From Iodidimonas sp. SYSU 1G8 (GTDB lineage Bacteria; Pseudomonadota; Alphaproteobacteria; SMXS01), in contig NZ_JBBYXJ010000001.1 in assembly GCF_039655775.1 (NCBI RefSeq), positions 186,001 to 250,000 on the forward strand: a stretch of 64,000 nucleotides of DNA, given 5' to 3'. Positions within the stretch are counted from its first letter, which is position 1. The number at the start of each line of letters is the position of its first letter. The position numbers and the translations under genes are program-made. This document shows positions 1 through 64,000 of the stretch, piece by piece. The notes beneath the pieces were generated by a model. That model did no database searches, was not told where the DNA came from, and was given only the letters and a program-made list of their open reading frames with translations.

Positions 1-228
1 GAGGCCGCCACGATGGCGCTGAACAGCTACCGCAAGACCCTGGCCGTCATGGACCGGGAAATCGGCGAGCGTCCGTTCGTCGCGGGGGGCTCGCCGACGG
101 TGGCCGACTGCACGCTCTATTCGACCCTCGGCTTTGGCGACTATGTGGGGGTGAAGGCGGCGGAGGACTTTCCCAATATCGTCCGCTGGCGAGCGGCGTT
201 CGCCGCGCGGCCCAGCGCATCCGCCTGA
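1..228 (+). CDS. Glutathione S-transferase family protein, C-terminal part (truncated by window edge)
   Basis: The frame is open from base 1, so only the last 75 codons are inside the window. The segment matches the all-helical C-terminal domain of glutathione S-transferases. It has a hydrophobic helix, then a PFVAGGSPTVADCTLYSTL stretch containing the conserved Ala-Asp N-capping region of helix 6, and a terminal P-N-I-x-x-W block. The thioredoxin-fold glutathione-binding half lies upstream and cannot be seen, so the subclass is unknown. It converges with the dipeptidase gene at 242. An internal ATG at 13 is very unlikely to be the true start. Confidence 0.8.
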   Translation, partial: EAATMALNSYRKTLAVMDREIGERPFVAGGSPTVADCTLYSTLGFGDYVGVKAAEDFPNIVRWRAAFAARPSASA

Positions 229-241
229 ACGGCCGCGCCCG

Positions 242-925
242 TCAGCGGACGGGGAAGTCGAAATAGGTGTCCGGAAAGGGTTCGTTCGTCAGGGTGAAGT
301 GCCACCACTCCTTGTCGAACGGCTTGAACCCGTGCCGTTCCATGGCAAGGCGCAGCAGGAGCCGGTTCGCCCGCTGTTCGTCGGATAACGGCTCGTGACC
401 TGGCCAGGATTCCGGGCCGAAGAAGTCGAACCGCGTGCCCATGTCCAGTTCGGCGCCATCCGCCAGCGAAACCACCGTCAGATCCACCGTGCTGCCACGG
501 CTGTGGCTTGACCGCGTCGCCACATAGCCCTCCTCGAACAAGCGGTGCTTGTCGATGTCGGGGTAGTAGAGCGCCTTGATGTCAGGATCGTCGGGCATCT
601 CGGCCCAGCGGACGAAGTGCGCCACCGCTCGCTGCGGGCGATAGGCGTCGAACACCTTCAGGCCGAGACCGAACGGTCGCAATTCTTCCTGAACGGCGGC
701 AAGGGCCTTCGCGGCGGGGGCGGAGAGAATGGCACGCGTCCCTTCGTAACCGTCCACGACCGCGCCGACGAAGTTCTCGGTTCCCGAATAGGCGAGATCG
801 ACGCGCAGTCCCGGGACCGTCTCCTCCAGATACACGAAGCCTTCGGGCAGGGTGTCGGCGGCTTGGACAGGATGGGCCGTGACCAGCATCAACAGATATC
901 CGAAGGTGAAAAAAGGGCGGCGCAT
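242..925 (-). CDS. D-Ala-D-Ala dipeptidase, VanX/DdpX family (M15D), exported
   Basis: A 227-residue protein with a signal peptide (about residues 1-22, ending VQA). It shows the M15D zinc site: SSHSRGSTVDL places His141 and Asp148, and EWWH places Glu206 and His209. DAYRP, near residue 93, supplies the conserved Arg. Enzymes of this family hydrolyse D-Ala-D-Ala dipeptide. In most Gram-negative bacteria they serve peptidoglycan turnover or recycling rather than vancomycin resistance. A periplasmic location is inferred from the signal peptide. No vanA or vanH homologue is nearby, so a resistance role is unlikely. It diverges from tatA across about 130 bases. Confidence 0.88.
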   Translation of the reverse strand: MRRPFFTFGYLLMLVTAHPVQAADTLPEGFVYLEETVPGLRVDLAYSGTENFVGAVVDGYEGTRAILSAPAAKALAAVQEELRPFGLGLKVFDAYRPQRAVAHFVRWAEMPDDPDIKALYYPDIDKHRLFEEGYVATRSSHSRGSTVDLTVVSLADGAELDMGTRFDFFGPESWPGHEPLSDEQRANRLLLRLAMERHGFKPFDKEWWHFTLTNEPFPDTYFDFPVR

Positions 926-1053
926 GCTGGGATGCTAGCGTCTTTGGCGGTCCGCCGGAACCCGGTTGTCGCCGGCACCACCTTGCAGTCCCGCTGTGGA
1001 AGGCTTAAGTACCGCTTCATCCGCCACCAGCGCGGCTTAACCGGAGGTTTCCG

Positions 1054-1278
1054 ATGGCCATCAAGGCTCTGCTCGTCATCCTGCTGCTCGTCCTTGTATT
1101 CGGGAAGGGCAAGATTTCCGATCTCATGGGTGACATGGCGAAAGGCATCCGCAGTTTCCGCAAGGGGTTGGCCGAGGATGACGAGGACGAAGCGGTGGCG
1201 GAGAAGCCGGCCGCGCTTCAGCCGCCCGCGCCCGTGGCGACGGCCATGGCCGAACCTGCGCGCAAGGACCCCGTCTAG
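1054..1278 (+). CDS. tatA: Sec-independent (twin-arginine) translocase subunit TatA
   Basis: A 74-residue protein with one N-terminal transmembrane helix (about residues 3-16), the [17 protein letters not shown] hinge and amphipathic helix typical of TatA/E, and an acidic, Ala/Pro-rich tail. TatA oligomers form the passage for folded twin-arginine substrates at the inner membrane. The N-terminus is a few residues shorter than usual, starting directly with the hydrophobic helix. An AGGTTT stretch lies just before the ATG at 1054. tatB and tatC are not adjacent. Its TAG stop overlaps the stop of uppP on the other strand within a single CTAG. Confidence 0.85.
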
Positions 1279-2102
1279 CCGATCAGAAACAGGGCCAACA
1301 GCCCCGCGCTGCCGATGGCGATCCGCCACCAGCCGAACAGGCCAAAGCCCCGCCGGCCGACATAGGCGAGCAGGCCGCGCACCACCAGCAACGCCGTGAC
1401 GAAGGCGGCCACGAAGCCGATGGCGATGATCGCCGTATCGTCGAAACTCAGCACGTCGCGATTCTTGTAGAGGTCATAGACGACGGCCCCGGCCATGGTC
1501 GGCATGGCCAGGAAGAACGAGAACTCGGCGGCGGAGCGCTTGTCGGTACCCATCAACAGCGCGCCGACGATGGTGGCGCCCGAACGCGACACACCCGGGA
1601 CCATGGCGAGGCATTGGCATAGCCCGATCCTGAAGGCTAGACCCGGCGGATAGCGCATGGCGTCCGTATGGCGGGGCGTCAGTTTCATCCGGTCGACGAA
1701 CAACAGGACGATGCCGCCGAGGATCAGCATGGCGCAGATCAGCCATGGGGTTTCGAACAGCACCGTCTTGATGAAATCATGGGCCAGAACGCCGATCACC
1801 GCCGCCGGCAGAAACGCCAGCAGGATGCTGGCGATGAACCGCCGCGCCGCCGGATCCTTCGGCGCGGCCGCCGCCACGCCCAGCAGACGCTGGGCGTAGA
1901 CGAGCAGCAGCGCGAGAATGGCGCCGAGCTGGATGACGACCTCGAAGGTCTTTCCCGCCGACTCGAACCCCATGAAGTGACCGGCCAACAGGATATGGCC
2001 GGTCGACGACACGGGAAGGAATTCGGTCAGACCCTCGATCAGGCCGAGGATCAGCGCCTCGACGATGGTCTGACCATCCGCCGCGAGCAACGAGACCATC
2101 AC
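1275..2102 (-). CDS. uppP: Undecaprenyl-diphosphate phosphatase
   Basis: A 275-residue polytopic membrane protein of the BacA/UppP family. The (E/Q)xxxE signature EGLTE (residues 23-27), followed by [10 protein letters not shown], and the second motif [10 protein letters not shown] are both intact. UppP dephosphorylates undecaprenyl diphosphate to regenerate the lipid carrier for peptidoglycan and other envelope polymers. It starts only 5 bases after the secDF stop, so the two are probably one transcript. The two motifs and seven to eight hydrophobic segments make the assignment secure. Confidence 0.93.
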
Positions 2103-2107
2103 GATCC

Positions 2108-4684
2108 TCAGGACTTCGGCAGGGCGCCGGAGCTCTGCCCCGGCACGGTTTTGGCCGTGCCTTCGACGACGCCGTCCTCGATGTCCTGGGCATCTCTGTA
2201 GCGCGTCCGCCAGTCACCAAGGAACAGCATGATCGGCGCCGCGATGAAGATCGACGAACTGGCGGCGATGAAGATGCCGAACAGCATGGGCACGGCGAAA
2301 CTTTCCACCGCCGTGCCGCCGATCACCGCCATGGGCAGCATGGCGAGGAAGGCCGTCGCGGAGGTGTAGATGCTTCGGGCCAGGGTTTCGTTGATGCTTC
2401 GATCGATGATCTCGCGCAGGCTCAGCTTCTTGTAGAGCCGCATGTTCTCGCGCATGCGGTCGTAGACCACGACCTTGTCGTTGACCGAATAGCCGACCAG
2501 GGTCAGCACGGCCGCGATCGCGGTCAGATTGAAGTCGAGTCCGGTGAGGGCGAAAAAGCCGATGGTCTTGGTGACATCGAGGATCAGGGTCACGATGGCG
2601 CCCACGGCGAAGTACCACTCGAACCTGAACCAGATGTAGAACAGCATGGCGATGCTGGCGAGCACGACGGCGATCAGGCCGTCCTGCGCCAGCTCGCCGC
2701 TCACCTTCGGCCCGACCACTTCGGTCCGGTCGAAGACGGCCCCCGGGACCAATTTTTCGATGGTCGTGCGCACCGTCTCCACGGCCACGCGCTGTGCCTG
2801 CTCGCCGCCCGGCTGGCTCTCGATCCGGATCAGCACGGTGCGGTCATTGTCCACGTTCTGCAGGGCGACGTCACCCAGCCCCAGGCCGCCGAGCGCATCG
2901 CGCATGGCGCCCAGATCGGACTTCTCCGGCGTGGCGACTTCCAGCTGGATGCCGCCCTTGAAATCGATGCCATAGTTCAGCCCGGGGGTGATGAACAGGA
3001 TGATCGAGGCGACGGACAGCACGATCGAGAAGCCGATGCCGAAGAAGCGCGCCTTCATGAAGCTGATCGTCGTGCCATAGGGCACCACGCCGATCGGCGG
3101 CTCCATCGACATGGTCTTCAGGCCCTTCCAGCGGATCAGCTGCAGCATGATCACCCGCACCACGGCGACGGCGGTGAACATGGAGATCACGATGCCGAGG
3201 CCCATGGTGATGGCGAAGCCGCGCACGGGGCCGGAGCCCATGGCGAACAGCAGGACGACCGCGATCAGGGTCGTGACGTTGGAATCGATGATTGTGGCGT
3301 AGGCCTTGCGGAAACCCGCATCGAGCGCCGCGTAGGCGCCGATGCCTTTTCGGCTTTCTTCCCTGATACGCTCATTGATCAGCACGTTGGCGTCAACGGC
3401 GAGGCCGATACCGAGCACGATGCCGGCGATGCCGGGCAATGTGAGGGTGGCGCCGAGAATACTCAGCGCGGCAACGGTCAGGATGGTGTTCAGGGCAAGC
3501 GCCAGATTGGCGATCAGGCCCCATGATCCGTAGAGCATCACGATGAAGACGAACACCAGGCCGAAGCCGATCAGGCCGCTCCAGGCGCCCATGGTGATCG
3601 CGTCCCCGCCGACATCGGCGCCGACCGTGCGTTCCTCGATGACGACCAGCGGCGCGGGCAGGGCACCCGCCTTCAGCATGGTCGACAGGTCCCGGGCCTC
3701 GGTGGTGGTGAAGTTGCCGGTGATGACGCCTTGTCCGCCCAGGATCGGTTCATTGATGGTGGGCGCGCTCAGGATCTTGTTGTCGATCACGATGGCCATG
3801 CGCTTGCCGGTGTTCTGCTGCGTGATACGGCCGAACAGGCGGGCGCCGGTGGCGTCAAACTTGAAGCCGACCTGCGGTTCGCTGGTGTATTGGGCGAAGC
3901 TGACGTCCGAACCTTCGAGATGATCGCCGGTCAGCATCGGCCGCTCGATGAGGGCCACCATCTGGCCGGTGCTCTCGTCGGGCAGCACGATCACCCCATG
4001 AGGCGGGGTCGCGCCCGGCGCGACCGGATCGGTCACCAGATGGAAACTCATCTTGGCGGTGCCGCCCAGCAGCTTGGTGATGCGGCCCGGATCCTGTTCG
4101 CCGGGCAACTGGACCAGAATGCGATCCGTGCCGACGCGCTGGATGGTGGGTTCGGCGACACCGGCGCCGTCGATACGCTTGCGTACCACTTCCAGGCTCT
4201 GATCGACCGCGGCAACGATACGCCGCCGTTCGCCTTCCTCGGTGAAGGTCACGCGGAACTGATCCGTGCCGCGCGGTTCGATGTTCACGTCCGGCTGGGG
4301 CGTGCCGAATGCCGATGGCGGGGCCTGGGTGATGTCCTGAATGATCTTGCGAATATCCGCGCTGCGGCCGGTATCCAGGAATTTCACCATCACCGCGTCG
4401 CCGACCGGCGTCGCGCGGATGCTCTGGATCTTGGCCTGCTTCACCGACAGGACGATATCGTCGGCCATGGACTGCAGGCGTTCCTTGATCAGAGCCTTGG
4501 AATCCACTTCCAGAACGAGGTGCGAGCCACCGCGAAGATCGAGGCCCAATGTCACCTGCTGCTTGGGCATCCAGCCGGGCAACTCGGCCAGTTTGTCCTT
4601 ATGGAACACATTGGGAAGCGCCATCACGATCCCGAAGAGGATCACGACGCTGTAAAGATAAATCTGCCACTTGGGTGTCTGCAT
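2108..4684 (-). CDS. secDF: Protein translocase SecDF, fused SecD and SecF
   Basis: An 858-residue single-chain SecD-SecF. The SecD half starts with a transmembrane helix, then D-L-R-G-G-S-H (about residues 49-55), a large periplasmic domain, and the helical bundle with [17 protein letters not shown]. The SecF half begins near residue 530, with GIDFKGG and later [17 protein letters not shown]. SecDF uses the proton gradient to pull preproteins out of the Sec channel. Many bacteria have separate secD and secF; fusion is known in several lineages. No yajC is visible upstream. The downstream uppP is 5 bases away. Confidence 0.95.
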
Positions 4685-4796
4685 GGAGTCCGTCCCTGGC
4701 CTTTGCGGCCTGCAGCCTCCGCCTGTTGGGGGGCGGGGCCGATGTCTATTGATGAAGTTCCCCGGAAAGGAAATGACGCGCCTGGAGCGCGGTCGC

Positions 4797-5240
4797 TCAG
4801 ACCTGCCGGGCGGGCGGCGCGCGTGGGCCGTTTTGCACGGCCAACGGCGCGGTGGCCAGCACCGTCGCGGGCTTGGGAGCGGCCGTCTCCGCCTCGTGAC
4901 GCGGCGCGGGCGGAAGGGGCGGGATCAGAAATCCACCGCCGGAATTGCTGCCCGAGGGCGTGAATTTCGAACGCGTCGCGTCCGAGATTTGCGTTCCCGC
5001 TCGCCCGGATGCCTGCGCTTTCGCCGCGTCGAGCGGGGAGGCGGCCAGGTCGGAGATCGGATCCGCAATATCGCTGGCCTGGGCAAACCGGTCGGCGATG
5101 CCGGGCGACGGCTGCCCGCTCTGGTCGAGGACAAGCGACAGCAGAAGCAGCGGAACGGCCACGAGCAACGCCTTCGACCGGCAGCAGTGCCGCTCGAACC
5201 AGTCGGTCCAGGAAGTGCCCGCATTCCGGGCCTTGGTCAC
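4797..5240 (-). CDS. Hypothetical single-pass membrane protein, Pro/Ala-rich
   Basis: A 147-residue frame that I do not recognise. After a short cytoplasmic N-terminus with two adjacent cysteines there is one hydrophobic segment (LLVAVPLLLLSLVL, about residues 25-38). The rest is low-complexity, rich in Ala, Pro and Ser. The start is GTG at 5240 with GGGAG about 8 bases upstream. It lies on the secDF strand, 112 bases upstream of secD, where some genomes carry yajC. The sequence has no YajC character. Its separation from the divergent response regulator suggests it is a real small gene, but the evidence is composition and context only. Confidence 0.5.
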   Translation of the reverse strand: MTKARNAGTSWTDWFERHCCRSKALLVAVPLLLLSLVLDQSGQPSPGIADRFAQASDIADPISDLAASPLDAAKAQASGRAGTQISDATRSKFTPSGSNSGGGFLIPPLPPAPRHEAETAAPKPATVLATAPLAVQNGPRAPPARQV

Positions 5241-5391
5241 CGATACGTCTCCCGAAGAAGCGCCGGAACGGATTTTCCGCTTGGCTCAGCCTCTGCTGCC
5301 GTCCACACATAGAGCCAGGTTCTTGTAACTGCAAGGCAGGACCTCGCCGCAGGCGCCGGCGCATTGTACCATCGTCGTTTTTCAGGGGAAT

Positions 5392-6081
5392 GTGGTGAGC
5401 CGCAAGCTGCTAGTCGTGGAGGATGATTCCATTACCTCCAGCTACCTGGTGCAGAGCCTCCGGGAGCAGGGCTATACCGTGGATATCGCCGAGGATGGAC
5501 GAGAAGCGCTTTATCTCGCTAGCGATGGCGCCTACGACCTTGTCGTTCTGGACCGGATGCTTCCCGGACTGGATGGACTGTCCGTTCTCAAGGCGCTGCG
5601 TGCCGCCCGAATCGAAACACCGGTACTGTTGCTCTCGGCGCTCAGTACGTTGGACGAGCGGGTGAAGGGCCTCAAGGCCGGCGGCGACGACTACATGGTC
5701 AAACCCTTCGCCGTTTCCGAACTCCTCGCGCGTATCGAGGTGCTGCTGCGCCGACGCAGCGCGGGTCCCGAAGCCGAGACCAAGCTGCGCTGCGCCGATC
5801 TGGAAATGGATCTGATTGCCCGCAAGGTGTCGCGCGCGGGCAAGATCATCGAGCTTCAGCCGCGTGAATTCGCGCTGCTCGAATATCTCATGCGCCACCA
5901 GGGGCAACTCGTTACGCGGACCATGCTGCTCGAGGCCGTGTGGGACTACCATTTCGATCCCCAGACCAACGTCATCGACGTCCATATCAGTCGGCTGCGC
6001 CAGCGGGTGGACAAGGGCTTCGAGCAGTCACTGATCCACACCATACGCGGCGCCGGATACCGGCTCGCAGCCGAAGGCTAG
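5392..6081 (+). CDS. OmpR/PhoB-family response regulator
   Basis: A 229-residue two-domain regulator. The receiver (residues 5-118) has the acidic pair Asp11-Asp12, phospho-acceptor Asp54 in VVLDRMLPG, and the switch lysine in DDYMVKPF. The C-terminal winged helix (about 130-226) has the RVDKGF...IHTIRGAGYRL wing. The start is GTG at 5392, preceded by AGGGGA; a second GTG at 5395 is possible. The kinase gene starts 5 bases after the stop, so this is a co-transcribed two-component pair. The signal is unknown. It is followed by the tonB operon after the kinase. Confidence 0.92.
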   Translation: MVSRKLLVVEDDSITSSYLVQSLREQGYTVDIAEDGREALYLASDGAYDLVVLDRMLPGLDGLSVLKALRAARIETPVLLLSALSTLDERVKGLKAGGDDYMVKPFAVSELLARIEVLLRRRSAGPEAETKLRCADLEMDLIARKVSRAGKIIELQPREFALLEYLMRHQGQLVTRTMLLEAVWDYHFDPQTNVIDVHISRLRQRVDKGFEQSLIHTIRGAGYRLAAEG

Positions 6082-6086
6082 ACATC

Positions 6087-7499
6087 ATGGCAAGCCGTCC
6101 GCAGAGCGCCACGCTCCAGATCGCTAGGGCGCTGGTGCCGCTGGCCGTGATCGCCACGTTGGTTCCCTTCGGCGTGTTGTTCTTCGAGCTGTCTCGCGTC
6201 TATGAAGAAAAGGCTGCGCGGGAGGTCGCCGAGGAACTGTCGACGTTGCGGTCGGTCTATTCGCAGGAAGGGCCGGCGGGCGTCGATATGCTCATCCGGC
6301 ACCGGCTGCGCGGCCCGACGCGCAAGCACCTACTGTATCTGCTGGAGGACGGGGCGCGCTACCGGGTGGCGGGTAACATCACCGCCTGGCCGTCCAAGAC
6401 CGGCTCCACCTTTCAGTGGACCGTGACCGAGCTCAGCCGGTCGACCTTCAGCGAGCCCGAGGTCATGGGCGCGGCGGGCAGTGAACTGCCGGGACGCTAC
6501 AGGGTGCTCGTGGCCATGCCCCGATCGGAATGGGGTGTTCCGACCCAGATCATCTTCCAGGCCGCCGGTCTGGGACTCGCCATTGCGCTCGCGCTCACCG
6601 TGGTCACGGGATACGCCGTCTCCCGATTCTTGCAGCGTCACATGAGCAGCATTGTCGAGACGGCGGAGGACATTCTGGGCGGCGATCTCTCACGCCGCGT
6701 GAAGGTAACCTATCTTCCCGTTGAATTCAGTGTGGTTTCCGCCTCGCTTAACGCGATGCTGTCTCGCATCGAGGACAGCATGACCACCATGCGGGCGGTG
6801 ACAGACAGCATCGCCCACGATTTTCGCAGTTCTCTCACAAGGCTGGGCGCGCGCCTTGAGATGGCGTCGGGCGGGCGCGGCGGGGAGCAGGAACTGCGCA
6901 CTGCAATGCGCGACGCGGCCAGCGAAGTTGATTCCATGCTGCACGTGCTCAATTCCCTTCTGGAAATCGCCCGCGCCGAGGCCGGGGTGAGCGGTGATCA
7001 GATGGTCGACATGGACCTGGCCACGTTGATCTCGGATGTCGGGGATCTCTACGTCCCGGTTGCCGAAGAGAGTGGGTTGCGGCTCAACGTCCACGCGGCG
7101 GAACCGATCCAGGTTCGGGCTCATCCGGAACTGCTCGCGCAGGCCATTGCCAATCTTATCGATAACGCCATAAAGTACTCGCCGCGCGGCACCGCCATCG
7201 AACTGCGCGCCTCGCTCGGTCCACTTGGTCCGCTGATCGAGGTCAGCGACAGGGGGCCGGGCATCCCGGCCGAGGCTCGCGAGCGGGTGATTCATCGCTT
7301 CGTCAGATTGGACGCAGCCCGCAAAAGTCCGGGCTCCGGCCTGGGTCTTAGCCTGGTTGCTGCAGTTGCGAAATTGCACGGCGCTTTTCTGAAATTGCAC
7401 GATAATTTGCCCGGCCTGACGGCCGTGATTCAATTCGTGTCGAAACCCCGCAGAAAGCCGCCGCTCTCCTTCCTGTTCCGGGGGGCGCGGGAAAGATGA
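6087..7499 (+). CDS. Sensor histidine kinase with HAMP domain
   Basis: A 470-residue kinase starting at the ATG 5 bases after the regulator stop. An upstream in-frame ATG would overlap the regulator and is not used. It has TM1 near residues 15-35, a periplasmic loop of about 120 residues, TM2 near 155-178, HAMP, then an H-box with sequence SIAHDFRSSLTRL, an N-box NLIDNAIKYS, and G-boxes DRGPGIP and GSGLGLSL. The H-box carries Asp-Phe after the His instead of the usual Glu-Leu. It should phosphorylate the preceding regulator. The periplasmic sensor region is not recognisable. Confidence 0.9.
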   Translation: MASRPQSATLQIARALVPLAVIATLVPFGVLFFELSRVYEEKAAREVAEELSTLRSVYSQEGPAGVDMLIRHRLRGPTRKHLLYLLEDGARYRVAGNITAWPSKTGSTFQWTVTELSRSTFSEPEVMGAAGSELPGRYRVLVAMPRSEWGVPTQIIFQAAGLGLAIALALTVVTGYAVSRFLQRHMSSIVETAEDILGGDLSRRVKVTYLPVEFSVVSASLNAMLSRIEDSMTTMRAVTDSIAHDFRSSLTRLGARLEMASGGRGGEQELRTAMRDAASEVDSMLHVLNSLLEIARAEAGVSGDQMVDMDLATLISDVGDLYVPVAEESGLRLNVHAAEPIQVRAHPELLAQAIANLIDNAIKYSPRGTAIELRASLGPLGPLIEVSDRGPGIPAEARERVIHRFVRLDAARKSPGSGLGLSLVAAVAKLHGAFLKLHDNLPGLTAVIQFVSKPRRKPPLSFLFRGARER

Positions 7500-7588
7500 A
7501 CAAAAGTTAATCTTCGGGTCATGGTCAGTTCATGCAGGCGCGCATAACCTCGACCTGAAGGCCTCTCGCACACATGTGTCGAGGCTTT

Positions 7589-7630
7589 GTCGCCCGGGGA
7601 GGGCGACATGGCGCGCCGCCAGGGCGCGCC
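7589..7630 (+). promoter_or_regulatory. Two adjacent GC-rich hairpins in the tonB 5' leader
   Basis: GTCGCCC (7589-7595) pairs with GGGCGAC (7601-7607) around a 5-base loop. Directly after it, GGCGCGCC (7610-7617) pairs with GGCGCGCC (7623-7630) around GCCAG. Both stems are perfect. They sit 28-69 bases before the tonB ATG, after the kinase stop. No U-run follows, so they are not typical terminators. RNA stability or translation control of tonB is inferred only. Confidence 0.5.
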
Positions 7631-7657
7631 GGGGAAGTTCAAAAGCGTCGAGGTACC

Positions 7658-8308
7658 ATGACCCAGGTTAACCAGAGTGCAATCTCGGGGAGAATGATCG
7701 GCTTCGGCCTCGTCATTCTTCTTCACGTCGGGATCGTCTATGCGTTGATCACCGGTCTCGCCAAGGAAGTGGTCCAGGTTATTCGCGGACCAATGGAGAC
7801 CGAGATCATCGACGAGATTCAGACCGATGACGAGCCGCCGCCGCCGCCGCCGCCGGAGTTCGAGCGTCCGCCGCCCGCCTTCGTCGACATGCCGGTGCTG
7901 AATATCGAAACAGCGCCCGCGACCACCAACGCCATTCAGTCAGTGACTAATGAGCGTCCGGTCGTCAAACCGCCGCCGCCGCCGCCGGCGCCGCCGAAGA
8001 AGGCGCGCACCGAGCCGCAGCAGAACCCAAAGCGGCCGATCACGCAGCCGGAATATCCGTCGACCTCCGTCCGCCTCGAAGAAGAGGGCGCGGTCGTGCT
8101 GAAGTTCATGGTGAAGCCTGATGGCCGTGTCGATGCTGATTCCATCACGGTCGAGGAAAGCAGCGGGTTCGAGCGTCTCGACAAGGCCGCTATCGCCGAG
8201 GCCCGCAAGGCCTGGAGGTTTACGCCGGCCACTGAAGACGGGAAGCCGGTTGCCGCGTGGCACCATTTCCGCGTCGTGTTCGAATTGAAAAAGGCCCGGG
8301 GCCGCTGA
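7658..8308 (+). CDS. tonB: Energy transducer TonB
   Basis: A 216-residue protein starting at the ATG at 7658. One N-terminal transmembrane helix (about residues 13-33) is followed by a Pro-rich spacer with two poly-Pro runs (near residues 63-70 and 106-114), then a C-terminal TonB domain with the YPS, GAVVLKFMV and AWRFTPA elements. TonB couples the inner-membrane proton gradient, through ExbB-ExbD, to outer-membrane TonB-dependent receptors. It heads a tonB-exbB-exbD-exbD-TPR operon. The two receptors at 16.7-22.3 kb are plausible clients. Confidence 0.93.
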   Translation: MTQVNQSAISGRMIGFGLVILLHVGIVYALITGLAKEVVQVIRGPMETEIIDEIQTDDEPPPPPPPEFERPPPAFVDMPVLNIETAPATTNAIQSVTNERPVVKPPPPPPAPPKKARTEPQQNPKRPITQPEYPSTSVRLEEEGAVVLKFMVKPDGRVDADSITVEESSGFERLDKAAIAEARKAWRFTPATEDGKPVAAWHHFRVVFELKKARGR

Positions 8309-8350
8309 GCGGCTTTCACGTCCAAGAATCCAGAACGGAGATCACAAAAT

Positions 8351-9277
8351 ATGAACCGCCTGTCCAACACTCTTCCGGGTCTCGCGTCCGTCGCGCTTGC
8401 CCTCTCACTGCTTGTCGCCCCGGTCGCCGCCGTGGCCCAGGACGCCGCCGCACCGGCGGCTGACGCCGCCGCGCCGGCCGATGGCACGACGCCGCCGGTC
8501 ATGACCGATCCGGTCGCCGCCGAACCCGCCCCGGCCGAAGCCCCGGTCGAAGCCGCGCCGATCGAAGACGAAGACGCGACCGTCGTCGAAAACCCCTATG
8601 GTCTGCAGGCTCTGTGGGCGCAGGGCGATTTCGTCGCCAAGGGCACCCTGATCATCCTGGTCATCATGTCCATGGGCACCTGGTACATCATGATCACCAA
8701 GGTGTGGGACCAGCATAAGCTGAACAAGCAGGCCAAGGCCGTCGACAACGAATTCTGGAAGGCCCCGAGCCTGCAGGAAGGCCTGGACAAGCTGGACCGC
8801 AACAACGCGTTCCGCACCCTGATCGAAAAAGGTCTCGGCGCCGCGGCCCATCATGAAGGCCGTCTGACCGACCAGATCGACGGTTCGGAGTGGATCGCCA
8901 ACAACCTGCAGCGCGAAGCCGACAACATCAACAATCGTCTCCAGGGCGGCATGGCCTTCCTCGCCACCGTGGGTTCGACTGCTCCGTTCGTCGGTCTGTT
9001 CGGTACGGTGTGGGGCATCTATCACGCTCTGGTCGCCATCGGCGTGTCGGGCCAGGCCTCGATCGACAAGGTCGCCGGTCCGGTCGGTGAAGCACTCATC
9101 ATGACCGCCATCGGTCTGGCCGTCGCCGTTCCCGCGGTGCTCGCGTACAACTGGCTGGGCCGTCGCAACAAGGCCGTGCTGGAGTTCGTTCGCAACTTCG
9201 TGACCGACTACGGCGCTTATCTGGTGACCAGCCGCGCTGCCGGCCGTCCGGTGACCGCGACCACCCGGAGCCACTAA
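8351..9277 (+). CDS. exbB: MotA/TolQ/ExbB proton channel family protein with extended N-terminus
   Basis: A 308-residue protein. Residues 1-26 look like a signal peptide ending VAQ, followed by about 45 residues of Ala/Pro-rich sequence. The ExbB core then begins with a transmembrane helix near residues 92-110. The last two helices carry GSTAPFVGLFGTVWGI and ALIMTAIGLAVAVPAVLAYN, the conserved TolQ/ExbB pore region. ExbB forms the oligomeric part of the TonB motor. The signal-peptide and linker extension resembles long ExbB variants. It starts 42 bases after tonB with AACGGAG upstream, and exbD follows one base after its stop. Confidence 0.92.
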   Translation: MNRLSNTLPGLASVALALSLLVAPVAAVAQDAAAPAADAAAPADGTTPPVMTDPVAAEPAPAEAPVEAAPIEDEDATVVENPYGLQALWAQGDFVAKGTLIILVIMSMGTWYIMITKVWDQHKLNKQAKAVDNEFWKAPSLQEGLDKLDRNNAFRTLIEKGLGAAAHHEGRLTDQIDGSEWIANNLQREADNINNRLQGGMAFLATVGSTAPFVGLFGTVWGIYHALVAIGVSGQASIDKVAGPVGEALIMTAIGLAVAVPAVLAYNWLGRRNKAVLEFVRNFVTDYGAYLVTSRAAGRPVTATTRSH

Positions 9278-9278
9278 C

Positions 9279-9701
9279 ATGGCAATGGCCGTCGGAGCGC
9301 AAGACGATGAGGTGATCTCGACCATCAACACCACCCCGCTGGTGGACGTGATGCTCGTGCTCCTCATCATCTTCCTAATCACCATTCCCGTGGTGGTCCA
9401 GACGCTTCCGGTGGAATTGCCCACGGCTACCAACCAGGTGACGGTCACGAAACCGGAGAACGTCGTGGTCGCCGTCGATGCCGAGGGCAAAATCTACTGG
9501 AACGCCGTTCAGTTGGCGAACCAGGGAGTACTGATGGACAAGTTGGCCGAGGTCGCCGTCATGGTGCCGCAGCCGGAAGTCCACATTCGTGGAGACAAGA
9601 ACGCCCGCTACGATTTTATCGGACGCGTGGTGGTGGCTTGTCAGCGGTCGGGCATCGTGAAGCTCGGGTTCATCACCGAACCCGTTCGCGCACCGTCCTG
9701 A
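9279..9701 (+). CDS. exbD: Biopolymer transporter ExbD (first copy)
   Basis: A 140-residue protein with the ExbD architecture. A short cytoplasmic tail reads INTTPLVDVMLVLLIIFLIT, containing the essential membrane Asp, and is followed by one transmembrane helix and a periplasmic domain ending HIRGDKNARYDF and the conserved Gly-Ile-Val strand. It is a motor component with ExbB. Two ExbD paralogues in tandem occur in this operon; this is the first. It starts one base after the exbB stop. Confidence 0.92.
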   Translation: MAMAVGAQDDEVISTINTTPLVDVMLVLLIIFLITIPVVVQTLPVELPTATNQVTVTKPENVVVAVDAEGKIYWNAVQLANQGVLMDKLAEVAVMVPQPEVHIRGDKNARYDFIGRVVVACQRSGIVKLGFITEPVRAPS

Positions 9702-9727
9702 TCCGGCCCTGTAGAAGGAGTACCTAA

Positions 9728-10156
9728 ATGGGTATGAGTGTAACGACAGGTTCGGGTGACAGCGACGACGTGATGATGGACATCAACACGACACCGCTGA
9801 TCGACGTCATGCTGGTGCTGCTGATCATGTTCATCATCACCATCCCGATCCAGACGCATGCGGTGAAGCTGGATATGCCTCAGAGCAACAACAACCCGCC
9901 CCCGGCCGTCGAACCGGTCGTGGTCGAGTTGCAGGTGGACTTCGACGGCACCGTTCTTTGGAACGGCAACGTGGTGTCCAGCATGGGGCAGTTGAACGGC
10001 TACCTGTCCGACATTGCCAGCCAGGTGCCGCAGCCGGAAATCCACATCCGGCCGCATAAGCTGGTGAAGTACGACTACGTCGCGAAAGTGATGGCGTCGG
10101 CGCAGCGGCTTGGTCTGACCAAGATGGGTCTGATCAACGATTCCGTCGGCATGTAA
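9728..10156 (+). CDS. exbD: Biopolymer transporter ExbD (second copy)
   Basis: A 142-residue paralogue of the preceding gene, with INTTPLIDVMLVLLIMF at the membrane Asp motif and the periplasmic HIRPHKLVKYDYVAKVM block. The sequence differs from the first copy well beyond recent duplication. The two may form a heteromeric ExbD dimer or serve different TonB partners; this is inference. AAGGAGTAC lies upstream of the ATG. A strong hairpin follows immediately after the stop. Confidence 0.92.
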   Translation: MGMSVTTGSGDSDDVMMDINTTPLIDVMLVLLIMFIITIPIQTHAVKLDMPQSNNNPPPAVEPVVVELQVDFDGTVLWNGNVVSSMGQLNGYLSDIASQVPQPEIHIRPHKLVKYDYVAKVMASAQRLGLTKMGLINDSVGM

Positions 10157-10161
10157 CCAGA

Positions 10162-10207
10162 TTTCGGGAGGTTGAGCCTCGTTCAGGCGGGGTTCAACCT
10201 CCCGAAA
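10162..10207 (+). terminator. Long stem-loop after exbD2 (terminator or attenuator)
   Basis: A perfect 14-bp stem (10162-10175 with 10194-10207, TTTCGGGAGGTTGA and its complement) is extended by three more pairs including one G-T. The loop is 12 bases. It is followed by CTATTTTG, a weak U-run. It sits inside the operon between exbD2 and the TPR gene, so partial termination that sets lower or separate TPR expression is plausible. Confidence 0.65.
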
Positions 10208-10263
10208 CTATTTTGTGAATCGCGCGATCGACGCGTGGACTGGTAAAGAAACGGAAGACACAC

Positions 10264-11508
10264 ATGAACTGGAAACCGCTTGTCGCCTCCGTGACCTTTG
10301 CGCTCATGGCGCCGGTCATGGTCAGCGGCGTGACCAATGTCGGGGTGGCCCTGGCCGCCAAGGATACCATCAGCCAAAAACTCGCCAAGCCGTTGACCGA
10401 AGCTCAGGGCGCGATCAACTCGAAGGATTGGGATGGCGCGCTGGCCGCTCTCGCGACCGCCAAGAAGGTCGAGAAGCGCAGTCCGTATGAAAACTTCATG
10501 ATCGCCAACTTTGAATACAACGCCTATGTGGGCAAGAAGCAGCTGCCGCAGGCGGCGAAGGCGGCCCAGGCGATGATCGATTCCGGCTACGCTTCGCCGG
10601 AGCAGGTCAACTCCATGCGCAAGGCGATCCTGCAGATTCACACCAACACCAACAACTTCAGCGCCATGGTCGATGCAGGTCAGGCGTATCTGAAGGCCAA
10701 CCCCAATGACCTCGACGTCATGGGCCAGATCGCGTTCGCGCAGTACAAACTGAAGCAGTGCGATGCGGCCAGCAAGACCATCAAGCAGGCCACCGATGCC
10801 GCCAAGGCCTCGGGCAAGGCACCGAAGGAAACCTGGTACCAGCTCGAGCTGACCTGCGCCGTCGAGGCCCAGGACAATGCCGGCGCCGTCAAGGCCCTGG
10901 AGAATCTGGTCCGCTATTTCCCGAGCGACGATTACTGGAACCGTCTCCTCGAACAGCAGCAGGGCGCCGCCGGTGGTAACACCGACCTCAATATCGAGGT
11001 CTACCGTCTGAAGGAACAGACCGGCACCATGAAGACCGCAGCCGATTACATCGAGTGGGCGGAACTCACCCAGCTGCTGCAGCCGCGTCTGCCGGGTGAA
11101 GGCAAGCGGGTCATCGACGAAGGCTTCGAAAAGGGCATCCTGGGCGGCGACAAGCAGGGCACGGACAAGAAGCATGACCGTATGAAGACCCTGACCACCA
11201 CCGAGGCGGCCAAGGATCTCGCGACCATCGCCGAACTGGAGCCGGCCGCCAAGGCCGCCCCGAACGGCGATCCGGATGCGGCGCTGGGCGATACCTATGC
11301 CAGCCATGGTCAATACGACAAGGCGATCGAGGCCTATGAGCGCGCGCTGAAGAAGGGCGTGAAGAACTCCGCCCAGGTTCAGCTGCACCTTGGCCAGGCC
11401 TATGTGAAGACCGGCAACAAGGCTTCCGCGACCAATGCGTTCAAGGCCGTCAAGGGTGACGCCGCCTATGAACGTCTCGCCCAGCTCTGGCTGCTGGCGA
11501 TGCGCTAA
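10264..11508 (+). CDS. Secreted tetratricopeptide-repeat protein of the TonB-ExbBD operon
   Basis: A 414-residue protein with a likely signal peptide (about residues 1-29). The body is Ala/Lys-rich helical sequence with TPR-like repeats, clearest at residues 330-400 (DTYASHGQYDKAIEAYERAL and VQLHLGQAYVKTGNKASAT). The partner is unknown. Its position directly after tonB-exbB-exbD-exbD is seen in several proteobacterial TonB clusters and suggests a periplasmic accessory role for the motor or receptors. The ATG at 10264 is preceded by a GGAAGA stretch. A strong terminator follows. Confidence 0.8.
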   Translation: MNWKPLVASVTFALMAPVMVSGVTNVGVALAAKDTISQKLAKPLTEAQGAINSKDWDGALAALATAKKVEKRSPYENFMIANFEYNAYVGKKQLPQAAKAAQAMIDSGYASPEQVNSMRKAILQIHTNTNNFSAMVDAGQAYLKANPNDLDVMGQIAFAQYKLKQCDAASKTIKQATDAAKASGKAPKETWYQLELTCAVEAQDNAGAVKALENLVRYFPSDDYWNRLLEQQQGAAGGNTDLNIEVYRLKEQTGTMKTAADYIEWAELTQLLQPRLPGEGKRVIDEGFEKGILGGDKQGTDKKHDRMKTLTTTEAAKDLATIAELEPAAKAAPNGDPDAALGDTYASHGQYDKAIEAYERALKKGVKNSAQVQLHLGQAYVKTGNKASATNAFKAVKGDAAYERLAQLWLLAMR

Positions 11509-11554
11509 GTCAGGCTTTTGGGGCCCGTCAGCGGGTCCCAGCCTCCTGAGACAG

Positions 11555-11589
11555 ATCCCCCCGTTTCTCGGAACGGGGGGATTTTTTTT
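11555..11589 (+). terminator. Rho-independent terminator of the tonB operon
   Basis: ATCCCCCCGTT (11555-11565) pairs with AACGGGGGGAT (11572-11582) around TCTCGG, followed by an eight-T run to 11589. This is a textbook intrinsic terminator closing the tonB-exbB-exbD-exbD-TPR operon. Confidence 0.93.
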
Positions 11590-11591
11590 GC

Positions 11592-12203
11592 CTAGCGTCC
11601 GGCGGGCGGGACCAGCGTGCACAATTGGGGCCGGCCGGGTGCCTGAGCGGTTGAGGTGACGATGAGGTCGCAGGTATCGTAACCCGCCTCTCTCAGGATC
11701 GCGGCGGCGCGGGCGAGGGTCTGGTCCGGCAGCGCTTCCTCGCGGGCGAGTATCCAGGCGTAGTCGCGACCCGGCTCTCCGACCACGGACCAGCGGTAGT
11801 CGCTGTCGAGGCCAATAATCCAGTACCGGCCCGCCGCCTGCCACATCCACCATCCTCCCACATCGACGAAGGTCACCTCCAGCTTTCCCTCGGTGGAAGG
11901 GCCGGCGAAACGGGCAAGACCCTTGGCCGTCTTTTCTGTGCCCGAACCGGTCGCACAGCGATTGGTGACGTGCACGAGCAGGCCGTCGAGTTCATAGCGT
12001 GCCTGCGCCGCGCCGCTACAATCATCCTGGAAACTGGCCGGAACGGTGGCGATTTCGTGCCAGTCGCCCATGTAACGCTGCGCGTCGAAATTCTTCACCA
12101 CCGCCATAGTCTCTCCGTCGCCGGGGGAGCACGCCGTCAACGTGCCGAGGACCATGGCGAGAAGCGCGGCGCGGCGTATTCGGAGTCTCGGCGGAAATGG
12201 CAT
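11592..12203 (-). CDS. Lipocalin family protein, putative lipoprotein (Blc-like)
   Basis: A 203-residue protein. The ATG at 12203 has GGAGACC upstream and gives a lipoprotein-like signal ending LTAC (Cys near residue 25). A longer frame upstream lacks such features. The mature part shows the lipocalin fold pattern of bacterial Blc: YMGDWHEIATVP with the invariant G-x-W, GKLEVTF, then YWIIGLDSDYRWSVVGEPGRDYAWILAR. Blc lipocalins are outer-membrane lipoproteins that bind lysophospholipids or fatty acids. The ligand here is not known. It converges with the TPR gene terminator and diverges from the permease gene at 12334. Confidence 0.85.
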   Translation of the reverse strand: MPFPPRLRIRRAALLAMVLGTLTACSPGDGETMAVVKNFDAQRYMGDWHEIATVPASFQDDCSGAAQARYELDGLLVHVTNRCATGSGTEKTAKGLARFAGPSTEGKLEVTFVDVGGWWMWQAAGRYWIIGLDSDYRWSVVGEPGRDYAWILAREEALPDQTLARAAAILREAGYDTCDLIVTSTAQAPGRPQLCTLVPPAGR

Positions 12204-12333
12204 AAGGTCTCCTTCATCGAAGGTGCGCGGCGACCGCGCGCGGCACGGTGTTCTTTTGATTGGTGACAACCTAACCGGTTCGATACCCTGCCGCGACCAT
12301 ATGCGGCGGATGGCATGTTCAGGGAGAATGCAC

Positions 12334-13413
12334 GTGACGGTATCGCAACGGCGGAGTTTGCTGTTCTGGCTGATCGGCTTCTTCGTGTTCATGCTTCTGG
12401 TCTGGCTACTGCGGTCGATCCTGCTTCCGTTCCTCGCCGGATTGGCGGTCGCCTATTTCCTTGATCCGGTCGCCGACCGGATGCAGCGGTGGGGCATGTC
12501 GCGAATCTGGGCGACATCGCTGCTCACGATCGCTTTCGCGCTGATGGTGGTCGCCGGCGCGGCCCTGCTGCTTCCGCTGGCGATCAATCAGCTGAGCGAC
12601 CTCATCGACAGTCTTCCCGCGCTGCTGGAGCTGGCGCGCAGCCGGGCCCAGTCGTTGCTCGACTACATGGACCGGATATTCGATCCGGGTACCTCCGATC
12701 AAATTCGCGACAGCCTCACCAGTTCTCTCGGCGGGATCGGCGCATGGATCGCGAGCCTCATGGCGGGTGTGCTGTCCAGCGGCCTCGCCATGCTGAACAT
12801 CCTCTCTCTGGTCTTCCTTACGCCGGTCGTCGCGTTCTTCATGCTGAGAGACTGGGACGGCTTCGTCGCGAAGCTCGATTCCTGGATTCCCCGCAATCAG
12901 CTCGATACCGTGCGTGATCTCGCGCGGCAGATCGACGTGACGCTCGCCGCGTGGGTGCGCGGCGTCGCGCTGGTCTGCGTGCTGCTCGGGGCATTCTACG
13001 CCATCGCCCTGACCCTGCTCGGGCTCAAGGTCGGACTCTTTATCGGCCTTTTCGCCGGGGCACTGTCTTTCGTGCCGTTCGTCGGTGCCGTCGGCGGGTT
13101 CGTGCTGGCGGTGGGCATGGCGGCGCTGGAGTTCGACAGTGTCTGGCGCATCGTCGCGGTGGGAGGCGTGTTCCTGCTCGGTCAGGCCCTGGAGGGAAAC
13201 TGGCTGACACCCATGCTCGTCGGTGAAAAGGTCGATCTGCATCCCGTCGCGGTCATTTTCGCCCTGCTCGCGGGTGGTGCGCTGTTCGGATTCGTCGGTT
13301 TGCTGCTCGCCGTGCCCATGGCGGCGGTCATCGGTGTGTTGGCCCGTTATGCCATCGACCAGTATCTGAGCAGCCCCCTCTACAGAGGCGGGGATCCAGC
13401 ACCGCCTGTGTGA
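12334..13413 (+). CDS. AI-2E / PerM family transporter
   Basis: A roughly 360-residue polytopic membrane protein of the AI-2E transporter (PerM/TqsA/YdiK) family. It has paired N-terminal helices with LPFLAGLAVAYFLDPVADR, a central soluble loop, and the C-terminal GALSFVPFVGAVGGFV and LEGNWLTPMLVGEKVDLHPVAVI blocks. The GTG at 12334 has AGGGAG seven bases upstream. The in-frame ATG at 12328 lies only one base from that site, and further ATGs at 12313 and 12301 are possible. The substrate is not predictable; family members include AI-2 exporters and ion antiporters. Confidence 0.87.
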   Translation: MTVSQRRSLLFWLIGFFVFMLLVWLLRSILLPFLAGLAVAYFLDPVADRMQRWGMSRIWATSLLTIAFALMVVAGAALLLPLAINQLSDLIDSLPALLELARSRAQSLLDYMDRIFDPGTSDQIRDSLTSSLGGIGAWIASLMAGVLSSGLAMLNILSLVFLTPVVAFFMLRDWDGFVAKLDSWIPRNQLDTVRDLARQIDVTLAAWVRGVALVCVLLGAFYAIALTLLGLKVGLFIGLFAGALSFVPFVGAVGGFVLAVGMAALEFDSVWRIVAVGGVFLLGQALEGNWLTPMLVGEKVDLHPVAVIFALLAGGALFGFVGLLLAVPMAAVIGVLARYAIDQYLSSPLYRGGDPAPPV

Positions 13414-13421
13414 GACAAAAG

Positions 13422-13444
13422 AAAGCCGGGCATTGCCCGGCTTT
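13422..13444. terminator. Bidirectional terminator between permease and PRC-barrel genes
   Basis: AAAGCCGGGC (13422-13431) and GCCCGGCTTT (13435-13444) form a perfect 10-bp stem with a three-base loop between two convergent genes. A and T runs flank both sides. Confidence 0.8.
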
Positions 13445-13467
13445 AAATCAACTCTGGATGTCGCCCG

Positions 13468-13830
13468 TCAGAGCCAGTACGGCGTGACGTTGTAGTAGCT
13501 GTGGACCTGCTTGCCCCAGGTCTGGTCTTCCCAGTTGGGACGATCGGTTGCGTCGTAGGACGGCGCCTTTTCCAGCTTTTCCTTGTCGATATTGACCACA
13601 TAGCCATCCATGTCGGTGTTGTACTTCAACACGCTCCATGGAAGCGGATGATGCCGGTTGCCGATCCCGAGAAATCCGCCGAACGACATGTCGGCATAGG
13701 CAACCTTGCCGCTCAGCTTGTCAATCATGACATTGGAGATCGATCCGACCTTGTCGCCGGAGGGATTGTAAACCGTGGTGCCTTCAACCTTGTCGGAGGA
13801 AATCAGACGGGCGTTCGAGGTGGTTTGCAT
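13468..13830 (-). CDS. PRC-barrel domain protein, putative general-stress protein
   Basis: A 120-residue cytoplasmic-looking protein. Residues 8-85 fit the PRC-barrel: LISSDKVEGTTVYNPSGDKVGSI, then the strand with SGKVAYADMSFGGFLGIG and the HHPLPW block. The C-terminal 35 residues are aromatic and unassigned. PRC-barrel proteins of this short type are common in alphaproteobacteria and are often stress-induced. An exact EcfG-type promoter sits 69 bases upstream (13899-13923), which supports a general-stress role. The ATG at 13830 has AGAAAGGCAG upstream. Confidence 0.85.
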   Translation of the reverse strand: MQTTSNARLISSDKVEGTTVYNPSGDKVGSISNVMIDKLSGKVAYADMSFGGFLGIGNRHHPLPWSVLKYNTDMDGYVVNIDKEKLEKAPSYDATDRPNWEDQTWGKQVHSYYNVTPYWL

Positions 13831-13898
13831 CGTTCTGCCTTTCTGTTGTGATCCGGAAGACCCGCCCTGTAAGTTTCGGCGGCGTCTGACATCCCATC

Positions 13899-13923
13899 AA
13901 CGTACGGGCCGTGCTCGCGTTCC
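13899..13923 (-). promoter_or_regulatory. EcfG-type (general stress) promoter of the PRC-barrel gene
   Basis: On the minus strand GGAAC (13919-13923) is followed after exactly 16 bases by CGTT (13899-13902). This is the alphaproteobacterial EcfG consensus. It points at the PRC-barrel gene at 13830, about 68 bases downstream. Confidence 0.8.
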
Positions 13924-13956
13924 TGGAGCGGGGGAATTATCCGTTAAAAATGCAGC

Positions 13957-14541
13957 CTATGCGTGCAGACTGTCGCTGGTCACATGCTCCAGGCCGCCCT
14001 CGCCGGGCAGCCAGCCGATCAGTTGGTAGGTCGTAAGGCCGCTGGCCTCGCGGACGTGATCGAACACATATCCTTCGGCGCGCAGGCCGCTGATCGCCGC
14101 GCGCACCGATTGTGACGAAAGGCCCGTCTCCCGCTGAATGGAGGTGATGTCGGCGCCGTGGGGTTTGCCCATGATGGCCATCAAGACCCAGTGCAGGTCC
14201 TCTTCGGACAGCAGTTCACCCGCATGCATGGCGGCCTGATCCTGGGCCTCGCGCGCATCGCTGGTGGTCTCGTCCATATGTGCCGCGCCGCCGGCGGCAT
14301 TCAGGGCGGCAAACCCGGCTTCCGAGACGGAGAGCGTCGTAGCCGTGCGGCCGGCCCGCCAGATGGGCTCGTCGGCAAGAGCCTGTCGTTCATGGATCAA
14401 ACCACGGCGGATCAGGCGCTCGAGCGCGATCACCACGGCGAGACCGCGGACGTAGATGAAACGGGGAAGGGGAAGCAGCGTGCCCGAAGCGCGCCGTGCC
14501 GCATTGGCCAGAATCGCCGTCTCCGTCTTGCTCAATGCCAT
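13957..14541 (-). CDS. DUF3489-like winged-helix protein
   Basis: A 194-residue protein starting at the ATG at 14541 (GGGAAG upstream); an ATG 18 bases earlier is possible. It has two parts. The N-terminal part resembles DUF3489 proteins: LSKTETAILANAARR, LLPLP, a short helical block LERLIRRGLIHE, and a beta wing with TLSVSEAGFAAL. The second (about 115-180) is a helix-turn-helix-like ITSIQRETGLSSQSVRAAISGL. DNA binding is likely from the fold; the target is unknown. It does not appear to be operonic with its neighbours. Confidence 0.7.
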   Translation of the reverse strand: MALSKTETAILANAARRASGTLLPLPRFIYVRGLAVVIALERLIRRGLIHERQALADEPIWRAGRTATTLSVSEAGFAALNAAGGAAHMDETTSDAREAQDQAAMHAGELLSEEDLHWVLMAIMGKPHGADITSIQRETGLSSQSVRAAISGLRAEGYVFDHVREASGLTTYQLIGWLPGEGGLEHVTSDSLHA

Positions 14542-14665
14542 CGCGCGCTTCCCGACCATAACGCGCCTTCAAGGCGCAGGCCCCAATCCCCGTGGGCGAT
14601 GGCGGAAACGGTAGCGAGGGTTCGCGGCAGGATTGTGGCGCGGTGGTGTTAAGCTGCAGGACAGG

Positions 14666-15562
14666 CTAGGCGTGGTTCGTGATCGAGATATCCACGACCA
14701 TGCCGAGGGTGTCGCCCGGAAAAGCTTCGATCGACCCCTGGATCGGCGACGCCTGGTGCGGCTCGCGGACGATAGCTACGGGGATCAGTTCGATATCCGA
14801 TGTCAGGGCGTTGGTCGGGTCCACGTGCGTCCATCCAGCCCCCGGGAGGTAAACCTGCAACCAGGCGTGAGTGGCGCCGCCGCCGATGACGCCGACTGCG
14901 TTCGAGCCCGGATCCTGAGCCGCGTCATAGATGTATCCGCTGACGAAGCGCGCGGCCAGGCCGACGCTGCGCATTGCCTCCATCATGAAATAGGCAAAGT
15001 CGCGGCAGGTGCCGCTGCCGCCGTGCAAAGTCTCAAGCGGCGACTGCGTGCCATAGATATCGCGCGGGATGTAGGCGAAGTTGTCCTTGATGGACCCGGC
15101 GATCTCCTTGATCAGGCTCAGCGTCTCCTTGGTCGTCGTGGTGCCTTCTGCAGTAGCCAGAAACGTCTTTGCCCACAGATCGACTTCATGCTCGGGATCG
15201 ACCACATGACGCTCCTGCAAACCGGCGAGGTCGCGAATTTCGTCAGCGGAGTAGGCGAGTGGGAGGTGACGGGCATGGTCGGATAACAGAGCATTCGCAT
15301 CGACGAACGCGAAGCGTTCCACATCGAGGGTGCTCTCGATGGTCAGCGTCGTGGCCTGACAGTCGAAATCGACGAGCGCGATGCTGTTGCCGAACACGTC
15401 ATATTGCCAGACGATCTGGCTCGGCAACGGATCGATCATCAAGGTGGCGTCGTGCAGCTTCATCTCATGGCTGTCGCGGGGACGCAGCATCAACCGATGG
15501 CGGCCGAGCGTCACCGGATTGGCGTAATTATAGGTCGTGGTGTGCCGCAGCAGGAATCTCAT
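14666..15562 (-). CDS. Transglutaminase-like cysteine peptidase family protein
   Basis: A 298-residue protein. The N-terminal part is the bacterial transglutaminase-like N domain (LLRHTTTYNYANPVTLGRHR). The core has the catalytic triad motifs: GSGTCRDFAYFMMEAMRSVG (Cys), THAWLQVYLPGAGWTHVDPTN (His and Asp). There is no signal peptide or membrane segment. Proteins of this group are transamidases or peptidases with mostly unknown substrates; in many proteobacteria they accompany circularly permuted ATP-grasp genes, absent here. An exact EcfG-type promoter precedes it by 36 bases, suggesting stress induction. Confidence 0.87.
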   Translation of the reverse strand: MRFLLRHTTTYNYANPVTLGRHRLMLRPRDSHEMKLHDATLMIDPLPSQIVWQYDVFGNSIALVDFDCQATTLTIESTLDVERFAFVDANALLSDHARHLPLAYSADEIRDLAGLQERHVVDPEHEVDLWAKTFLATAEGTTTTKETLSLIKEIAGSIKDNFAYIPRDIYGTQSPLETLHGGSGTCRDFAYFMMEAMRSVGLAARFVSGYIYDAAQDPGSNAVGVIGGGATHAWLQVYLPGAGWTHVDPTNALTSDIELIPVAIVREPHQASPIQGSIEAFPGDTLGMVVDISITNHA

Positions 15563-15598
15563 GTTCGCCTCGCGCCCCTTCAGTACTGGAGCACCACA

Positions 15599-15623
15599 AA
15601 CGTTTACCCTTCGGTTCGGTTCC
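15599..15623 (-). promoter_or_regulatory. EcfG-type promoter of the transglutaminase gene
   Basis: GGAAC (15619-15623, minus strand) and CGTT (15599-15602) are separated by exactly 16 bases, matching the EcfG consensus. The gene start at 15562 is 36 bases downstream. Confidence 0.8.
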
Positions 15624-15740
15624 GCGCGGCCGATAGCGGGTCAGCGTTGCAAGGCGCCGGGTAGATCAGCCTGGTCAAATCGCCATGGACGCCGGGGCTA
15701 TCGCGACGGGCCAATGCGTCCCTCGCATATATACATGAGG

Positions 15741-16580
15741 CTATTCCGGCATCAGCCATTCGGCCGTGGAAGGACCCTCCGCGCCCAATGCCTGGCGCAG
15801 CCAGGGCAGGGCGGCCTGTGCCGCCGCGGGCAGCGTATAGGGAGGATTGACGATGAACAGGCCTGAGCCGGTCATGCCCCGTTCCTGCGTGTCTTCGGCC
15901 ATACCCAGTTCAATCCGGAACGTCTTGCGCAGGCCGGCGGCGCGCAAGGCGACCTCCATGGCCCGGACCCGGTTCCGATCGATGACCGGATACCATAAGG
16001 CGTAGGTACCGGTGGGAAACTTTTTCCACGCCCGCGCGATGGCCGTGATCACCACCGCATAATCCGTCTTGATCTCGTAGCTGGGGTCGATCAGGAACAG
16101 ACCGCGCTTTTCCGGCGGCGGCGTCAGGGCGATCAGACCGCCGAGCCCATCACTCTTTTCGACCCGTACACCGTGCTCGCGCCGGGTGATCTCGACGAGG
16201 CGCTGATGGTCGGCAGGGTGCAGTTCATGGAAGACCACCCTGTCCTGGGGGCGTTTCAAGGATAGGATCAACGACGGCGATCCGGGATAGGCGTGAAGAT
16301 TACCCGCGGGGTTCAGCGCGCGGACCATCTCCAGATAGACGCGGAACAGCTCCGGCGTTTCGGCGGACGCCGACAACAGGCGGGCGATTCCGGCGTGATA
16401 TTCGCCGGTCTTCTCGGCCTCGGGCGCTCGCAGATCATAGAGCCCGGCGCCCGCGTGGCTGTCGTGGAACAGCAGCGCGCCGTCCTTCTGCTGCAAGTAA
16501 CGGGCAAGATAGACCAGTACCGCATGCTTCAGCACGTCGGCATGGTTTCCTGCGTGAAATCCATGACGGTAGGAAAGCAT
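15741..16580 (-). CDS. rlmJ: 23S rRNA (adenine-2030-N6)-methyltransferase RlmJ
   Basis: A 279-residue protein beginning MLSYRHGFHAGNHADVLKH, the hallmark N-terminus of RlmJ. This fixes the start at 16580 rather than the longer frame. Further motifs are the SAM-binding DSHAGAGLYDL and the amino-methyltransferase catalytic LIDPSYE (D-P-x-Y). RlmJ methylates A2030 in 23S rRNA. It is a single-gene unit; the last residues before the stop read WLMPE. Confidence 0.93.
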   Translation of the reverse strand: MLSYRHGFHAGNHADVLKHAVLVYLARYLQQKDGALLFHDSHAGAGLYDLRAPEAEKTGEYHAGIARLLSASAETPELFRVYLEMVRALNPAGNLHAYPGSPSLILSLKRPQDRVVFHELHPADHQRLVEITRREHGVRVEKSDGLGGLIALTPPPEKRGLFLIDPSYEIKTDYAVVITAIARAWKKFPTGTYALWYPVIDRNRVRAMEVALRAAGLRKTFRIELGMAEDTQERGMTGSGLFIVNPPYTLPAAAQAALPWLRQALGAEGPSTAEWLMPE

Positions 16581-16676
16581 GGCGGGACCAGACGAATAAG
16601 GCGGATTGGCCAGCACTTTGGCCACCAGGTGGTTAGCGATCAAGCGCTAATCCCGCGTGGGGACGAGGCAAAAGAA

Positions 16677-16710
16677 AACGGGGCGGACCAGTACCCAGGC
16701 CCGCCCCGTT
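16677..16710 (-). terminator. Terminator of the first TonB-dependent receptor gene
   Basis: AACGGGGCGG (16677-16686) pairs with CCGCCCCGTT (16701-16710). Read on the minus strand, the stem is followed by TTTTCTTTT, a good U-run. It lies 16 bases after the receptor stop. Confidence 0.85.
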
Positions 16711-16725
16711 CCTGTCGCGGTCAGT

Positions 16726-19329
16726 CTACCAGCGGTAGGTGGTCTGGATCGTCACCAGCCGCGGCATGCCGAGCTGGCCGGTCAGGTCGCCGGTCTTACC
16801 CAGCGGCTTGTCCTGGATGCTGTAGACATAGTGGTCGTTGGCGCAGTTGGAGCAGATCAGCGAGAACTCCCACGGGCCGTCGACCTGGTAGACGCGGAGA
16901 GACGCGTTGATGATCGTTCGCGCCGGGACCGCCGATCCTGGTTGGCGGATGGCGAGCCTGCCCTTGCTGTTGTGCATCACGTCGCCGCTGAGGGCCAGGT
17001 TCCACGAATTGTTGACCGGCACGTCATAGGTGAAGCCGGCGCTGATCTGGAACGGACCGCCGCCGTAGCGCTGGCCGGACAGATCCTGGATGCAACCGGT
17101 GGCCGCAGGGCTGGCGCACTGGATGGTGACGTCAGCCGCCACGCGGCACAGCGCCGCAAGCTCGGGCCGGTAGGTCGAGGCATTCGGATCGGCCTGACCG
17201 GCATAACACTGGGCTTCGGGGAAGCTGTCGTACTTCAGGTCGTTATACTGGCCGGCAAGGCGCAGTTGCAGTTCGTCGCTCGCCTGCAGCAGCAGGTTCG
17301 CTTCGACGCCCTTGTTGATGGCGGCGGCCGCGTTCTGCACGGTGAAGTTGGTGGTCACCGGGTTGAACACCGCAACCTGCAACGAGCTGTACTTCATGTA
17401 GTACATCGCCATGTCGGCGGTCAGGATGCCGTCGAAGAACGAACCCTTGGCGCCGATTTCAAAGCCTTTGACGGTCGAGCCGTCGAAGGTCAGCGTGTCC
17501 TGGATGTCGACCGTAGGACCGAAATTGCCGATGGTGCCCGGATTGGAAATACCGGCGGCCTGGAAGCCGGTCTTGTACGAAGCGTACACCATCAGGTCAT
17601 CTACGGGCTTCCAGCTCAGGGTCACCTGAGGCGACGTGTTGTGGAAGCTGCGGGTCAGATCGTAGGTGGTGCCGGTGTGGGCGAACGGGTTCGCCGTGTC
17701 GGGCAGGCCGAGCACTTCAGGGAAGAACTGGTCAAGCCGATTGAACAGCTGCACGCCCGTGGCGCTGCGGTTGTCCTCGGTGTAACGCACGCCGCCGGAG
17801 AGCTCGAGAGCGTCGGTGATGTCCCACCGCATTTCCGCGAACACTGACCAGCTCTCGACCTTGTTATCCCAGTACTGGTGATAGGTCAGGAAGCTGCCGT
17901 TGTAGAAGTCGGGATACTCTCCGCTGTCCGGGGCCGGGCCGAGCGGAAAAATCTGCACCGGGGCATCCAGATAGCGGCTGGCGTTTTCATAGAAGCCGCC
18001 GATCATGAAGTTCACCGGGCCGTCGAAATCGGAGCGCAGGCGCAGTTCCTGGCTGAACGTGCGGCCGCCTTCACCCTGTTTGGACGCGACCGCGCCGTAG
18101 GTGTAGTCGTACTGGGTCAATTCGGACTGCTTGTAGTCCCAGTAGCCCGAGACCGAGGTCAGCGTCAGGTCATCGCTGACCTGCCAGTTCATTTCCAGCG
18201 TCGTCAGCAGGTTACGGAAATGGTTGTAGTAGTGGGTGTCGTTGTCATCGAGCGTCGGGTTGCTGGCGAACCAGGCCTCCGGCGGCTGGGTCGAGTGGCG
18301 GCGCCAGCGAATCTTGCCGTCGCAGGTCTGCGTCGGGTCCGCGACGTTGCCGAAGAAGCCGGTGGACAGATACGGATTTCCGCCGATGCCGTCGGCGCAG
18401 GCGATCACCGCGGCGGCGCCCGCGTCGTTGTCGCGGGAATCGGCGGCGAAGATTTTCAGCGTGGCGTCGAAATTGTCCGTCGGCTCGAAACGGGCGGTGA
18501 TACGGCCCACATACTGCTTGGTCTGGGGCTGCGACTTGAACTGGTTCGGGTTGGTCGGATAAAGCGCGTCGGTTTCGTACGGACTCAGATTGCGCGGCAG
18601 GCCGATCAGGTCGCTCGACGTGTTCTTGTAGTAGCCGCCCTGCATGAACTGGCCGCGGCCGGCGACACGGATGGCGAGCTTGTCGTTGACCGGGATCGAT
18701 ACGCCGAACTCGGCGGTCGGATCCTCGGACCTGAATTCATAGCTCAGCTTGGCGAAGCCCTCGAATTCGTCACCGGGGCTGACGCTGGTAACCGCGATCA
18801 CGCCCGCCGGGCTGTTCTTGCCGAAGAACAGGGTCTGCGGGCCCTTGAGCACCTGGATGCTGGCCACGTCGAAGAAGCCGACGCTGGACATGTGGCCGCG
18901 GGTGAACGAGAAGCCGTCGATCACGAACGCCACCGGCTGCTCGGCGCCATAGTCGGACGCCTGCCGCCCGATGCCGCGGATGATGAAGTTGCCGCCGGCG
19001 CCGCCGCCGGAGGCCTTGCTTACCTCGACGCCGGGAAGCTGGGTCGACAATTGAGTGATGTCGGTGGTGTTGTAGCGCTGGATCTGGGTCTCATCCATCA
19101 CCGCGAGGGCGACGGGCGTGTCGATGGCGCGTTCCTCGGTCTTGCGGGCGCTGACCATGACGGTGTCGATGGCCTGGCTCCTGGGCTGGGCGGCCGGCTG
19201 TTCCGATGGGCTCTGTGGCGCGACCCCTTCCTGTGCGGCAGCCGGCACGCCAACCGATAGCGCCAGCACGGTCGCCAAACCGGTCAGCGTTCGACCGGAG
19301 TGGCCGAGATAATTAAAAAGCTGTCTCAC
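16726..19329 (-). CDS. TonB-dependent receptor (paralogue 1)
   Basis: An 867-residue outer-membrane receptor. The start is the GTG at 19329 with AAGGGGAG 10 bases upstream. A signal peptide runs to about residue 33 (PAAAQ). Next comes a TonB-box-like segment IDTVMVSARKTEERA, the plug domain with YNTTDITQLSTQLPGVEV and VLKGPQTLFFGKNSPAGVI, and the 22-strand barrel ending in the terminal aromatic TYRW. It should import a large or scarce substrate using TonB; the ligand is unknown. It is closely similar along its length to the gene at 19720-22338, so the two are a tandem duplication with divergence, and both have a long, partly conserved 5' leader. Confidence 0.94.
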   Translation of the reverse strand: MRQLFNYLGHSGRTLTGLATVLALSVGVPAAAQEGVAPQSPSEQPAAQPRSQAIDTVMVSARKTEERAIDTPVALAVMDETQIQRYNTTDITQLSTQLPGVEVSKASGGGAGGNFIIRGIGRQASDYGAEQPVAFVIDGFSFTRGHMSSVGFFDVASIQVLKGPQTLFFGKNSPAGVIAVTSVSPGDEFEGFAKLSYEFRSEDPTAEFGVSIPVNDKLAIRVAGRGQFMQGGYYKNTSSDLIGLPRNLSPYETDALYPTNPNQFKSQPQTKQYVGRITARFEPTDNFDATLKIFAADSRDNDAGAAAVIACADGIGGNPYLSTGFFGNVADPTQTCDGKIRWRRHSTQPPEAWFASNPTLDDNDTHYYNHFRNLLTTLEMNWQVSDDLTLTSVSGYWDYKQSELTQYDYTYGAVASKQGEGGRTFSQELRLRSDFDGPVNFMIGGFYENASRYLDAPVQIFPLGPAPDSGEYPDFYNGSFLTYHQYWDNKVESWSVFAEMRWDITDALELSGGVRYTEDNRSATGVQLFNRLDQFFPEVLGLPDTANPFAHTGTTYDLTRSFHNTSPQVTLSWKPVDDLMVYASYKTGFQAAGISNPGTIGNFGPTVDIQDTLTFDGSTVKGFEIGAKGSFFDGILTADMAMYYMKYSSLQVAVFNPVTTNFTVQNAAAAINKGVEANLLLQASDELQLRLAGQYNDLKYDSFPEAQCYAGQADPNASTYRPELAALCRVAADVTIQCASPAATGCIQDLSGQRYGGGPFQISAGFTYDVPVNNSWNLALSGDVMHNSKGRLAIRQPGSAVPARTIINASLRVYQVDGPWEFSLICSNCANDHYVYSIQDKPLGKTGDLTGQLGMPRLVTIQTTYRW

Positions 19330-19666
19330 TGGTTGTTTTCTCCCCTTGTCGTGTTGTCCTGCGACCGTTGGAGTGCCCAACGGACATGAGATCAGGCTGC
19401 GGTTACGCCCGCGTCTGTTTTGATTGTGGTGGTGATGCGCGAGGAGGTGCCCGGCGTGAGGGTGCGAGAAGCCCATGTGGTGACCATCCGCACCTGTCCT
19501 CCCCAGATCAGTGCTTCGACTATTTAAAACAACATCATAATATTTTAATACATTCAAGCATGAATTTTCCGGGCTGCGCAGGTTGCAACAGTCTACACCG
19601 CCGGTCGTGCGGGCGGGACAGCCACTTTCAGTGAGTGGCTGTCCGACGTACAGCTCGCCGAAAGAA
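19330..19666 (-). promoter_or_regulatory. Long leader and upstream region of receptor 1
   Basis: A gene-free stretch of about 340 bases. It holds the Shine-Dalgarno site of receptor 1, a GGGGAGGA..GGTGCG block (minus strand, around 19490-19508) that recurs in the leader of receptor 2, and an AT-rich zone (19520-19566). In that zone the palindrome ATTCA-AGCA-TGAAT (19552-19565) occurs. The promoter is probably in the AT-rich zone, giving a leader of more than 200 bases. No known riboswitch was recognised. Confidence 0.5.
19551..19563 (-). repeat. Receptor-pair upstream motif, copy 1
   Basis: CATTCAAGCATGA on the plus strand is shared exactly with 22586-22598 upstream of receptor 2. Here it is part of a palindrome ATTCA-N4-TGAAT. 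It is 222 bases upstream of the receptor start. It may be an operator or a promoter element. Confidence 0.55.
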
Positions 19667-19698
19667 AAGGGGCGGACCGGTTTCCCGGCCCGCCCCTT
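19667..19698 (-). terminator. Terminator of the second TonB-dependent receptor gene
   Basis: AAGGGGCGG (19667-19675) pairs with CCGCCCCTT (19690-19698), with an inner CCGG/CCGG pair. On the minus strand the stem ends in TTTTCTTT. It is very similar in sequence to the terminator after receptor 1, consistent with duplication of the whole gene unit. Confidence 0.85.
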
Positions 19699-19719
19699 GG
19701 CGGCTTATGCTGGGATAGC

Positions 19720-22338
19720 TTACCAGCGATAGGTGCTCTGGATGGTGACCAGGCGCGGCAAGCCGAGCTGGCCGGTCAGGTCGCCGGTCTTGCCCAGCGG
19801 CTTGTCCTGGATGCTGTAGACGTAACGCTCGTTGGCGCAGTTCGAGCACATCAGCGCGAACTCCCACGGGCCATCCACCTGGCTCACACGGAGCGAAGCG
19901 TTGATGATGGTCCGGGCGCCGACGGCGGTGCCCGGCTGACGGATGGTCTCGCGACCCTTCGTCCGGTGGTTCACGTCACCGCTGAGCGACAGGTTCCAGT
20001 CGTTGCTCAGGCCGATATCGTAGGTGAAGCCAGCGTTGATCTGGAACGGCGCGCCGCCATAGTTTTCACCCGACATGTCTTGCACCCGGCCGGTGCCGCT
20101 GGAGCTGAAGCCGCAAAGCGCAGCCAGTTCCGGACGGTAGTTCGACGCGCTCGGATCCGCCTGACCCGCATAGCACTGGGCTTCCGGGAAGCTGACATAT
20201 TTCAGGTCATTATACTGGGCCGACAGGCGCAGCTGCAGTTCGTCGGTGGCATACATATAGAGGTTGGCCTCGACGCCCTTGTTGACGGCGGCGGCGGCGT
20301 TCTGGACGGTGAAGTTGGTGGTCACCGGGTTGAACACGGCGACCTGCAGGTCGCTGTACTTCATCCGGTACAGTGCCAGATCGCCGGTCAGGATACCGTC
20401 GAAGAACGATCCCTTCACGCCGAGTTCGAAGCCCTTCACCGTTGAGCCGTCAAAGGTCAGGATCGGATTGACCTCTTCGCTGGTCGCGCGGATCGGATTG
20501 CCGTTCACGTCGTAGCGGATCGCGCCGTTCTGATCCTTCGAATAGAAGTTACCGATCGTGCCCGGATTGGAAATACCGGCCGCCTGGTAACCCGTCTTGT
20601 AGGACGCGTAGAGCAAGATATCCGGCGTGGCCTTCCAGCTTAGGGTCGCCTGCGGCGAGGTGTTGGTAAAGCGGCGGTTCAGATTGTATTCCGTGCCCGA
20701 ATGCGCGAACGGGTTGGCCGTTTCAGGCAGTCCCAGAAGGCCGAAGAACTGGTCGAGGCGGTTGAACAACTGCTTGCCGTTGGCCTTGCGCTCGTCCTCG
20801 GTGTAACGCACGCCGCCCGACAGCTCGAGGGTATCGGTGATGTCCCAGCGCATTTCCGCGAAGATCGACCAGCTGGTGATGTTGTTCTTCCAGTACTGGT
20901 GATAGGTCAGGAAGCTGCCATCGTAGAAGCTGTCATAGAACGGGCTTGACGGGGCAGGGCCGAGCGGGAAGATCTGCACCGGCGCGTTCAGGTCGCGGAA
21001 CATGTCTTCATAGAAGCCGCCGATCATGAAGTTGACCGGGCCGTCATAGTCGGAGCGCAGACGCAGTTCCGAGGTGAAGCTGTGACCGCCTTCGCCCTGC
21101 TTCGACGCGACGACGCCATAGGTGTAGTCGTACTGGGTCAACTCGCGTTGCTTGTAATCCCAGTAGCCGGACACCGAGGTCAGCTCGAGGTCGTCATTGA
21201 TCCGCCAGTTCATTTCCAGGGTCGTCAGGAAGTTGCGGAAATGGTTGAAGTAGTGGGTGTCGTTGTCGTCCAGCGTCGGGTTGGTTGCCAGCCATTCTTC
21301 GGTCGGCTGGGTGCTGTGACGCCGCCAGCGGATCTTGCCGTCGCAAACCTGGGTCGGGTCCTTGACCAGGCCGAAGAAGCCCGTGTTTTGATATGGGCTG
21401 CCGCCGATACCGTCGGCGCAGGCGATGACAGCGGCCGCGCCGGCGTCATTGTCGCGTGAGTCCGCCCCGAAGATCTTCAGTGTCGCATCGAAACTATCCG
21501 AGGGCGTGAACACCGCCGTCAAACGGCCGACGAACTGCTTGGTCTTCGGGGTTTCCGTGAACTGGTTCGGATTGGTCGGGTAGGTGGTCTCCAGACCCAG
21601 ATTACGGGGCAGGCCGACAAGATCGGACGAGGTGTTCTTGTAGTAGCCGCCCTGCATGAACTGGCCGCGACCGGCGACGCGGATGGCGAGCTTTTCGTTG
21701 ACCGGGATCGACACGCCGAATTCGAGGCTGGGGTCCTCGGCGCGGAATTCGTAGCTGACCCGCGCGAAGCCCTCGAACTCGTCGTCGGGGCTGACACTGG
21801 TGACCGCGATCACGCCGGCCGGGCTGTTCTTGCCGAAGAACAGGGTCTGCGGGCCCTTAAGCACCTGAACGTTCTCGACGTCGAAAAAGCCGACGCTGGA
21901 CATGTGGCCGCGCGTGAACGAGAACCCGTCCAGCACGAAGGCGACAGGCTGGTCGGCGCCGTAGTCGGATGCCTGACGACCGATGCCGCGAATGATGAAG
22001 TTACCGCCGGCGCCGCCGCCGGACGCCTTGTTGACCTCAACGCCCGGCAATTGCGAGGTGAGCTGGGTAATGTCGGTGGTGTTGTAGCGCTGGATCTGGG
22101 CCTCATCCATCACCGCGAGGGCGACGGGCGTGTCGATGGCCCGTTCCTCGGTCTTGCGCGCGCTGACCATGACGGTGTCGATGGTGCGGCGCGCTTCCGG
22201 CGCGGGCGGTGCCGGGGGCGCATCCTGTGCGCCCGCAGGCAGGCTGGCCGACGTCAGGAGCAGAGCCCCCGCCGTGCCAGTAAGCACGCGTCCGGCCAGC
22301 CGGCGCGCGCGTTTATGCTCTGTCGCTCTCTTGGTCAC
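19720..22338 (-). CDS. TonB-dependent receptor (paralogue 2)
   Basis: An 872-residue receptor with an Arg-rich signal peptide ending PAGAQ (about residue 38), the same IDTVMVSARKTEERA segment, plug motif YNTTDITQLTSQLPGVEV, and barrel terminus TYRW as its neighbour. Differences between the two concentrate in barrel loops. For example, this copy has an extra segment near DQNGAIRYDVNGNPIRATSE that is absent in paralogue 1, which points to altered ligand loops. It is divergent from a SnoaL-like gene, with a 436-base gap. The ligand is unknown. Confidence 0.94.
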   Translation of the reverse strand: MTKRATEHKRARRLAGRVLTGTAGALLLTSASLPAGAQDAPPAPPAPEARRTIDTVMVSARKTEERAIDTPVALAVMDEAQIQRYNTTDITQLTSQLPGVEVNKASGGGAGGNFIIRGIGRQASDYGADQPVAFVLDGFSFTRGHMSSVGFFDVENVQVLKGPQTLFFGKNSPAGVIAVTSVSPDDEFEGFARVSYEFRAEDPSLEFGVSIPVNEKLAIRVAGRGQFMQGGYYKNTSSDLVGLPRNLGLETTYPTNPNQFTETPKTKQFVGRLTAVFTPSDSFDATLKIFGADSRDNDAGAAAVIACADGIGGSPYQNTGFFGLVKDPTQVCDGKIRWRRHSTQPTEEWLATNPTLDDNDTHYFNHFRNFLTTLEMNWRINDDLELTSVSGYWDYKQRELTQYDYTYGVVASKQGEGGHSFTSELRLRSDYDGPVNFMIGGFYEDMFRDLNAPVQIFPLGPAPSSPFYDSFYDGSFLTYHQYWKNNITSWSIFAEMRWDITDTLELSGGVRYTEDERKANGKQLFNRLDQFFGLLGLPETANPFAHSGTEYNLNRRFTNTSPQATLSWKATPDILLYASYKTGYQAAGISNPGTIGNFYSKDQNGAIRYDVNGNPIRATSEEVNPILTFDGSTVKGFELGVKGSFFDGILTGDLALYRMKYSDLQVAVFNPVTTNFTVQNAAAAVNKGVEANLYMYATDELQLRLSAQYNDLKYVSFPEAQCYAGQADPSASNYRPELAALCGFSSSGTGRVQDMSGENYGGAPFQINAGFTYDIGLSNDWNLSLSGDVNHRTKGRETIRQPGTAVGARTIINASLRVSQVDGPWEFALMCSNCANERYVYSIQDKPLGKTGDLTGQLGLPRLVTIQSTYRW

Positions 22339-22774
22339 TGTTTACTCCCCTGTTTCGGCTTTCCCCAGCCGGTTCCCTTGTGTCTGGCGCCCGACGCCAC
22401 CGCATCAGGACCATTGTTAAATTTCCGAAAAATGGGCTGCTCATGTCGCGTCGGCTTCTTGAGCGAGGACCGACTTCTCCACTTGGTGGCGTTTCGGATG
22501 ACCCGGTAGCACGCACCCGATCCTCCCCAAGATGGTGTGCCTACATGTCGCAACGGCCTGAAAATCAGACCATGTTACCCCTCAGCATTCAAGCATGATT
22601 TTTTAAAAACAATACGACTGTTTGTTTTTGAGCGCGGTATATGCGACCTCGTGTCGAAGATGTCCGCTGCCTGTCAATGGTGTCGTGCCGGCTGCGAATA
22701 AGCAAGGGTGCTTTTTCCGGCGTCACGCGCTAGGCTCGGGGGCGGAGGCTTCTTTAAAAATGGGGATGACACGA
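22339..22774. promoter_or_regulatory. Divergent regulatory region between receptor 2 and SnoaL-like gene
   Basis: A 436-base gap without a convincing gene. On the minus strand it holds the leader of receptor 2, including the GGGGAGGA..GGTGCG block near 22514-22531 shared with receptor 1, and the copy-2 motif at 22586-22598. An AT-rich segment (22597-22630) is the likely promoter zone for both directions. Confidence 0.5.
22586..22598 (-). repeat. Receptor-pair upstream motif, copy 2
   Basis: An exact copy of the 13-base CATTCAAGCATGA seen at 19551-19563. It lies 248 bases upstream of the receptor 2 start. The palindrome is imperfect here, as the right arm is TGATT. Confidence 0.55.
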
Positions 22775-23302
22775 ATGTCCGACGATCCGAGGCTTCAGAC
22801 CCTTTGGGATAAGCAGGAGATTGCAGAGGTGCTCGGCGCGCGCTACGGCCGGGCGCTGGATTGGCTCGACGAGGAGGCTCTTAAGGACTGCTTCCATCCC
22901 GACGGCCATGTCGACTACGGATTTTTCGTCGGCAATGCCCATGATTGGTGCGTCGCGGTCATGCCGATCGAGAAGGAGAGCCTTCATCGGTTCCATTATG
23001 TGTTCAACATCCTGATCCGGATCGAGGGAGACACGGCCGAGGCCGAGAGCAACAGCCTCGCCGGCGGCCGGCGGCCCGATGGAGAGGGAGGCTTTACCCA
23101 GAGCTTCTTTGGCAGCCGCTATCTCGACAGGCTGGAACGGCGCGGCGGCGTCTGGAAGATCGCGGAGCGCCGTGCGCTGCTCGAGTTCGCGCAGGAAATG
23201 CCGAGCTCCGGCGGACCAGGTGGCGGGCTGGCGGGACTGGAACTGGTCAGCGGTCTTTCGCCGCAGCACGCTCTCTACCGTCCTATGCGGCCTGCCGACT
23301 AG
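22775..23302 (+). CDS. SnoaL-like (nuclear transport factor 2 fold) protein
   Basis: A 175-residue protein with the SnoaL_4 pattern. An N-terminal helix has IAEVLGARYGRALDWLDEEALKDCFHPDGHVDYG, with residues split by turns, then HRFHYVFNILIRIEGDTAEAES, and a strand SRYLDRLERRGGVWKIAERRALLEF. The fold is a cone-shaped alpha+beta barrel used by cyclases, dehydratases and isomerases. The reaction is unknown. Start choice is uncertain: ATGs at 22760, 22766 and 22775 are in frame, and GGGGA gives 22775 the best spacing. It is divergent from receptor 2, which may indicate a shared catabolic role. Confidence 0.78.
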   Translation: MSDDPRLQTLWDKQEIAEVLGARYGRALDWLDEEALKDCFHPDGHVDYGFFVGNAHDWCVAVMPIEKESLHRFHYVFNILIRIEGDTAEAESNSLAGGRRPDGEGGFTQSFFGSRYLDRLERRGGVWKIAERRALLEFAQEMPSSGGPGGGLAGLELVSGLSPQHALYRPMRPAD

Positions 23303-23564
23303 ATCAATCATCCGGTCCCTTCGCGAGCGAATCGATCCCTCCGCCCGTCGATGCCCTGAAAGCCGCGCTTCTGGCCGGATGAGGACGTTCCAACCGCGTT
23401 GCGGCCGCGCCGTCACGGAGCCGTAATTGCCCAGCGGAAGCCGGGTTGGCGGGGGCGCGTGACGGGCCGTGGACGACCGTCCCCCGATCGAACTCGTCGC
23501 ACGGGGTAGCGTGCGGCGGCGTCCCATGCTTTTATGTCGCCCCCGGACGGCAAAAGGAGCGGCA

Positions 23565-25151
23565 TTGTTTCAGCCCGCTGAGATAATCCGGCCACGTCGC
23601 GGCAACGCGATGTTGAGGTTGGCGACGGTCGCGGCGATGGTGATCGGGGTGACGCTTGCCGCGTCGCCCGCGGCAGCCCAGACGGCCACACCGCAGCGTA
23701 TCATCGTGAAACAGAAGGCTGCGCCGGAAGTCTCCACACCGTCGCGCGTCGAAACCAATCCCGAGCCCTGGACCGGTGACCTCGATGGCATGAAGGACCG
23801 TCAGGTCATCCGTATCCTCGTGCCCTACAGCAAGACCCTCTTCTTCTATGACAAGGAGAAGGAAATGGGCGTGCTGCACGAGATGGGGCTGTCGCTGGAG
23901 AAGTGGGCGAATACCCACACGGACGGTGCCGCGCAGGATGGCAATATCCGGATCGTGTTCGTACCGGTCGCCGAGGACCGGCTTCTTCCCGACCTGAAGG
24001 CCGGTCTGGGCGACATTGCGGCGGGCGGTCTGACCACCGAGCCCGAGGGAAGGATCGGACTGGATTTGAGCGGTGCGCTGGCGCCGAACAGCGGTGCCGT
24101 CATCGTTACCCGCAAACGCGGTGATCCGGTTCCCGAACTGGAGCGTCTTTCCGGGCGGCAGGTGGCCATCCACGCGTCCAGTGCCGCTTATGTGCCGCTG
24201 CGCCAGCTCAGCGACAAGATGGTCGCCGAGGGAAAGCGTCCCATCAATCTCATTACGGTTCCGGAGGAATTGCAGGACGAAGATCTGCTGCAAATGGTCA
24301 ATGGCGGCTTGCTGTCGGTCGCGGTGGTCGATGGCTACGTCGCGGCATTCTGGTCCCAGGTCCTGTCAGGCCTCGTCGTGCGGGACGATCTGCTGGACTA
24401 CGGTGGGACCGAGCTTGCCTGGGCCGTGCGTCAGGACAGCCCCCAGCTCAAGCGCCTGATGGAAGGGTTCCTGGCGCGCAACAAGCCGTCGACCTTTGCC
24501 GCGGCCTCGTTGAAGAAGTATCTCGGCGAGACGGCCCTGCCCAATAACGCCACGGCGGAGGGGGAGATGGCGAAGTTCAATCAGGCCATCGACATGTTCA
24601 AGAAGTATGGCGACGCCTATGACCTCGATCATCTGATGATGATGGCGCTCGGCTATCAGGAGTCCCGTCTCAACCAGAAGGTGCGTAACCCCTATGGCCC
24701 GGTCGGCATGATGCAGATCACCCAGGCCACGGCGGCGACGTCTGTGGTGGGGATCAGAGGGATCGAAAAGGACGCGGGACGTAATGTGGAGGCCGCCGCC
24801 AAATATCTGCGTTATATCGCGGACTCCTATCTGGACGACCCCAACATGGACCAGATGAACCGGACGCTGATGGCCTTCGTCGGTTACAATGCCGGCCCCA
24901 AGAACCTGGAACGGGTCCGCGATGCGGCGGTAAAGTCGGGCCTCAACCCGAACGTATGGTTCAACAACGTCGAACTGGCCGCCGCGCAGACCCTCGGCCG
25001 CAAGAGCGTCGAGTACGTTTCCAATATCTACAAGTACTACACGGCCTATCGCGTCGCCGTCGGGGATCCCGCGTTGCGGGAAAAATCCGTGAAAGGGCTG
25101 CCTCCGGAGACGGACGGCCAGGCCCAAGCCAAGGCACCGGCCGCGCCCTAG
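23565..25151 (+). CDS. MltF-like membrane-bound lytic transglycosylase with solute-binding domain
   Basis: A roughly 528-residue exported protein. The periplasmic-binding-protein-like domain (about residues 75-300) comes first, followed by an SLT lytic transglycosylase domain with catalytic Glu in GYQESRLN, then YGPVGMMQI and LMAFVGYNAGP. MltF enzymes cleave peptidoglycan with formation of 1,6-anhydromuramic acid. Start choice: TTG at 23565 has AAGGAG six bases upstream. The in-frame ATG at 23610 gives a more classical signal peptide (ending AAAQ) but has no clear ribosome site. Either start leaves the enzyme intact. Confidence 0.88.
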   Translation: MFQPAEIIRPRRGNAMLRLATVAAMVIGVTLAASPAAAQTATPQRIIVKQKAAPEVSTPSRVETNPEPWTGDLDGMKDRQVIRILVPYSKTLFFYDKEKEMGVLHEMGLSLEKWANTHTDGAAQDGNIRIVFVPVAEDRLLPDLKAGLGDIAAGGLTTEPEGRIGLDLSGALAPNSGAVIVTRKRGDPVPELERLSGRQVAIHASSAAYVPLRQLSDKMVAEGKRPINLITVPEELQDEDLLQMVNGGLLSVAVVDGYVAAFWSQVLSGLVVRDDLLDYGGTELAWAVRQDSPQLKRLMEGFLARNKPSTFAAASLKKYLGETALPNNATAEGEMAKFNQAIDMFKKYGDAYDLDHLMMMALGYQESRLNQKVRNPYGPVGMMQITQATAATSVVGIRGIEKDAGRNVEAAAKYLRYIADSYLDDPNMDQMNRTLMAFVGYNAGPKNLERVRDAAVKSGLNPNVWFNNVELAAAQTLGRKSVEYVSNIYKYYTAYRVAVGDPALREKSVKGLPPETDGQAQAKAPAAP

Positions 25152-25451
25152 GGCCGAGCTTTGTACGAGGGTTTTTCCCCTGTGGATCTACGGTAGCGGG
25201 GTATCCCGTTTCCGTAGTCCTGCCATTCTGAAAAAACCTGATATGGCGCTCAAACCGGGCGATAAAGTCTTGGCCGTAAACTTTCGAGGGCCTATATGTC
25301 GCGCGCCTATTGTTCAAGTCGAGGCTGTCGGTTTTTAGGCAGGTCCCGCCCGGATGGTAACGGAGTTCCAGGCTATGTGTTTCTCGATTTGATCGACCGC
25401 CACGGTCACCACGCGTTCTCGTCGCGCCGTACCCAGACCCTTGAAGGCTTC
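25152..25451 (+). other. Intergenic region with a hairpin before the RND pair
   Basis: About 300 bases without a recognisable gene. A nested hairpin lies at 25185-25220: CTACGG (25188-25193) pairs with CCGTAG (25212-25217), enclosing CGGG-GTAT-CCCG. It lacks a U-run and may end the transglycosylase transcript. A longer in-frame extension of the next gene into this region (from 25296) lacks signal-peptide character. Confidence 0.5.
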
Positions 25452-26582
25452 ATGCGTACTTATCGCTCTCCTCTGCACAAAAGGCTGCTGACGGGCATCC
25501 TGGGCGCCGCGTTGCTGGCGGCCTGCGGCGATGCCGAACCCGAGGCCGAGGTCGCGCGGTCGGCCATGACCGTGACCACCGCGCCGGTCCAGTCCAGACC
25601 CGTCACCCGTGAGATCACGGTGATGGGCACCGTGGTGGCTTGGGAGGAAATGCCTCTGGGCGCGGAAGTCAGCGGACTGGCGATCACCGACGTGCTGGTC
25701 GACGAGGGCGACGCGGTGAAACGCGGACAGCTGCTGCTCAAGCTCAACGATACGACCCTGCGCGCGCAGCTTGCCCAGCAGGAGGCCACCATCGCGTCGG
25801 CCAGGGCCAGCCTGACGGAAGCACAGGCCAATCTCCGCCGTGCCGAGGACCTGCTGCCCAAGGGGCATATCAGCGGACAAACCGCCGATGCGCGCCGGGC
25901 GGCGGCCGATACCGCCGCGGCGCAGCTGGCGCTGGCCGAGGCGTCTCGGGCGGAAACGGCCGCCCGTCTCGCACAGACACGGATCGTCGCGCCGGACGAT
26001 GGCTATGTGTCGGCACGCAGCGCCGTGATCGGTCAGATCGTGTCATCGGGCACCGAACTGTTCAGGATCGTCCGTCAGGGCCGCCTCGAACTGGACGCCG
26101 AGGTGCCGGAGGCAGCGCTGGCCTCCGTGCGTCCGGGACAGATCGCCACCGTCTCGGCCGGTGGTGTCGCGCCCACCAGCGGTACCGTCCGCGATGTGGC
26201 GCCCAGCGTCGATACCCGCTCCAGGCTCGGCGTGGCGCATATCGCCTTGCCGCCGGATTCCGGCTTCCGCCCGGGCATGTTCGCGCAGGCGAGCATTGCT
26301 CTCGACCGGGACGACGCACTGGTGGTGCCGCAATCGTCGGTGATCTATCGCGATGGCGGCGCCGGTGTTTTCGTGGTCGGCCCCGACATGACCGTGCGCT
26401 TCACCCAGGTCACCACGGGCGATCGCGCGGGGGCGTTCGTCGAGATCCCTAAAGGCGTGAAGGCCGGTGATCAGGTGGCGCTGCGCGGTGCCGGGTTCCT
26501 CGAGGACGGCGATCAGGTCACCGTCGCGCGCCAACCGGAGACGGCCCATCCGCTCGCGGGCACGGAGCCCCGCTCCAAATGA
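25452..26582 (+). CDS. RND efflux system periplasmic adaptor (membrane fusion lipoprotein)
   Basis: A 376-residue protein with a lipoprotein signal LLAACG (Cys near residue 25). It then shows the HlyD/AcrA layout: a barrel-sandwich hybrid with PLGAEVSGLAITDVLVDEGD, an alpha-helical hairpin of about residues 95-165, a returning lipoyl half with IVAPDDGYVSARSAVIGQIV, and a C-terminal beta barrel ending LVVPQSSVIY and GDQVALRGAGFLEDGDQVTV. It links the inner-membrane pump to an outer-membrane channel. The pump gene overlaps its stop as ATGA. No outer-membrane factor gene is adjacent. Confidence 0.92.
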   Translation: MRTYRSPLHKRLLTGILGAALLAACGDAEPEAEVARSAMTVTTAPVQSRPVTREITVMGTVVAWEEMPLGAEVSGLAITDVLVDEGDAVKRGQLLLKLNDTTLRAQLAQQEATIASARASLTEAQANLRRAEDLLPKGHISGQTADARRAAADTAAAQLALAEASRAETAARLAQTRIVAPDDGYVSARSAVIGQIVSSGTELFRIVRQGRLELDAEVPEAALASVRPGQIATVSAGGVAPTSGTVRDVAPSVDTRSRLGVAHIALPPDSGFRPGMFAQASIALDRDDALVVPQSSVIYRDGGAGVFVVGPDMTVRFTQVTTGDRAGAFVEIPKGVKAGDQVALRGAGFLEDGDQVTVARQPETAHPLAGTEPRSK

Positions 26583-29500
26583 GGAACCTCTCGTCCTGGT
26601 CGATCCGGAATCCGGTTCCCACGATCGTCCTGTTCCTCCTGCTGGTGATCGCCGGCATCGCCGGCTACTCGTCGCTGCGGATCAACAACACGCCTGATCT
26701 CGACGTGCCGGCGATCATCGTTTCGGTGATGCAGCCAGGCGCCGCGCCATCCGAGATGGAAACGCAGATCACGCGTCTGGTCGAGGACTCCGTGGCCGGT
26801 CTGGGCGGGGTCAAGCACATCCGCTCGGTGGTCAATGACGGTATTTCCGTCACCACGGTTGAGTTCCAGCTGGGCACGGACACCGACCGCGCCACCAATG
26901 ATGTCCGCAATGCCGTGACCGGCGTGCGGGCCGACCTTCCTGCCGACGCCGAAGAGCCTATTGTCGAGCGCATCGATGCCACCGGCGGACAACTGGTCAC
27001 CTACGTGGTGCGCGGCGCGGGCCTCTCACCCGAGGAACTGAGCTGGTTCGTCGACAATGACGTGGCCAAGGCATTGCTCGCGGTGCCGGGCGTCTCGCGG
27101 GTGCAGCGGGAAGGCGGCGTCACCCGTGAAATCGCGGTAAGGCTCGATCCGCAGCGCCTTGCCGCGCTCGGCATCACGGCCGGCGAGGTGAGCCAGCAGC
27201 TCCGGCTGATCAACGCCAATCTGCCGGGCGGACGGTCCGACATCGGCGCGGCCGAGCAATCCATCCGTACGATCGGCAGCGCGCTCACCGTTCAGGGGCT
27301 CGCCGACAGCCTGGTCAATTTGCCCGATGGCCGCACCGTGCGCCTGTCGGACCTGGGCAGGGTGGAGGATTCCTGGGCCGAGCCGCGCACCCGCGCGCGC
27401 TTCGATGGCGAGGAGGTGGTCGGTTTCGGCATCGTCCGCACGCGCGGCGCCAGTGAAGTGCATGTGGCCGAGGCGACGCGCGCCGCCGTCAAGCAGCTTG
27501 ACGAAGCCCGTCCGGACGTGAGCATCGAGGAAGTCACCTCGGCCGACGAGTTCGTGCAGCAGAGCTACATGGCCTCGCTGGAGGCGCTGCTGCTCGGCGC
27601 GGCGCTGGCGGTGCTGGTGGTGTGGTGGTTCCTGCGCGATGGCCGGGCCACGTTCATTTCGGCGCTGGCCATGCCGCTGTCGTTGATCCCGACCTTCGCC
27701 GTCATGGCCATCTTCGACCAGTCTTTCAACATCGTGACGCTGCTCGCGCTCGCCCTGACCGTCGGCATCCTTGTGGATGACGCCATCGTCGAGATCGAGA
27801 ACATCGTGCGCCACATGCGCGCGGGCAAACCTGCCTATCCCGCGGCCATCGAGGCGGCGGACGAAATCGGCCTGGCGGTCGTGGCGACCACCATGACCAT
27901 CGTCGCAGTGTTCGCGCCGGTCGGCTTCATGCCCGGTATCGTCGGCCAGTTCTTCCGGGCCTTCGCCATCGCGGCTTGTGTCTCGGTGCTGTTCTCTTTG
28001 CTGGTCGCGCGCACGATCACGCCGCTGATGGGCGCCTATCTGCTGAAGGGTGGCGACCTCAGGCATGACGAGCCGCGCTGGATGCCGCGCTATCTGGCAA
28101 TCGTCGGCTGGGCGCTGGACCACCGGGTCAAGGTCATCCTTTCCGGCTTCGGCGTCGTCGTCATCTCGGTGCTGATGGCAACCTTCATGAAGTTCGACTT
28201 CGTCCCGGTCAGCGATACCGGCCGCTCCGTCATGTCCGTGGAGCTGCCGCCGGGCGCGAACCTGAGCGAAACCGACGCGGTTGTCGCGAGCCTGTCGGAC
28301 ATTCTCAAGAAGCGGCCCGAAGTGGAATCCATCTACGTCGCCCTGGGCACCAGCATCCAGCTGATGGGACCGGGCGGTGGTGGCAGCACCCAGGGTGAGG
28401 TGCGCCGGGCGACGATGACCGTCAATCTGGTACCGCGCGGCGACCGTGACCTGACCCAGCAGGAGTTCGAGGCCGATGTGGGTCCGACATTGCTTGCCGT
28501 GCCCGGGGTGCGCGTGCGTTTCGGCGCCGATGGCTCCAGCGGCTCCAAGCTTCAGATCGCGCTGGTCAGCGACGACGCCGAGGCGTTGACCCGCGCCTCG
28601 CGCCAGCTGGAGCGAGAGATGCGCGGTCTCGACGGACTGAACAACGTCGCATCCACGGCCAATCTTGCCCGCCCGGAAATCCTCATCACACCCAAGGCGG
28701 ACAAAGCCGCCTCTCTGGGTGTCGCGACCCAGACCATCGCGCAGGCGGTCAGGGTGGCGACCCTCGGCGACGTCGATGTCAACCTGCCGAAGTACAATCT
28801 GCCCAACCGGCAGATTCCCATTCGCCTGATGTTGGTGGAGGACGCGCGCCGCGACCTGGATACGATCCGCAATTTGCGCGTCCAGACCAACAATGGCGGT
28901 TCCGTACCATTGTCGTCGGTGGCCGATGTCTCATTCGGCGCCGGCCCGTCGCAGATCGACCGGCTCGACCGGCGCCGTAACGCGGTGATCGAGGCCGAAC
29001 TTGCCGGTCTGCCGCTGGGTGAGGCCAACGATCTGGTCTATTCGCTGCCGGCCATGAAGAACCTGCCGCCGGGGGTGTTCGAGGTGCCGACCGGCGACGT
29101 GGAGAATCTGGGTGAACTGCTCAACGGCTTCATCTTTGCCTTCGTGACCGGCATTCTGCTGATGTATTTCGTGCTGGCTCTGCTGTTCCGGAACTTCGGC
29201 TATCCGATCACCATCCTGACCGCGCTGCCTTTGTCATTCGGCGGCGCATTCGGTCTGCTCCTGCTTCTCGACAAGCCGTTCTCGGTCCCGGTGCTGATCG
29301 GCATCCTCATGCTGATGGGAATCGCGGCGAAGAATTCGATCCTGCTCGTCGAATACGCCATCGTCTCCCGCGCCGAGCGGGGCGCGACGCGGCGCGAGGC
29401 TTTGCTGGACGCCGCCCACAAGCGCGCCCGGCCGATCATCATGACCACGCTCGCCATGGGCGCCGGCATGTTGCCGATCGCCGCGGGCATCGGCGCGGAT

Positions 29501-29710
29501 ACCGAGTTCCGCTCGCCCATGGCCATTGCCGTGATCGGTGGCCTGATCACCTCCACGGTGCTCAGCCTCGTCTATGTGCCGGTCGTCTTCACCATCGTCG
29601 ATGACATTCAGGCATGGCTCGGCAGGCGTGCCGGCAAGATCGCGTTCGGATCGCCTGATCCGAAGAACGAGTCTGAGACACCGGGTCCGGCGGCGCGTCC
29701 CGGGGAATAG
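26579..29710 (+). CDS. RND-type multidrug efflux permease (AcrB/MexF superfamily, HAE1)
   Basis: A 1043-residue inner-membrane pump. It has twelve transmembrane helices in two halves, two large periplasmic loops, and the proton-relay Asp pair in LTVGILVDDAIVEIENI on TM4, with GIAAKNSILLVEYA in the second half. Translation is coupled to the adaptor gene by a 4-base ATGA overlap. The adaptor is a lipoprotein and the loop sequences are HAE1-like. The substrate cannot be read from the sequence. No local TetR or MarR regulator is seen. Confidence 0.94.
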   Translation: MRNLSSWSIRNPVPTIVLFLLLVIAGIAGYSSLRINNTPDLDVPAIIVSVMQPGAAPSEMETQITRLVEDSVAGLGGVKHIRSVVNDGISVTTVEFQLGTDTDRATNDVRNAVTGVRADLPADAEEPIVERIDATGGQLVTYVVRGAGLSPEELSWFVDNDVAKALLAVPGVSRVQREGGVTREIAVRLDPQRLAALGITAGEVSQQLRLINANLPGGRSDIGAAEQSIRTIGSALTVQGLADSLVNLPDGRTVRLSDLGRVEDSWAEPRTRARFDGEEVVGFGIVRTRGASEVHVAEATRAAVKQLDEARPDVSIEEVTSADEFVQQSYMASLEALLLGAALAVLVVWWFLRDGRATFISALAMPLSLIPTFAVMAIFDQSFNIVTLLALALTVGILVDDAIVEIENIVRHMRAGKPAYPAAIEAADEIGLAVVATTMTIVAVFAPVGFMPGIVGQFFRAFAIAACVSVLFSLLVARTITPLMGAYLLKGGDLRHDEPRWMPRYLAIVGWALDHRVKVILSGFGVVVISVLMATFMKFDFVPVSDTGRSVMSVELPPGANLSETDAVVASLSDILKKRPEVESIYVALGTSIQLMGPGGGGSTQGEVRRATMTVNLVPRGDRDLTQQEFEADVGPTLLAVPGVRVRFGADGSSGSKLQIALVSDDAEALTRASRQLEREMRGLDGLNNVASTANLARPEILITPKADKAASLGVATQTIAQAVRVATLGDVDVNLPKYNLPNRQIPIRLMLVEDARRDLDTIRNLRVQTNNGGSVPLSSVADVSFGAGPSQIDRLDRRRNAVIEAELAGLPLGEANDLVYSLPAMKNLPPGVFEVPTGDVENLGELLNGFIFAFVTGILLMYFVLALLFRNFGYPITILTALPLSFGGAFGLLLLLDKPFSVPVLIGILMLMGIAAKNSILLVEYAIVSRAERGATRREALLDAAHKRARPIIMTTLAMGAGMLPIAAGIGADTEFRSPMAIAVIGGLITSTVLSLVYVPVVFTIVDDIQAWLGRRAGKIAFGSPDPKNESETPGPAARPGE

Positions 29711-29782
29711 CCGGGCCTCGGCCATTGCCAGCGCCGTTGAATTTCGCTAAGCCGTCGCCGGAGTTGCAAGGGAAGCCACATC

Positions 29783-30610
29783 ATGTCCGCCAACGGAACA
29801 CCGTCATTCTTCGACCTGGAAACCGCTGTCGAGAAGGTCGCGGATACGCGCTTCCTGGCCAATTTTCACGAGACGTGGGGCATCGCGGGCGGCACGCCCA
29901 ATGGCGGTTACCTGATGGCCATCGCCGTCCGGGCCCTGGCTGGCACGCTAGAGCATCCGCATCCGCTGACCGTTACCGGACATTACATGAAGCGCTCCTC
30001 GGCGGGGCCTGTCGAGATCCTGACCGAGCGTCTGGGACGCAGCCTCACCACGTCGACCGGCCTGGCCCGGCTGATCCAGGAAGGTGTGCAGCGAACCCAT
30101 TTCACCGCCACCTTCACCGATTTCGATCTGGCGACCGGCAAGTCGGTCGTGCATGCGACCCCGCCGGACCTGCCGCCGCCGGAAGAGTGCGTCGAGCACC
30201 CCTATGTGGAAGGCAAGTCGCCCAAGTTCCAGGAACTGATCGACATGCGCTTTCACCCCACCCACATGGGCTGGGCGAGGGCGACGCCGCACGGGGTCGG
30301 GGAGATGGCGGGCTATATCCGTTTCAAGGATGGGCTCGAGCCCGATCTGTATTCGGTTCTGATGTTCGCCGATGCCGTGCCGCCGGCGATCTTCAACGTG
30401 GTCGGCGCGACCGGCTGGGTGCCGACAATCGAGCTGACCACCCATCTGCGCCGGCGCCCCGCGCCGGGGTGGCTGCGGTTCCGTTTCACCACGCGCCTTT
30501 TGACGCGCGGATTCTTCGAGGAAGACGGCGAGATTTGGGATTCGCAGGACAGGCTGGTCGCTGATTCCCGGCAGATCCAGAAGCTGATGTCGCCCAAGGC
30601 GAGAGCCTGA
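29783..30610 (+). CDS. Acyl-CoA thioesterase-like protein (4HBT_3 / TesB-like double hotdog)
   Basis: A 275-residue protein with two hotdog folds. The first carries GGTPNGGYLMAIAVRAL and VTGHYMKRSSAGPVEI, typical of thioesterase-family 4HBT_3 N-domains. The second contains PPAIFNVV, VPTIELTTHLRR and WLRFRFTTRLLTRGFFEEDG. These proteins hydrolyse acyl-CoA thioesters, but many members are uncharacterised. AAGGGAAGCCAC precedes the ATG at 29783. It may be a single-gene transcript between the RND operon and the convergent nrdAB operon. Confidence 0.82.
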   Translation: MSANGTPSFFDLETAVEKVADTRFLANFHETWGIAGGTPNGGYLMAIAVRALAGTLEHPHPLTVTGHYMKRSSAGPVEILTERLGRSLTTSTGLARLIQEGVQRTHFTATFTDFDLATGKSVVHATPPDLPPPEECVEHPYVEGKSPKFQELIDMRFHPTHMGWARATPHGVGEMAGYIRFKDGLEPDLYSVLMFADAVPPAIFNVVGATGWVPTIELTTHLRRRPAPGWLRFRFTTRLLTRGFFEEDGEIWDSQDRLVADSRQIQKLMSPKARA

Positions 30611-30638
30611 GGCCGGCCGGAAACAAGGTTCCTGATCC

Positions 30639-31745
30639 CTAGACCAGCAGCTTCTGCTCTTCCTTCGGCTGGCGCTTGGCATCGAAGGCGGCCCAGACGC
30701 CATTGGCGCCATCCCAGCTTCCCTTTGTCGCGCCCTTCGAATATTCCGTGGCGCGCTGCTCGAAGAAGTTGGCGTGCTCGACACCGTTCAGGATTTCCAC
30801 CAGCCACGGCAGCGGATGCGCCTTGATCTGGCTGTAGGTGTTGTCGTGCTCGCTGAAGTAGCCGAACACGGGCGACAGCTTCAGCTGGGTCAGCCGCCAG
30901 TCGGCGACATAACGAACATAGGCGCGGATGTCCTCGGCGGTCATGCCCTGGATCCCGCCCAGGCCAAAGGCCAGATCGACGAATTGTTCCTCCAGATGGA
31001 CCATGGTCTTGGCCACGTCGATGATGTCGTCGCGCACGGCCTTGGTCACGGCGCCGGTTTCGCGATTCCACTGATGGTAAAGCCGAATGATGCCCTCGCA
31101 GTGCAGGCTCTCGTCCCGCACCGACCATGACACGATCTGGCCCATGCCGTTCATCTTGTTGTGGCGCGGGAAGTTCAGCAGCATGGCGAAGCTGGCGAAC
31201 AGCGACATGCCCTCGGTGAACGCGCCGAACATGGCCAGCGTACGGGCCACGTCCGACACCGTGCCGACACCGAAGGTGTGCATGTAGTCGGCCTTGTCGC
31301 GCATTTCACGATAGTCGCGGAACGCTTCGAATTCGGCCTTCGGCATGCCCAGCGTCTTCAGCAGCAGGGCGTAGGCGTCGATATGCACCGTTTCCATGTT
31401 GGTGAAGGCGGCCATCATCATCTGCACCTCGATCGGCTGGAAGATCGGGATGTAGCGCTTCAGATAGTTGTCGCCCACTTCCACGTCCGACTGGGTAAAG
31501 AAGCGGAAAATCTGGGTCAGCAGGGCGCGCTCGGCCGGCGTCACACGGTCCGAGGTCCAGTCCTTGATGTCCGCGCCAAGCGGCACCTCTTCGCCCATCC
31601 AGTGCGTCTGCTGCTGGCGTTTCCAGAAATCGTAGGCCCATGGATAGCGATCGACGTCATAGGTGCCGGTGGCCGTCAGCAGGCCGACCTTGCCGGTACC
31701 GATCAGGCTGCGCGGGTCGACATGGGACAGGTCGCTCACTGACAT
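30639..31745 (-). CDS. nrdB: Ribonucleoside-diphosphate reductase, small (radical) subunit
   Basis: A 368-residue class I RNR beta subunit. The six metal ligands can be placed: Asp87, Glu118, His121, Glu178, Glu212 and His215. The tyrosyl-radical residue is Tyr125 in ETVHIDAY, so this looks like a classical Tyr-bearing class I form rather than a Phe-type. The ATG at 31745 lies inside the last codons of nrdA (10-base overlap), so translation is coupled. An upstream GTG at 31754 is not preferred. NrdB generates the radical that NrdA uses to make deoxynucleotides aerobically. Confidence 0.95.
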   Translation of the reverse strand: MSVSDLSHVDPRSLIGTGKVGLLTATGTYDVDRYPWAYDFWKRQQQTHWMGEEVPLGADIKDWTSDRVTPAERALLTQIFRFFTQSDVEVGDNYLKRYIPIFQPIEVQMMMAAFTNMETVHIDAYALLLKTLGMPKAEFEAFRDYREMRDKADYMHTFGVGTVSDVARTLAMFGAFTEGMSLFASFAMLLNFPRHNKMNGMGQIVSWSVRDESLHCEGIIRLYHQWNRETGAVTKAVRDDIIDVAKTMVHLEEQFVDLAFGLGGIQGMTAEDIRAYVRYVADWRLTQLKLSPVFGYFSEHDNTYSQIKAHPLPWLVEILNGVEHANFFEQRATEYSKGATKGSWDGANGVWAAFDAKRQPKEEQKLLV

Positions 31746-33691
31746 GCGAGGCACTCCTCGTAATCCGTGCGCTCACCCTGGACCACGTGCATCTCGGCCT
31801 TTTCGAGCTGGCCCGCGAAAGCGGCGCGGCTGATCGATTTCGAGCGGCAGTAATACAGGCTCTTGATGCCCTTTTCCCAAGCGGTCCAGTGCAGCATGTG
31901 CAAGTCCCACTTGTCGATGTCCGCTGGCAGATAGAGGTTCAGGGACTGGCTCTGGCAGATGAAGGGCGTCCGGTCGGCCGCCAGGTCGATCAGCCAGCGC
32001 TGGTCGATCTCGAACGCGGTGCGGAATACCGCCTTCTCGTCTTCGTCCAGGCACGCCAGATGCTGCACCGAACCTTCATGCTCGACGATGGACTGCCAGG
32101 TTTCCGCGGTATCCTCGCCCTTGCGCGCGAGCAGGTCCTGCAGATACGGATTGCGGACCGGGAAGGCGCCGGACAGCGTCTTGTGGGTATAGATGTTGGC
32201 CGGGATCGGCTCGATGCAGGCGCTGGTGCCGCCGCAGATGATGCTGATCGAGGCGGTCGGGGCGATGGCCAGCTTGTGGCTGAAGCGCGCCTTCATGCCG
32301 CGCTCCAGCGCATCGGGGCAGGGGCCGCGCTCTTCCGCCAGCGCGACCGAGGCCGCGTCGGCCTCGCGGCGGATCTTGCGGAAGATTTTCATGTTCCACG
32401 ACTTGGCCATGGCGCTCTCGAAGGGAATGCCGCGCGCCTGCAGGAACGAGTGGAAGCCCATGACGCCCAGGCCGACCGACCGCTCGCGGAACGCCGAATA
32501 GCGGGCGCGCTTCATGCTGTCGGGCGCTTCTTCGATGAACTGGGTCATCACGTTGTCGAGGAAGCGCATGACATCCTCGATGAAGCCCGGCTCGTTGTTC
32601 CACTGATCCCAGGTCTCGACGTTCAGCGACGACAGGCAGCACACGGCCGTGCGCTCCTCGCCATGGTGGTCGACACCGGTCGGCAGGGTGATCTCGCTGC
32701 ACAGATTGGACGTGGACACCTTCAGGCCGAGATCGCGCTGATGCTTGGGCAATGCCCGGTTCACCGCGTCGATATTGAGGATGTAGGGCTCACCGGTCTG
32801 GATGCGCGTCTCCAGGATGCGCTGCCAGAGCTGGCGGGCGTTGACCTCGCGGATGGTCTGGCCGGTCTTCGGGCTGACCAGAGGGAACATGGCGCCGTCG
32901 CGCACCGCTTCCATGAAGGCATCGGTGACGTTGATGCCGTGGTGCAGGTTCAGGCCCTTGCGGTTGAAATCGCCGGACGCCTTGCGGATTTCGAGGAACT
33001 CCTCGATTTCCGGATGGTGAATGTCCAGATAGACGGCCGCCGAGCCACGGCGCAGCGAACCCTGGCTGATCGCCAGGGTCAGGCTGTCCATCACATGGAT
33101 GAAAGGCACGATCCCCGAGGTCTCGCCGCAGCCCTTCACCGGCTCGCCGATGGAGCGCACGTTGCCCCAATAGGTGCCGATGCCGCCGCCATTGGACGCC
33201 AGCGCGACATTCTCGTTCCAGATGTCGACGATGCCGTCGAGGGAATCGGGCACCGTGTTGAGGAAGCATGAGATCGGCAGGCCGCGCGTGGTGCCGCCAT
33301 TGGACAGGATCGGCGTCGCGGGCATGAACCACAGCCGCGAGACCGCGTCATAGATGCGCTGCGCGTGTTCCACATCGTCGGCATAGGCACAGGCGACGCG
33401 CGCGAACATATCCTGGTAGGACTCGCCGGGCAGCAGGTACCGATCTTCGAGCGTCGCCTTGCCGAAGGGCGTCAGCAGGGCGTCGCGGCCGCGATCGAGC
33501 ACGAGGTCGGCCGGGGTCGGCTTCGGCGCCAGCGGCATGGGCAGCGGCGCGCGCTTGGCCGGCTCGGCCGATGACGCGTCCGCCGAGAATTTGAAGGGAA
33601 GCTGCGATGGTGGAATGGGAAGACGCGCTGCGGGCTGCTGTTGCGGCACCAGATGTCCGTTACGGTCGAAGTCGTAAGCGAGCGAAGACAT
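31736..33691 (-). CDS. nrdA: Ribonucleoside-diphosphate reductase, large (catalytic) subunit
   Basis: A 651-residue class I alpha subunit. The active-site residues are Cys142 in PISCF, and Asn329-x-Cys331-x-Glu333 in NLCSE. The paired Tyr in LYYCRSKS carries the radical path, and the C-terminal redox pair is Cys647-x-x-Cys650. The N-terminus has a Pro-rich extension of about 65 residues with no ATP-cone, so overall-activity inhibition by dATP through that domain is not expected. Transcription starts beyond a cobalamin riboswitch on the same strand. nrdB overlaps its end. Confidence 0.95.
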   Translation of the reverse strand: MSSLAYDFDRNGHLVPQQQPAARLPIPPSQLPFKFSADASSAEPAKRAPLPMPLAPKPTPADLVLDRGRDALLTPFGKATLEDRYLLPGESYQDMFARVACAYADDVEHAQRIYDAVSRLWFMPATPILSNGGTTRGLPISCFLNTVPDSLDGIVDIWNENVALASNGGGIGTYWGNVRSIGEPVKGCGETSGIVPFIHVMDSLTLAISQGSLRRGSAAVYLDIHHPEIEEFLEIRKASGDFNRKGLNLHHGINVTDAFMEAVRDGAMFPLVSPKTGQTIREVNARQLWQRILETRIQTGEPYILNIDAVNRALPKHQRDLGLKVSTSNLCSEITLPTGVDHHGEERTAVCCLSSLNVETWDQWNNEPGFIEDVMRFLDNVMTQFIEEAPDSMKRARYSAFRERSVGLGVMGFHSFLQARGIPFESAMAKSWNMKIFRKIRREADAASVALAEERGPCPDALERGMKARFSHKLAIAPTASISIICGGTSACIEPIPANIYTHKTLSGAFPVRNPYLQDLLARKGEDTAETWQSIVEHEGSVQHLACLDEDEKAVFRTAFEIDQRWLIDLAADRTPFICQSQSLNLYLPADIDKWDLHMLHWTAWEKGIKSLYYCRSKSISRAAFAGQLEKAEMHVVQGERTDYEECLACQ

Positions 33692-33798
33692 ACAGCGTTT
33701 CTTTCTCTTCTCGTGGCGGGGAATCGAAGGACGCTATCCGGCGCTAAACTCCGGCATGCACCCCCAAGGCCCTCCGCCCAGGGACGTTTCCAACTTCC

Positions 33799-33977
33799 AC
33801 GGCAGGTTTCCTGGCTTGCGGGTCACCGCTTCTGCCTGGCCTTCCCGGCGTTGCCGCCAGTGACGCGAACGACAGTTGCTCGCCGCCTACAGTTGCGGGG
33901 GCAGCCCCGGATTCGCAGGGTTTTTGCCTGCTTCCCGGCTTCCCTTTTACCCCAAATATGACTGTTCGAGGCACCGT
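33799..33977 (-). promoter_or_regulatory. Cobalamin (B12) riboswitch upstream of nrdAB
   Basis: Read on the minus strand, the region shows the conserved elements of the cobalamin riboswitch in order. These are GGTGCC at the 5' end (33970-33975), AAAAGGGAAGCCGG, then GGCTGCCCCCGCAACTGTAG (around 33887-33906), the B12-box-like CACTGGCGGC, GGGAAGGCCAGG, and AAGCCAGGAAACCTGCC closing the P1 region near 33801. The spacing and the GCCCCCGCAACTGTA box are diagnostic. It lies 108 bases before the nrdA start, leaving room for an expression platform. B12 should repress this B12-independent reductase. Confidence 0.94.
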
Positions 33978-33986
33978 GGACGCAAC

Positions 33987-34015
33987 ATCTTGTGCTCGGC
34001 AGGGGGTATCGTCAA
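33987..34015 (-). promoter_or_regulatory. Candidate sigma-70 promoter for the riboswitch-nrdAB transcript
   Basis: On the minus strand TTGACG (34010-34015) and CAAGAT (33987-33992) are 17 bases apart. The -35 matches 5 of 6 and the -10 matches 3 of 6. The predicted start near 33980 falls just before the GGTGCC element of the riboswitch, which supports the call. Confidence 0.5.
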
Positions 34016-34236
34016 GCGCATTGATGATCGCGATTTCGTGATAATCAGGTTGACATCGGCAACCCCAAGCGAAGCCGCGGACCTTGGCGCTGGAGCCCGA
34101 ATTGTCTCCGGTCACGAGGGGTATTATGCTGCCCGCATGGGGGAGTTTTGGCGGCGGCATGAGGTGGGGGCGTTGCATCCGGCATGGCTGCCGGGCATGC
34201 TCGCCAACCATACTGGCATCGTCCAAGGAGCCTCAC

Positions 34237-35538
34237 ATGAGTGGAACAAAGAGCCCGAACCCTGAAACACTGGTGCTCCACGCAGGCTATCGCGCCGATT
34301 CCACGACCGGCGCGGTGGCCGTGCCGATCTATCAAACCACGTCCTACCAGTTCCGCGACGCGGACCATGCGCGCCGTCTGTTCGCGCTGGAGGAGTTGGG
34401 AAATGTCTATACCCGGATCATGAACCCGACGACCGGGGTGCTGGAAGACCGGATGGCGGCCTTGGAGGGCGGCGCGGCCGCGCTCGCGGTCGCTTCGGGA
34501 CAGGCTGCGTCGGCGCTGTCGCTTCAGAACCTGGCATCGGCGGGCGACAATGTGGTGAGCTCGACCGATCTCTATGGCGGGACCTGGAATCTGTTCGCCA
34601 ATACGTTGCGCGCCCAAGGCATCGAGGTCCGCTTCGTCGATCCCTCCGACCCGGAGAATTTCCGCCGGGCAACCGATGCGCGCACCCGGGCCTATTACGC
34701 CGAGACGTTGCCGAATCCCAAGTTGCAGGTCTTCCCCATTTCGGAAGTGGCGGCCATCGGACGCGAGGCAGGGATCCCGCTGATCATGGACAACACGGCC
34801 GCGCCGCTGCTGTGCCGGCCGTTTGACCATGGCGCGGCCATCATCGTGTACTCCCTGACCAAATATATCGGCGGTCACGGCACTTCGATCGGCGGCATGA
34901 TCATCGACAGCGGACGCTTCGACTGGGAGGCGCATTCCGACCGTCAGCCCAATCTCACCCAGCCCGATCCGAGCTATCATGGCGCGGTCTGGACCGACGC
35001 GGTCCGGCCGCTGGGACCCATCGCCTACATCATGCGCGCGCGGACAGTGCTGCTGCGTGACCTTGGCCCCGCACTGAGCCCGATGAATGCGTTCATGATC
35101 GCGCAGGGGCTGGAGACGCTGCCGCTGCGGATGGAGCGGCACTGCGCCAATGCCAACAAGGTCGCGGCGTGGCTCGCCGCCCGCGGCGACGTCACCCGCG
35201 TCATCCATCCGAGCCAGCAGAAGGGCGAGGCGCGCCGCCGGGCGGACGCCTACCTGAAACAGGGCTATGGTGGGCTGATCGGCTTCGAACTGGCGGGAGG
35301 CGTCGATGCGGGCCGCCGTTTCATCGATGCACTGAAGATGTTCTACCACGTCGCCAACATCGGCGATGCGCGCAGCCTGGCCATTCATCCGGCCAGCACG
35401 ACCCACAGCCAGCTATCCCCGGAGGAACAGCTGGCCACGGGTGTGACCGATGGCTATGTGCGCCTGTCCATCGGCCTGGAACATATCGACGATATTCTCG
35501 CCGACCTGGAGCAGGCCCTGGCCGCGTCGGGCGGCTAG
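34237..35538 (+). CDS. metY: O-acetylhomoserine aminocarboxypropyltransferase (MetY-like), PLP-dependent
   Basis: A 433-residue Cys/Met-metabolism PLP enzyme. The cofactor lysine is in SLTKYIGGHG, the phosphate and substrate motifs are YTRIMNPT and ASGQAASALS, and the long insert RFDWEAHSDRQPNLTQPD places it in the O-acetylhomoserine sulfhydrylase (MetY) group rather than cystathionine gamma-synthase. It should make homocysteine or methionine precursors from O-acetyl- or O-succinylhomoserine. AAGGAG lies seven bases before the ATG at 34237. A TTGACA at 34050 lacks a good -10. No SAM riboswitch was recognised in the 260-base upstream region. Confidence 0.88.
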   Translation: MSGTKSPNPETLVLHAGYRADSTTGAVAVPIYQTTSYQFRDADHARRLFALEELGNVYTRIMNPTTGVLEDRMAALEGGAAALAVASGQAASALSLQNLASAGDNVVSSTDLYGGTWNLFANTLRAQGIEVRFVDPSDPENFRRATDARTRAYYAETLPNPKLQVFPISEVAAIGREAGIPLIMDNTAAPLLCRPFDHGAAIIVYSLTKYIGGHGTSIGGMIIDSGRFDWEAHSDRQPNLTQPDPSYHGAVWTDAVRPLGPIAYIMRARTVLLRDLGPALSPMNAFMIAQGLETLPLRMERHCANANKVAAWLAARGDVTRVIHPSQQKGEARRRADAYLKQGYGGLIGFELAGGVDAGRRFIDALKMFYHVANIGDARSLAIHPASTTHSQLSPEEQLATGVTDGYVRLSIGLEHIDDILADLEQALAASGG

Positions 35539-36257
35539 AGGCCCGACTGCGAGGAGACGAGGGTCCGGAGCTCCTCGGCCTGCGGGTTCGAGACACGGCG
35601 CTCGATTAGGATGTCGCGCGAGGTGACGCTGCCGCCGTAATACTTGGCCGCCATCTTGTTGCGGGACTTGATCTTGGTGCCTTCCAGGCTGACCCCGGCG
35701 AACAGGCCGCCCTGGGTTTCGGCGTGATAGTAGATGTCGCGGCGGCCGGTCGTTGTGCCGGTCGCCTTGTCGACGCCGGATTCGACGGCGACCGCGCTCA
35801 GATCGGCGCCGATCTGTACGTCGCCGCTCATGACCCGACGCACGGCGTTGTCGGTCATCAGGATCAGGAGAAAACGGTTTTCCTGGCCGCCGAGCTGGAG
35901 GCCGATGCTGATCGAGCTGAGATGGTAGAAGCCCGGATAGCTCCAGACCCCATCTTCTCCGCGCACCAGCAATACGCCGCTGCCGCCTTCGCCGCCGATG
36001 CCGATCGCGCCCTTGATCACGGACGGAAAGATCATCACGCCCTTGGCGTCCTTGAGCAGGGCGCGCAAAGTCGCGTGCGAGCCCCGGTCGGTCAGGTCGT
36101 CAAAGGCGAAGCGCGCGGCGGATACCAGTTCATGCGCGTCGGCTTCGGACGCCGCCTGGGCCGGCTGACTGGGATACAGCGCGACGGAAGCCGTCCCCGT
36201 GACCAGAGCGACCGCCAATGCCGCCGCCTGGACTCCGCGACGCGTGAACTTCAGCAT
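35535..36257 (-). CDS. SYLF domain (Ysc84-like) exported protein
   Basis: A 240-residue protein starting at the ATG at 36257 (GGAG about 8 bases upstream). A signal peptide reaches about residue 36 (QAAS). The rest is a SYLF domain: AKGVMIFPSVIKGAIGIGGEGGSGVLL, GVWSYPGFYHLSSISIGLQLGGQ, with segments separated by turns. SYLF proteins bind lipids, and bacterial members are exported with unclear function. It is convergent with metY with a 4-base overlap of the two ends. Confidence 0.88.
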   Translation of the reverse strand: MLKFTRRGVQAAALAVALVTGTASVALYPSQPAQAASEADAHELVSAARFAFDDLTDRGSHATLRALLKDAKGVMIFPSVIKGAIGIGGEGGSGVLLVRGEDGVWSYPGFYHLSSISIGLQLGGQENRFLLILMTDNAVRRVMSGDVQIGADLSAVAVESGVDKATGTTTGRRDIYYHAETQGGLFAGVSLEGTKIKSRNKMAAKYYGGSVTSRDILIERRVSNPQAEELRTLVSSQSGL

Positions 36258-36378
36258 GTTCGTGATCTCCTCGGTATTGTGATGCCGCCCCCGGCCCCGT
36301 GTTCGCACTAGATTTAGGCGATTATACGCCCTGCGCAAATCTCTCGGACCGCATGGGATTATTTTAGTGCCGAAACGC

Positions 36379-36702
36379 TCAGTTCCGCCGGGCGCATTCG
36401 ATGCACTGCGGCGTGTAAGGCAGGGCCTGAAGGCGGGCTTCGGCGATGGGATCGCCGCATGTCGTGCAGATGCCGTACTCGCCTTCTTCGATGCGCGCAA
36501 GCGCCGCGCGGATTTGGACAATCTCGGCGCGGCTCGACTCTTCGAGGGCCTGATTGGCCTCGGCCGATTCCATATCCGTGGCTTGCTCGGCGAAGTCCGG
36601 ATCGAGGGGCAGGCGAAGGTCGTGCTCAAGCCGATCGGCGCGGTCAGTCAGTTCCCGCAAGCGGTTCGAGAGGTCGTCGGCGACTTTGCGAAGGTCCAGC
36701 AT
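36379..36702 (-). CDS. DksA/TraR family C4-type zinc-finger protein
   Basis: A 107-residue protein with an N-terminal coiled-coil (residues 1-65), the ARIEEGEYGIC segment, and a zinc finger with four cysteines CTTCGDPI and QCIECAR. The core fits DksA-like secondary-channel regulators. It is shorter than classical DksA (about 150). At the tip the acidic pair typical of DksA is not obvious, so ppGpp-linked regulation is not assured. A weak EcfG-like site lies 63 bases upstream. Confidence 0.87.
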   Translation of the reverse strand: MLDLRKVADDLSNRLRELTDRADRLEHDLRLPLDPDFAEQATDMESAEANQALEESSRAEIVQIRAALARIEEGEYGICTTCGDPIAEARLQALPYTPQCIECARRN

Positions 36703-36765
36703 TCAGGCAGCCTAGACCCAATTCGCGGGTTTGACCACCGAGATGCGCCGGAACCCAGGTGGCTG

Positions 36766-36790
36766 GACGGGGAGACGCTGCAGACGTTCC
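36766..36790 (-). promoter_or_regulatory. Weak EcfG-like site upstream of the DksA-like gene
   Basis: GGAAC (36786-36790, minus strand) and CGTC (36766-36769) are separated by 16 bases. The -10 differs from CGTT at the last base. It points to the gene starting at 36702. Confidence 0.3.
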
Positions 36791-36883
36791 CGTCCAGCCG
36801 TCAGCACATCAGCTTGAGGGGGCTTGGGTGCTGAAAGACTATTCTACCGGAATGTTTTTTATTCGCAGCCAATTTCTTCCTGA

Positions 36884-37336
36884 TCACGATGACGTGACAG
36901 GCCCACCAATGCCCAGTCTGAGCCGGAGCGCACCGCCGTCCGACAGCAGATCAGCCAGGGTGACGCCGTCCAGAACCGCCAGAAAGGATTTAAGCGCTTG
37001 GGCCAGAACGCGCTCCAGACGGCAGATGCCGGCAATCGGACAGGTATTGTCGGCGCTGCGAAAACATTCGACCAGAGTCAGGTTCTCCTCCATGTCGCGC
37101 ACCACGTCCCCGATATTGATCTCCGCCGGGCCGCGCGCCAGCACAAGGCCGCCGCCGCGGCCCCGAGTGGGCACGACAAACCCAAGCCGCCCCAGCGTAT
37201 TGGCGACCTTCATCAGATGGTTGCGCGAAACGCCATAGCTTTCCGAAATCTCTCGGATGGTCGAGGCTTCGCCCCGCTTGAGGCCGACGTGGATAAGCAC
37301 GCGGAGGGCGTAGTCGGTATGTTGCGTCAGGCGCAT
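36884..37336 (-). CDS. nsrR: Rrf2-family transcriptional regulator, NsrR-like nitric oxide sensor
   Basis: A 150-residue protein with the winged helix of Rrf2 (TIREISESYGVSRNHLMKVAN) and RGRGGGL in the wing. Three cysteines at residues 91, 99 and 105 (ECFRSADNTCPIAGIC) have NsrR-like spacing and should hold the [4Fe-4S] cluster that NO destroys. It is divergent from a truncated haemoglobin gene, and a near-perfect NsrR palindrome sits at 37396-37418. It therefore probably represses the haemoglobin gene until NO is present. Confidence 0.9.
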   Translation of the reverse strand: MRLTQHTDYALRVLIHVGLKRGEASTIREISESYGVSRNHLMKVANTLGRLGFVVPTRGRGGGLVLARGPAEINIGDVVRDMEENLTLVECFRSADNTCPIAGICRLERVLAQALKSFLAVLDGVTLADLLSDGGALRLRLGIGGPVTSS

Positions 37337-37395
37337 AGGAGAAGAACTCGCTGGTTGGCTGTTTCGCCATTTGACGATCCATCGGAAACAGATTA

Positions 37396-37418
37396 AAGAT
37401 GTATATAGAATGCATCTT
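37396..37418. promoter_or_regulatory. NsrR operator in front of the truncated haemoglobin gene
   Basis: A 23-base palindrome. The left half is AAGATGTATAT (37396-37406), then one centre base A, then GAATGCATCTT (37408-37418), whose complement reads AAGATGCATTC. This fits the known NsrR consensus of two AAGATG(C/T)AT half-sites around a single base. It ends just before the haemoglobin ribosome site. Confidence 0.88.
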
Positions 37419-37430
37419 ATGGAGGGCTAC

Positions 37431-37808
37431 ATGGAAAGTCTCTACAAGCGGCTCGGCGGCGCGCCGGCGATCAAGGCGGCGGTGGACGTGTTCTACGGCA
37501 AGGTGCTCGCCGATGACCGGATCGCCAGGTTCTTCGACGGCGTGGACATGGAGCGTCAGCGGGCGAAGCAACGCGGTTTTCTCACCATGGTCACCGGCGG
37601 TCCCAATGGCTACTCGGGCAAGTCCATGCGGGAGGGCCATGCCCATCTGGTGGCACAGGGCCTCGACGACTCCCATGTGGATGCCGTGATCGAGAATCTG
37701 GCGGCGACGCTGCGCGAGCTGGGCGTATCAGAGACGGATATCGCCGATGTCGGCGCCCTTGCGAACTCGGTGCGGGATGACGTGCTGAATCGTTCAGCCG
37801 CGGCCTGA
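37431..37808 (+). CDS. Group 1 truncated haemoglobin (2/2 globin)
   Basis: A 125-residue globin. ATG at 37431 has GGAGGG upstream and starts after the NsrR operator. It shows the N-terminal YKRLGG motif, FFDGVDMERQRAKQRGFL, the proximal His in REGHAHL, and LAATLRELGV. Truncated globins convert NO to nitrate or bind other diatomic ligands. NsrR control points to NO detoxification. Another ATG at 37419 would place the start directly at the operator edge and is less likely. Confidence 0.9.
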   Translation: MESLYKRLGGAPAIKAAVDVFYGKVLADDRIARFFDGVDMERQRAKQRGFLTMVTGGPNGYSGKSMREGHAHLVAQGLDDSHVDAVIENLAATLRELGVSETDIADVGALANSVRDDVLNRSAAA

Positions 37809-37811
37809 CGC

Positions 37812-38537
37812 TCAGTCCGCGCCCCGACGAAGACGCCACATTCTGAATACGGCGACTTCGCCGAGGGGGCGGCGGTTCTTGATCCGGAAACTGTCGGCCC
37901 ATTCGGACGCGAAATCGCGTTGAAGCGCCATGTTGACCCCGATCGTGACGCCCATGGCGATGAGCGCGCCCAGGCTCGCGAGCGCCATGTCCTTGTGGGC
38001 GTCCCAGACGTCGCCCTGTGTGCCCAGGAACGCCATGCCCAGATTGCCGCCGAACCAGGCGGCGGCACCCCACTCGATCAGTTCGTAGAGCATCGACGTC
38101 GACATCATGACGTCGAGGGGCAGGAAATACCCCCAGAAACCTCGCACGTTGACGACGCGAAGGAATATCTCGCGCGTGGGATAGGCCATCAGCAGGCCGT
38201 AACTGAAGTGGATCACCCGATCATAATTGTTGCGCTCCCATCCCAACGCCTCGTTCAGCGACGCGCCTGTCAGCGCGTGGAACCAGGCGTCGTAGGGAAC
38301 GTCGGAATAGGTGTAATGCGACCCGACCTCGTGCAGGCACAGGAACAGGAAGATCATGGTCGCGGACAGGCGCGAGAAGGCGAAATGCCGGTGCATGAGC
38401 GCCGCCACGCCGATGAAGGCGGCGACCAGGGCGTTTTCCAGCAGCCACGCGGACCGGTCGGCGGGCGAAATCGCCAGAGCCACGAACAGGATGAGGAACA
38501 ATACGCCGAGGACGGTCAGGTAGGTCTTGTGCCGCAT
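37812..38537 (-). CDS. DUF2238 (YjdF-like) integral membrane protein
   Basis: A 241-residue protein with about six transmembrane helices. Motifs of the DUF2238 family are visible: LHEVGSHYTYSDVPYDAWF, NNYDRVIHFSYGLL and MLYELIEWGAA. The conserved His, Glu and Asp residues in membrane-adjacent positions suggest metal or lipid handling, but the function is unknown. It converges with the haemoglobin gene. The ATG at 38537 has only a weak ribosome site. Confidence 0.85.
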   Translation of the reverse strand: MRHKTYLTVLGVLFLILFVALAISPADRSAWLLENALVAAFIGVAALMHRHFAFSRLSATMIFLFLCLHEVGSHYTYSDVPYDAWFHALTGASLNEALGWERNNYDRVIHFSYGLLMAYPTREIFLRVVNVRGFWGYFLPLDVMMSTSMLYELIEWGAAAWFGGNLGMAFLGTQGDVWDAHKDMALASLGALIAMGVTIGVNMALQRDFASEWADSFRIKNRRPLGEVAVFRMWRLRRGAD

Positions 38538-38614
38538 GGTGCCTCACTCGGTGCGTCCTGGAGCAACATAGCCTCCCCATCGGCGGTCGGCGCAAGCCGG
38601 ATCGATGAACGGCG

Positions 38615-39241
38615 CTATTTCGACCAGTCGGGATGCAGGTGCTGTTTCACCCTGGTGGGCCGGCCATGAACGCCGGCTTCCCAAAGCTGTAGCAGGAACG
38701 CGCCCGTCGGAGAATGGATGCGGTGCGGTCCGAGCTGCAGACGCAACATCTTCTCGATCTGCCCCTCGACATCGATGAACTGGACAGCGTCCACACCTTC
38801 GAAAAGGCCAAGCGGGATGCGATGGATCGACGCGACTTCGTCCGGGTTGGGCGTCATGGCGGAGGTGTCGGTCGCCCAGAAGACATAAGGCGAGATGACG
38901 TAGCCCGAGCGGGATGAAATATCGTCGAGCCGGCCGAGGAAATGAGTCTCGTCCAGTTCCAGGTTGATCTCCTCGCGCATCTCGCGGAGCGCCGCCTGGA
39001 ACGCGTCTTCGCCCGGGTCGATCCGTCCGCCCGGCAAAGCCCACTGTCCTGCATGCTTGTTCAGCTTGGAGGTGCGCCGTGTCAGCAGCATGGAGGCGCC
39101 GTCCTCGGGCGTGTCGCCCGCCAGGATGGTCAGCGCCACGGCAGCGTGGCGCATGCCTTGCGTGTCGATCTGCTCATGGGGAAAGGCTGCCAGATTGGTG
39201 CCTATGGCGTCGCGGAAGCGGTCGTGAAAGTCGTATGGCAT
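38615..39241 (-). CDS. NUDIX hydrolase (CoA pyrophosphatase-like)
   Basis: A 208-residue protein. ATG at 39241 has AAGGAG seven bases upstream. A longer frame upstream is not supported. The NUDIX box is GGRIDPGEDAFQAALREMREEIN (Gx5Ex7REUxEE pattern), and LLTRRTSKLNKHAGQWALPGG resembles the YeaB/NudL CoA-pyrophosphatase subgroup. It hydrolyses a nucleoside diphosphate linked to another moiety. The exact substrate, possibly CoA, is inferred. Confidence 0.85.
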   Translation of the reverse strand: MPYDFHDRFRDAIGTNLAAFPHEQIDTQGMRHAAVALTILAGDTPEDGASMLLTRRTSKLNKHAGQWALPGGRIDPGEDAFQAALREMREEINLELDETHFLGRLDDISSRSGYVISPYVFWATDTSAMTPNPDEVASIHRIPLGLFEGVDAVQFIDVEGQIEKMLRLQLGPHRIHSPTGAFLLQLWEAGVHGRPTRVKQHLHPDWSK

Positions 39242-39379
39242 GGAATGCTCCTTCGGCCGCCAAACTGCCCCAAGCCGAAACGCTTGTGAAGGGACAACAA
39301 GCACGCGTGAACGATTTGTTCTTGCCAGCGGCGGGGAGGGGCGAGCTATGGTTCTGCCGTAGATTGAACGAGGACTGGC

Positions 39380-39826
39380 ATGACGATCGACGACCTGCTT
39401 GAGATCGAGAAGATCAAGACCACGCGGCATCTCTATTCGCATTACTACGATGGCGGTGAGGTCGACAAGCTGGCCGCCCTCTTCACCGACGACGCCGTCT
39501 GCGAGTTCGGTCCCGATTACGGCGGCGACTGGGTCGGTCGTCCGGCGATCCATGCGAACTATGGCAAGTTCATGTCGAGGTATGGCGGCATTTTCAACGT
39601 GCTCCACGCCGTGACCAACCCGTTCATCCAGTTGAACGGCGAAGACCGCGCGACAGGGCGGTGGTATCTGCTCGACCTCCGGACCGCCGTGGGCACGGAG
39701 AATCCGTTGATCCTGTTTGGTATTTACGACGACGAATACCGTAAGGTGGGCGACGAGTGGCTGATTCACCGGACGCGTCTGCACTTCCTGTGGCCCAAAC
39801 GCGATCTCGGGACGTTCCGCGTCTGA
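39380..39826 (+). CDS. SnoaL-like (NTF2 fold) protein
   Basis: A 148-residue protein with the SnoaL_4 pattern: EIEKIKTTRHLYSHYYDGG, LAALFTDDAVCEFGPDYGG, and strands with RWYLLDLRTAV and WLIHRTRLHFLWP. It is distinct from the 22775-23302 protein in sequence. The conserved Tyr, Asp and His near the pocket hint at an enzyme, but the reaction is unknown. A short GGAC spacing precedes the ATG at 39380. Confidence 0.78.
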   Translation: MTIDDLLEIEKIKTTRHLYSHYYDGGEVDKLAALFTDDAVCEFGPDYGGDWVGRPAIHANYGKFMSRYGGIFNVLHAVTNPFIQLNGEDRATGRWYLLDLRTAVGTENPLILFGIYDDEYRKVGDEWLIHRTRLHFLWPKRDLGTFRV

Positions 39827-40008
39827 TCGTTTCGGTGCTGCGGCCTAATGAGGGGCCGCGCTGCGGTACCATGCTGCGCCCGGTGGCGGAAATATGACGC
39901 TTCCTGAGTCTTCACTTTAACTTTAGCTTGCACAAACCCGCGAAACATAAGACTCTTTTGACATCATCAAATTGCTCGTGGAGTAGGGCGGTCAAAGGGA
40001 GGGTAGGG

Positions 40009-41481
40009 GTGCTTTTCAGGGCATTCGGACGTCGTTTTGCGGCGAAGATCATCAAGGCCAACGTTCTTGTCATCGCGGGACTGCTCACCATCGGTGTCGC
40101 GGCCGCGCCCGTAGCCGAGGCCAAGACGCACAAGAGCAAGACCGCCAAAGCCAAGAAGCCCGCCTACCAGATCGGTACCGGCGCCATCATCATCAATGAG
40201 GCGACCGGCGAGGTGCTTTACTCCCGCAATGCCGACAAGAAGCTGTATCCGGCCTCCATGACCAAGGTCATGACGCTTTATCTGACCTTCGAAGCGCTTC
40301 AGAACGGCACCTTGACCCTCGATCAGAAGCTGACGTTCTCGCGCGAGGCGGCCAGCCGCTCGCCCAGCAAGCTGGGCCTTCCCGCAGGCAGCAAGATCAG
40401 TGTCGAGGACGCTATTCTCGCCCTGGTTACCCGCTCGGCGAACGATGTCGCCACCGTGCTTGCCGAGTCCATCGGCGGCACTGAAAGCGATTTCGGTTAC
40501 CTGATGACCGCCAAGGCGCGTGAACTGGGCATGCGCAACACGCTGTTCCGCAACGCGTCCGGACTGCCCAACAAGGAGCAGATCTCGACACCGCGCGACA
40601 TGGCGTTGCTCGGCATCGCCATCCACCGCGACTTCCCGCGTCAATACGATTACTTCAAGACCCGCAGCTTCACCTTCAACGGTGTCACCCACACGTCGCA
40701 CAATCGGTTCGTCGCCAACTACAAGGGCGCCGACGGCATCAAGACCGGCTTCATCGGCGCATCCGGGTTCAATCTGCTCGCCGCCGCCGAGCGCGATGGC
40801 GTCCGGCTGGTCGGCGTGGTGTTCGGCGGTTCCACTGCCCGTTCGCGCGATGCGCACATGGGCGAGATCATGGATGCCAGCTTTGCCCGGGCCAAGGGCA
40901 ACGATCTTCCCGGCGTCGAGTATGTGAAGGAAGACGACGCCAAATCCGGCAACAAGGTTGCTGTCATCGAGATGCCGGAACCGAAGGTCGAGCGCATCAA
41001 GGTCGCCGGCTTCACCCCGGATGGAACGCCCGTGGCTCAGCCCGCGGTGACCATGCAGACCCTGGACGATCAGGTCGCTTCCGCTGATCCCGCGGTGTTG
41101 CGCGCGGCGTCTCTGGCCGCCGCGGACAGCGAAGCCAGGTCGGAGCCGGCCACCGTCAGCCTCGCCTCGGCCATGACCAATAACGAGCCGGAGCCGGCCG
41201 ATGTGGACACCCCGGCTGGATGGGCCGTTCAGGTGGGTGCGTTCGCCAAGCGCGATGCCGCGCGTCAGTTCGCCCAGACGGTGGTTGGCAAGCTGTCCGA
41301 TGCGCTTGACCATGTGAGCCCCGCAGTCAGCCTTGTCGAGGGCAAGAAGCCGCTCTACCGCTCCAGGCTGGTCGGCTTCAACAGCCGGAATGAAGCGCAG
41401 CAGGCGTGCACCCAGCTGAAGCGCGGCAAGGTCAGCTGCATTCTGGTCGCCCCTGGCACGGCCACCGCGAGCCTCAACTAG
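40009..41481 (+). CDS. D-alanyl-D-alanine carboxypeptidase (penicillin-binding protein, S11) with SPOR domain
   Basis: A 490-residue exported protein. The start is GTG at 40009 with AAAGGGAGGG upstream. The signal peptide ends near APVAEA. The S11 active site is complete: PASMTK (Ser nucleophile), SAN, and KTG in DGIKTGFIG. The C-terminal 75 residues (GWAVQVGAFAKRDAARQFA and LYRSRLVGF) are an SPOR domain that binds denuded septal peptidoglycan. The fusion should direct carboxypeptidase activity to the division site. Its stop shares a CTAG with the small gene at 41478. Confidence 0.93.
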   Translation: MLFRAFGRRFAAKIIKANVLVIAGLLTIGVAAAPVAEAKTHKSKTAKAKKPAYQIGTGAIIINEATGEVLYSRNADKKLYPASMTKVMTLYLTFEALQNGTLTLDQKLTFSREAASRSPSKLGLPAGSKISVEDAILALVTRSANDVATVLAESIGGTESDFGYLMTAKARELGMRNTLFRNASGLPNKEQISTPRDMALLGIAIHRDFPRQYDYFKTRSFTFNGVTHTSHNRFVANYKGADGIKTGFIGASGFNLLAAAERDGVRLVGVVFGGSTARSRDAHMGEIMDASFARAKGNDLPGVEYVKEDDAKSGNKVAVIEMPEPKVERIKVAGFTPDGTPVAQPAVTMQTLDDQVASADPAVLRAASLAAADSEARSEPATVSLASAMTNNEPEPADVDTPAGWAVQVGAFAKRDAARQFAQTVVGKLSDALDHVSPAVSLVEGKKPLYRSRLVGFNSRNEAQQACTQLKRGKVSCILVAPGTATASLN

Positions 41482-41696
41482 TTTACGAGAATGTTTATCA
41501 GGTCGAGGGCGTGCCCGTTTTCCGGGCCGCCGAACCTCCCTTCGGCCGTATAGGTCGCGACCGTTTCAACACCCGGCCGGACTTCGATCAAGGCGACGAT
41601 GGAAATCCCGCCTGGGAGGCGGGCATCGGTGCAGATGATGCGCACGGGAAGTTTTGCCTCGCGGGTACACACGGGCTTTCTAGTATCCAAATGCAT
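41478..41696 (-). CDS. Small conserved-looking hypothetical protein
   Basis: A 72-residue protein beginning MHLDTRKPVCTREAKLPVRI. The pattern (K-P-V-x-T-R-x-x-x-x-V-R-I, then piv.l and a T-A-E-G strand) resembles small hypothetical proteins often found in alphaproteobacteria and phages. No function is known. The stop overlaps the stop of the carboxypeptidase in one CTAG, a compact convergent end. The ATG at 41696 has only a poor ribosome site, so the call is moderate. Confidence 0.45.
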   Translation of the reverse strand: MHLDTRKPVCTREAKLPVRIICTDARLPGGISIVALIEVRPGVETVATYTAEGRFGGPENGHALDLINILVN

Positions 41697-41823
41697 GGCA
41701 ATATCTATTCTGAATAGCGGCAACGGTTGGTGCTGACATACCGTGCATATTCCTTCAACGCAAGGTGCACGACGGGCAGGCACGCCGCGATGGCCGCCGA
41801 AGCGGCCATCCGTCACACCCAGT

Positions 41824-42408
41824 CTAGCGCTTGTCCAGTCCCCGCTGTTCCCGTTCGCGGGCAAGGCGCTGTGCATCCGACGTCAGCCGCGGACCCAATT
41901 CGTCATCATTCAACGTGCCGTCCATGTGCCGCGCCGATTTGCCGCTGTCGAACGTGATCCACTGCGTCGGAATGACCTCGAGGATCGTCCGCATGGGCGA
42001 ATTGAGTGTTTCGACGAAGCGGTCGGCGCGGGCCTTGTCGCCACGATGGGACTTGTCCGCCAGCGCCCGGTAGAACCAGGCCTTGGTTTCATCGTCATCA
42101 TGGAAGATGCCGATGCCCTTGGCGGTCGCCGAACCCATGGGGCAATCCGGCTCCACGCCGGCGACGCCGCTGACCGCGACGGCGACCTTCGGGTTGCGCT
42201 TGATCGCGGCGGCGCGGTGACGGTGCGCGGCGAAGGTGATCCAGATGCGTCCGTTCCGCCAGATGAAAGAATGGTAGACGCCGACGGGCCAGTTATCCTT
42301 GGTCGACCACATCAGCACGCATTCCCTTGCGTCGGTCATCAGCCGGTCCAGCTGCTCGGGCGTGTACGGATAAATTGAGACGACTTCATGGTCGTTCGGC
42401 TTGCTCAT
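41824..42408 (-). CDS. Pyridoxamine 5'-phosphate oxidase-fold (FMN-binding) protein
   Basis: A 194-residue protein, ATG at 42408 with AAAGGGAGAG upstream. It has the split-barrel PPOX signature: VLMWSTKDNWPVGVYHSFIWRNG, ITFAAHRHRAAAIKRNPKVAVAVSG and TAKGIGIFHDD. The family reduces flavin or binds F420, FMN or haem. The substrate is unknown. An exact assignment to PdxH is not supported because the C-terminal PdxH motif is absent. It is transcribed separately from the Tet-type pump upstream. Confidence 0.82.
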   Translation of the reverse strand: MSKPNDHEVVSIYPYTPEQLDRLMTDARECVLMWSTKDNWPVGVYHSFIWRNGRIWITFAAHRHRAAAIKRNPKVAVAVSGVAGVEPDCPMGSATAKGIGIFHDDDETKAWFYRALADKSHRGDKARADRFVETLNSPMRTILEVIPTQWITFDSGKSARHMDGTLNDDELGPRLTSDAQRLAREREQRGLDKR

Positions 42409-42528
42409 CACTCTCCCTTTCAATACTCAGCGCTCTCCCCGGGCGCGGAGAAATCTAATCATTGCACGCTCCTCAATGGAAGCGTCATGCGTGCTGGTTT
42501 TTCCAAATGCCTGTGACGCCGTCGCGCG

Positions 42529-43707
42529 TCACACGCGCGGAGTGTTCCGGGCCGCCATCAGCGGTGGAATGCACAGGAGATAGAGGCAGGCTCCCACGAT
42601 CCAGATCGCGCCGTTCCAATGGGCGGCGGTCGCGGCATAGATGCCGGTCACCGCAAGCGGGCCGATGATCGAGGCCAGACTCATCAGGCTGGCGACGGTG
42701 CCCTGCAATTCGCCCTGCTTGTCCTCGCCGACCTGCCGCGAGACCAATGACTGAAGCGCAGGCACGCCGACGCCGCCCGCCGTGAGGAACATCAGGATGG
42801 GGAACACCATCCAGCCCTGCGTCGCGAATGCCATCAGCACGAAGCCCGTGCCGTCGATCGCCACGCCCAGCGCCAGCGTACGCTTCTCGCCCAGACGTGC
42901 CGTGATCGGACCGGTGAGGAAGGCCTGGGCGATCGCGTGGAACAAACCGTACGCCCCCAGTGATACGCCCACCATCCAGGTGTCCCAGCCGAACGTGTCC
43001 TCGCCATAGATCACCCAAATCGAGCCTGGAATCTGGCCGACCAGATGCATGGTGAAAAAGATCGCGATCAGAGGCAGCAGCGCGCGGATGCTCAGCGCCC
43101 AGCGGAAGGAGCCAAAAGGGTTCAGGGATTTCAGCCGGACTGGCTTGCGGTCCGCCGCATGGGACTCGGGCAGGACAAACCATCCGACGAGGAAGTTGAT
43201 CGCGTTGAGCGCCGCGGCCAGCAGGAACGGATAACGCAGCGACAGCTCGCCCAGCAGTCCGCCCATGACCGGGCCCGCGATGAAACCGATACCGAAACAT
43301 GCCTGCATCAGCCCATAGCGCCGCGCCCGTTCGTCGGGCATCGAGATATCGGCGATATAGGCCGTGGCCACGGCGATGCTGGCGCCGGTGATGCCGGCGA
43401 TCGCGCGGCTGACGAAAAGGATCGCCAGATTGGGCGCCAGCGCCATCACCACGTAATCGACCGCCGCGCCCGCCAGCGCGATCAGCAGGATGGGCCGCCG
43501 GCCGAAGCGGTCGCTGAGCGCGCCGAGGATCGGGGCGAAAATAAACTGCATCAGCGCATAAAGGGCCAGCAGGACGCCGTAGGTGCCGGCGATCTCGGTG
43601 GTGTGGCCCACCTCGCGCAGCAGGCTGGGCAGAATGGGCATGATCAGGCCGATGCCGATGGCATCCAGCGTGACCGTGGCCAGAATGACGAGCAGGGCTT
43701 TGTTCAT
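42529..43707 (-). CDS. TCR/Tet-family major facilitator (tetracycline-type efflux) protein
   Basis: A 392-residue MFS transporter with 12 helices. The sequence strongly resembles the class A/C group of tetracycline-H+ antiporters: NKALLVILATVTLDAIGIG, motif A GALSDRFGRRP, PSLLREVGH, and QGELQGTVASL. The start is the ATG at 43707; ATG or GTG codons further upstream are not supported. No tetR is beside it, and an inverted repeat lies just upstream. Chromosomal TCR/Tet family pumps can have other natural substrates, so drug resistance is not established. Confidence 0.87.
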   Translation of the reverse strand: MNKALLVILATVTLDAIGIGLIMPILPSLLREVGHTTEIAGTYGVLLALYALMQFIFAPILGALSDRFGRRPILLIALAGAAVDYVVMALAPNLAILFVSRAIAGITGASIAVATAYIADISMPDERARRYGLMQACFGIGFIAGPVMGGLLGELSLRYPFLLAAALNAINFLVGWFVLPESHAADRKPVRLKSLNPFGSFRWALSIRALLPLIAIFFTMHLVGQIPGSIWVIYGEDTFGWDTWMVGVSLGAYGLFHAIAQAFLTGPITARLGEKRTLALGVAIDGTGFVLMAFATQGWMVFPILMFLTAGGVGVPALQSLVSRQVGEDKQGELQGTVASLMSLASIIGPLAVTGIYAATAAHWNGAIWIVGACLYLLCIPPLMAARNTPRV

Positions 43708-43716
43708 GACGGTCTC

Positions 43717-43742
43717 GTGGACATATCCTGTTGGGTGTCCAC
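43717..43742. repeat. Inverted repeat upstream of the Tet-type pump gene
   Basis: GTGGACA (43717-43723) and TGTCCAC (43736-43742) form perfect 7-bp arms around a 12-base spacer. It starts 10 bases before the ATG at 43707. It could be an operator for a distant regulator or an RNA hairpin covering the ribosome site. Confidence 0.5.
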
Positions 43743-43838
43743 AATCGCGCGGCACTCAAAAGCCTACAGGAACTAGGGTCGCGCCCGGTAAAATCTAATG
43801 GGAAATCGATGATGGTTTCGTGAACACGGCGCCGTGCT

Positions 43839-44624
43839 TCAGGCGTGAATTTCCCAGCCGCCATCCAGATTGAAATCGGAGCCGGTCATGTACGAGTTGC
43901 CGTCACTGGCGAGGAACACCATCAGCGGGCCGCCGTCCTTCATCGGGTCGCCCAGGCGCTTCATGGGCACCGAGTCCGCGTATTTCCTCACGTCCTCGGG
44001 CCTGGCCTTTTCCCAGTTCTCCCACGCATCGGTGCGCAGGAAGGGGTTGACGGTATTGACCTGGATGCCGAGCGGACCCCATTCGCGCGCGGCCGTGCGG
44101 GTGATCACCCGGATGGCTTCCTTGGCGATGTTGTAGGAGGTATTGCCGGGGTCGCCGGTCATGCCCGCCGCCGAGGCGAAGTTGATGATCTTGCCGCCCC
44201 GGTCTTTCATGTGCGGAAAAACCGCCTGCATGGCCCAGAGGGTCGCCTGCGCGCCTGTCCGGAACGTATACTCCAGTTCCACGTCGTCCGTGTCCTGCAC
44301 GGAGACGAACACCGTCGATTTTTGCGGATTGGCTTCGGTCCCGAAGCCCTGTGCGTTGTTGACCAGGATATCGATGGGACCGAACGCCGCGACGGCCTGA
44401 TCGACCATGGCGAAGATCTGGTCCTTGTGGCCGACATCGCAGGCGATGCCGATGGCCTCGCCGCCTGCATCCCAGATCTGCCGCGCGACGGCCTCGGTGG
44501 TGGCCGGCGTTCGCGAGGCGACCACGACCCTGGCGCCTTCACGTCCATAGGTGATTGCGGTCGCCTTGCCGATGCCCCGTCCCGCGCCTGTGACGATGGC
44601 TACTTTTCCGTCAAGCTGTCCCAT
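43839..44624 (-). CDS. Short-chain dehydrogenase/reductase (SDR) family oxidoreductase
   Basis: A 261-residue classical SDR. The nucleotide site is TGAGRGIG (Gly13-x3-Gly17-x-Gly19), and the catalytic residues are Ser151, Tyr164 and Lys168 (SYNIAKEA). Asn90 in NNAQG is present. It ends with TGSDFNLDGGWEIHA, the usual C-terminal SDR pattern. ATG at 44624 is supported by GGGGAG 10 bases upstream. The substrate is unknown. It is upstream of the pump gene on the same strand but separated by 131 bases. Confidence 0.9.
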   Translation of the reverse strand: MGQLDGKVAIVTGAGRGIGKATAITYGREGARVVVASRTPATTEAVARQIWDAGGEAIGIACDVGHKDQIFAMVDQAVAAFGPIDILVNNAQGFGTEANPQKSTVFVSVQDTDDVELEYTFRTGAQATLWAMQAVFPHMKDRGGKIINFASAAGMTGDPGNTSYNIAKEAIRVITRTAAREWGPLGIQVNTVNPFLRTDAWENWEKARPEDVRKYADSVPMKRLGDPMKDGGPLMVFLASDGNSYMTGSDFNLDGGWEIHA

Positions 44625-44697
44625 GATCACGTACTCCCCAGTTTCGTAAGAAAACAGGGTCACGCGGGAGCGACAAATAAGCAAGATGGGTCAAGCG

Positions 44698-45429
44698 TCA
44701 AAGCCGTTTGGTGAGGGCAAGGGCGTTGGTTGTCGCCGCGCCCGCCGCCGTGTTGTCGAAGATGCACCAGGTATTGGCGCCGTTTTCCGCATGTCGCCCC
44801 AGATGCGCCTCGATCCGGGTCAAATCCGCCTCGGAATAGGGCGACCAGTACATCCGAGGCGCGCCATGAAGCCTGTAGTACACCAGTTTTTCGGAGCCGC
44901 CCGGCTCATCGGCACCGGGACATGGCGCGGGATCGGCGGCGACGCGCGCGATCCCTCGCTGCGCGAGCAGGTCGCCGGCTTCTTCGGTGAACCAGCTTGC
45001 GTGACGCGGCTCGCATGCCACGTGGGCGTCCGTTTGTGTTTGGAGGCAATCGAAGAAACGCGCTGCTGTCTCCGCTGAAAACGCGAGCCTTGGAGGCAGC
45101 TGGACGAGTAGCACGCCGAGCTTTTCTTTCAGCCCGTGGGCTTGCTCCAGAAAGTCCTCAACAAGTTTATCGGCCTCGTGCAGGCGGGCAGCGTGAGTGA
45201 TGGATCTGGGGGTCTTGACGGCGAAGCGAAAACCATCTCGGACAGACTCCCGCCATCTTTCATAGGTCGCGCGCTGGTGAGGCCTGTAGAAGGACGAGTT
45301 GATTTCGACGGCGTTGAAGTGGCGCGCATAGCGCTCGAGATGCGTTCCAGGTCCAGGAAAATTATCCCGGTGCTCCGAGCGGATCGCCCAGCCCGCGATT
45401 CCGATACGACATGTCGTCATCGGCGGCAT
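44698..45429 (-). CDS. DUF72 domain protein (YecE-like)
   Basis: A 243-residue protein with the DUF72 TIM-barrel pattern: IGIAGWAI near the start, HFNAVEINSSFYR, FRFAVKTPRSITHAARL, VLLVQLPPRLAF, and YYRLHGAPRMYWSPYS. The function is unknown; homologues occur in many bacteria. It lies after the PRC-barrel gene on the same strand, behind a terminator-like hairpin, so expression may be partly separate. Confidence 0.87.
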   Translation of the reverse strand: MPPMTTCRIGIAGWAIRSEHRDNFPGPGTHLERYARHFNAVEINSSFYRPHQRATYERWRESVRDGFRFAVKTPRSITHAARLHEADKLVEDFLEQAHGLKEKLGVLLVQLPPRLAFSAETAARFFDCLQTQTDAHVACEPRHASWFTEEAGDLLAQRGIARVAADPAPCPGADEPGGSEKLVYYRLHGAPRMYWSPYSEADLTRIEAHLGRHAENGANTWCIFDNTAAGAATTNALALTKRL

Positions 45430-45435
45430 GGAAGA

Positions 45436-45460
45436 AGCCCCGCCGTGCGCCGGCGGGGCT
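45436..45460 (-). terminator. Terminator-like hairpin after the second PRC-barrel gene
   Basis: AGCCCCGCCG (45436-45445) and CGGCGGGGCT (45451-45460) form a perfect 10-bp stem with a five-base loop. A short TTCTT follows on the minus strand. Confidence 0.75.
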
Positions 45461-45467
45461 CGTTCCT

Positions 45468-45857
45468 TCAGGGCCAGTTCGGCAGCGCTTCCAGTTCCTG
45501 CTTGGTCATGGTCGTGACAAGCTTGTTGTTCTGGAGTTTCAGGGAGTTCAGCTGGAATACCGCTTCCTTTTCCCCGACGCCCATGAACCCGCCATATTCG
45601 ACAACGACCGCGACGATTTTGCCGGTCGAGTCCGCGAGCACCTCTTCGACGTCGCCGATGCGATCACCAGCCGGCGTGACCACGTCCAGCTCTTCCAGCT
45701 GATCGACATTGATACCGAAGGGCGTGACCTGCAGGGAATCATCGTCCACTTCCACAAGGGCCGGGGCGGCAGCGGACGGGGCTTGGGCCATGGCGGACAG
45801 CGTACCACCCAGGCTCAGCATCAGCGCGGCGCTGGCCACTGCAATATGGTTCTTCAT
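45468..45857 (-). CDS. PRC-barrel domain protein, exported
   Basis: A 129-residue protein with a signal peptide (about residues 1-25, ending AMAQ). The PRC-barrel follows (ELDVVTPAGDRIGDVEEVLADSTGKIVAVVVEYGGFMGVGE, in pieces), then LNSLKLQNNKLVTTMTKQELEALP. It is related in fold, though not closely in sequence, to the cytoplasmic PRC protein at 13468. An exact EcfG-type promoter is 31 bases upstream, so both PRC genes may belong to the general stress regulon. Confidence 0.87.
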   Translation of the reverse strand: MKNHIAVASAALMLSLGGTLSAMAQAPSAAAPALVEVDDDSLQVTPFGINVDQLEELDVVTPAGDRIGDVEEVLADSTGKIVAVVVEYGGFMGVGEKEAVFQLNSLKLQNNKLVTTMTKQELEALPNWP

Positions 45858-45887
45858 GGGAAATCCTTCCTGTTGTAAAGCTTATCT

Positions 45888-45912
45888 AACGCGGTTGCGG
45901 GTGTGAGGTTCC
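45888..45912 (-). promoter_or_regulatory. EcfG-type promoter of the second PRC-barrel gene
   Basis: GGAAC (45908-45912, minus strand) is followed after 16 bases by CGTT (45888-45891). This is an exact match to the EcfG consensus, 30 bases before the gene start at 45857. Confidence 0.8.
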
Positions 45913-45932
45913 TACCTTGGGCCGAGCGGGCT

Positions 45933-46244
45933 TCAGTCGCCGAAACGGTCGTCGTCTACCTCGCGCGACACCACCTTGCCCGTCTGCGGATGAATCTTCA
46001 GTTCCACCTCGCGGCCCTTGCCATCGCGTCCTTCGACCTCGTAGACGCCGTCATCCATCTCGATCTCCTCGATGCGAAGACCCTGGGTTCGCGCCTCGCG
46101 TTCGACCATGCTGAAGCCGGAGGGGTTGACGCTGGGGCCGGAGGGGCCATCGTCGCGATCATCGGCCCAGACAGGCGCCGCGAGTGCTCCGGCGGCGGCG
46201 ATGGCGAGCAGGGTGGCGCGGATGGGATTGCTTGCGATGGTCAT
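45933..46244 (-). CDS. Small exported PepSY-domain protein
   Basis: A 103-residue protein; ATG at 46244 has AGGAGAC upstream. A signal peptide ends near APVWA. The PepSY motif is IEEIEMDDGVYEVEGRDGKG followed by EVELKIHPQTGKVV. PepSY proteins are periplasmic inhibitors or sensors, and the pair of PepSY genes flanking a promoter next to a PhoP/PmrA-like regulator and kinase is a recurring arrangement. The divergent partner gene starts at 46355. Confidence 0.87.
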   Translation of the reverse strand: MTIASNPIRATLLAIAAAGALAAPVWADDRDDGPSGPSVNPSGFSMVEREARTQGLRIEEIEMDDGVYEVEGRDGKGREVELKIHPQTGKVVSREVDDDRFGD

Positions 46245-46312
46245 GATTCTGTCTCCTGGTTGCTGTGACACCGTGTTTCTAGCAACCCTCGCCTGACATC
46301 GGTCCGACGCAA

Positions 46313-46334
46313 CCTGTCAGGTTCCTGTCAGGTT
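46313..46334. promoter_or_regulatory. Tandem direct repeat at the PepSY / two-component promoter
   Basis: CCTGTCAGGTT occurs twice back to back (46313-46323 and 46324-46334), an 11-base period as expected for two OmpR-family monomers on one DNA face. Each unit also holds the near-palindrome CCTGTCAGG. It lies 20 bases before the ATG at 46355 and 69 bases before the divergent start. It is the obvious candidate binding site for the regulator at 46672. Confidence 0.65.
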
Positions 46335-46354
46335 TCGAAGGCTAAAAGGAACCG

Positions 46355-46672
46355 ATGAAGCGTATCCTGCTCGCATGCCTGGCCGGTCTGCTGACCGCGA
46401 ATCCCGTCAACGCCGATGACGACTGGGACGACGACTACTATTCTGAACATGATCTGGCGCGGGACGCGTTAGGGCGCGGCGCCGCCTTGCCGTTGGCCAC
46501 GATCCTGGCTATTGCCGGGCGTTATCAGCCCGGCGACATCATCGATGTCGACCTCGATGAGGAGGATGGTCGTCTGGTCTACGAGTTGAAGGTGCTCACC
46601 CGGTCAGGACAGGTGCGCGAAATTCATCTGGACGCGAGAGACGGGGCCCTTCTGAAAATCGAGGACGATTGA
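46355..46672 (+). CDS. Small exported PepSY-domain protein
   Basis: A 105-residue protein with a signal peptide ending PVNA, an acidic stretch rich in Asp and Tyr, and a C-terminal PepSY (GDIIDVDLDEEDGRLVYELKV, in pieces; REIHLDARDGALLKIEDD). The regulator start ATG overlaps its stop as TGATG, so the three genes PepSY-regulator-kinase are one operon. A periplasmic modulator of the kinase is likely but inferred. Confidence 0.87.
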   Translation: MKRILLACLAGLLTANPVNADDDWDDDYYSEHDLARDALGRGAALPLATILAIAGRYQPGDIIDVDLDEEDGRLVYELKVLTRSGQVREIHLDARDGALLKIEDD

Positions 46673-47334
46673 TGCGCGCTTTGGTGATCGAGGATGATCC
46701 GGATGTCGCGCTCGACATCGCCCGGGGTCTGGAAGCCGTCGGCTTCGTGGTCGATGTGGCGAGTGATGGCGAGGAAGCGTGGTTCAAGGGCGATGTCGAG
46801 GATTACGACATCGCGGTGCTGGATTTGGGGCTGCCTCGCCTCGACGGCCTTACCGTCCTGCAACGCTGGCGCGCCAATGGCCGTAATCTGCCCGTGCTTA
46901 TCCTGTCGGCGCGCGGCGACTGGACGGAAAAGGTCGACGGAATTGAGGCCGGAGCCGACGACTATCTCGGCAAGCCCTTCGAGATGGGAGAACTCATTAC
47001 CCGGGTGCGCGCGCTCGTTCGACGGATGGCGGGTCATGCGGCTCCGGTCCTCGCCATCGGCCGGTTGCGCATCGATACCCGGCGAGGGTCGGTAGAGGTG
47101 AATGGCGTACCGGTGAAGCTGTCGCAGCTTGAATTCCGGCTGCTCAACTACCTTGCGCACCAGCCTCGGCGCGCGGTACCCGCAGGCGAGTTGGCGGAAC
47201 ACCTTTACGGCGCGGAAGAAGCCGGAGACACCAACGCCATCGAGGCCCTCATCGTCAGGCTGCGGCGCAAGATTGGTGCCTCGGCCATCGAGACGCGGCG
47301 CGGCTTTGGCTATCTTCTGGTGGACGGGGCATGA
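46672..47334 (+). CDS. OmpR-family response regulator (PhoP/QseB-like)
   Basis: A 220-residue regulator. The receiver has Glu8-Asp9-Asp10, phospho-acceptor Asp51 in AVLDLGLPRLDG, and DDYLGKPF. The C-terminal winged helix carries LKLSQLEFRLL-type sequence and ETRRGFGYLL. It starts at the ATG at 46672 overlapping the PepSY stop, and the kinase ATG overlaps its own stop by 4 bases. The direct repeat at 46313 suggests autoregulation. Confidence 0.92.
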   Translation: MRALVIEDDPDVALDIARGLEAVGFVVDVASDGEEAWFKGDVEDYDIAVLDLGLPRLDGLTVLQRWRANGRNLPVLILSARGDWTEKVDGIEAGADDYLGKPFEMGELITRVRALVRRMAGHAAPVLAIGRLRIDTRRGSVEVNGVPVKLSQLEFRLLNYLAHQPRRAVPAGELAEHLYGAEEAGDTNAIEALIVRLRRKIGASAIETRRGFGYLLVDGA

Positions 47335-48662
47335 CTCCCGGATCTCTGCGGCTCAGGCTTCTGCTGGGAGCAGGGCTGGCCGTTTTCACCGCGTTGGCGG
47401 TCGCGTCCGTGGTGATGATCCTGTTGTTTCAGCGCCACGTCGAACGCGGTATCGCCGAGGAACTCAAGCGCGATGGCGTGCAATTGATCGCGGGTCTTCA
47501 GGTCGGTCCTGACGGCTCGCCACGGCTCCAGCGTCAGCCGACCGACCCTCGGTTCTCCAAGCCCTTGAGCGGCCTGTATTGGCAGGTAACCGGTGCAAGA
47601 ACATTGCGTTCGCGCTCACTTTGGGATCAGCTTTTGCCTACCGCGCACGAGGCGCCCGCCGCGGAATGGCGGCTCCGTAAGATCGAAGGACCGTTCGAGA
47701 GACCGGTGCTGGTACTGGAGCGAAGGGTACAGATCGGCAAAAGCGTGCCTCTGCTGGTTCAGCTCGCGCATGACGATACCGCCGTCCGTCACGCGCGCGC
47801 CGAGTTTGCGCGGGAGCTGGCGGTGTTCATGGCGCTGCTGTGGACGGTCTTGCTGGCGGCTGCCTGGCTGCAGGTGCGCCTTGGACTGCGGCCGTTCCGG
47901 CGGGTGCGCGAGGAACTGGCCGCGTTACGCCGCCATCCGTCGGCTCGGATGGGCGGTCAGTATCCCTCGGAGGTCCGCCAGCTGACCGACGCCATCAACG
48001 ACCTGGCATCGGCGCGCGAGAGCGACCTGAAACGGGCCCGCCAACGCGCCGCCGATCTTGCCCACGCGCTGAAAACGCCGCTGGCGGCGCTCGCGGCGCA
48101 GAGCCGCCGGATTCGCGGCGCAGGAAATACCGAGGCCGCGGACGGACTCGACCGTGTCATTGGCGCGGCCGGTGCGGCGGTGGAGGCGGAACTCGCCCGC
48201 GCCCGTGCCGCGGCGTCCCGGCTGGCGCCGCAGGCCGCAGATGCATTCCCGCTGGCCGTTGCCGAACGGATCGCTGCCGTTCTGGAGCGCACGGAAAAGG
48301 GCATGCGGACAGACTGCGAACTCGACATCCCAGAAGGCCTGCGGATTTCTGTTCCCGCCGAGGATCTGAGCGAGATACTGGGAACACTGTTGGAGAACGC
48401 CGTGAAGTTCGCGCGGCGGCGCGTGCTTGCGACGGGCGGGACAGCGGATGGCAAGACTTGGCTGTGCATCGAGGATGACGGGCCGGGCATCGCCGAGACC
48501 CGCCAGGCCGAGGCGCTGACCCGTGGCGGCAGGCTGGATGAAGTCGGTGGTGGTCATGGACTGGGTCTTGCCATCGCCCGCGAGCTTACCGAGGCGACGG
48601 GCGGTTCGCTGGCGCTCGACATCTCGCCGCTTGGCGGTTTGCGGGTGACCCTGCGCTGGTGA
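47331..48662 (+). CDS. Sensor histidine kinase (PhoQ/QseC-like)
   Basis: A 443-residue kinase. TM1 is near residues 8-30 and TM2 near 160-180, with a periplasmic domain of about 130 residues between. The H-box is LAHALKTPLAALAAQSRR, with an N-box TLLENAVKFAR and G-boxes DDGPGIAET and GGGHGLGLAI. HAMP-like sequence precedes the H-box. It is translationally coupled to the regulator. The PepSY genes fit a periplasmic-sensing system, perhaps for cations, cationic peptides or envelope stress, as in PhoQ or PmrB relatives; this is inference. Confidence 0.9.
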   Translation: MTPGSLRLRLLLGAGLAVFTALAVASVVMILLFQRHVERGIAEELKRDGVQLIAGLQVGPDGSPRLQRQPTDPRFSKPLSGLYWQVTGARTLRSRSLWDQLLPTAHEAPAAEWRLRKIEGPFERPVLVLERRVQIGKSVPLLVQLAHDDTAVRHARAEFARELAVFMALLWTVLLAAAWLQVRLGLRPFRRVREELAALRRHPSARMGGQYPSEVRQLTDAINDLASARESDLKRARQRAADLAHALKTPLAALAAQSRRIRGAGNTEAADGLDRVIGAAGAAVEAELARARAAASRLAPQAADAFPLAVAERIAAVLERTEKGMRTDCELDIPEGLRISVPAEDLSEILGTLLENAVKFARRRVLATGGTADGKTWLCIEDDGPGIAETRQAEALTRGGRLDEVGGGHGLGLAIARELTEATGGSLALDISPLGGLRVTLRW

Positions 48663-48714
48663 TGACAGCCGCGCCGGAGCCGATTACAGTCGGGGTGAAC
48701 CGGGGAGGGACATC

Positions 48715-49119
48715 ATGAAGATCGAAGGCGGATGCTATTGCGGCGGGCTGCGCTATGCGGCCGAGGGTGAGCCCGTGCTGAAGGCTCAGTGCCATTGCCG
48801 CGAATGCCAGTATATCTCGGGCGGATCACCCAATGTGATCGTCGGCATGCCCCTTGATGGCTTTGCTTACACCAAGGGTGAGCCCAAGCAATTCTCTCGC
48901 TCCGATATCCCGCGCCCCGTGACACGCGAGTTCTGCCCGGAGTGCGGCACCCATATCCTGACCCGCGCCAAGGGCTTTCCGGGCGTGATCCTGAAGGTCG
49001 GCACATTTGATGATCCGTCGCTGTTCGGCGGGCCTGACATGGCGATCTTCACCATCGACAAACAGGCCTTCCACACGATTCCCGAAGGACTGCCCGCCTT
49101 CGAGCGCTTCCCCGGCTAG
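48715..49119 (+). CDS. GFA (glutathione-dependent formaldehyde-activating enzyme-like) family protein
   Basis: A 134-residue protein with the GFA zinc-binding cysteines: GGCYCGGLRYAA, AQCHCRECQ and EFCPECGTHI. The family name derives from glutathione-dependent formaldehyde-activating enzyme, but most members are uncharacterised. GGAGGG precedes the ATG at 48715. It is a single gene after the kinase. Confidence 0.87.
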   Translation: MKIEGGCYCGGLRYAAEGEPVLKAQCHCRECQYISGGSPNVIVGMPLDGFAYTKGEPKQFSRSDIPRPVTREFCPECGTHILTRAKGFPGVILKVGTFDDPSLFGGPDMAIFTIDKQAFHTIPEGLPAFERFPG

Positions 49120-49175
49120 GACGAGAGCTCCGACCGCTCTGTGCCGCGTCAGGCTTCGGCCCTCGGGACCTGGCG

Positions 49176-49994
49176 CTACTTCAGGGCCTGGTTGATCAGA
49201 CCGGACAGGCGGACGCCGGCCTTCTTCATCTGGGTGGAGGCGATGTTCGCTTTCTCGTACGGATAGTCGCCCGAGATGATGATCCTGCCATTGTCGGTGG
49301 CCGCGCCGCGCAGATCGTCATAGGCACCGGTCTTGGCGACCTGCGCCGATTCCCAGCACCAGTCGCGCACGCTGCCCGTGAACCAGCTCTTGCGCAGCTG
49401 GAGTGTGATGTTCTTCCTGAACCTGGTCGCCAGAGCGGTCGGGTCGGACCCCATGACCGGGACGATGGCGGTTTCCCAGAGCGCGTACAGCGTCGTGTCC
49501 TTGCCATCCACCGTCGCCTTGATGTCGTTACCTCGGTTGGTGCCGTTGTCGCCGCAGTTCAGCGGCTGGTGGATGTCGCCAACCAGGTGGATCAGGAATT
49601 TCAGGGCGTCCGCGCGGGCCGCCTTCGGCTGGGTCTTGTCGGCCAGGGTCAGGTAAGCCCGCTCCGTCTGGGCCACGACGCAGTTTCCATCCGGACAGTC
49701 GCGGGCCGGATCGTAGGCGGGCTGGTCGACGGGAACCGGGGCGTAATGCCAACTCTTGGTTTCAGGACGGTTGGCGACAATTTCGTCCGCCCAGCCGGCC
49801 GCCGACATCATGGTCGCGACGGGGTCGCCTCCCAACAGCTCCTGCACCTGTGTCTTGGCCGCCGGCGTCAGGTAAGGAGCGGCGATCAGGGCGATGATCC
49901 GATGGCCGTCGCGTTCCCAGGCCGCGACTGGCCCGGACCAGAGAACCGCCGCGGCAAGGGCGAGTGTGGGAAGGCGGAAGGATATGGCGCGCAT
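49176..49994 (-). CDS. S1/P1 nuclease family protein, exported
   Basis: A 272-residue protein starting at the ATG at 49994. The signal peptide is followed by Trp26 and WERDGH (His31), the N-terminal zinc-ligand motif of mature S1/P1 nucleases, which begins at Trp. Further ligands appear in GWADEI, SWHY and HLVGDIHQPLNCGD, and the C-terminal part is helical. These enzymes cut single-stranded nucleic acids and remove 3' phosphates using three zinc ions. Periplasmic or extracellular action is likely. It sits near a second putative nuclease at 50937. Confidence 0.9.
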   Translation of the reverse strand: MRAISFRLPTLALAAAVLWSGPVAAWERDGHRIIALIAAPYLTPAAKTQVQELLGGDPVATMMSAAGWADEIVANRPETKSWHYAPVPVDQPAYDPARDCPDGNCVVAQTERAYLTLADKTQPKAARADALKFLIHLVGDIHQPLNCGDNGTNRGNDIKATVDGKDTTLYALWETAIVPVMGSDPTALATRFRKNITLQLRKSWFTGSVRDWCWESAQVAKTGAYDDLRGAATDNGRIIISGDYPYEKANIASTQMKKAGVRLSGLINQALK

Positions 49995-50174
49995 GGTGCT
50001 CCTCGGTTCGAATGTCGTCCCCATCTATAGTTCTATATAGTCGCGGGGGTCCGGGGAAACCGTGAATTGCCCTCATCGACCATTGAGACGATCTGGTCGG
50101 TGGGCAGGGGCGGCAAACTGGCATGGAATGGGGACGCCTTTGCCGAGGGCGCGCGTGTAGTACCCTTGGAAGGA

Positions 50175-50390
50175 TTATTGCCGAGGTTTGTCCCGCTTTG
50201 TTGGACGGTGAGACGCCGGGGCACACGCAGCGCTCTCCTTGTCGTCCAACTCTTTCAACAGCGCCCGAAACCGGTCGGGAAGGGGCGTATCCTCCGACTT
50301 GCCGTACAGCAATCCCAGATTGCGCGCGAGATTGCGCCGCTCGTTACAGCCCAGGGTCGGATCCCGCTTCTCTTTGACATGCTCGATCAC
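50175..50390 (-). CDS. nepR: NepR-type anti-sigma factor of the general stress response
   Basis: A 71-residue protein. Residues 21-49 carry the NepR core: LARNLGLLYGKSEDTPLPDR followed by a Phe-Arg-Ala-Leu-Leu-x-x-Leu-Asp helix. NepR sequesters EcfG sigma and is released by phosphorylated PhyR. The start is GTG at 50390; an in-frame TGA 9 bases upstream rules out a longer form. Canonical partners phyR and ecfG are not adjacent in this window, so this is an orphan copy here. A TGAAC-N16-CGTT promoter (50424-50448) suggests EcfG autoregulation. Confidence 0.8.
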   Translation of the reverse strand: MIEHVKEKRDPTLGCNERRNLARNLGLLYGKSEDTPLPDRFRALLKELDDKESAACAPASHRPTKRDKPRQ

Positions 50391-50423
50391 GATAATTCAA
50401 CCTGTCTACCCATCAAGGGAGAC

Positions 50424-50448
50424 AACGCCACCATCGGAAATTAGTTCA
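50424..50448 (-). promoter_or_regulatory. EcfG-type promoter of nepR
   Basis: On the minus strand TGAAC (50444-50448) and CGTT (50424-50427) are exactly 16 bases apart. One base differs from GGAAC. The predicted start lies about 27 bases before the nepR GTG at 50390. Confidence 0.65.
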
Positions 50449-50534
50449 GTACTTTCAATAATTTCGGCTGATAATCAGCAATTATTGATGAAACAGGTGG
50501 CCCCCTACCTTAGGGGGGACGGCTTTGTCGGTAA

Positions 50535-50611
50535 TGGTGCGCCCGGCGAGATTCGAACTCACGACCCCAGGATTAGGAATCCTGTGCTCTATCCTGCTGA
50601 GCTACGGGCGC
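50535..50611 (-). tRNA. tRNA-Arg (anticodon CCT)
   Basis: The minus strand folds as a full cloverleaf. The acceptor is GCGCCCG/CGGGCGC, the D arm GCTC...GAGC, the anticodon arm CAGGA-TTCCTAA-TCCTG with anticodon CCT (reads AGG), and the T arm GTGAG-TTCGAAT-CTCGC. A discriminator A is followed by an encoded CCA (50535-50537). The length is 77 bases with CCA. Confidence 0.95.
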
Positions 50612-50805
50612 CCCGATGGAGAGATAGCGGAAATCGCGGGGCCGGACAACGCTTGGGTGCCTGTTGGCCGGCGAGGGGATGCTTTTCCTCCTGCGCCGCG
50701 CGGGGCGCACAAAGCGGAGCGGTATTCGCCATATTGTCGCCGAACTCCGACGCTATCCAGTTTCCCGAGCCCGCTATGTACGGCGTGTTCAGGGGGTTAG
50801 GAAAC

Positions 50806-50904
50806 ATGGATTCGGTTCTGCTGTCATTCTTGCGCGGGCTCATCCTGCCCGTGCTGGTCGTGATCGTGCTCGCTTATCTGGTCTTGGGCGCCGTCTTCAA
50901 CTGA
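50806..50904 (+). CDS. Possible 32-residue single-helix membrane protein
   Basis: MDSVLLSFLRGLILPVLVVI followed by VLAYLVLGAVFN gives a single hydrophobic helix. TTAGGAAAC lies just before the ATG at 50806. The frame is open further upstream (from 50239), but that part overlaps the tRNA on the other strand and is not credible. No homologue is recognised. The gene ends 32 bases before the next ATG. Confidence 0.35.
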   Translation: MDSVLLSFLRGLILPVLVVIVLAYLVLGAVFN

Positions 50905-50936
50905 CGCACCGCGCCGCGGATGCTAGTCTCGATCTC

Positions 50937-51761
50937 ATGCAACTCAGTTCTTTCTTCGCGGCACTCCTGCTCGCAACCGTCATGGTCGCACGGCCAGGGA
51001 TCGCCGCGGCCTTCGCCACCCTGCCGGCGGATGCGACGACGGGAACTGGACAGGCGCGCGTCGTGTCGGTCACCGACGGCGATACCCTGGTTCTCGACAA
51101 TGGCGTGACGGTTCGTCTGGTCGGCCTTCAGGCCCCGAAGCTGCCGCTCGATCGTCCCAACTTCAGGGAATGGCCGCTGGCCCGAGAAGCAAAACGCGCG
51201 CTCGAGGAACTGGTCCTCAACAAACGCCTGACCCTGCATCCCGCAACCACGCCGACGGACCGCTGGCAGCGCACGCTGGCACACCTCAGCCGCGATGACG
51301 GTCTGTGGGTTCAGGGCGAGATGCTGCGGCTGGGCTGGGCCCGCATGTATACCTTCCCGGACAATCGCATGCTGGCATCGTCCATGCGAGGCCTCGAGCG
51401 CGAGGCGCGCGCCGCCCGGCGCGGCATCTGGCGGCATCCCTATTACGCGGTGCTGACGCCAGCGGGCGCGATCAAGGCGCTCAACACCTTTCAGCTCGTG
51501 GAAGGCAAGGTCGTCGACGCGGCGGAGGTCAAGGGCCGTGTCTACCTGAACTTCGGCGAGGACTGGAAGACCGATTTCACCATCATGGTGCCGGCCAAGG
51601 TCAAGCGCGCGCTTGCCAGACAAGGCGACGACCCCGTGTCGCTCGAGGGCAGGACCGTCCGGGTGCGCGGGTGGCTCAAGAGCTACAACGGCCCGATGGT
51701 CGAGCTCACTCATCCCGAACAACTGGAAGTGTTGGACGGCGGGTCTGACCAGCGCCGATAA
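50937..51761 (+). CDS. Thermonuclease-like (SNase) family protein, exported
   Basis: A 274-residue protein. ATG at 50937 opens a signal peptide ending GIAAA. The SNase core (about residues 38-165) has VVSVTDGDTLVLDNGVTVRL, LVGLQAPKLPL, a catalytic-type Glu/Arg region in REWPLAREAKRAL, and AREARAARRGIW. The C-terminal extension of about 100 residues is separate. Ca2+-dependent nuclease activity is expected only if the catalytic Arg and Glu are all conserved; I could not confirm every residue. Confidence 0.82.
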   Translation: MQLSSFFAALLLATVMVARPGIAAAFATLPADATTGTGQARVVSVTDGDTLVLDNGVTVRLVGLQAPKLPLDRPNFREWPLAREAKRALEELVLNKRLTLHPATTPTDRWQRTLAHLSRDDGLWVQGEMLRLGWARMYTFPDNRMLASSMRGLEREARAARRGIWRHPYYAVLTPAGAIKALNTFQLVEGKVVDAAEVKGRVYLNFGEDWKTDFTIMVPAKVKRALARQGDDPVSLEGRTVRVRGWLKSYNGPMVELTHPEQLEVLDGGSDQRR

Positions 51762-51765
51762 AAAA

Positions 51766-51787
51766 GGGGAGGGCCAAGGCCCTCCCC
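51766..51787 (-). terminator. Terminator of rpoH
   Basis: GGGGAGGGCC (51766-51775) pairs perfectly with GGCCCTCCCC (51778-51787). On the minus strand it is followed by TTTTT (51761-51765). It also closes the convergent thermonuclease gene. Confidence 0.9.
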
Positions 51788-51794
51788 AATTCCA

Positions 51795-52688
51795 TTATGT
51801 CGACGGGATCAGTCCGACCCTGTGCGGGTCGCCGCCGACGAGCCGCAGCAACGCCTTGCGCAGCTTGCCCAGCGCCTGATGCTCGATCTGGCGGACACGC
51901 TCCTTGCTGATGCCCAGCTGGTCTCCCAGCACGGCGAGCGTTACCGACTCTTCACCCAGGCGGCGTTCCTGGATGATCAGCTTCTCGCGCTCGGTCAGCG
52001 TCTCCATGGCCTGCTTCAGCCAGCCGAGACGGATCTGCGTGTCATGGGCGGTCATCACCGCGTCTTCCGGAATCGCCCGGTCGTCCGCGATATAGTCCTG
52101 CCATTCGTTGTCGCCTTCCTCGCCGACAGGCGCGTTGACCGACTGGTCGCCGCCGGTGAGGCGCGCTTCCATGTAATCGACTTCCTGCTGCTTCACGCCC
52201 AGTTGGGTGGCGATCCGCTGGCGTGTTTCCGCGGAAATCGGCGCGGCGCTGTCATTGCCCGTGCTCTGTCCGATCAGGCTCCGCAGCCGGCGCAGGTTGA
52301 AGAACAACTTCTTCTGCGCGGCGGTGGTGCCGGTCCGGACGATCGACCAGTTGCGCAGGACGTAATCCTGGATGGCCGACCTGATCCACCAGCTGGCATA
52401 GGTCGAGAAGCGGATGTCCCGTTCCGGTTCGAAACGGTCGGCGGCCTGGATGAGTCCGAGGCAGCCTTCCTGCACGAGATCGTTCGCGGGCAGCCCATAA
52501 TGACGATATTTGCTCGCCATGCTGATGACGAGACGTAGATAAGCACCCATCAGCTGCTGCAAGGCGGCGTGATCGTGATCGTCCCGCCACCGACGGGCCA
52601 GATCGAATTCCTCCTCTTTTCCCAGGAGACGGGCATCCGTGGCTGCCTTGACCAGCCTTTGGTCGATACGCTGTGGATTCAGATCCAT
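51795..52688 (-). CDS. rpoH: RNA polymerase heat-shock sigma factor RpoH (sigma-32)
   Basis: A 297-residue sigma-70 family factor of the RpoH group. Region 2 has LVQEGCLGLIQAADRFEP and STYASWWIRSAIQDYVLRNW, the RpoH box QKKLFFNLRRLRS is intact, and region 4 carries LTEREKLIIQERRLGEESVTL and the HTH GISKERVRQIE. It directs heat-shock transcription. Alphaproteobacteria often hold two RpoH copies, and I cannot say which one this is. CarD follows on the same strand farther upstream, with a terminator between. Confidence 0.94.
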   Translation of the reverse strand: MDLNPQRIDQRLVKAATDARLLGKEEEFDLARRWRDDHDHAALQQLMGAYLRLVISMASKYRHYGLPANDLVQEGCLGLIQAADRFEPERDIRFSTYASWWIRSAIQDYVLRNWSIVRTGTTAAQKKLFFNLRRLRSLIGQSTGNDSAAPISAETRQRIATQLGVKQQEVDYMEARLTGGDQSVNAPVGEEGDNEWQDYIADDRAIPEDAVMTAHDTQIRLGWLKQAMETLTEREKLIIQERRLGEESVTLAVLGDQLGISKERVRQIEHQALGKLRKALLRLVGGDPHRVGLIPST

Positions 52689-52827
52689 GGTGGACCTCCT
52701 ACTGTCGCTCCCTCCTGCGTCGGCGCGGACGAACCGCTATCCATTCTTACGGTGTGGCGAGCAGTTTGGACCAATTCTAATATGATATGGGTATGGCGGC
52801 GTTCAATTTAAGGTGATGAGACGAAAA

Positions 52828-52850
52828 AAGGCCCGCCGGAGGCGGGCCTT
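52828..52850 (-). terminator. Terminator of carD
   Basis: AAGGCCCGCC (52828-52837) pairs with GGCGGGCCTT (52841-52850) around three bases. On the minus strand TTTTTT follows. Confidence 0.9.
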
Positions 52851-52877
52851 TCTGCAAACGCGATGTGCGAGCTTGCT

Positions 52878-53402
52878 TTATGCCGCCTTGAGTGTCTTTT
52901 CCAGTTTCTCGATCGCCGAACGCTCGTCGATCTTTTCAACCGCGGCAACCTCGCGAGCCAGACGGCCAAGGGCCGATTCATAAATCTGGCGTTCGCTGTA
53001 GGATTGCTCCGGCTGGTCGTCCGCGCGGTGCAGATCGCGCACGACTTCGGCAATGGACACGGGATCGCCCGAATTGATCTTGGCTTCGTATTCCTGCGCG
53101 CGGCGGCTCCACATGGTCCGCTTGACGCGGGCACGGCCGCGCAGCGTGGTGAGGGCCGTCTTCATGATGTCGGGCGATGCGAGACTGCGCATCTGCAACT
53201 GGTCAACTTTCGCGATCGGAACCCGCAGCGTCATCTTTTCCTTATCGAATTCAATGACGTATAGTTCCAGTTCCGTGCCCGCGATGGTTTCCTTGTCGAT
53301 GGAAACGATCCGGCCGACGCCATGCGCCGGATAGACGATATGCTCGCCCTTGCGGAACTTCTTCTTCGACGCATCCAGCTTCTTGGTGGTCATGCTATCC
53401 AT
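52878..53402 (-). CDS. carD: CarD family transcriptional regulator
   Basis: A 174-residue protein starting at the ATG at 53402 (GAGAGAG upstream); a second ATG at 53393 is in frame. The N-terminal RNA-polymerase-binding domain (CdnL/CarD/TRCF, about residues 15-75) has FRKGEHIVYPAHGVGRIVSID and TLRVPIAKVDQLQMRSL. The C-terminal helical domain has WSRRAQEYEAKINSGDPV and EKIDERSAIEKLEKTL. CarD stabilises the RNA polymerase-promoter open complex. A longer upstream frame lacks these features. Confidence 0.92.
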   Translation of the reverse strand: MDSMTTKKLDASKKKFRKGEHIVYPAHGVGRIVSIDKETIAGTELELYVIEFDKEKMTLRVPIAKVDQLQMRSLASPDIMKTALTTLRGRARVKRTMWSRRAQEYEAKINSGDPVSIAEVVRDLHRADDQPEQSYSERQIYESALGRLAREVAAVEKIDERSAIEKLEKTLKAA

Positions 53403-53706
53403 CTTGCCATCTCTCTCCAAAGTCCCGGGTTGGTGGCCGTGCCGGATAGTGCCGGCAGTTGACAGCAACTCCCGCCCGGCGGCTGCTGCCGCACTGACCG
53501 GATGATTGCTGTACTGTCGCCTCGTTGGACGACCGGTTCTCACCGAAACGGGAGACGCGCACCCCGCAACAAGGGACATCGACTTACGCCGATTTGTCAC
53601 GACGCGACGGCTATGGGTATCATAAAATCGTAAAAAAAGCACCCCCGAATTCAAGGATCGGGGATGCTTTTCTCACATAACGCTTATGCGTTCAGGTCGA
53701 GACGTC
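53403..53706 (-). other. Intergenic region between fdxA and carD
   Basis: About 300 bases. It contains the fdxA terminator at 53634-53672 and the carD upstream region. No further gene or confident promoter was seen; a TTATGATAC stretch near 53620 is AT-rich but unassigned. Confidence 0.4.
53634..53672 (-). terminator. Terminator of fdxA operon
   Basis: AAAAGCACCCCCGA and TCGGGGATGCTTTT are near-complementary arms (one bulge) around ATTCAAGGA. On the minus strand a TTTTTTT run follows. It lies about 35 bases after the fdxA stop. Confidence 0.8.
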
Positions 53707-54039
53707 TCAGGCGCCGGGATTCGACGAAAAATACTTCTCGAACTTGTCACTCTCGCCCTTGGCGTCGTCGGCGTCGGGAAGGGCCTCTTTCTTTTCAGTC
53801 AGGTTGGGCCATTCCTTGGAATATTTGGCGTTCAGCTCGACCCACTGGTCGATGCCGTCTTCCGTGTCCGGCATGATCGCCTCGGCCGGGCACTCGGGTT
53901 CGCAAACCCCGCAGTCGATGCACTCGTCGGGATTGATGACGAGCATGTTTTCCCCTTCGTAGAAGCAGTCCACCGGGCACACTTCAACGCAGTCAGTGTA
54001 CTTGCACTTGATGCAAGCTTCGGTCACGACGTAAGCCAT
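53707..54039 (-). CDS. fdxA: Ferredoxin FdxA (7Fe, [3Fe-4S][4Fe-4S])
   Basis: A 110-residue ferredoxin with the 7Fe pattern. The N-terminal cluster segment is [18 protein letters not shown] and the second is [16 protein letters not shown]. The C-terminal tail, rich in Asp and Lys, is typical of FdxA. It carries electrons to unidentified partners. It sits downstream of the TerB-like gene on the same strand (gap 21), in a helicase-S4-TerB-fdxA series also found in other alphaproteobacteria. Confidence 0.95.
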
Positions 54040-54060
54040 CGCGGTCTCCTTGAGCCTTTT

Positions 54061-54516
54061 TTATTCTGACACGCCCAGCCGGCTGAGCACCCGCTTGCGC
54101 GCTTCCCCTCGTTCACGGTCGGAAACGTAGAGCAACCCCGCGATTCGGCGCAACAGATTTGCTTCATAGGCGTGTAGTTCGCCGTCCGCATACACCACTT
54201 CCCAAAGCAGTTCAACGAGTTCCACGCGCTGCGCTTCGCTGAATTCACTCTTGACCGTAAGGGTGTAGCGGTTGAGATCGCTCGCCTTGTCCTGCTTGGC
54301 CTCGGCCATAGTGACAAGGTTCGTGGCGGCCTCCGAAGTCAGTCCGAAATGGCGCTGCAGAATCGTCGTGACCGTCTCGCGCTCGGCGTCGTTGAACTCG
54401 CCATCCATGCAGGCGGCATCAACCAGCAGGACGGCGGCGGCGACGTGAATGTCCTGGCTGTGCGGAACGACGCTGCGCGGCGCCGCGGTGAAGAGGGCTT
54501 TGAGGGCGTCGATCAT
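54061..54516 (-). CDS. TerB-like tellurite-resistance family protein
   Basis: A 151-residue helical protein of the TerB/DjlA-N fold. The repeated acidic motifs are VDAACMDGEFNDAERETV and VVYADGELHAYEANLL, likely metal-binding. ATG at 54516 is chosen because the upstream extension has no motif. Family members act in tellurite resistance or stress, but the function here is unknown. It lies between the S4 gene and fdxA. Confidence 0.8.
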   Translation of the reverse strand: MIDALKALFTAAPRSVVPHSQDIHVAAAVLLVDAACMDGEFNDAERETVTTILQRHFGLTSEAATNLVTMAEAKQDKASDLNRYTLTVKSEFSEAQRVELVELLWEVVYADGELHAYEANLLRRIAGLLYVSDRERGEARKRVLSRLGVSE

Positions 54517-54559
54517 CGCATTCCGGTAACATGCCCGGCACGGTGCCGCAACTCGCGGA

Positions 54560-54880
54560 TCATTCCGCGGCGCCCATCGGTACCGTAAGGTTGCCGCCCA
54601 TGGCGCAGCCGGCGGACGGCGCCAGATCATGGTAAAGCGCCCGTGCTTCCGGGGCCGGCCCCCGCCGCTCACCCAGGGCGACGACCTCGATCACCCGGAT
54701 CAGGTCACCCTGCGCGAAGGTAAGGACGTCGCCGATCCTCAGGATGGCGCTCGCCTTCGATATACGCTGTCGGTTGACCCTGATGTCGCCGGCCTGGATG
54801 TGTTTTGCGGCCAGGGATCGACTCTTGTAGAAGCGTGCGTACCAGAGCCATTTATCGACGCGCAGGGCCATCTCGTGCAT
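54560..54880 (-). CDS. RNA-binding S4 domain protein (HslR-like)
   Basis: A 106-residue protein with an N-terminal S4 domain: LRVDKWLWYARFYKSRSLA, QAGDIRVNRQRISKAS. It resembles heat-shock protein HslR (Hsp15), which binds ribosomal 50S-nascent chain complexes. An internal ATG at 54871 is possible. The helicase gene stops 11 bases before it, so the two are almost surely co-transcribed. Confidence 0.87.
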   Translation of the reverse strand: MHEMALRVDKWLWYARFYKSRSLAAKHIQAGDIRVNRQRISKASAILRIGDVLTFAQGDLIRVIEVVALGERRGPAPEARALYHDLAPSAGCAMGGNLTVPMGAAE

Positions 54881-54891
54881 GGGGTCTCCGT

Positions 54892-57459
54892 CTAGCCTGT
54901 CCCGAGTGCGGTTTTAAGTGCCTTCAATCCGGCGAATGGCGAATGCTCGTCGCGCTCACGCATCTGCCGTGTCGCCTTGAGGGTATGTTTGCGGTGCTCT
55001 TTGCGCTGCCGCACGAAGATGATCTCGCCGTCATCGGCCGCCTGGCCTCGATAGCCCAGGGAGGCAAGGATGGCGTTGAACGCCTCGCCCCGGCAGCCGA
55101 CGAACGCGGTCAGGTCGCGGTCGGCCTTCAGCGCGCCGGCCTCGTGACGAGTCCGTGCGGCTTCGGCCACCTTCTCGAGCATGTCGAGCCGCACGGCCCG
55201 CCCCGCGATGACCCGGTAGCCCGCCATTTCATAGAAGCCGTCCGGGACCTGCGCGGCGACCAGCGATGTGAGGCCCGGCGCGGGCGGTTGCGGCACGTCG
55301 CGCAGCCGATTGAACACCCGCCAGCACATCAGACGGTGGCGGGTGACGCCGGGCTTCAGCACCGCGGGAATGAAAATGCTGGCTTCGCCGAATTTCACGC
55401 CCAGCGACCGCAGCTGCCAGCGCTCCCGCGGCGCAAGCTTCCGGATGTCCTCGGCCGCGGCATCGCGCGGCATGGTGCCGAGCGCCTCCACGAGGCGGAA
55501 GGCGATGCCGCGTGCCAGCCCGGTGAGGGCCTCGCCCGTGTTCTTGTCGGACGCATCCAGCGCGTCCTTCAGCCGGAACAACGGCGCCATCGCACGCCGC
55601 AGATGTGTTTCGCACCATGTGGACAGCCTGGCGGCGACAGCGGTGCGTTCAGCCGCTTCCAGAAAGTCGCCGGCGATCACCTCGACGCGCGGGCTCAGCG
55701 GCGTTCCGCCCTTGCTCAGGCGTCCGATCACCCCGCCGGCGAACGAAATGTCGCCGGTTTCTGGCGTCAGGCTGAATGCCGTATCGGCGCCGTCACGGAT
55801 ACGCTGGACCCGTCCGGCCACTTCACGGCGCAGTGCCCGGCTGGCGGCGTTGAGCAACACATTGCCCTCGGCGCCGCGCGCTGTCTCGTCCACGTCGAAT
55901 ACCAGGCCGTTGAGCCGCCCGACATAATGGCCTTCCACCAGCACATCGCTCTGGGGATCGACCGCCGCGAACAGCCTCTCGTCCGACTGCATGCGCTTCA
56001 TCAGCATGGCCGAGCGCTTGTCCACGAACCGCAGGGTCAGCTGTTCATGCAGCGCGTCCGAGAGCCGGTCCTCGATCTTGCGGGTCTCGCCGCGCCAGTG
56101 AGCCGGATCGTTCATCCAGTCCGGCCGGTTGGCGATATAGGTCCAGGTGCGTGTGTGCGCGATGCGGGTCGCGAGCGTGTCGATGTCGCCGTCGGTCCGG
56201 TCCAACCGCTTGACCTGCGACGCGATCCAGTCCTCGGGCAGCTTGCCGTTCTCTTCCATCAGATGCAGGAACAGCTTCTTGACCAGCTGCGCGTGTTCGT
56301 CCGCCATGGTCTTGCGGAAATCCGGTACCTGGCAGACTTCCCAGAGGCGGGAGATGGCCGCGCGATGAGTCGCGGCGCTCCGGATCTCCTCGTCGCCTGC
56401 CAGCGCCTTCAGCACGGCGAGATCCTCGCTCTCGCGCGCCCGCAGCAGCCCGGCGATGCTGGGAGGCTTTTCCAGGCTGGCGATCAGCCGTGGCAGCGAG
56501 GCGTAGTCGAAGGCGGCGTTGCGCCATTGCAGCTTCTCGATCGGCGTGAACCGATGCTGTTCGACGGCCTCGATGATTTCGGGCTCCATCATCGGGTCGC
56601 GGCCGCCGAAGTCGCCGCCCGCGTCGCTGAGCACGCCGAAGGTGCCGTCATTCATGTGGCGTCCGGCGCGGCCAGCGATCTGGGCGACTTCCTGTGGCAG
56701 CAAGCTGCGGTGGCGGATGCCGTCGAACTTGGTCAGCGAGGCGAACGCCACATGGTTGATCGCCATGTTGAGGCCCATGCCGATGGCATCGGTGGCGACG
56801 ATATAGTCCACCTCGCCATTCTGGTACATCTCGACCTGGGCGTTGCGGGTCCGCGGCGACAGCGCACCCATGACGATGGCGGCGCCGCCCTTGCGCCGGC
56901 GGATCAGCTCGGCGATGGAATAGACGTCCCGCGCGGTGAAGGCGACGATGGCGCTGCGGCGGGGCAGGCGGGTCAGCTTCTTCGAGCCGGCATAGGTGAG
57001 ATGGGAAAACCGCGTGCGGTTGATGATCTCGCAATCGGGCAGCAGCCGACGCACCATGCGGGCCATGCTCTCGGCGCCCATGAACATGGTTTCCTCGCGG
57101 CCTCGCGCGTGCAGCAGGCGGTCGGTGAAGGTGTGGCCGCGCTCCTCGTCGGCGCACAGCTGGATTTCATCGATAGCGAGAAACGCCACGTCCTTGTCCA
57201 GCGGCATGCTCTCGACGGTGCAGACCCAGTAGGACGGATGGCGCGGGACGATCTTTTCCTCGCCGGTCACCAGCGCCACATGGGCGGGCCCGCGCATGGC
57301 GCAGATCTTGTCATAGACTTCCCGCGCCAGCAGGCGCAGCGGCAGGCCGATCATGCCGGAGCTATGCCCCAGCATGCGTTCGATCGCGAAGTGAGTCTTG
57401 CCAGTGTTAGTGGGACCGAGGACGGCGACCAGGCGCCTATCGTCCTGATCGTTCTTCAT
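54892..57459 (-). CDS. SUV3-like DExH-box RNA helicase
   Basis: An 855-residue protein. ATG at 57459 follows a GGAG. Walker A is LGPTNTGKTHFA, the DExH-type box is LAIDEIQL, and later motifs are TATDAIGMGLN-like (VATDAIGMGLN) and QIAGRAGR. After the helicase core, long helical C-terminal sequence follows, ending KALKTALGTG. The family includes the mitochondrial RNA degradosome helicase SUV3 and alphaproteobacterial relatives. It heads the series to the S4 protein, which suggests RNA metabolism. A TA pair lies upstream. Confidence 0.92.
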   Translation of the reverse strand: MKNDQDDRRLVAVLGPTNTGKTHFAIERMLGHSSGMIGLPLRLLAREVYDKICAMRGPAHVALVTGEEKIVPRHPSYWVCTVESMPLDKDVAFLAIDEIQLCADEERGHTFTDRLLHARGREETMFMGAESMARMVRRLLPDCEIINRTRFSHLTYAGSKKLTRLPRRSAIVAFTARDVYSIAELIRRRKGGAAIVMGALSPRTRNAQVEMYQNGEVDYIVATDAIGMGLNMAINHVAFASLTKFDGIRHRSLLPQEVAQIAGRAGRHMNDGTFGVLSDAGGDFGGRDPMMEPEIIEAVEQHRFTPIEKLQWRNAAFDYASLPRLIASLEKPPSIAGLLRARESEDLAVLKALAGDEEIRSAATHRAAISRLWEVCQVPDFRKTMADEHAQLVKKLFLHLMEENGKLPEDWIASQVKRLDRTDGDIDTLATRIAHTRTWTYIANRPDWMNDPAHWRGETRKIEDRLSDALHEQLTLRFVDKRSAMLMKRMQSDERLFAAVDPQSDVLVEGHYVGRLNGLVFDVDETARGAEGNVLLNAASRALRREVAGRVQRIRDGADTAFSLTPETGDISFAGGVIGRLSKGGTPLSPRVEVIAGDFLEAAERTAVAARLSTWCETHLRRAMAPLFRLKDALDASDKNTGEALTGLARGIAFRLVEALGTMPRDAAAEDIRKLAPRERWQLRSLGVKFGEASIFIPAVLKPGVTRHRLMCWRVFNRLRDVPQPPAPGLTSLVAAQVPDGFYEMAGYRVIAGRAVRLDMLEKVAEAARTRHEAGALKADRDLTAFVGCRGEAFNAILASLGYRGQAADDGEIIFVRQRKEHRKHTLKATRQMRERDEHSPFAGLKALKTALGTG

Positions 57460-57574
57460 CCCGCTCCGTGGCCCAACTGCCGGCCCCGCGGGCATATATG
57501 GGGGACCTGAGTCATCTGGACTCTATATTTGCCCATTGGGCGGCGCAGGCAACAGAAATTATCGTGACGGTTGC

Positions 57575-57943
57575 CTATGCGGTGTGCGCGCGAAGCCATA
57601 TGACAAGATGTTCGAAGCGGAAGTCGCGGTTTTCATAGAGGCCGTTGATAAACTCGTATGCCTTCAACGGATCCGCCTCGATGGTCAGACCATTGACGGC
57701 GAGGAACACGTAGGTTCCCGCGAACGCGACGCGCTTGTTACCGTCTATGAACGGGTGATTCTGTGCGAGGCTTTCCCATAGGGCGGCTGCTTCCTCGACA
57801 AGGTCGGCGTAGTAACCCGTTTGGGGGCGGAACAGGGCGGACTCAAGCGCGCCCATGTCCCTGATGCCATGCGAGCCGCCATATCGTTCGATCTGATCGT
57901 CATGGATCGCCAGAATGTCGGCGACCGTGAGATAGTCGGTCAT
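57575..57943 (-). CDS. doc: Type II toxin, death-on-curing (Doc/Fic) family
   Basis: A 122-residue protein with the Fic/Doc active site: HPFIDGNKRVAF places His63, Asp67, Asn69 and Arg71. The N-terminal part has LAIHDDQIERYGGSHGIRD, as in Doc. Doc proteins phosphorylate elongation factor Tu, while Fic proteins transfer AMP. The Doc subgroup is chosen because the motif is the short HPFxDGNKR without the canonical Fic extension. It is preceded by an antitoxin gene on the same strand with a 15-base gap. Confidence 0.9.
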   Translation of the reverse strand: MTDYLTVADILAIHDDQIERYGGSHGIRDMGALESALFRPQTGYYADLVEEAAALWESLAQNHPFIDGNKRVAFAGTYVFLAVNGLTIEADPLKAYEFINGLYENRDFRFEHLVIWLRAHTA

Positions 57944-57958
57944 GATTCTGAGGCTTGG

Positions 57959-58186
57959 CTACTTGGCCAGCCGTTCGTAGAGCGGGCCGAATTTTTCAAC
58001 GCTGTTCTTATAGTGAGCCATGATGTGCTTGCGCGGTGAGCTCTGCTTACGCTTCTCGATCAGATCTGCGAGGGCTTCTTCGATAAGCGCCTGAAGTTGC
58101 CGTCCTTCCGCATCGGCCAAAGCCCGCACTTCCTGCAGGATCGCCGGATTAACCTGGGTCGAGAATTTTTGCTTCATATCACTCAT
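57959..58186 (-). CDS. Ribbon-helix-helix antitoxin partner of Doc
   Basis: A 75-residue protein. The N-terminal half (KFSTQVNPAILQEVRALADA) fits a ribbon-helix-helix DNA-binding motif, followed by a helix ALIEEALADLIEKR and a C-terminal toxin-binding region. Canonical Doc pairs with a Phd-fold antitoxin; here the DNA-binding half looks RHH-like. It should bind a palindrome at 58202-58221 and repress the pair. The ATG at 58186 follows an AATTGGTG segment, so the ribosome site is weak. Confidence 0.75.
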   Translation of the reverse strand: MSDMKQKFSTQVNPAILQEVRALADAEGRQLQALIEEALADLIEKRKQSSPRKHIMAHYKNSVEKFGPLYERLAK

Positions 58187-58201
58187 ACACCAATTCTATC
58201 A

Positions 58202-58221
58202 TGATGTATCAGGATTCATCA
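58202..58221. promoter_or_regulatory. Candidate operator of the toxin-antitoxin operon
   Basis: TGATGTATC (58202-58210) and GATTCATCA (58213-58221) form an inverted repeat with two spacer bases and one mismatch. It lies 16 bases before the antitoxin start and is a natural RHH operator candidate. Confidence 0.5.
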
Positions 58222-58340
58222 AGATGGCGCGTCGTGTCGATTGTGGCCATCCTTGTCTCTGCCTGTCTCGCTTGCGCGCCCGCGTTGACTTGGCGGTAAC
58301 CACTCGTCCATTCTCCTCGGCGAAAAGGGGAGATGCACGT

Positions 58341-59645
58341 ATGACTGTCACGCTGGGAACGCCGCTCGATCTACCATGCGGCATTACGCTGCCCAATCGC
58401 CTGTGCAAGGCGGCGATGACCGAGGGTCTGGCCGATCCGCAATTGCGGGCGACCAGCAAGCATGCGGTCCTTTACAAGCGGTGGGCCGAAGGCGGCATAG
58501 GCCTGTCGCTGACCGGCAACGTGCAGATCGACCGCAACCACCTAGAGCGTCCCGGCAACGTGGCGATCGACGGCAATGGCGGCCTCGACGAACTGAAGGC
58601 CTATGCCGAGGCGGGCAGGACCGGCGGCACCGAGCTGTGGATGCAGATCAATCATCCCGGCCGGCAGGAGCCGGCCTCGATCAGCGCCCGGCCGCGCGCG
58701 CCGTCCGATGTTCGGCTCGGCTCCAGCGAAGCGGCGTTCGGCACGCCCATTCCGCTGACCCATGACGAGATCGTCGATATCATCCGCCGCTTCGCCCATG
58801 TGGCCGAGACGGCCAAGGCGACCGGCTTTACCGGCGTGCAGATCCATGCCGCCCACGGCTATCTCCTGAGCAACTTCCTGTCGCCCGTGGTCAACCGCCG
58901 GACCGATCAGTGGGGCGGTCCCATCGAGAACCGCGCCCGGCTGCTGCTCGACATCGTCCGCACGGTCCGCGAGGCGACCGGCAGGCATTTCGGCATTTCG
59001 GTGAAGCTGAACTCGTCGGATTTCCAGCAGGGCGCGTTCACGCTGGATGAATGCCGTCAGGTCGTCGGCTGGCTGGGCGAGGCGGGCATCGACCTGCTCG
59101 AGGTCTCAGGCGGTACCTATGAACAGCCCGCCATGGTCGGACAGAAGGGCAGCGCCAGGACCTGGCAGGACCCGCTGAAGGAATCGTCCCGCGCCCGCGA
59201 GGCCTATTTCGTCGAATACGCCAAGGCGATCCGTCCCGCGGCGACCATGCCGCTGATGGTGACCGGCGGCTTCCGGACCCGCGAGGCCATGGAATCCGCG
59301 CTCAATGATGGCTCGCTCGACGTGGTCGGCATCGCCCGGCCGCTGTGCGGCGACACGGAGTGCCCTGGCCAGCTGATCCGGGGCGAGATCGACGCGCTGC
59401 CCGCCTATGAGCACACACTGGTCGTGCGCGAGGAAGAGGCGCCCGATCTCAGCCCCTCGCACCGGTCCCTGCTGCAGCAGCATGGCCAGCAGGGCTGGTT
59501 CTGCGTCAACATCATCCGCATGGGTGAAGGCAAGGAACCGGCGCTGGACATGGGCTGCCTCGAGGCCGCCCGCGCTTATGACGAAAACGAGGCCGCGACC
59601 AATGAGCGGCGCAAGGCCGCGCTCGATATGGCGCCTGCCGAATAG
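58341..59645 (+). CDS. NADH:flavin oxidoreductase, Old Yellow Enzyme family
   Basis: A 434-residue FMN enzyme. ATG at 58341 follows AGGGGAG. It has the TIM-barrel layout: LPNRLCKAAMTEGLAD, GLSLTGNVQID, MQINHPGRQ, VQIHAAHGYLLSNFLSP (the His/Asn ligand region HAAHGYL), a long central part, then LMVTGGFRTREAME and DVVGIARPLC. OYE enzymes reduce activated C=C bonds; the physiological substrate is unknown. It is separate from the mutase gene by 144 bases. Confidence 0.9.
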   Translation: MTVTLGTPLDLPCGITLPNRLCKAAMTEGLADPQLRATSKHAVLYKRWAEGGIGLSLTGNVQIDRNHLERPGNVAIDGNGGLDELKAYAEAGRTGGTELWMQINHPGRQEPASISARPRAPSDVRLGSSEAAFGTPIPLTHDEIVDIIRRFAHVAETAKATGFTGVQIHAAHGYLLSNFLSPVVNRRTDQWGGPIENRARLLLDIVRTVREATGRHFGISVKLNSSDFQQGAFTLDECRQVVGWLGEAGIDLLEVSGGTYEQPAMVGQKGSARTWQDPLKESSRAREAYFVEYAKAIRPAATMPLMVTGGFRTREAMESALNDGSLDVVGIARPLCGDTECPGQLIRGEIDALPAYEHTLVVREEEAPDLSPSHRSLLQQHGQQGWFCVNIIRMGEGKEPALDMGCLEAARAYDENEAATNERRKAALDMAPAE

Positions 59646-59789
59646 CAGGCCATGCGCCATCGTCAGCCGCCCATGCAACGGCGCGATTTGACACGGAAGC
59701 AGGTTTGGCGATACTCCGCCCCCAATATAGGTTGCCATCGATTTGTCATGTTAACGTGACGAACGGAAGCGTGTTCAGGGAGACCAGGG

Positions 59790-61937
59790 ATGTCGGATAC
59801 CAAGAAGCCCACCGTCGATGAATGGAAGGCGCTGGCCCAGAAGGAACTGGGGCAGACTCCGCTGGCCAATCTGGACTGGGAAACCCCCGAAGGCATCACG
59901 GTAAAGCCGCTCTACACCTCGGAGGATCTCGAGGCGATGGCGGAAGACGAAAACCTGCCCGGGTTCTTCCCGTTCACCCGCGGCGTGCGCGCCACCATGT
60001 ATTCCAACCGTCCGTGGACCGTGCGCCAGTACGCGGGCTTCTCGACCGCCGAGGAGTCCAACGCCTTCTACCGCCGTAATCTGGCCGCCGGCCAGATGGG
60101 CTTGTCGGTCGCGTTCGATCTGGCGACCCACCGCGGCTATGACAGCGATCATCCGCGCGTCGTCGGCGATGTCGGCAAGGCCGGCGTGGCCATCGACAGC
60201 GTCGAGGACATGAAAATTCTCTTCGACCAGATCCCGCTCGACAAGATGTCGGTCTCGATGACCATGAATGGCGCCGTGATCCCGACGCTCGCTTTCTACA
60301 TCGTCGCCGCCGAGGAGCAGGGCGTATCGGCCGACAAGCTGGCCGGGACCATCCAGAACGACATCCTCAAGGAGTTCATGGTCCGCAACACCTACATCTA
60401 TCCGCCGACGCCCTCCATGCGGATCATCGCCGACATCATCGAGTACACGGCCAAGAACATGCCGAAGTTCAACTCGATCTCGATCTCCGGCTACCACATG
60501 CAGGAAGCCGGCGCGACCCAGCTCCAGGAACTGGCCTTCACCCTGGCCGACGGCATGGAATATGTCCGCGCCGCCCAGGCCAAGGGCATGGACGTCGATG
60601 CCTTCGCCGGCCGCCTGTCGTTCTTCTTCTGCATCGGCATGAACTTCTTCATGGAAGTCGCCAAGCTGCGCGCGGCGCGCATGCTGTGGGCGCGGATCAT
60701 GAAGGATTTCGGCGCCAAGAAGCCGGGTTCGCTGATGCTGCGCACCCATTGCCAGACCTCGGGCGTGTCGCTGACCGAGAAGGACGCCTACAACAACATC
60801 ATCCGCACCACGGTCGAGGCCATGGCCGCGGCCTTCGGCGGCACCCAGTCGTTGCACACCAACGCGTTTGACGAAGCCGTCGCGCTGCCGACCGACTTCT
60901 CGGCCCGTCTGGCGCGCAACACCCAGCTGATCCTGCAGGAAGAGACCGGCATCACCCATGTCATCGACCCGCTGGGTGGCAGCTACTATGTGGAAAGCCT
61001 GACCAAGTCGCTGGCGGATGCCGCGTGGGAGCTGATCCAGGAAGTGGAAGCCCTGGGCGGCATGACCAAGGCCGTCGACAGCGGCATGCCCAAGCTGAAG
61101 ATCGAGGAAGCCGCCGCCCGCAAGCAGGCGCGCATCGATCGCGGCGAGGAAGTCGTTGTCGGCGTCAACAAGTACAAGCCGTCCAGCGAGCAGCCTTTCG
61201 AGGTGATGGACATCGACAACACCAAGGTGCGTGAGTCCCAGGTGATTCGCCTGAAGCACGTGCGCGAGACCCGCGACGAAGCCGCCTGTCAGGCGGCGCT
61301 GGCCGCCCTGACCGAGGGCGCGGCGGGCGATGCCAACCTGCTCGAGCTGGCGGTCAACGCGGCACGGGCCCGCGCCACGCTGGGCGAGATCTCGGATGCC
61401 ATGGAAAAGGTGTTCGGCCGTCACCGCGCCGAAATCCGCTCCATCTCCGGCGTCTATGGCGCGGCGTACGAGGGCGACGAAGGCTTCGCCAATATCCAGA
61501 AGGATATCGAGACGTTCGCCGCCGCCGAAGGCCGCCGGCCGCGCATGCTCGTCGTCAAGATGGGCCAGGATGGTCACGACCGCGGCGCCAAGGTCATCGC
61601 GACCGCCTTCGCCGATATCGGCTTCGACGTCGATGTGGGCCCGCTGTTCCAGACCCCCGAGGAAGCCGCCCGCCAGGCCGTCGAAGCCGACGTGCATGTG
61701 ATCGGCGTGTCCTCGCAGGCCGCCGGCCACAAGACCCTCGTGCCGGCGCTGATCGGGGAACTGAAGAAGCAGGGCGCGGGCGATATCCTGGTTGTTTGCG
61801 GCGGCGTCATTCCGCCGCAGGATTACGATGCGCTGTATGACGCCGGCGTTGCCGCCGTCTATGGCCCGGGCACCAATATTCCCAACGCCGCCGCCGAAAT
61901 CCTCGGCCTGCTCGACAAGAAGCGAGCGGCCGCGTAA
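59790..61937 (+). CDS. scpA: Methylmalonyl-CoA mutase, B12-dependent
   Basis: A 715-residue mutase of the single-chain ScpA/Sbm length. The N-terminal TIM barrel (residues 1 to about 560) has [21 protein letters not shown] and [19 protein letters not shown]. The C-terminal B12 domain has [20 protein letters not shown] with the axial-ligand DxHxxG, then [12 protein letters not shown]. It converts methylmalonyl-CoA to succinyl-CoA for propionate use. It needs adenosylcobalamin, which links it to the B12 riboswitch in front of nrdAB. No epimerase or MeaB gene is adjacent. Confidence 0.94.
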
Positions 61938-61961
61938 GCGCCGTCTTTCGCAGAAGAAAGC

Positions 61962-61994
61962 AAAGCCCCGCGCGGCTATGCCGCGCGGGGCTTT
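61962..61994. terminator. Bidirectional terminator between mutase and esterase genes
   Basis: AAAGCCCCGCGCGG (61962-61975) and CCGCGCGGGGCTTT (61981-61994) form a perfect 14-bp stem with loop CTATG. The stem lies between convergent genes and has T-rich ends. Confidence 0.92.
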
Positions 61995-62010
61995 TGCGTT
62001 CGGGCGGGCC

Positions 62011-63579
62011 CTACTCGACCGACAGGCCGGTCTGCTGCTCCCACATCCGGTACCATACCGACAGCTGTGCCTTCCGGAAATCCTGCGCCGCCGCCGTGTC
62101 ATCGTCGATGACCAGGGTCTGGGGATCGGCGCCTTCATACCGGGGCCACGCCGGCAACGCCTCGCCGTTGGGATCGCCCGTCTTGGCGAAATTGGTCCAG
62201 TAGGTCTGTATCATGGCGGCGGTGCGCCGGTCCTTGTCGCTTGGGTGGGCAAGGTATGTGCCGTCCGATGCTTTGCCTTCCGGCCTGTAGTCCACGCCGA
62301 AGACGTACATCTGGTCGCCGCCATGGGGCACGCCAGTGAGTGTGCCGCGCCACTCGTCGCCCAGATAGTCGAGCCGATAGACATAGACGGGTGCGCCCGT
62401 CCGAGCAGCCATGCTGGCGAGCCCGTGCGAGCCCGCGGTGAAGATGAAGTCCGTGCCGACTTGCGACACCAGGTCGTCCTCGCGCAACGGGCCATCCGGT
62501 TCGTAGGCGGGCCGCACCGTGTCCAGCTGGATGCCGAATTTTTCCTTCAGTGTTTCGCCGGTGAAGCCCATCAGGCCGAAGACGCTGAACTCGTCGCTGG
62601 TCGAGCCGGACAGATATGGCACCCGCGCGATGTCGCCTTTCGCGAAGGACTCGGCGATGGGGGCCGTCAGCAATGTGCCGTCGACCACTGGGCCATAGGC
62701 GGGCGGCCCCTGTTCGTTGCCAAGGATCTGTTCGGCCGTGAGCGAGCGCAGTTTCGCCAGTGCCGTGGGATCATCGCCGGGTGCGCCTGCACGCGCCGCC
62801 ACCTCCAGACCCACCTTATGGGCATCGGCGAGCGCGGTGCTCGAGTTGAAAAGGCCGCCGCCCGATTGCACGATCGCCTTGGCGAACAGGCCGCGCGCCT
62901 TGGGCGAGGCGACCAGCGCATTGACGCTGGTACCACCGGCCGAAACGCCGAAGATCGTGACATTCTCCGGGTCGCCGCCGAAATGGCCGATGTTGCGCTT
63001 CACCCATTCCAACGCCGCGATCTGATCCATCAGCCAGTAATTGGCGGTGGGCTCGTCCGGATGCTCCCTAGCGGACGCGGGATGCGCGAAAAACCCCAGC
63101 CGGCCCAGTCGGTAGTTCATCGACACGAGGACGATGCCGCGCCTGGACAGTCCGGTGATGCCTTGATCGAGCGGCTTGCGTGACGATCCCAGGAAATACG
63201 CGCCGCCATGGATCTGAACCATGACGGGCAATTTCTTGCCGGCCGACTCCGGCGGCGACCAGACATTGATGCTCAGGCAATCCTCGTCCATGCGAGGACC
63301 GTCCGGCGCAGCGCCAAGCATCACCGGCTGAGGGCAGACGGCGCCGAAATCGCTGGCATCGAGAACGCCGCTCCATGGCTTGACGGCTTGCGGTGGGCGC
63401 CAGCGGAGGTTGCCGATGGGCGGAGCGGCATAGGGTATGCCGAGATAGGCCTCATAGCCGTTGATGACGGTACCGGCGATCCGCCCCTCGGCAAGCACGA
63501 TTTCCGGGGCGGCATGTGCCGAAGCGCCATAGCCGATGACTGCGGTGATCATCAGCCCGAATAGCGTCGGTCTGGCCAT
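62011..63579 (-). CDS. Carboxylesterase, type B family, exported
   Basis: A 522-residue protein with a signal peptide ending AHAAPE. The type-B esterase signature EDCLSINVW is present, as is the oxyanion-hole segment QIHGGAYFLG. The nucleophile elbow reads GVSAGG where most members have GESAGG; the Ser is intact. A SDEF Glu and a PHGGDQ His complete the triad. Substrates are likely short or medium carboxylic esters. It converges with the mutase gene. Confidence 0.9.
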   Translation of the reverse strand: MARPTLFGLMITAVIGYGASAHAAPEIVLAEGRIAGTVINGYEAYLGIPYAAPPIGNLRWRPPQAVKPWSGVLDASDFGAVCPQPVMLGAAPDGPRMDEDCLSINVWSPPESAGKKLPVMVQIHGGAYFLGSSRKPLDQGITGLSRRGIVLVSMNYRLGRLGFFAHPASAREHPDEPTANYWLMDQIAALEWVKRNIGHFGGDPENVTIFGVSAGGTSVNALVASPKARGLFAKAIVQSGGGLFNSSTALADAHKVGLEVAARAGAPGDDPTALAKLRSLTAEQILGNEQGPPAYGPVVDGTLLTAPIAESFAKGDIARVPYLSGSTSDEFSVFGLMGFTGETLKEKFGIQLDTVRPAYEPDGPLREDDLVSQVGTDFIFTAGSHGLASMAARTGAPVYVYRLDYLGDEWRGTLTGVPHGGDQMYVFGVDYRPEGKASDGTYLAHPSDKDRRTAAMIQTYWTNFAKTGDPNGEALPAWPRYEGADPQTLVIDDDTAAAQDFRKAQLSVWYRMWEQQTGLSVE

Positions 63580-63678
63580 CTGTACCTCCCCATGATCGAG
63601 AGGACCGGCGTATCCGACCCGTCTCTCCGATCACGAAGAGTAGTGGCTAAAACCCCGTTAAGGGAAGTCGCGAGGCGC

Positions 63679-64000
63679 TCAGGCCGTGACCAGGCTCGCT
63701 TCCGCCTGGCGGTCCAGATGAGCGACCAGATCGGGCGGGAGTTTCAGCCGATGACCGAGCGCCTCCAGATAGGCCTTCTCGGCCGGATGATCTGGATCGA
63801 TGGCAAGGCGCGACACCAGGTAGATCTCCGTGGCCTGCTCCTGCGTCCTGGCCGCCCCTGCGATGGCGGACAGATCGGCGGGCCGGGCGAGGGCATCGAA
63901 CACGAACGCCTTGGCTTCCGCGTCGAGCCCGAGACGATCGACCTGCTCGAAAAGCTGCTTCTGTTCATCGGCATCCACATGGCCGTCCGCCTTCGCCGCG
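63679..64000 (-). CDS. DUF533-like protein, C-terminal part (truncated by window edge)
   Basis: The frame continues upstream past base 64000. The visible part has AAKADGHVDADEQKQLFEQV, the acidic EF-like motif of DUF533/TerB-like inner-membrane proteins, then helices with YLVSRLAIDPDHPAEKAYLEAL. An ATG at 63978 is internal to this domain and is not the real start. The N-terminal membrane part lies outside. Confidence 0.82.
   Translation of the reverse strand, partial: AAKADGHVDADEQKQLFEQVDRLGLDAEAKAFVFDALARPADLSAIAGAARTQEQATEIYLVSRLAIDPDHPAEKAYLEALGHRLKLPPDLVAHLDRQAEASLVTA

Follow-up and report, generated by a model that had tools for sequence, protein, structure and literature searches.

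The window, a 64,000-nucleotide stretch (64 kb) of the Iodidimonas sp. SYSU 1G8 genome, carries on its minus strand the genes nrdA and nrdB of a class I ribonucleotide reductase (RNR), preceded by a cobalamin riboswitch. The features of this locus are as follows:

30639..31745, minus strand: nrdB, class I small subunit, from its ORF and profiles (ORF listed from a GTG at 31754)
31736..33691, minus strand: nrdA, class I large subunit, 651 aa, from its ORF and profiles
33692..33698, minus strand: 3' arm ACGCUGU of a predicted 7-bp start-codon helix, directly before the ATG, from fold and sequence
33731..33737, minus strand: 5' arm AUAGCGU of the same helix (one G-U pair), from fold and sequence
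33764..33782, minus strand: P13-L13, CCTGGG-CGGAGGG-CCTTGG, with one stem mismatch and with CGG at 33776-33774 complementary to L5
33784..33993, minus strand: cobalamin riboswitch aptamer, complete Rfam RF00174 match, closed by P1 (33980-33974 with 33802-33796)
33896..33901, minus strand: L5 loop CCCCCG, from sequence
33980..33995, minus strand: predicted NrdR box, GCACAAGATGTTGCGT, abutting the aptamer, from a matrix scan
33987..33992, minus strand: -10-like CAAGAT, 17 nt from the -35-like element and inside the NrdR box
34010..34015, minus strand: -35-like TTGACG, from sequence

Both proteins scored above curated class I cut-offs, NrdA with 1014.9 bits for NF006577 (cut-off 620) and NrdB with 513.8 bits for NF007186 (cut-off 237), and they also matched PF02867 and PF00268, respectively. 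Their prediction as class I subunits is borne out by this profile-based assignment. Pfam revealed no ATP-cone in either NrdA or NrdB. As read from the ORFs, the ATG of nrdB (31745) overlaps the stop codon of nrdA, ATGTCAGTGA. Upstream lies a divergent ORF (34084-35538, plus strand) for an enzyme of the O-acetylhomoserine sulfhydrylase type.

The original prediction had placed cobalamin riboswitch elements at 33799-33977, and the covariance search that it proposed recovered them within an RF00174 match at 33993-33784 (minus strand) scoring 114.7 bits against a cut-off of 31.5 (E 5.2e-28) and covering 189 of 189 model positions (1-189). P1 pairs UCCACGG (33980-33974) with CCGUGGA (33802-33796). 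L5 and P13-L13 can likewise be placed, the L5 loop CCCCCG (33901-33896) being complementary, CCG with CGG, to the L13 loop CGGAGGG (33776-33770), which reads CGGGG in most relatives. These CCG/CGG kissing bases, together with the role of P13, are defined in PMC10653944. The match ends 92 nt before the nrdA start (33691) and is the sole riboswitch in the window at gathering threshold, the remaining Rfam match being a tRNA. The arrangement of a riboswitch before nrdAB is confirmed as real.

In the whole genome (3.92 Mb) there are five RF00174 matches including that of the nrdA leader; the other four lie before cobW-cobN, a TonB-dependent receptor gene and two further B12 operons. Of the riboswitches on these two operons, one precedes a membrane-protein ORF (recognized by eye) followed by cobT-cobS-cobU, and one precedes an operon for a TonB receptor, a periplasmic binding protein and a FecCD permease, which we take for btuB-btuF-btuC. 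The genome also contains cobQ. A class II NrdJ had been foreseen for this cell, and two loci exceed the cut-off of the NrdJ_Z model. The larger protein is of the PRK07562 type (2172 bits), while the second is an NrdJ_Z protein interrupted by an intein with a LAGLIDADG domain (L016:5359-8811; C1:2231358-2234810 in its own genome). G005, G084 and G086 have an equally long insert at the same NrdJ profile position (282), and G029, G033 and G038 have one of nearly equal length. The original prediction had been staked on a class II RNR and on B12 import or synthesis in this genome, and it holds up with two NrdJ loci, four riboswitches before B12 genes and CobN. The B12-dependent mutase that had been noted in the same window is likewise present at 59790-61937 (plus strand), with MM_CoA_mutase and B12-binding domains. 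MetE was considered as a second riboswitch target and was rejected, as no MetE match was found in the genome.

The best 80 nrdA loci among the matches listed, from named genomes, served as relatives, and 79 of these were scanned with Rfam. In three of the 79 (L028, L044 and L055) the leader region is missing, L028 having only 122 nt of it. RF00174 lies upstream of nrdA in 38 of the 79, in one case (L039) with approximately 590 nt between riboswitch and nrdA. This gap, in Magnetospirillum fulvum (L039:2411-3000), contains open frames that look, on visual inspection, like an ATP-cone and an NrdD C-terminus. NrdJ scored over its cut-off in 65 of the genomes of these 80 loci. Among the 38 riboswitch genomes, 35 have such an NrdJ and three have NrdJ fragments (G007, G037, and G068). 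For the 77 assessable loci (L096 judged by eye), counting fragments as NrdJ gives 38 with switch and NrdJ, 0 with the switch only, 28 with NrdJ only and 11 with neither (Fisher p 0.0004, uncorrected for kinship), and the strict cut-off gives 35, 3, 28, and 11, respectively (p 0.036, likewise uncorrected). The 11 genomes without NrdJ are confined to a single branch of the NrdA tree (15 rows, support 92), and therefore both p-values overstate independence. NrdJ over the cut-off is also absent from the genome of the excluded L044 locus (G028). Since NrdJ is found in 28 of the 39 assessable relatives lacking the switch, its presence does not imply the switch. A motif test rather than Rfam flagged 20 of 67 further nrdA leaders (from relatives and class samples, possibly overlapping the 80) as riboswitch-like, and these stand outside the 38/79 count.

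B12 regulons have been treated by Rodionov and Vitreschak. Our literature search, which covered openly available papers, turned up no description of an nrdAB riboswitch in Alphaproteobacteria or of the loss of one. Streptomyces cells, like the present one, also have a B12-dependent class II enzyme. A B12 riboswitch on a class I RNR is already a known kind, seen in Streptomyces and Propionibacterium acnes, and two features of the Streptomyces arrangement, a class I NrdAB target and a class II RNR in the genome, occur in the window genome. The earlier statement that such control is known in Streptomyces agrees with the title on the coenzyme B12 riboswitch of nrdABS (Borovok et al. 2006, as cited in PMC5962746). 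As in the window, the Streptomyces riboswitch lies upstream of a class I reductase, but it belongs to another phylum and by that title acts on transcription, whereas translational control would apply here. The P. acnes nrdAB leader (PMC3848588) resembles ours in its annotated cobalamin riboswitch, a single NrdR box overlapping the promoter and an NrdJ in the genome, but differs in that the nrdDG leader is annotated with a riboswitch too and in that much of the nrdAB transcription seems to stop short of the gene. Among Alphaproteobacteria, cobalamin riboswitches stand before metE and btuB of Caulobacter crescentus; B12 turns off the translation reporters of both, and metE encodes a B12-independent isozyme as nrdAB does. 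Unlike the situation in the window, PMC6538847 places the B12 riboswitches of C. crescentus on metE and btuB only, with none on nrd genes.

We consider it likely that the cobalamin riboswitch represses class I nrdAB when B12 is plentiful, with NrdJ taking over and nrdAB held as a backup. The original interpretation, that B12 switches class I off in a cell containing NrdJ, is supported at the level of sequence, where the aptamer, the gene identities, NrdJ, the B12 genes, an NrdR gene with a box-like site and the co-occurrence in relatives can all be read. From these we infer the ligand, the direction of control, its translational level, the coupling of the two genes and the binding of NrdR. Adenosylcobalamin or a related corrinoid would bind the aptamer, L5 (CCCCCG) would kiss L13 (CGGAGGG) and P13 would be stabilized. 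The helix AUAGCGU/ACGCUGU would then form beside the nrdA start codon and block initiation, with nrdB following nrdA via translational coupling at the overlapping stop and start codons. When B12 is plentiful, deoxynucleotides would come from the two B12-dependent NrdJ enzymes; when it falls, nrdAB would be translated as the backup.

The level of control was assessed mainly from the relatives. GGNCGG, the L13 motif, occurs downstream of the aptamer in 37 of 38 riboswitch-bearing relatives, whereas an upstream control stretch has it in 7 of 38. In 36 of these 38 relatives the Shine-Dalgarno region is covered by a helix of at least 6 pairs, compared to 25.0 ± 2.4 (maximum 31) in 200 shuffles. From this motif and this enrichment, we suggest that translational control is favored for the riboswitch group. 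A Shine-Dalgarno pairing probability above 0.5 in 33 of 38 relatives is an uncontrolled value, with start codons set by a script rule, and was not relied upon. A regular expression for L5 (CCCG) succeeded in 34 of 39 leaders and missed L045 and L047-L050. The predicted expression platform of the window itself is atypical: it scores 0 in the Shine-Dalgarno helix test and lacks a Shine-Dalgarno hairpin, and it has instead the 7-bp helix beside the ATG, which was spotted after the fact and without a control. Folding of the four sister leaders described below predicts a matching helix that takes in the start codon, also a post hoc reading without a control. Control by premature transcription termination, for instance Rho-dependent, would have a precedent in the P. 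acnes nrdAB transcription that largely appears to end at its annotated riboswitch (PMC3848588), but a scan of 33500-34300, which takes in the stretch between aptamer and gene, yielded 0 intrinsic terminators, and the relatives are enriched in hairpins at the ribosome binding site. We regard termination as unlikely here.

The proposed repression by B12 must also be weighed against what has happened within the genus. We sampled six congeners and found nrdAB in four of them. In the NrdA tree the window species is sister to these four (SH-aLRT 99 for the four and 100 for the five). Alignments show that the four sister leaders retain TTGAC, the NrdR-type box, P1, P2, part of P3 and the post-aptamer region, and that the ligand core and L5 are missing. 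Of the five nrdAB-bearing species sampled in the genus, an intact switch is seen in the window species alone. L13 reads CAG, CTG, CGA and CGG in the four sisters, compared to CGG in 37 of 38 switch-bearing leaders. A single deletion in the ancestor of the four would be the most parsimonious account of these sequences. NrdJ exceeds its cut-off in 10 of 10 family genomes, the four sisters included, and since four NrdJ-bearing sisters have lost the aptamer core, B12 control appears to be dispensable. Each of the six congeners has exactly one RF00174 match, compared to five in the window species, and the gene behind it encodes a TonB-dependent receptor in 6 of 6. A search for CobN gave matches in 3 of the 10 family genomes, but for the proteins of G082 and G087 the top-scoring assignment is magnesium chelatase subunit H. 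A protein scoring as CobN is thus left in the window species alone among the 10, and none was found in the four sister species in this search, one of which (G084) is 78% complete. This suggests that the nrdAB switch persists where B12 is home-made and went where B12 must be imported, which is a lead rather than a test because it rests on one phylogenetic contrast, the window species versus one clade of four. The nrdA loci of L017 and L018 have the same places as those of G083 and G082, of the window's genus, even though their titles read Candidatus Kuenenia stuttgartiensis and Sphingomonadales, so at least one title is wrong.

The sister clade without a core could also mean that the aptamer in the window has kept its B12 binding and lost its hold on nrdAB, the platform having decayed in the genus as an early stage of the sisters' loss. 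The altered L13 fits with this, as does the missing Shine-Dalgarno helix, since all 38 riboswitch-bearing relatives have at least 5 pairs there (33.3 ± 1.6 in shuffles). In the window, however, L5 CCG and L13 CGG are still complementary, the aptamer is intact over all 189 positions and the 7-bp helix lies right beside the ATG; we judge uncoupling to be quite unlikely.

In the four congeners (L098, L099, L100, and L101), where the riboswitch core is missing, a compact nrdAB leader of approximately 110 nt stands before the P13 region. We tried it as a new general B12 riboswitch and rejected this, as a covariance model from the four leaders confidently refinds only those four; in the 10 family genomes they score E 5e-26 or better and everything else E 0.24 or worse. 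Its identity is lower than that of nrdA third codon positions in 4 of 6 species pairs, equal in 1 and higher in 1, and the folds of two of the four, L017 and L018 (111 nt), gain little or nothing over shuffled sequence (z -1.1 and -0.7). The model matches, low identity and weak folds lead us to read it as a remnant. By eye, L137, L027, L035, L033, L130, L131, L028 and L031 resemble riboswitches that decayed or were shortened independently of one another, L137 having kept the 3' core motif with its L5 region gone; at E 5, RF00174 has no match in L017, L018, L027, L028, L031, L033 or L035. A separate structured leader, approximately 200-300 nt upstream of nrdA, occurs at 13 loci of a single clade (support 97; L058, L059, L061, L063, L064, L065, L067, L068, L069, L071, L072, L073, and L076). 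These leaders carry NrdR-type boxes (by eye; 11 of them in the matrix analysis) and contain neither RF00174 nor any other Rfam family at gathering threshold. An alignment of all 13 is poor. RNAalifold on seven of the 13, hand-picked and aligned by sequence alone, gave two hairpins with 17 pairs, 12 of them with at least one compensatory change. It is a doubtful prospect that this leader is a new nrdAB-specific regulatory RNA, possibly for another ligand, descended from the cobalamin leader. On that reading, the nrdAB leaders that replace the riboswitch in relatives would not all be dead relics.

Transcription of nrdAB may be under a second regulator. Of the TTGACG promoter in the original prediction, the hexamer is present (34015-34010), its TTGAC being common to the window, L017, L018, L019, and L021, but the -10 element, CAAGAT, matches the consensus at a poor 3 of 6 positions and a consensus scan of 33500-34300 reported no promoter over threshold. 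A matrix trained on 22 NrdR boxes from other loci gave its top score in the 64 kb, 17.8 bits, to the site at 33995-33980, followed by the same site on the other strand (11.2) and the next site (10.2). Of the 38 relatives with the riboswitch, 20 likewise have a site of at least 8 bits by this matrix, 1 to 4 nt ahead of the aptamer match. Because the genome has an NrdR gene and the box abuts the aptamer, NrdR may work in series with the riboswitch and, from the box over the -10, add nucleotide-dependent control of transcription. A model in which nrdAB answers to NrdR only, the RNA being a structural relic, would be in line with this gene and strong box, and with the NrdR-type boxes before nrdA in many relatives lacking the switch (22 loci in the matrix; some by eye), but the full-length aptamer is kept in 38 relatives at only about 69-82% NrdA identity, and we find this very unlikely. 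Activation of nrdAB by B12 rather than repression would have a precedent in one activating corrinoid riboswitch described in PMC10653944, but the target here is a B12-independent isozyme in a cell with NrdJ and the predicted helix covers the start region, and we find activation scarcely credible.

The preferred reading, repression of nrdAB by B12 with NrdJ taking over, would tie an RNA sensor to the choice between B12-dependent and B12-free synthesis of DNA precursors. Its added value over the known kind is the comparison with sister species that lost the switch. One species with the switch and CobN set against four sisters with nrdAB and NrdJ, their aptamer core gone and no CobN found in them, makes a clean comparative system, in which it is now directly testable whether cells keep the nrdAB switch because they make their own B12.
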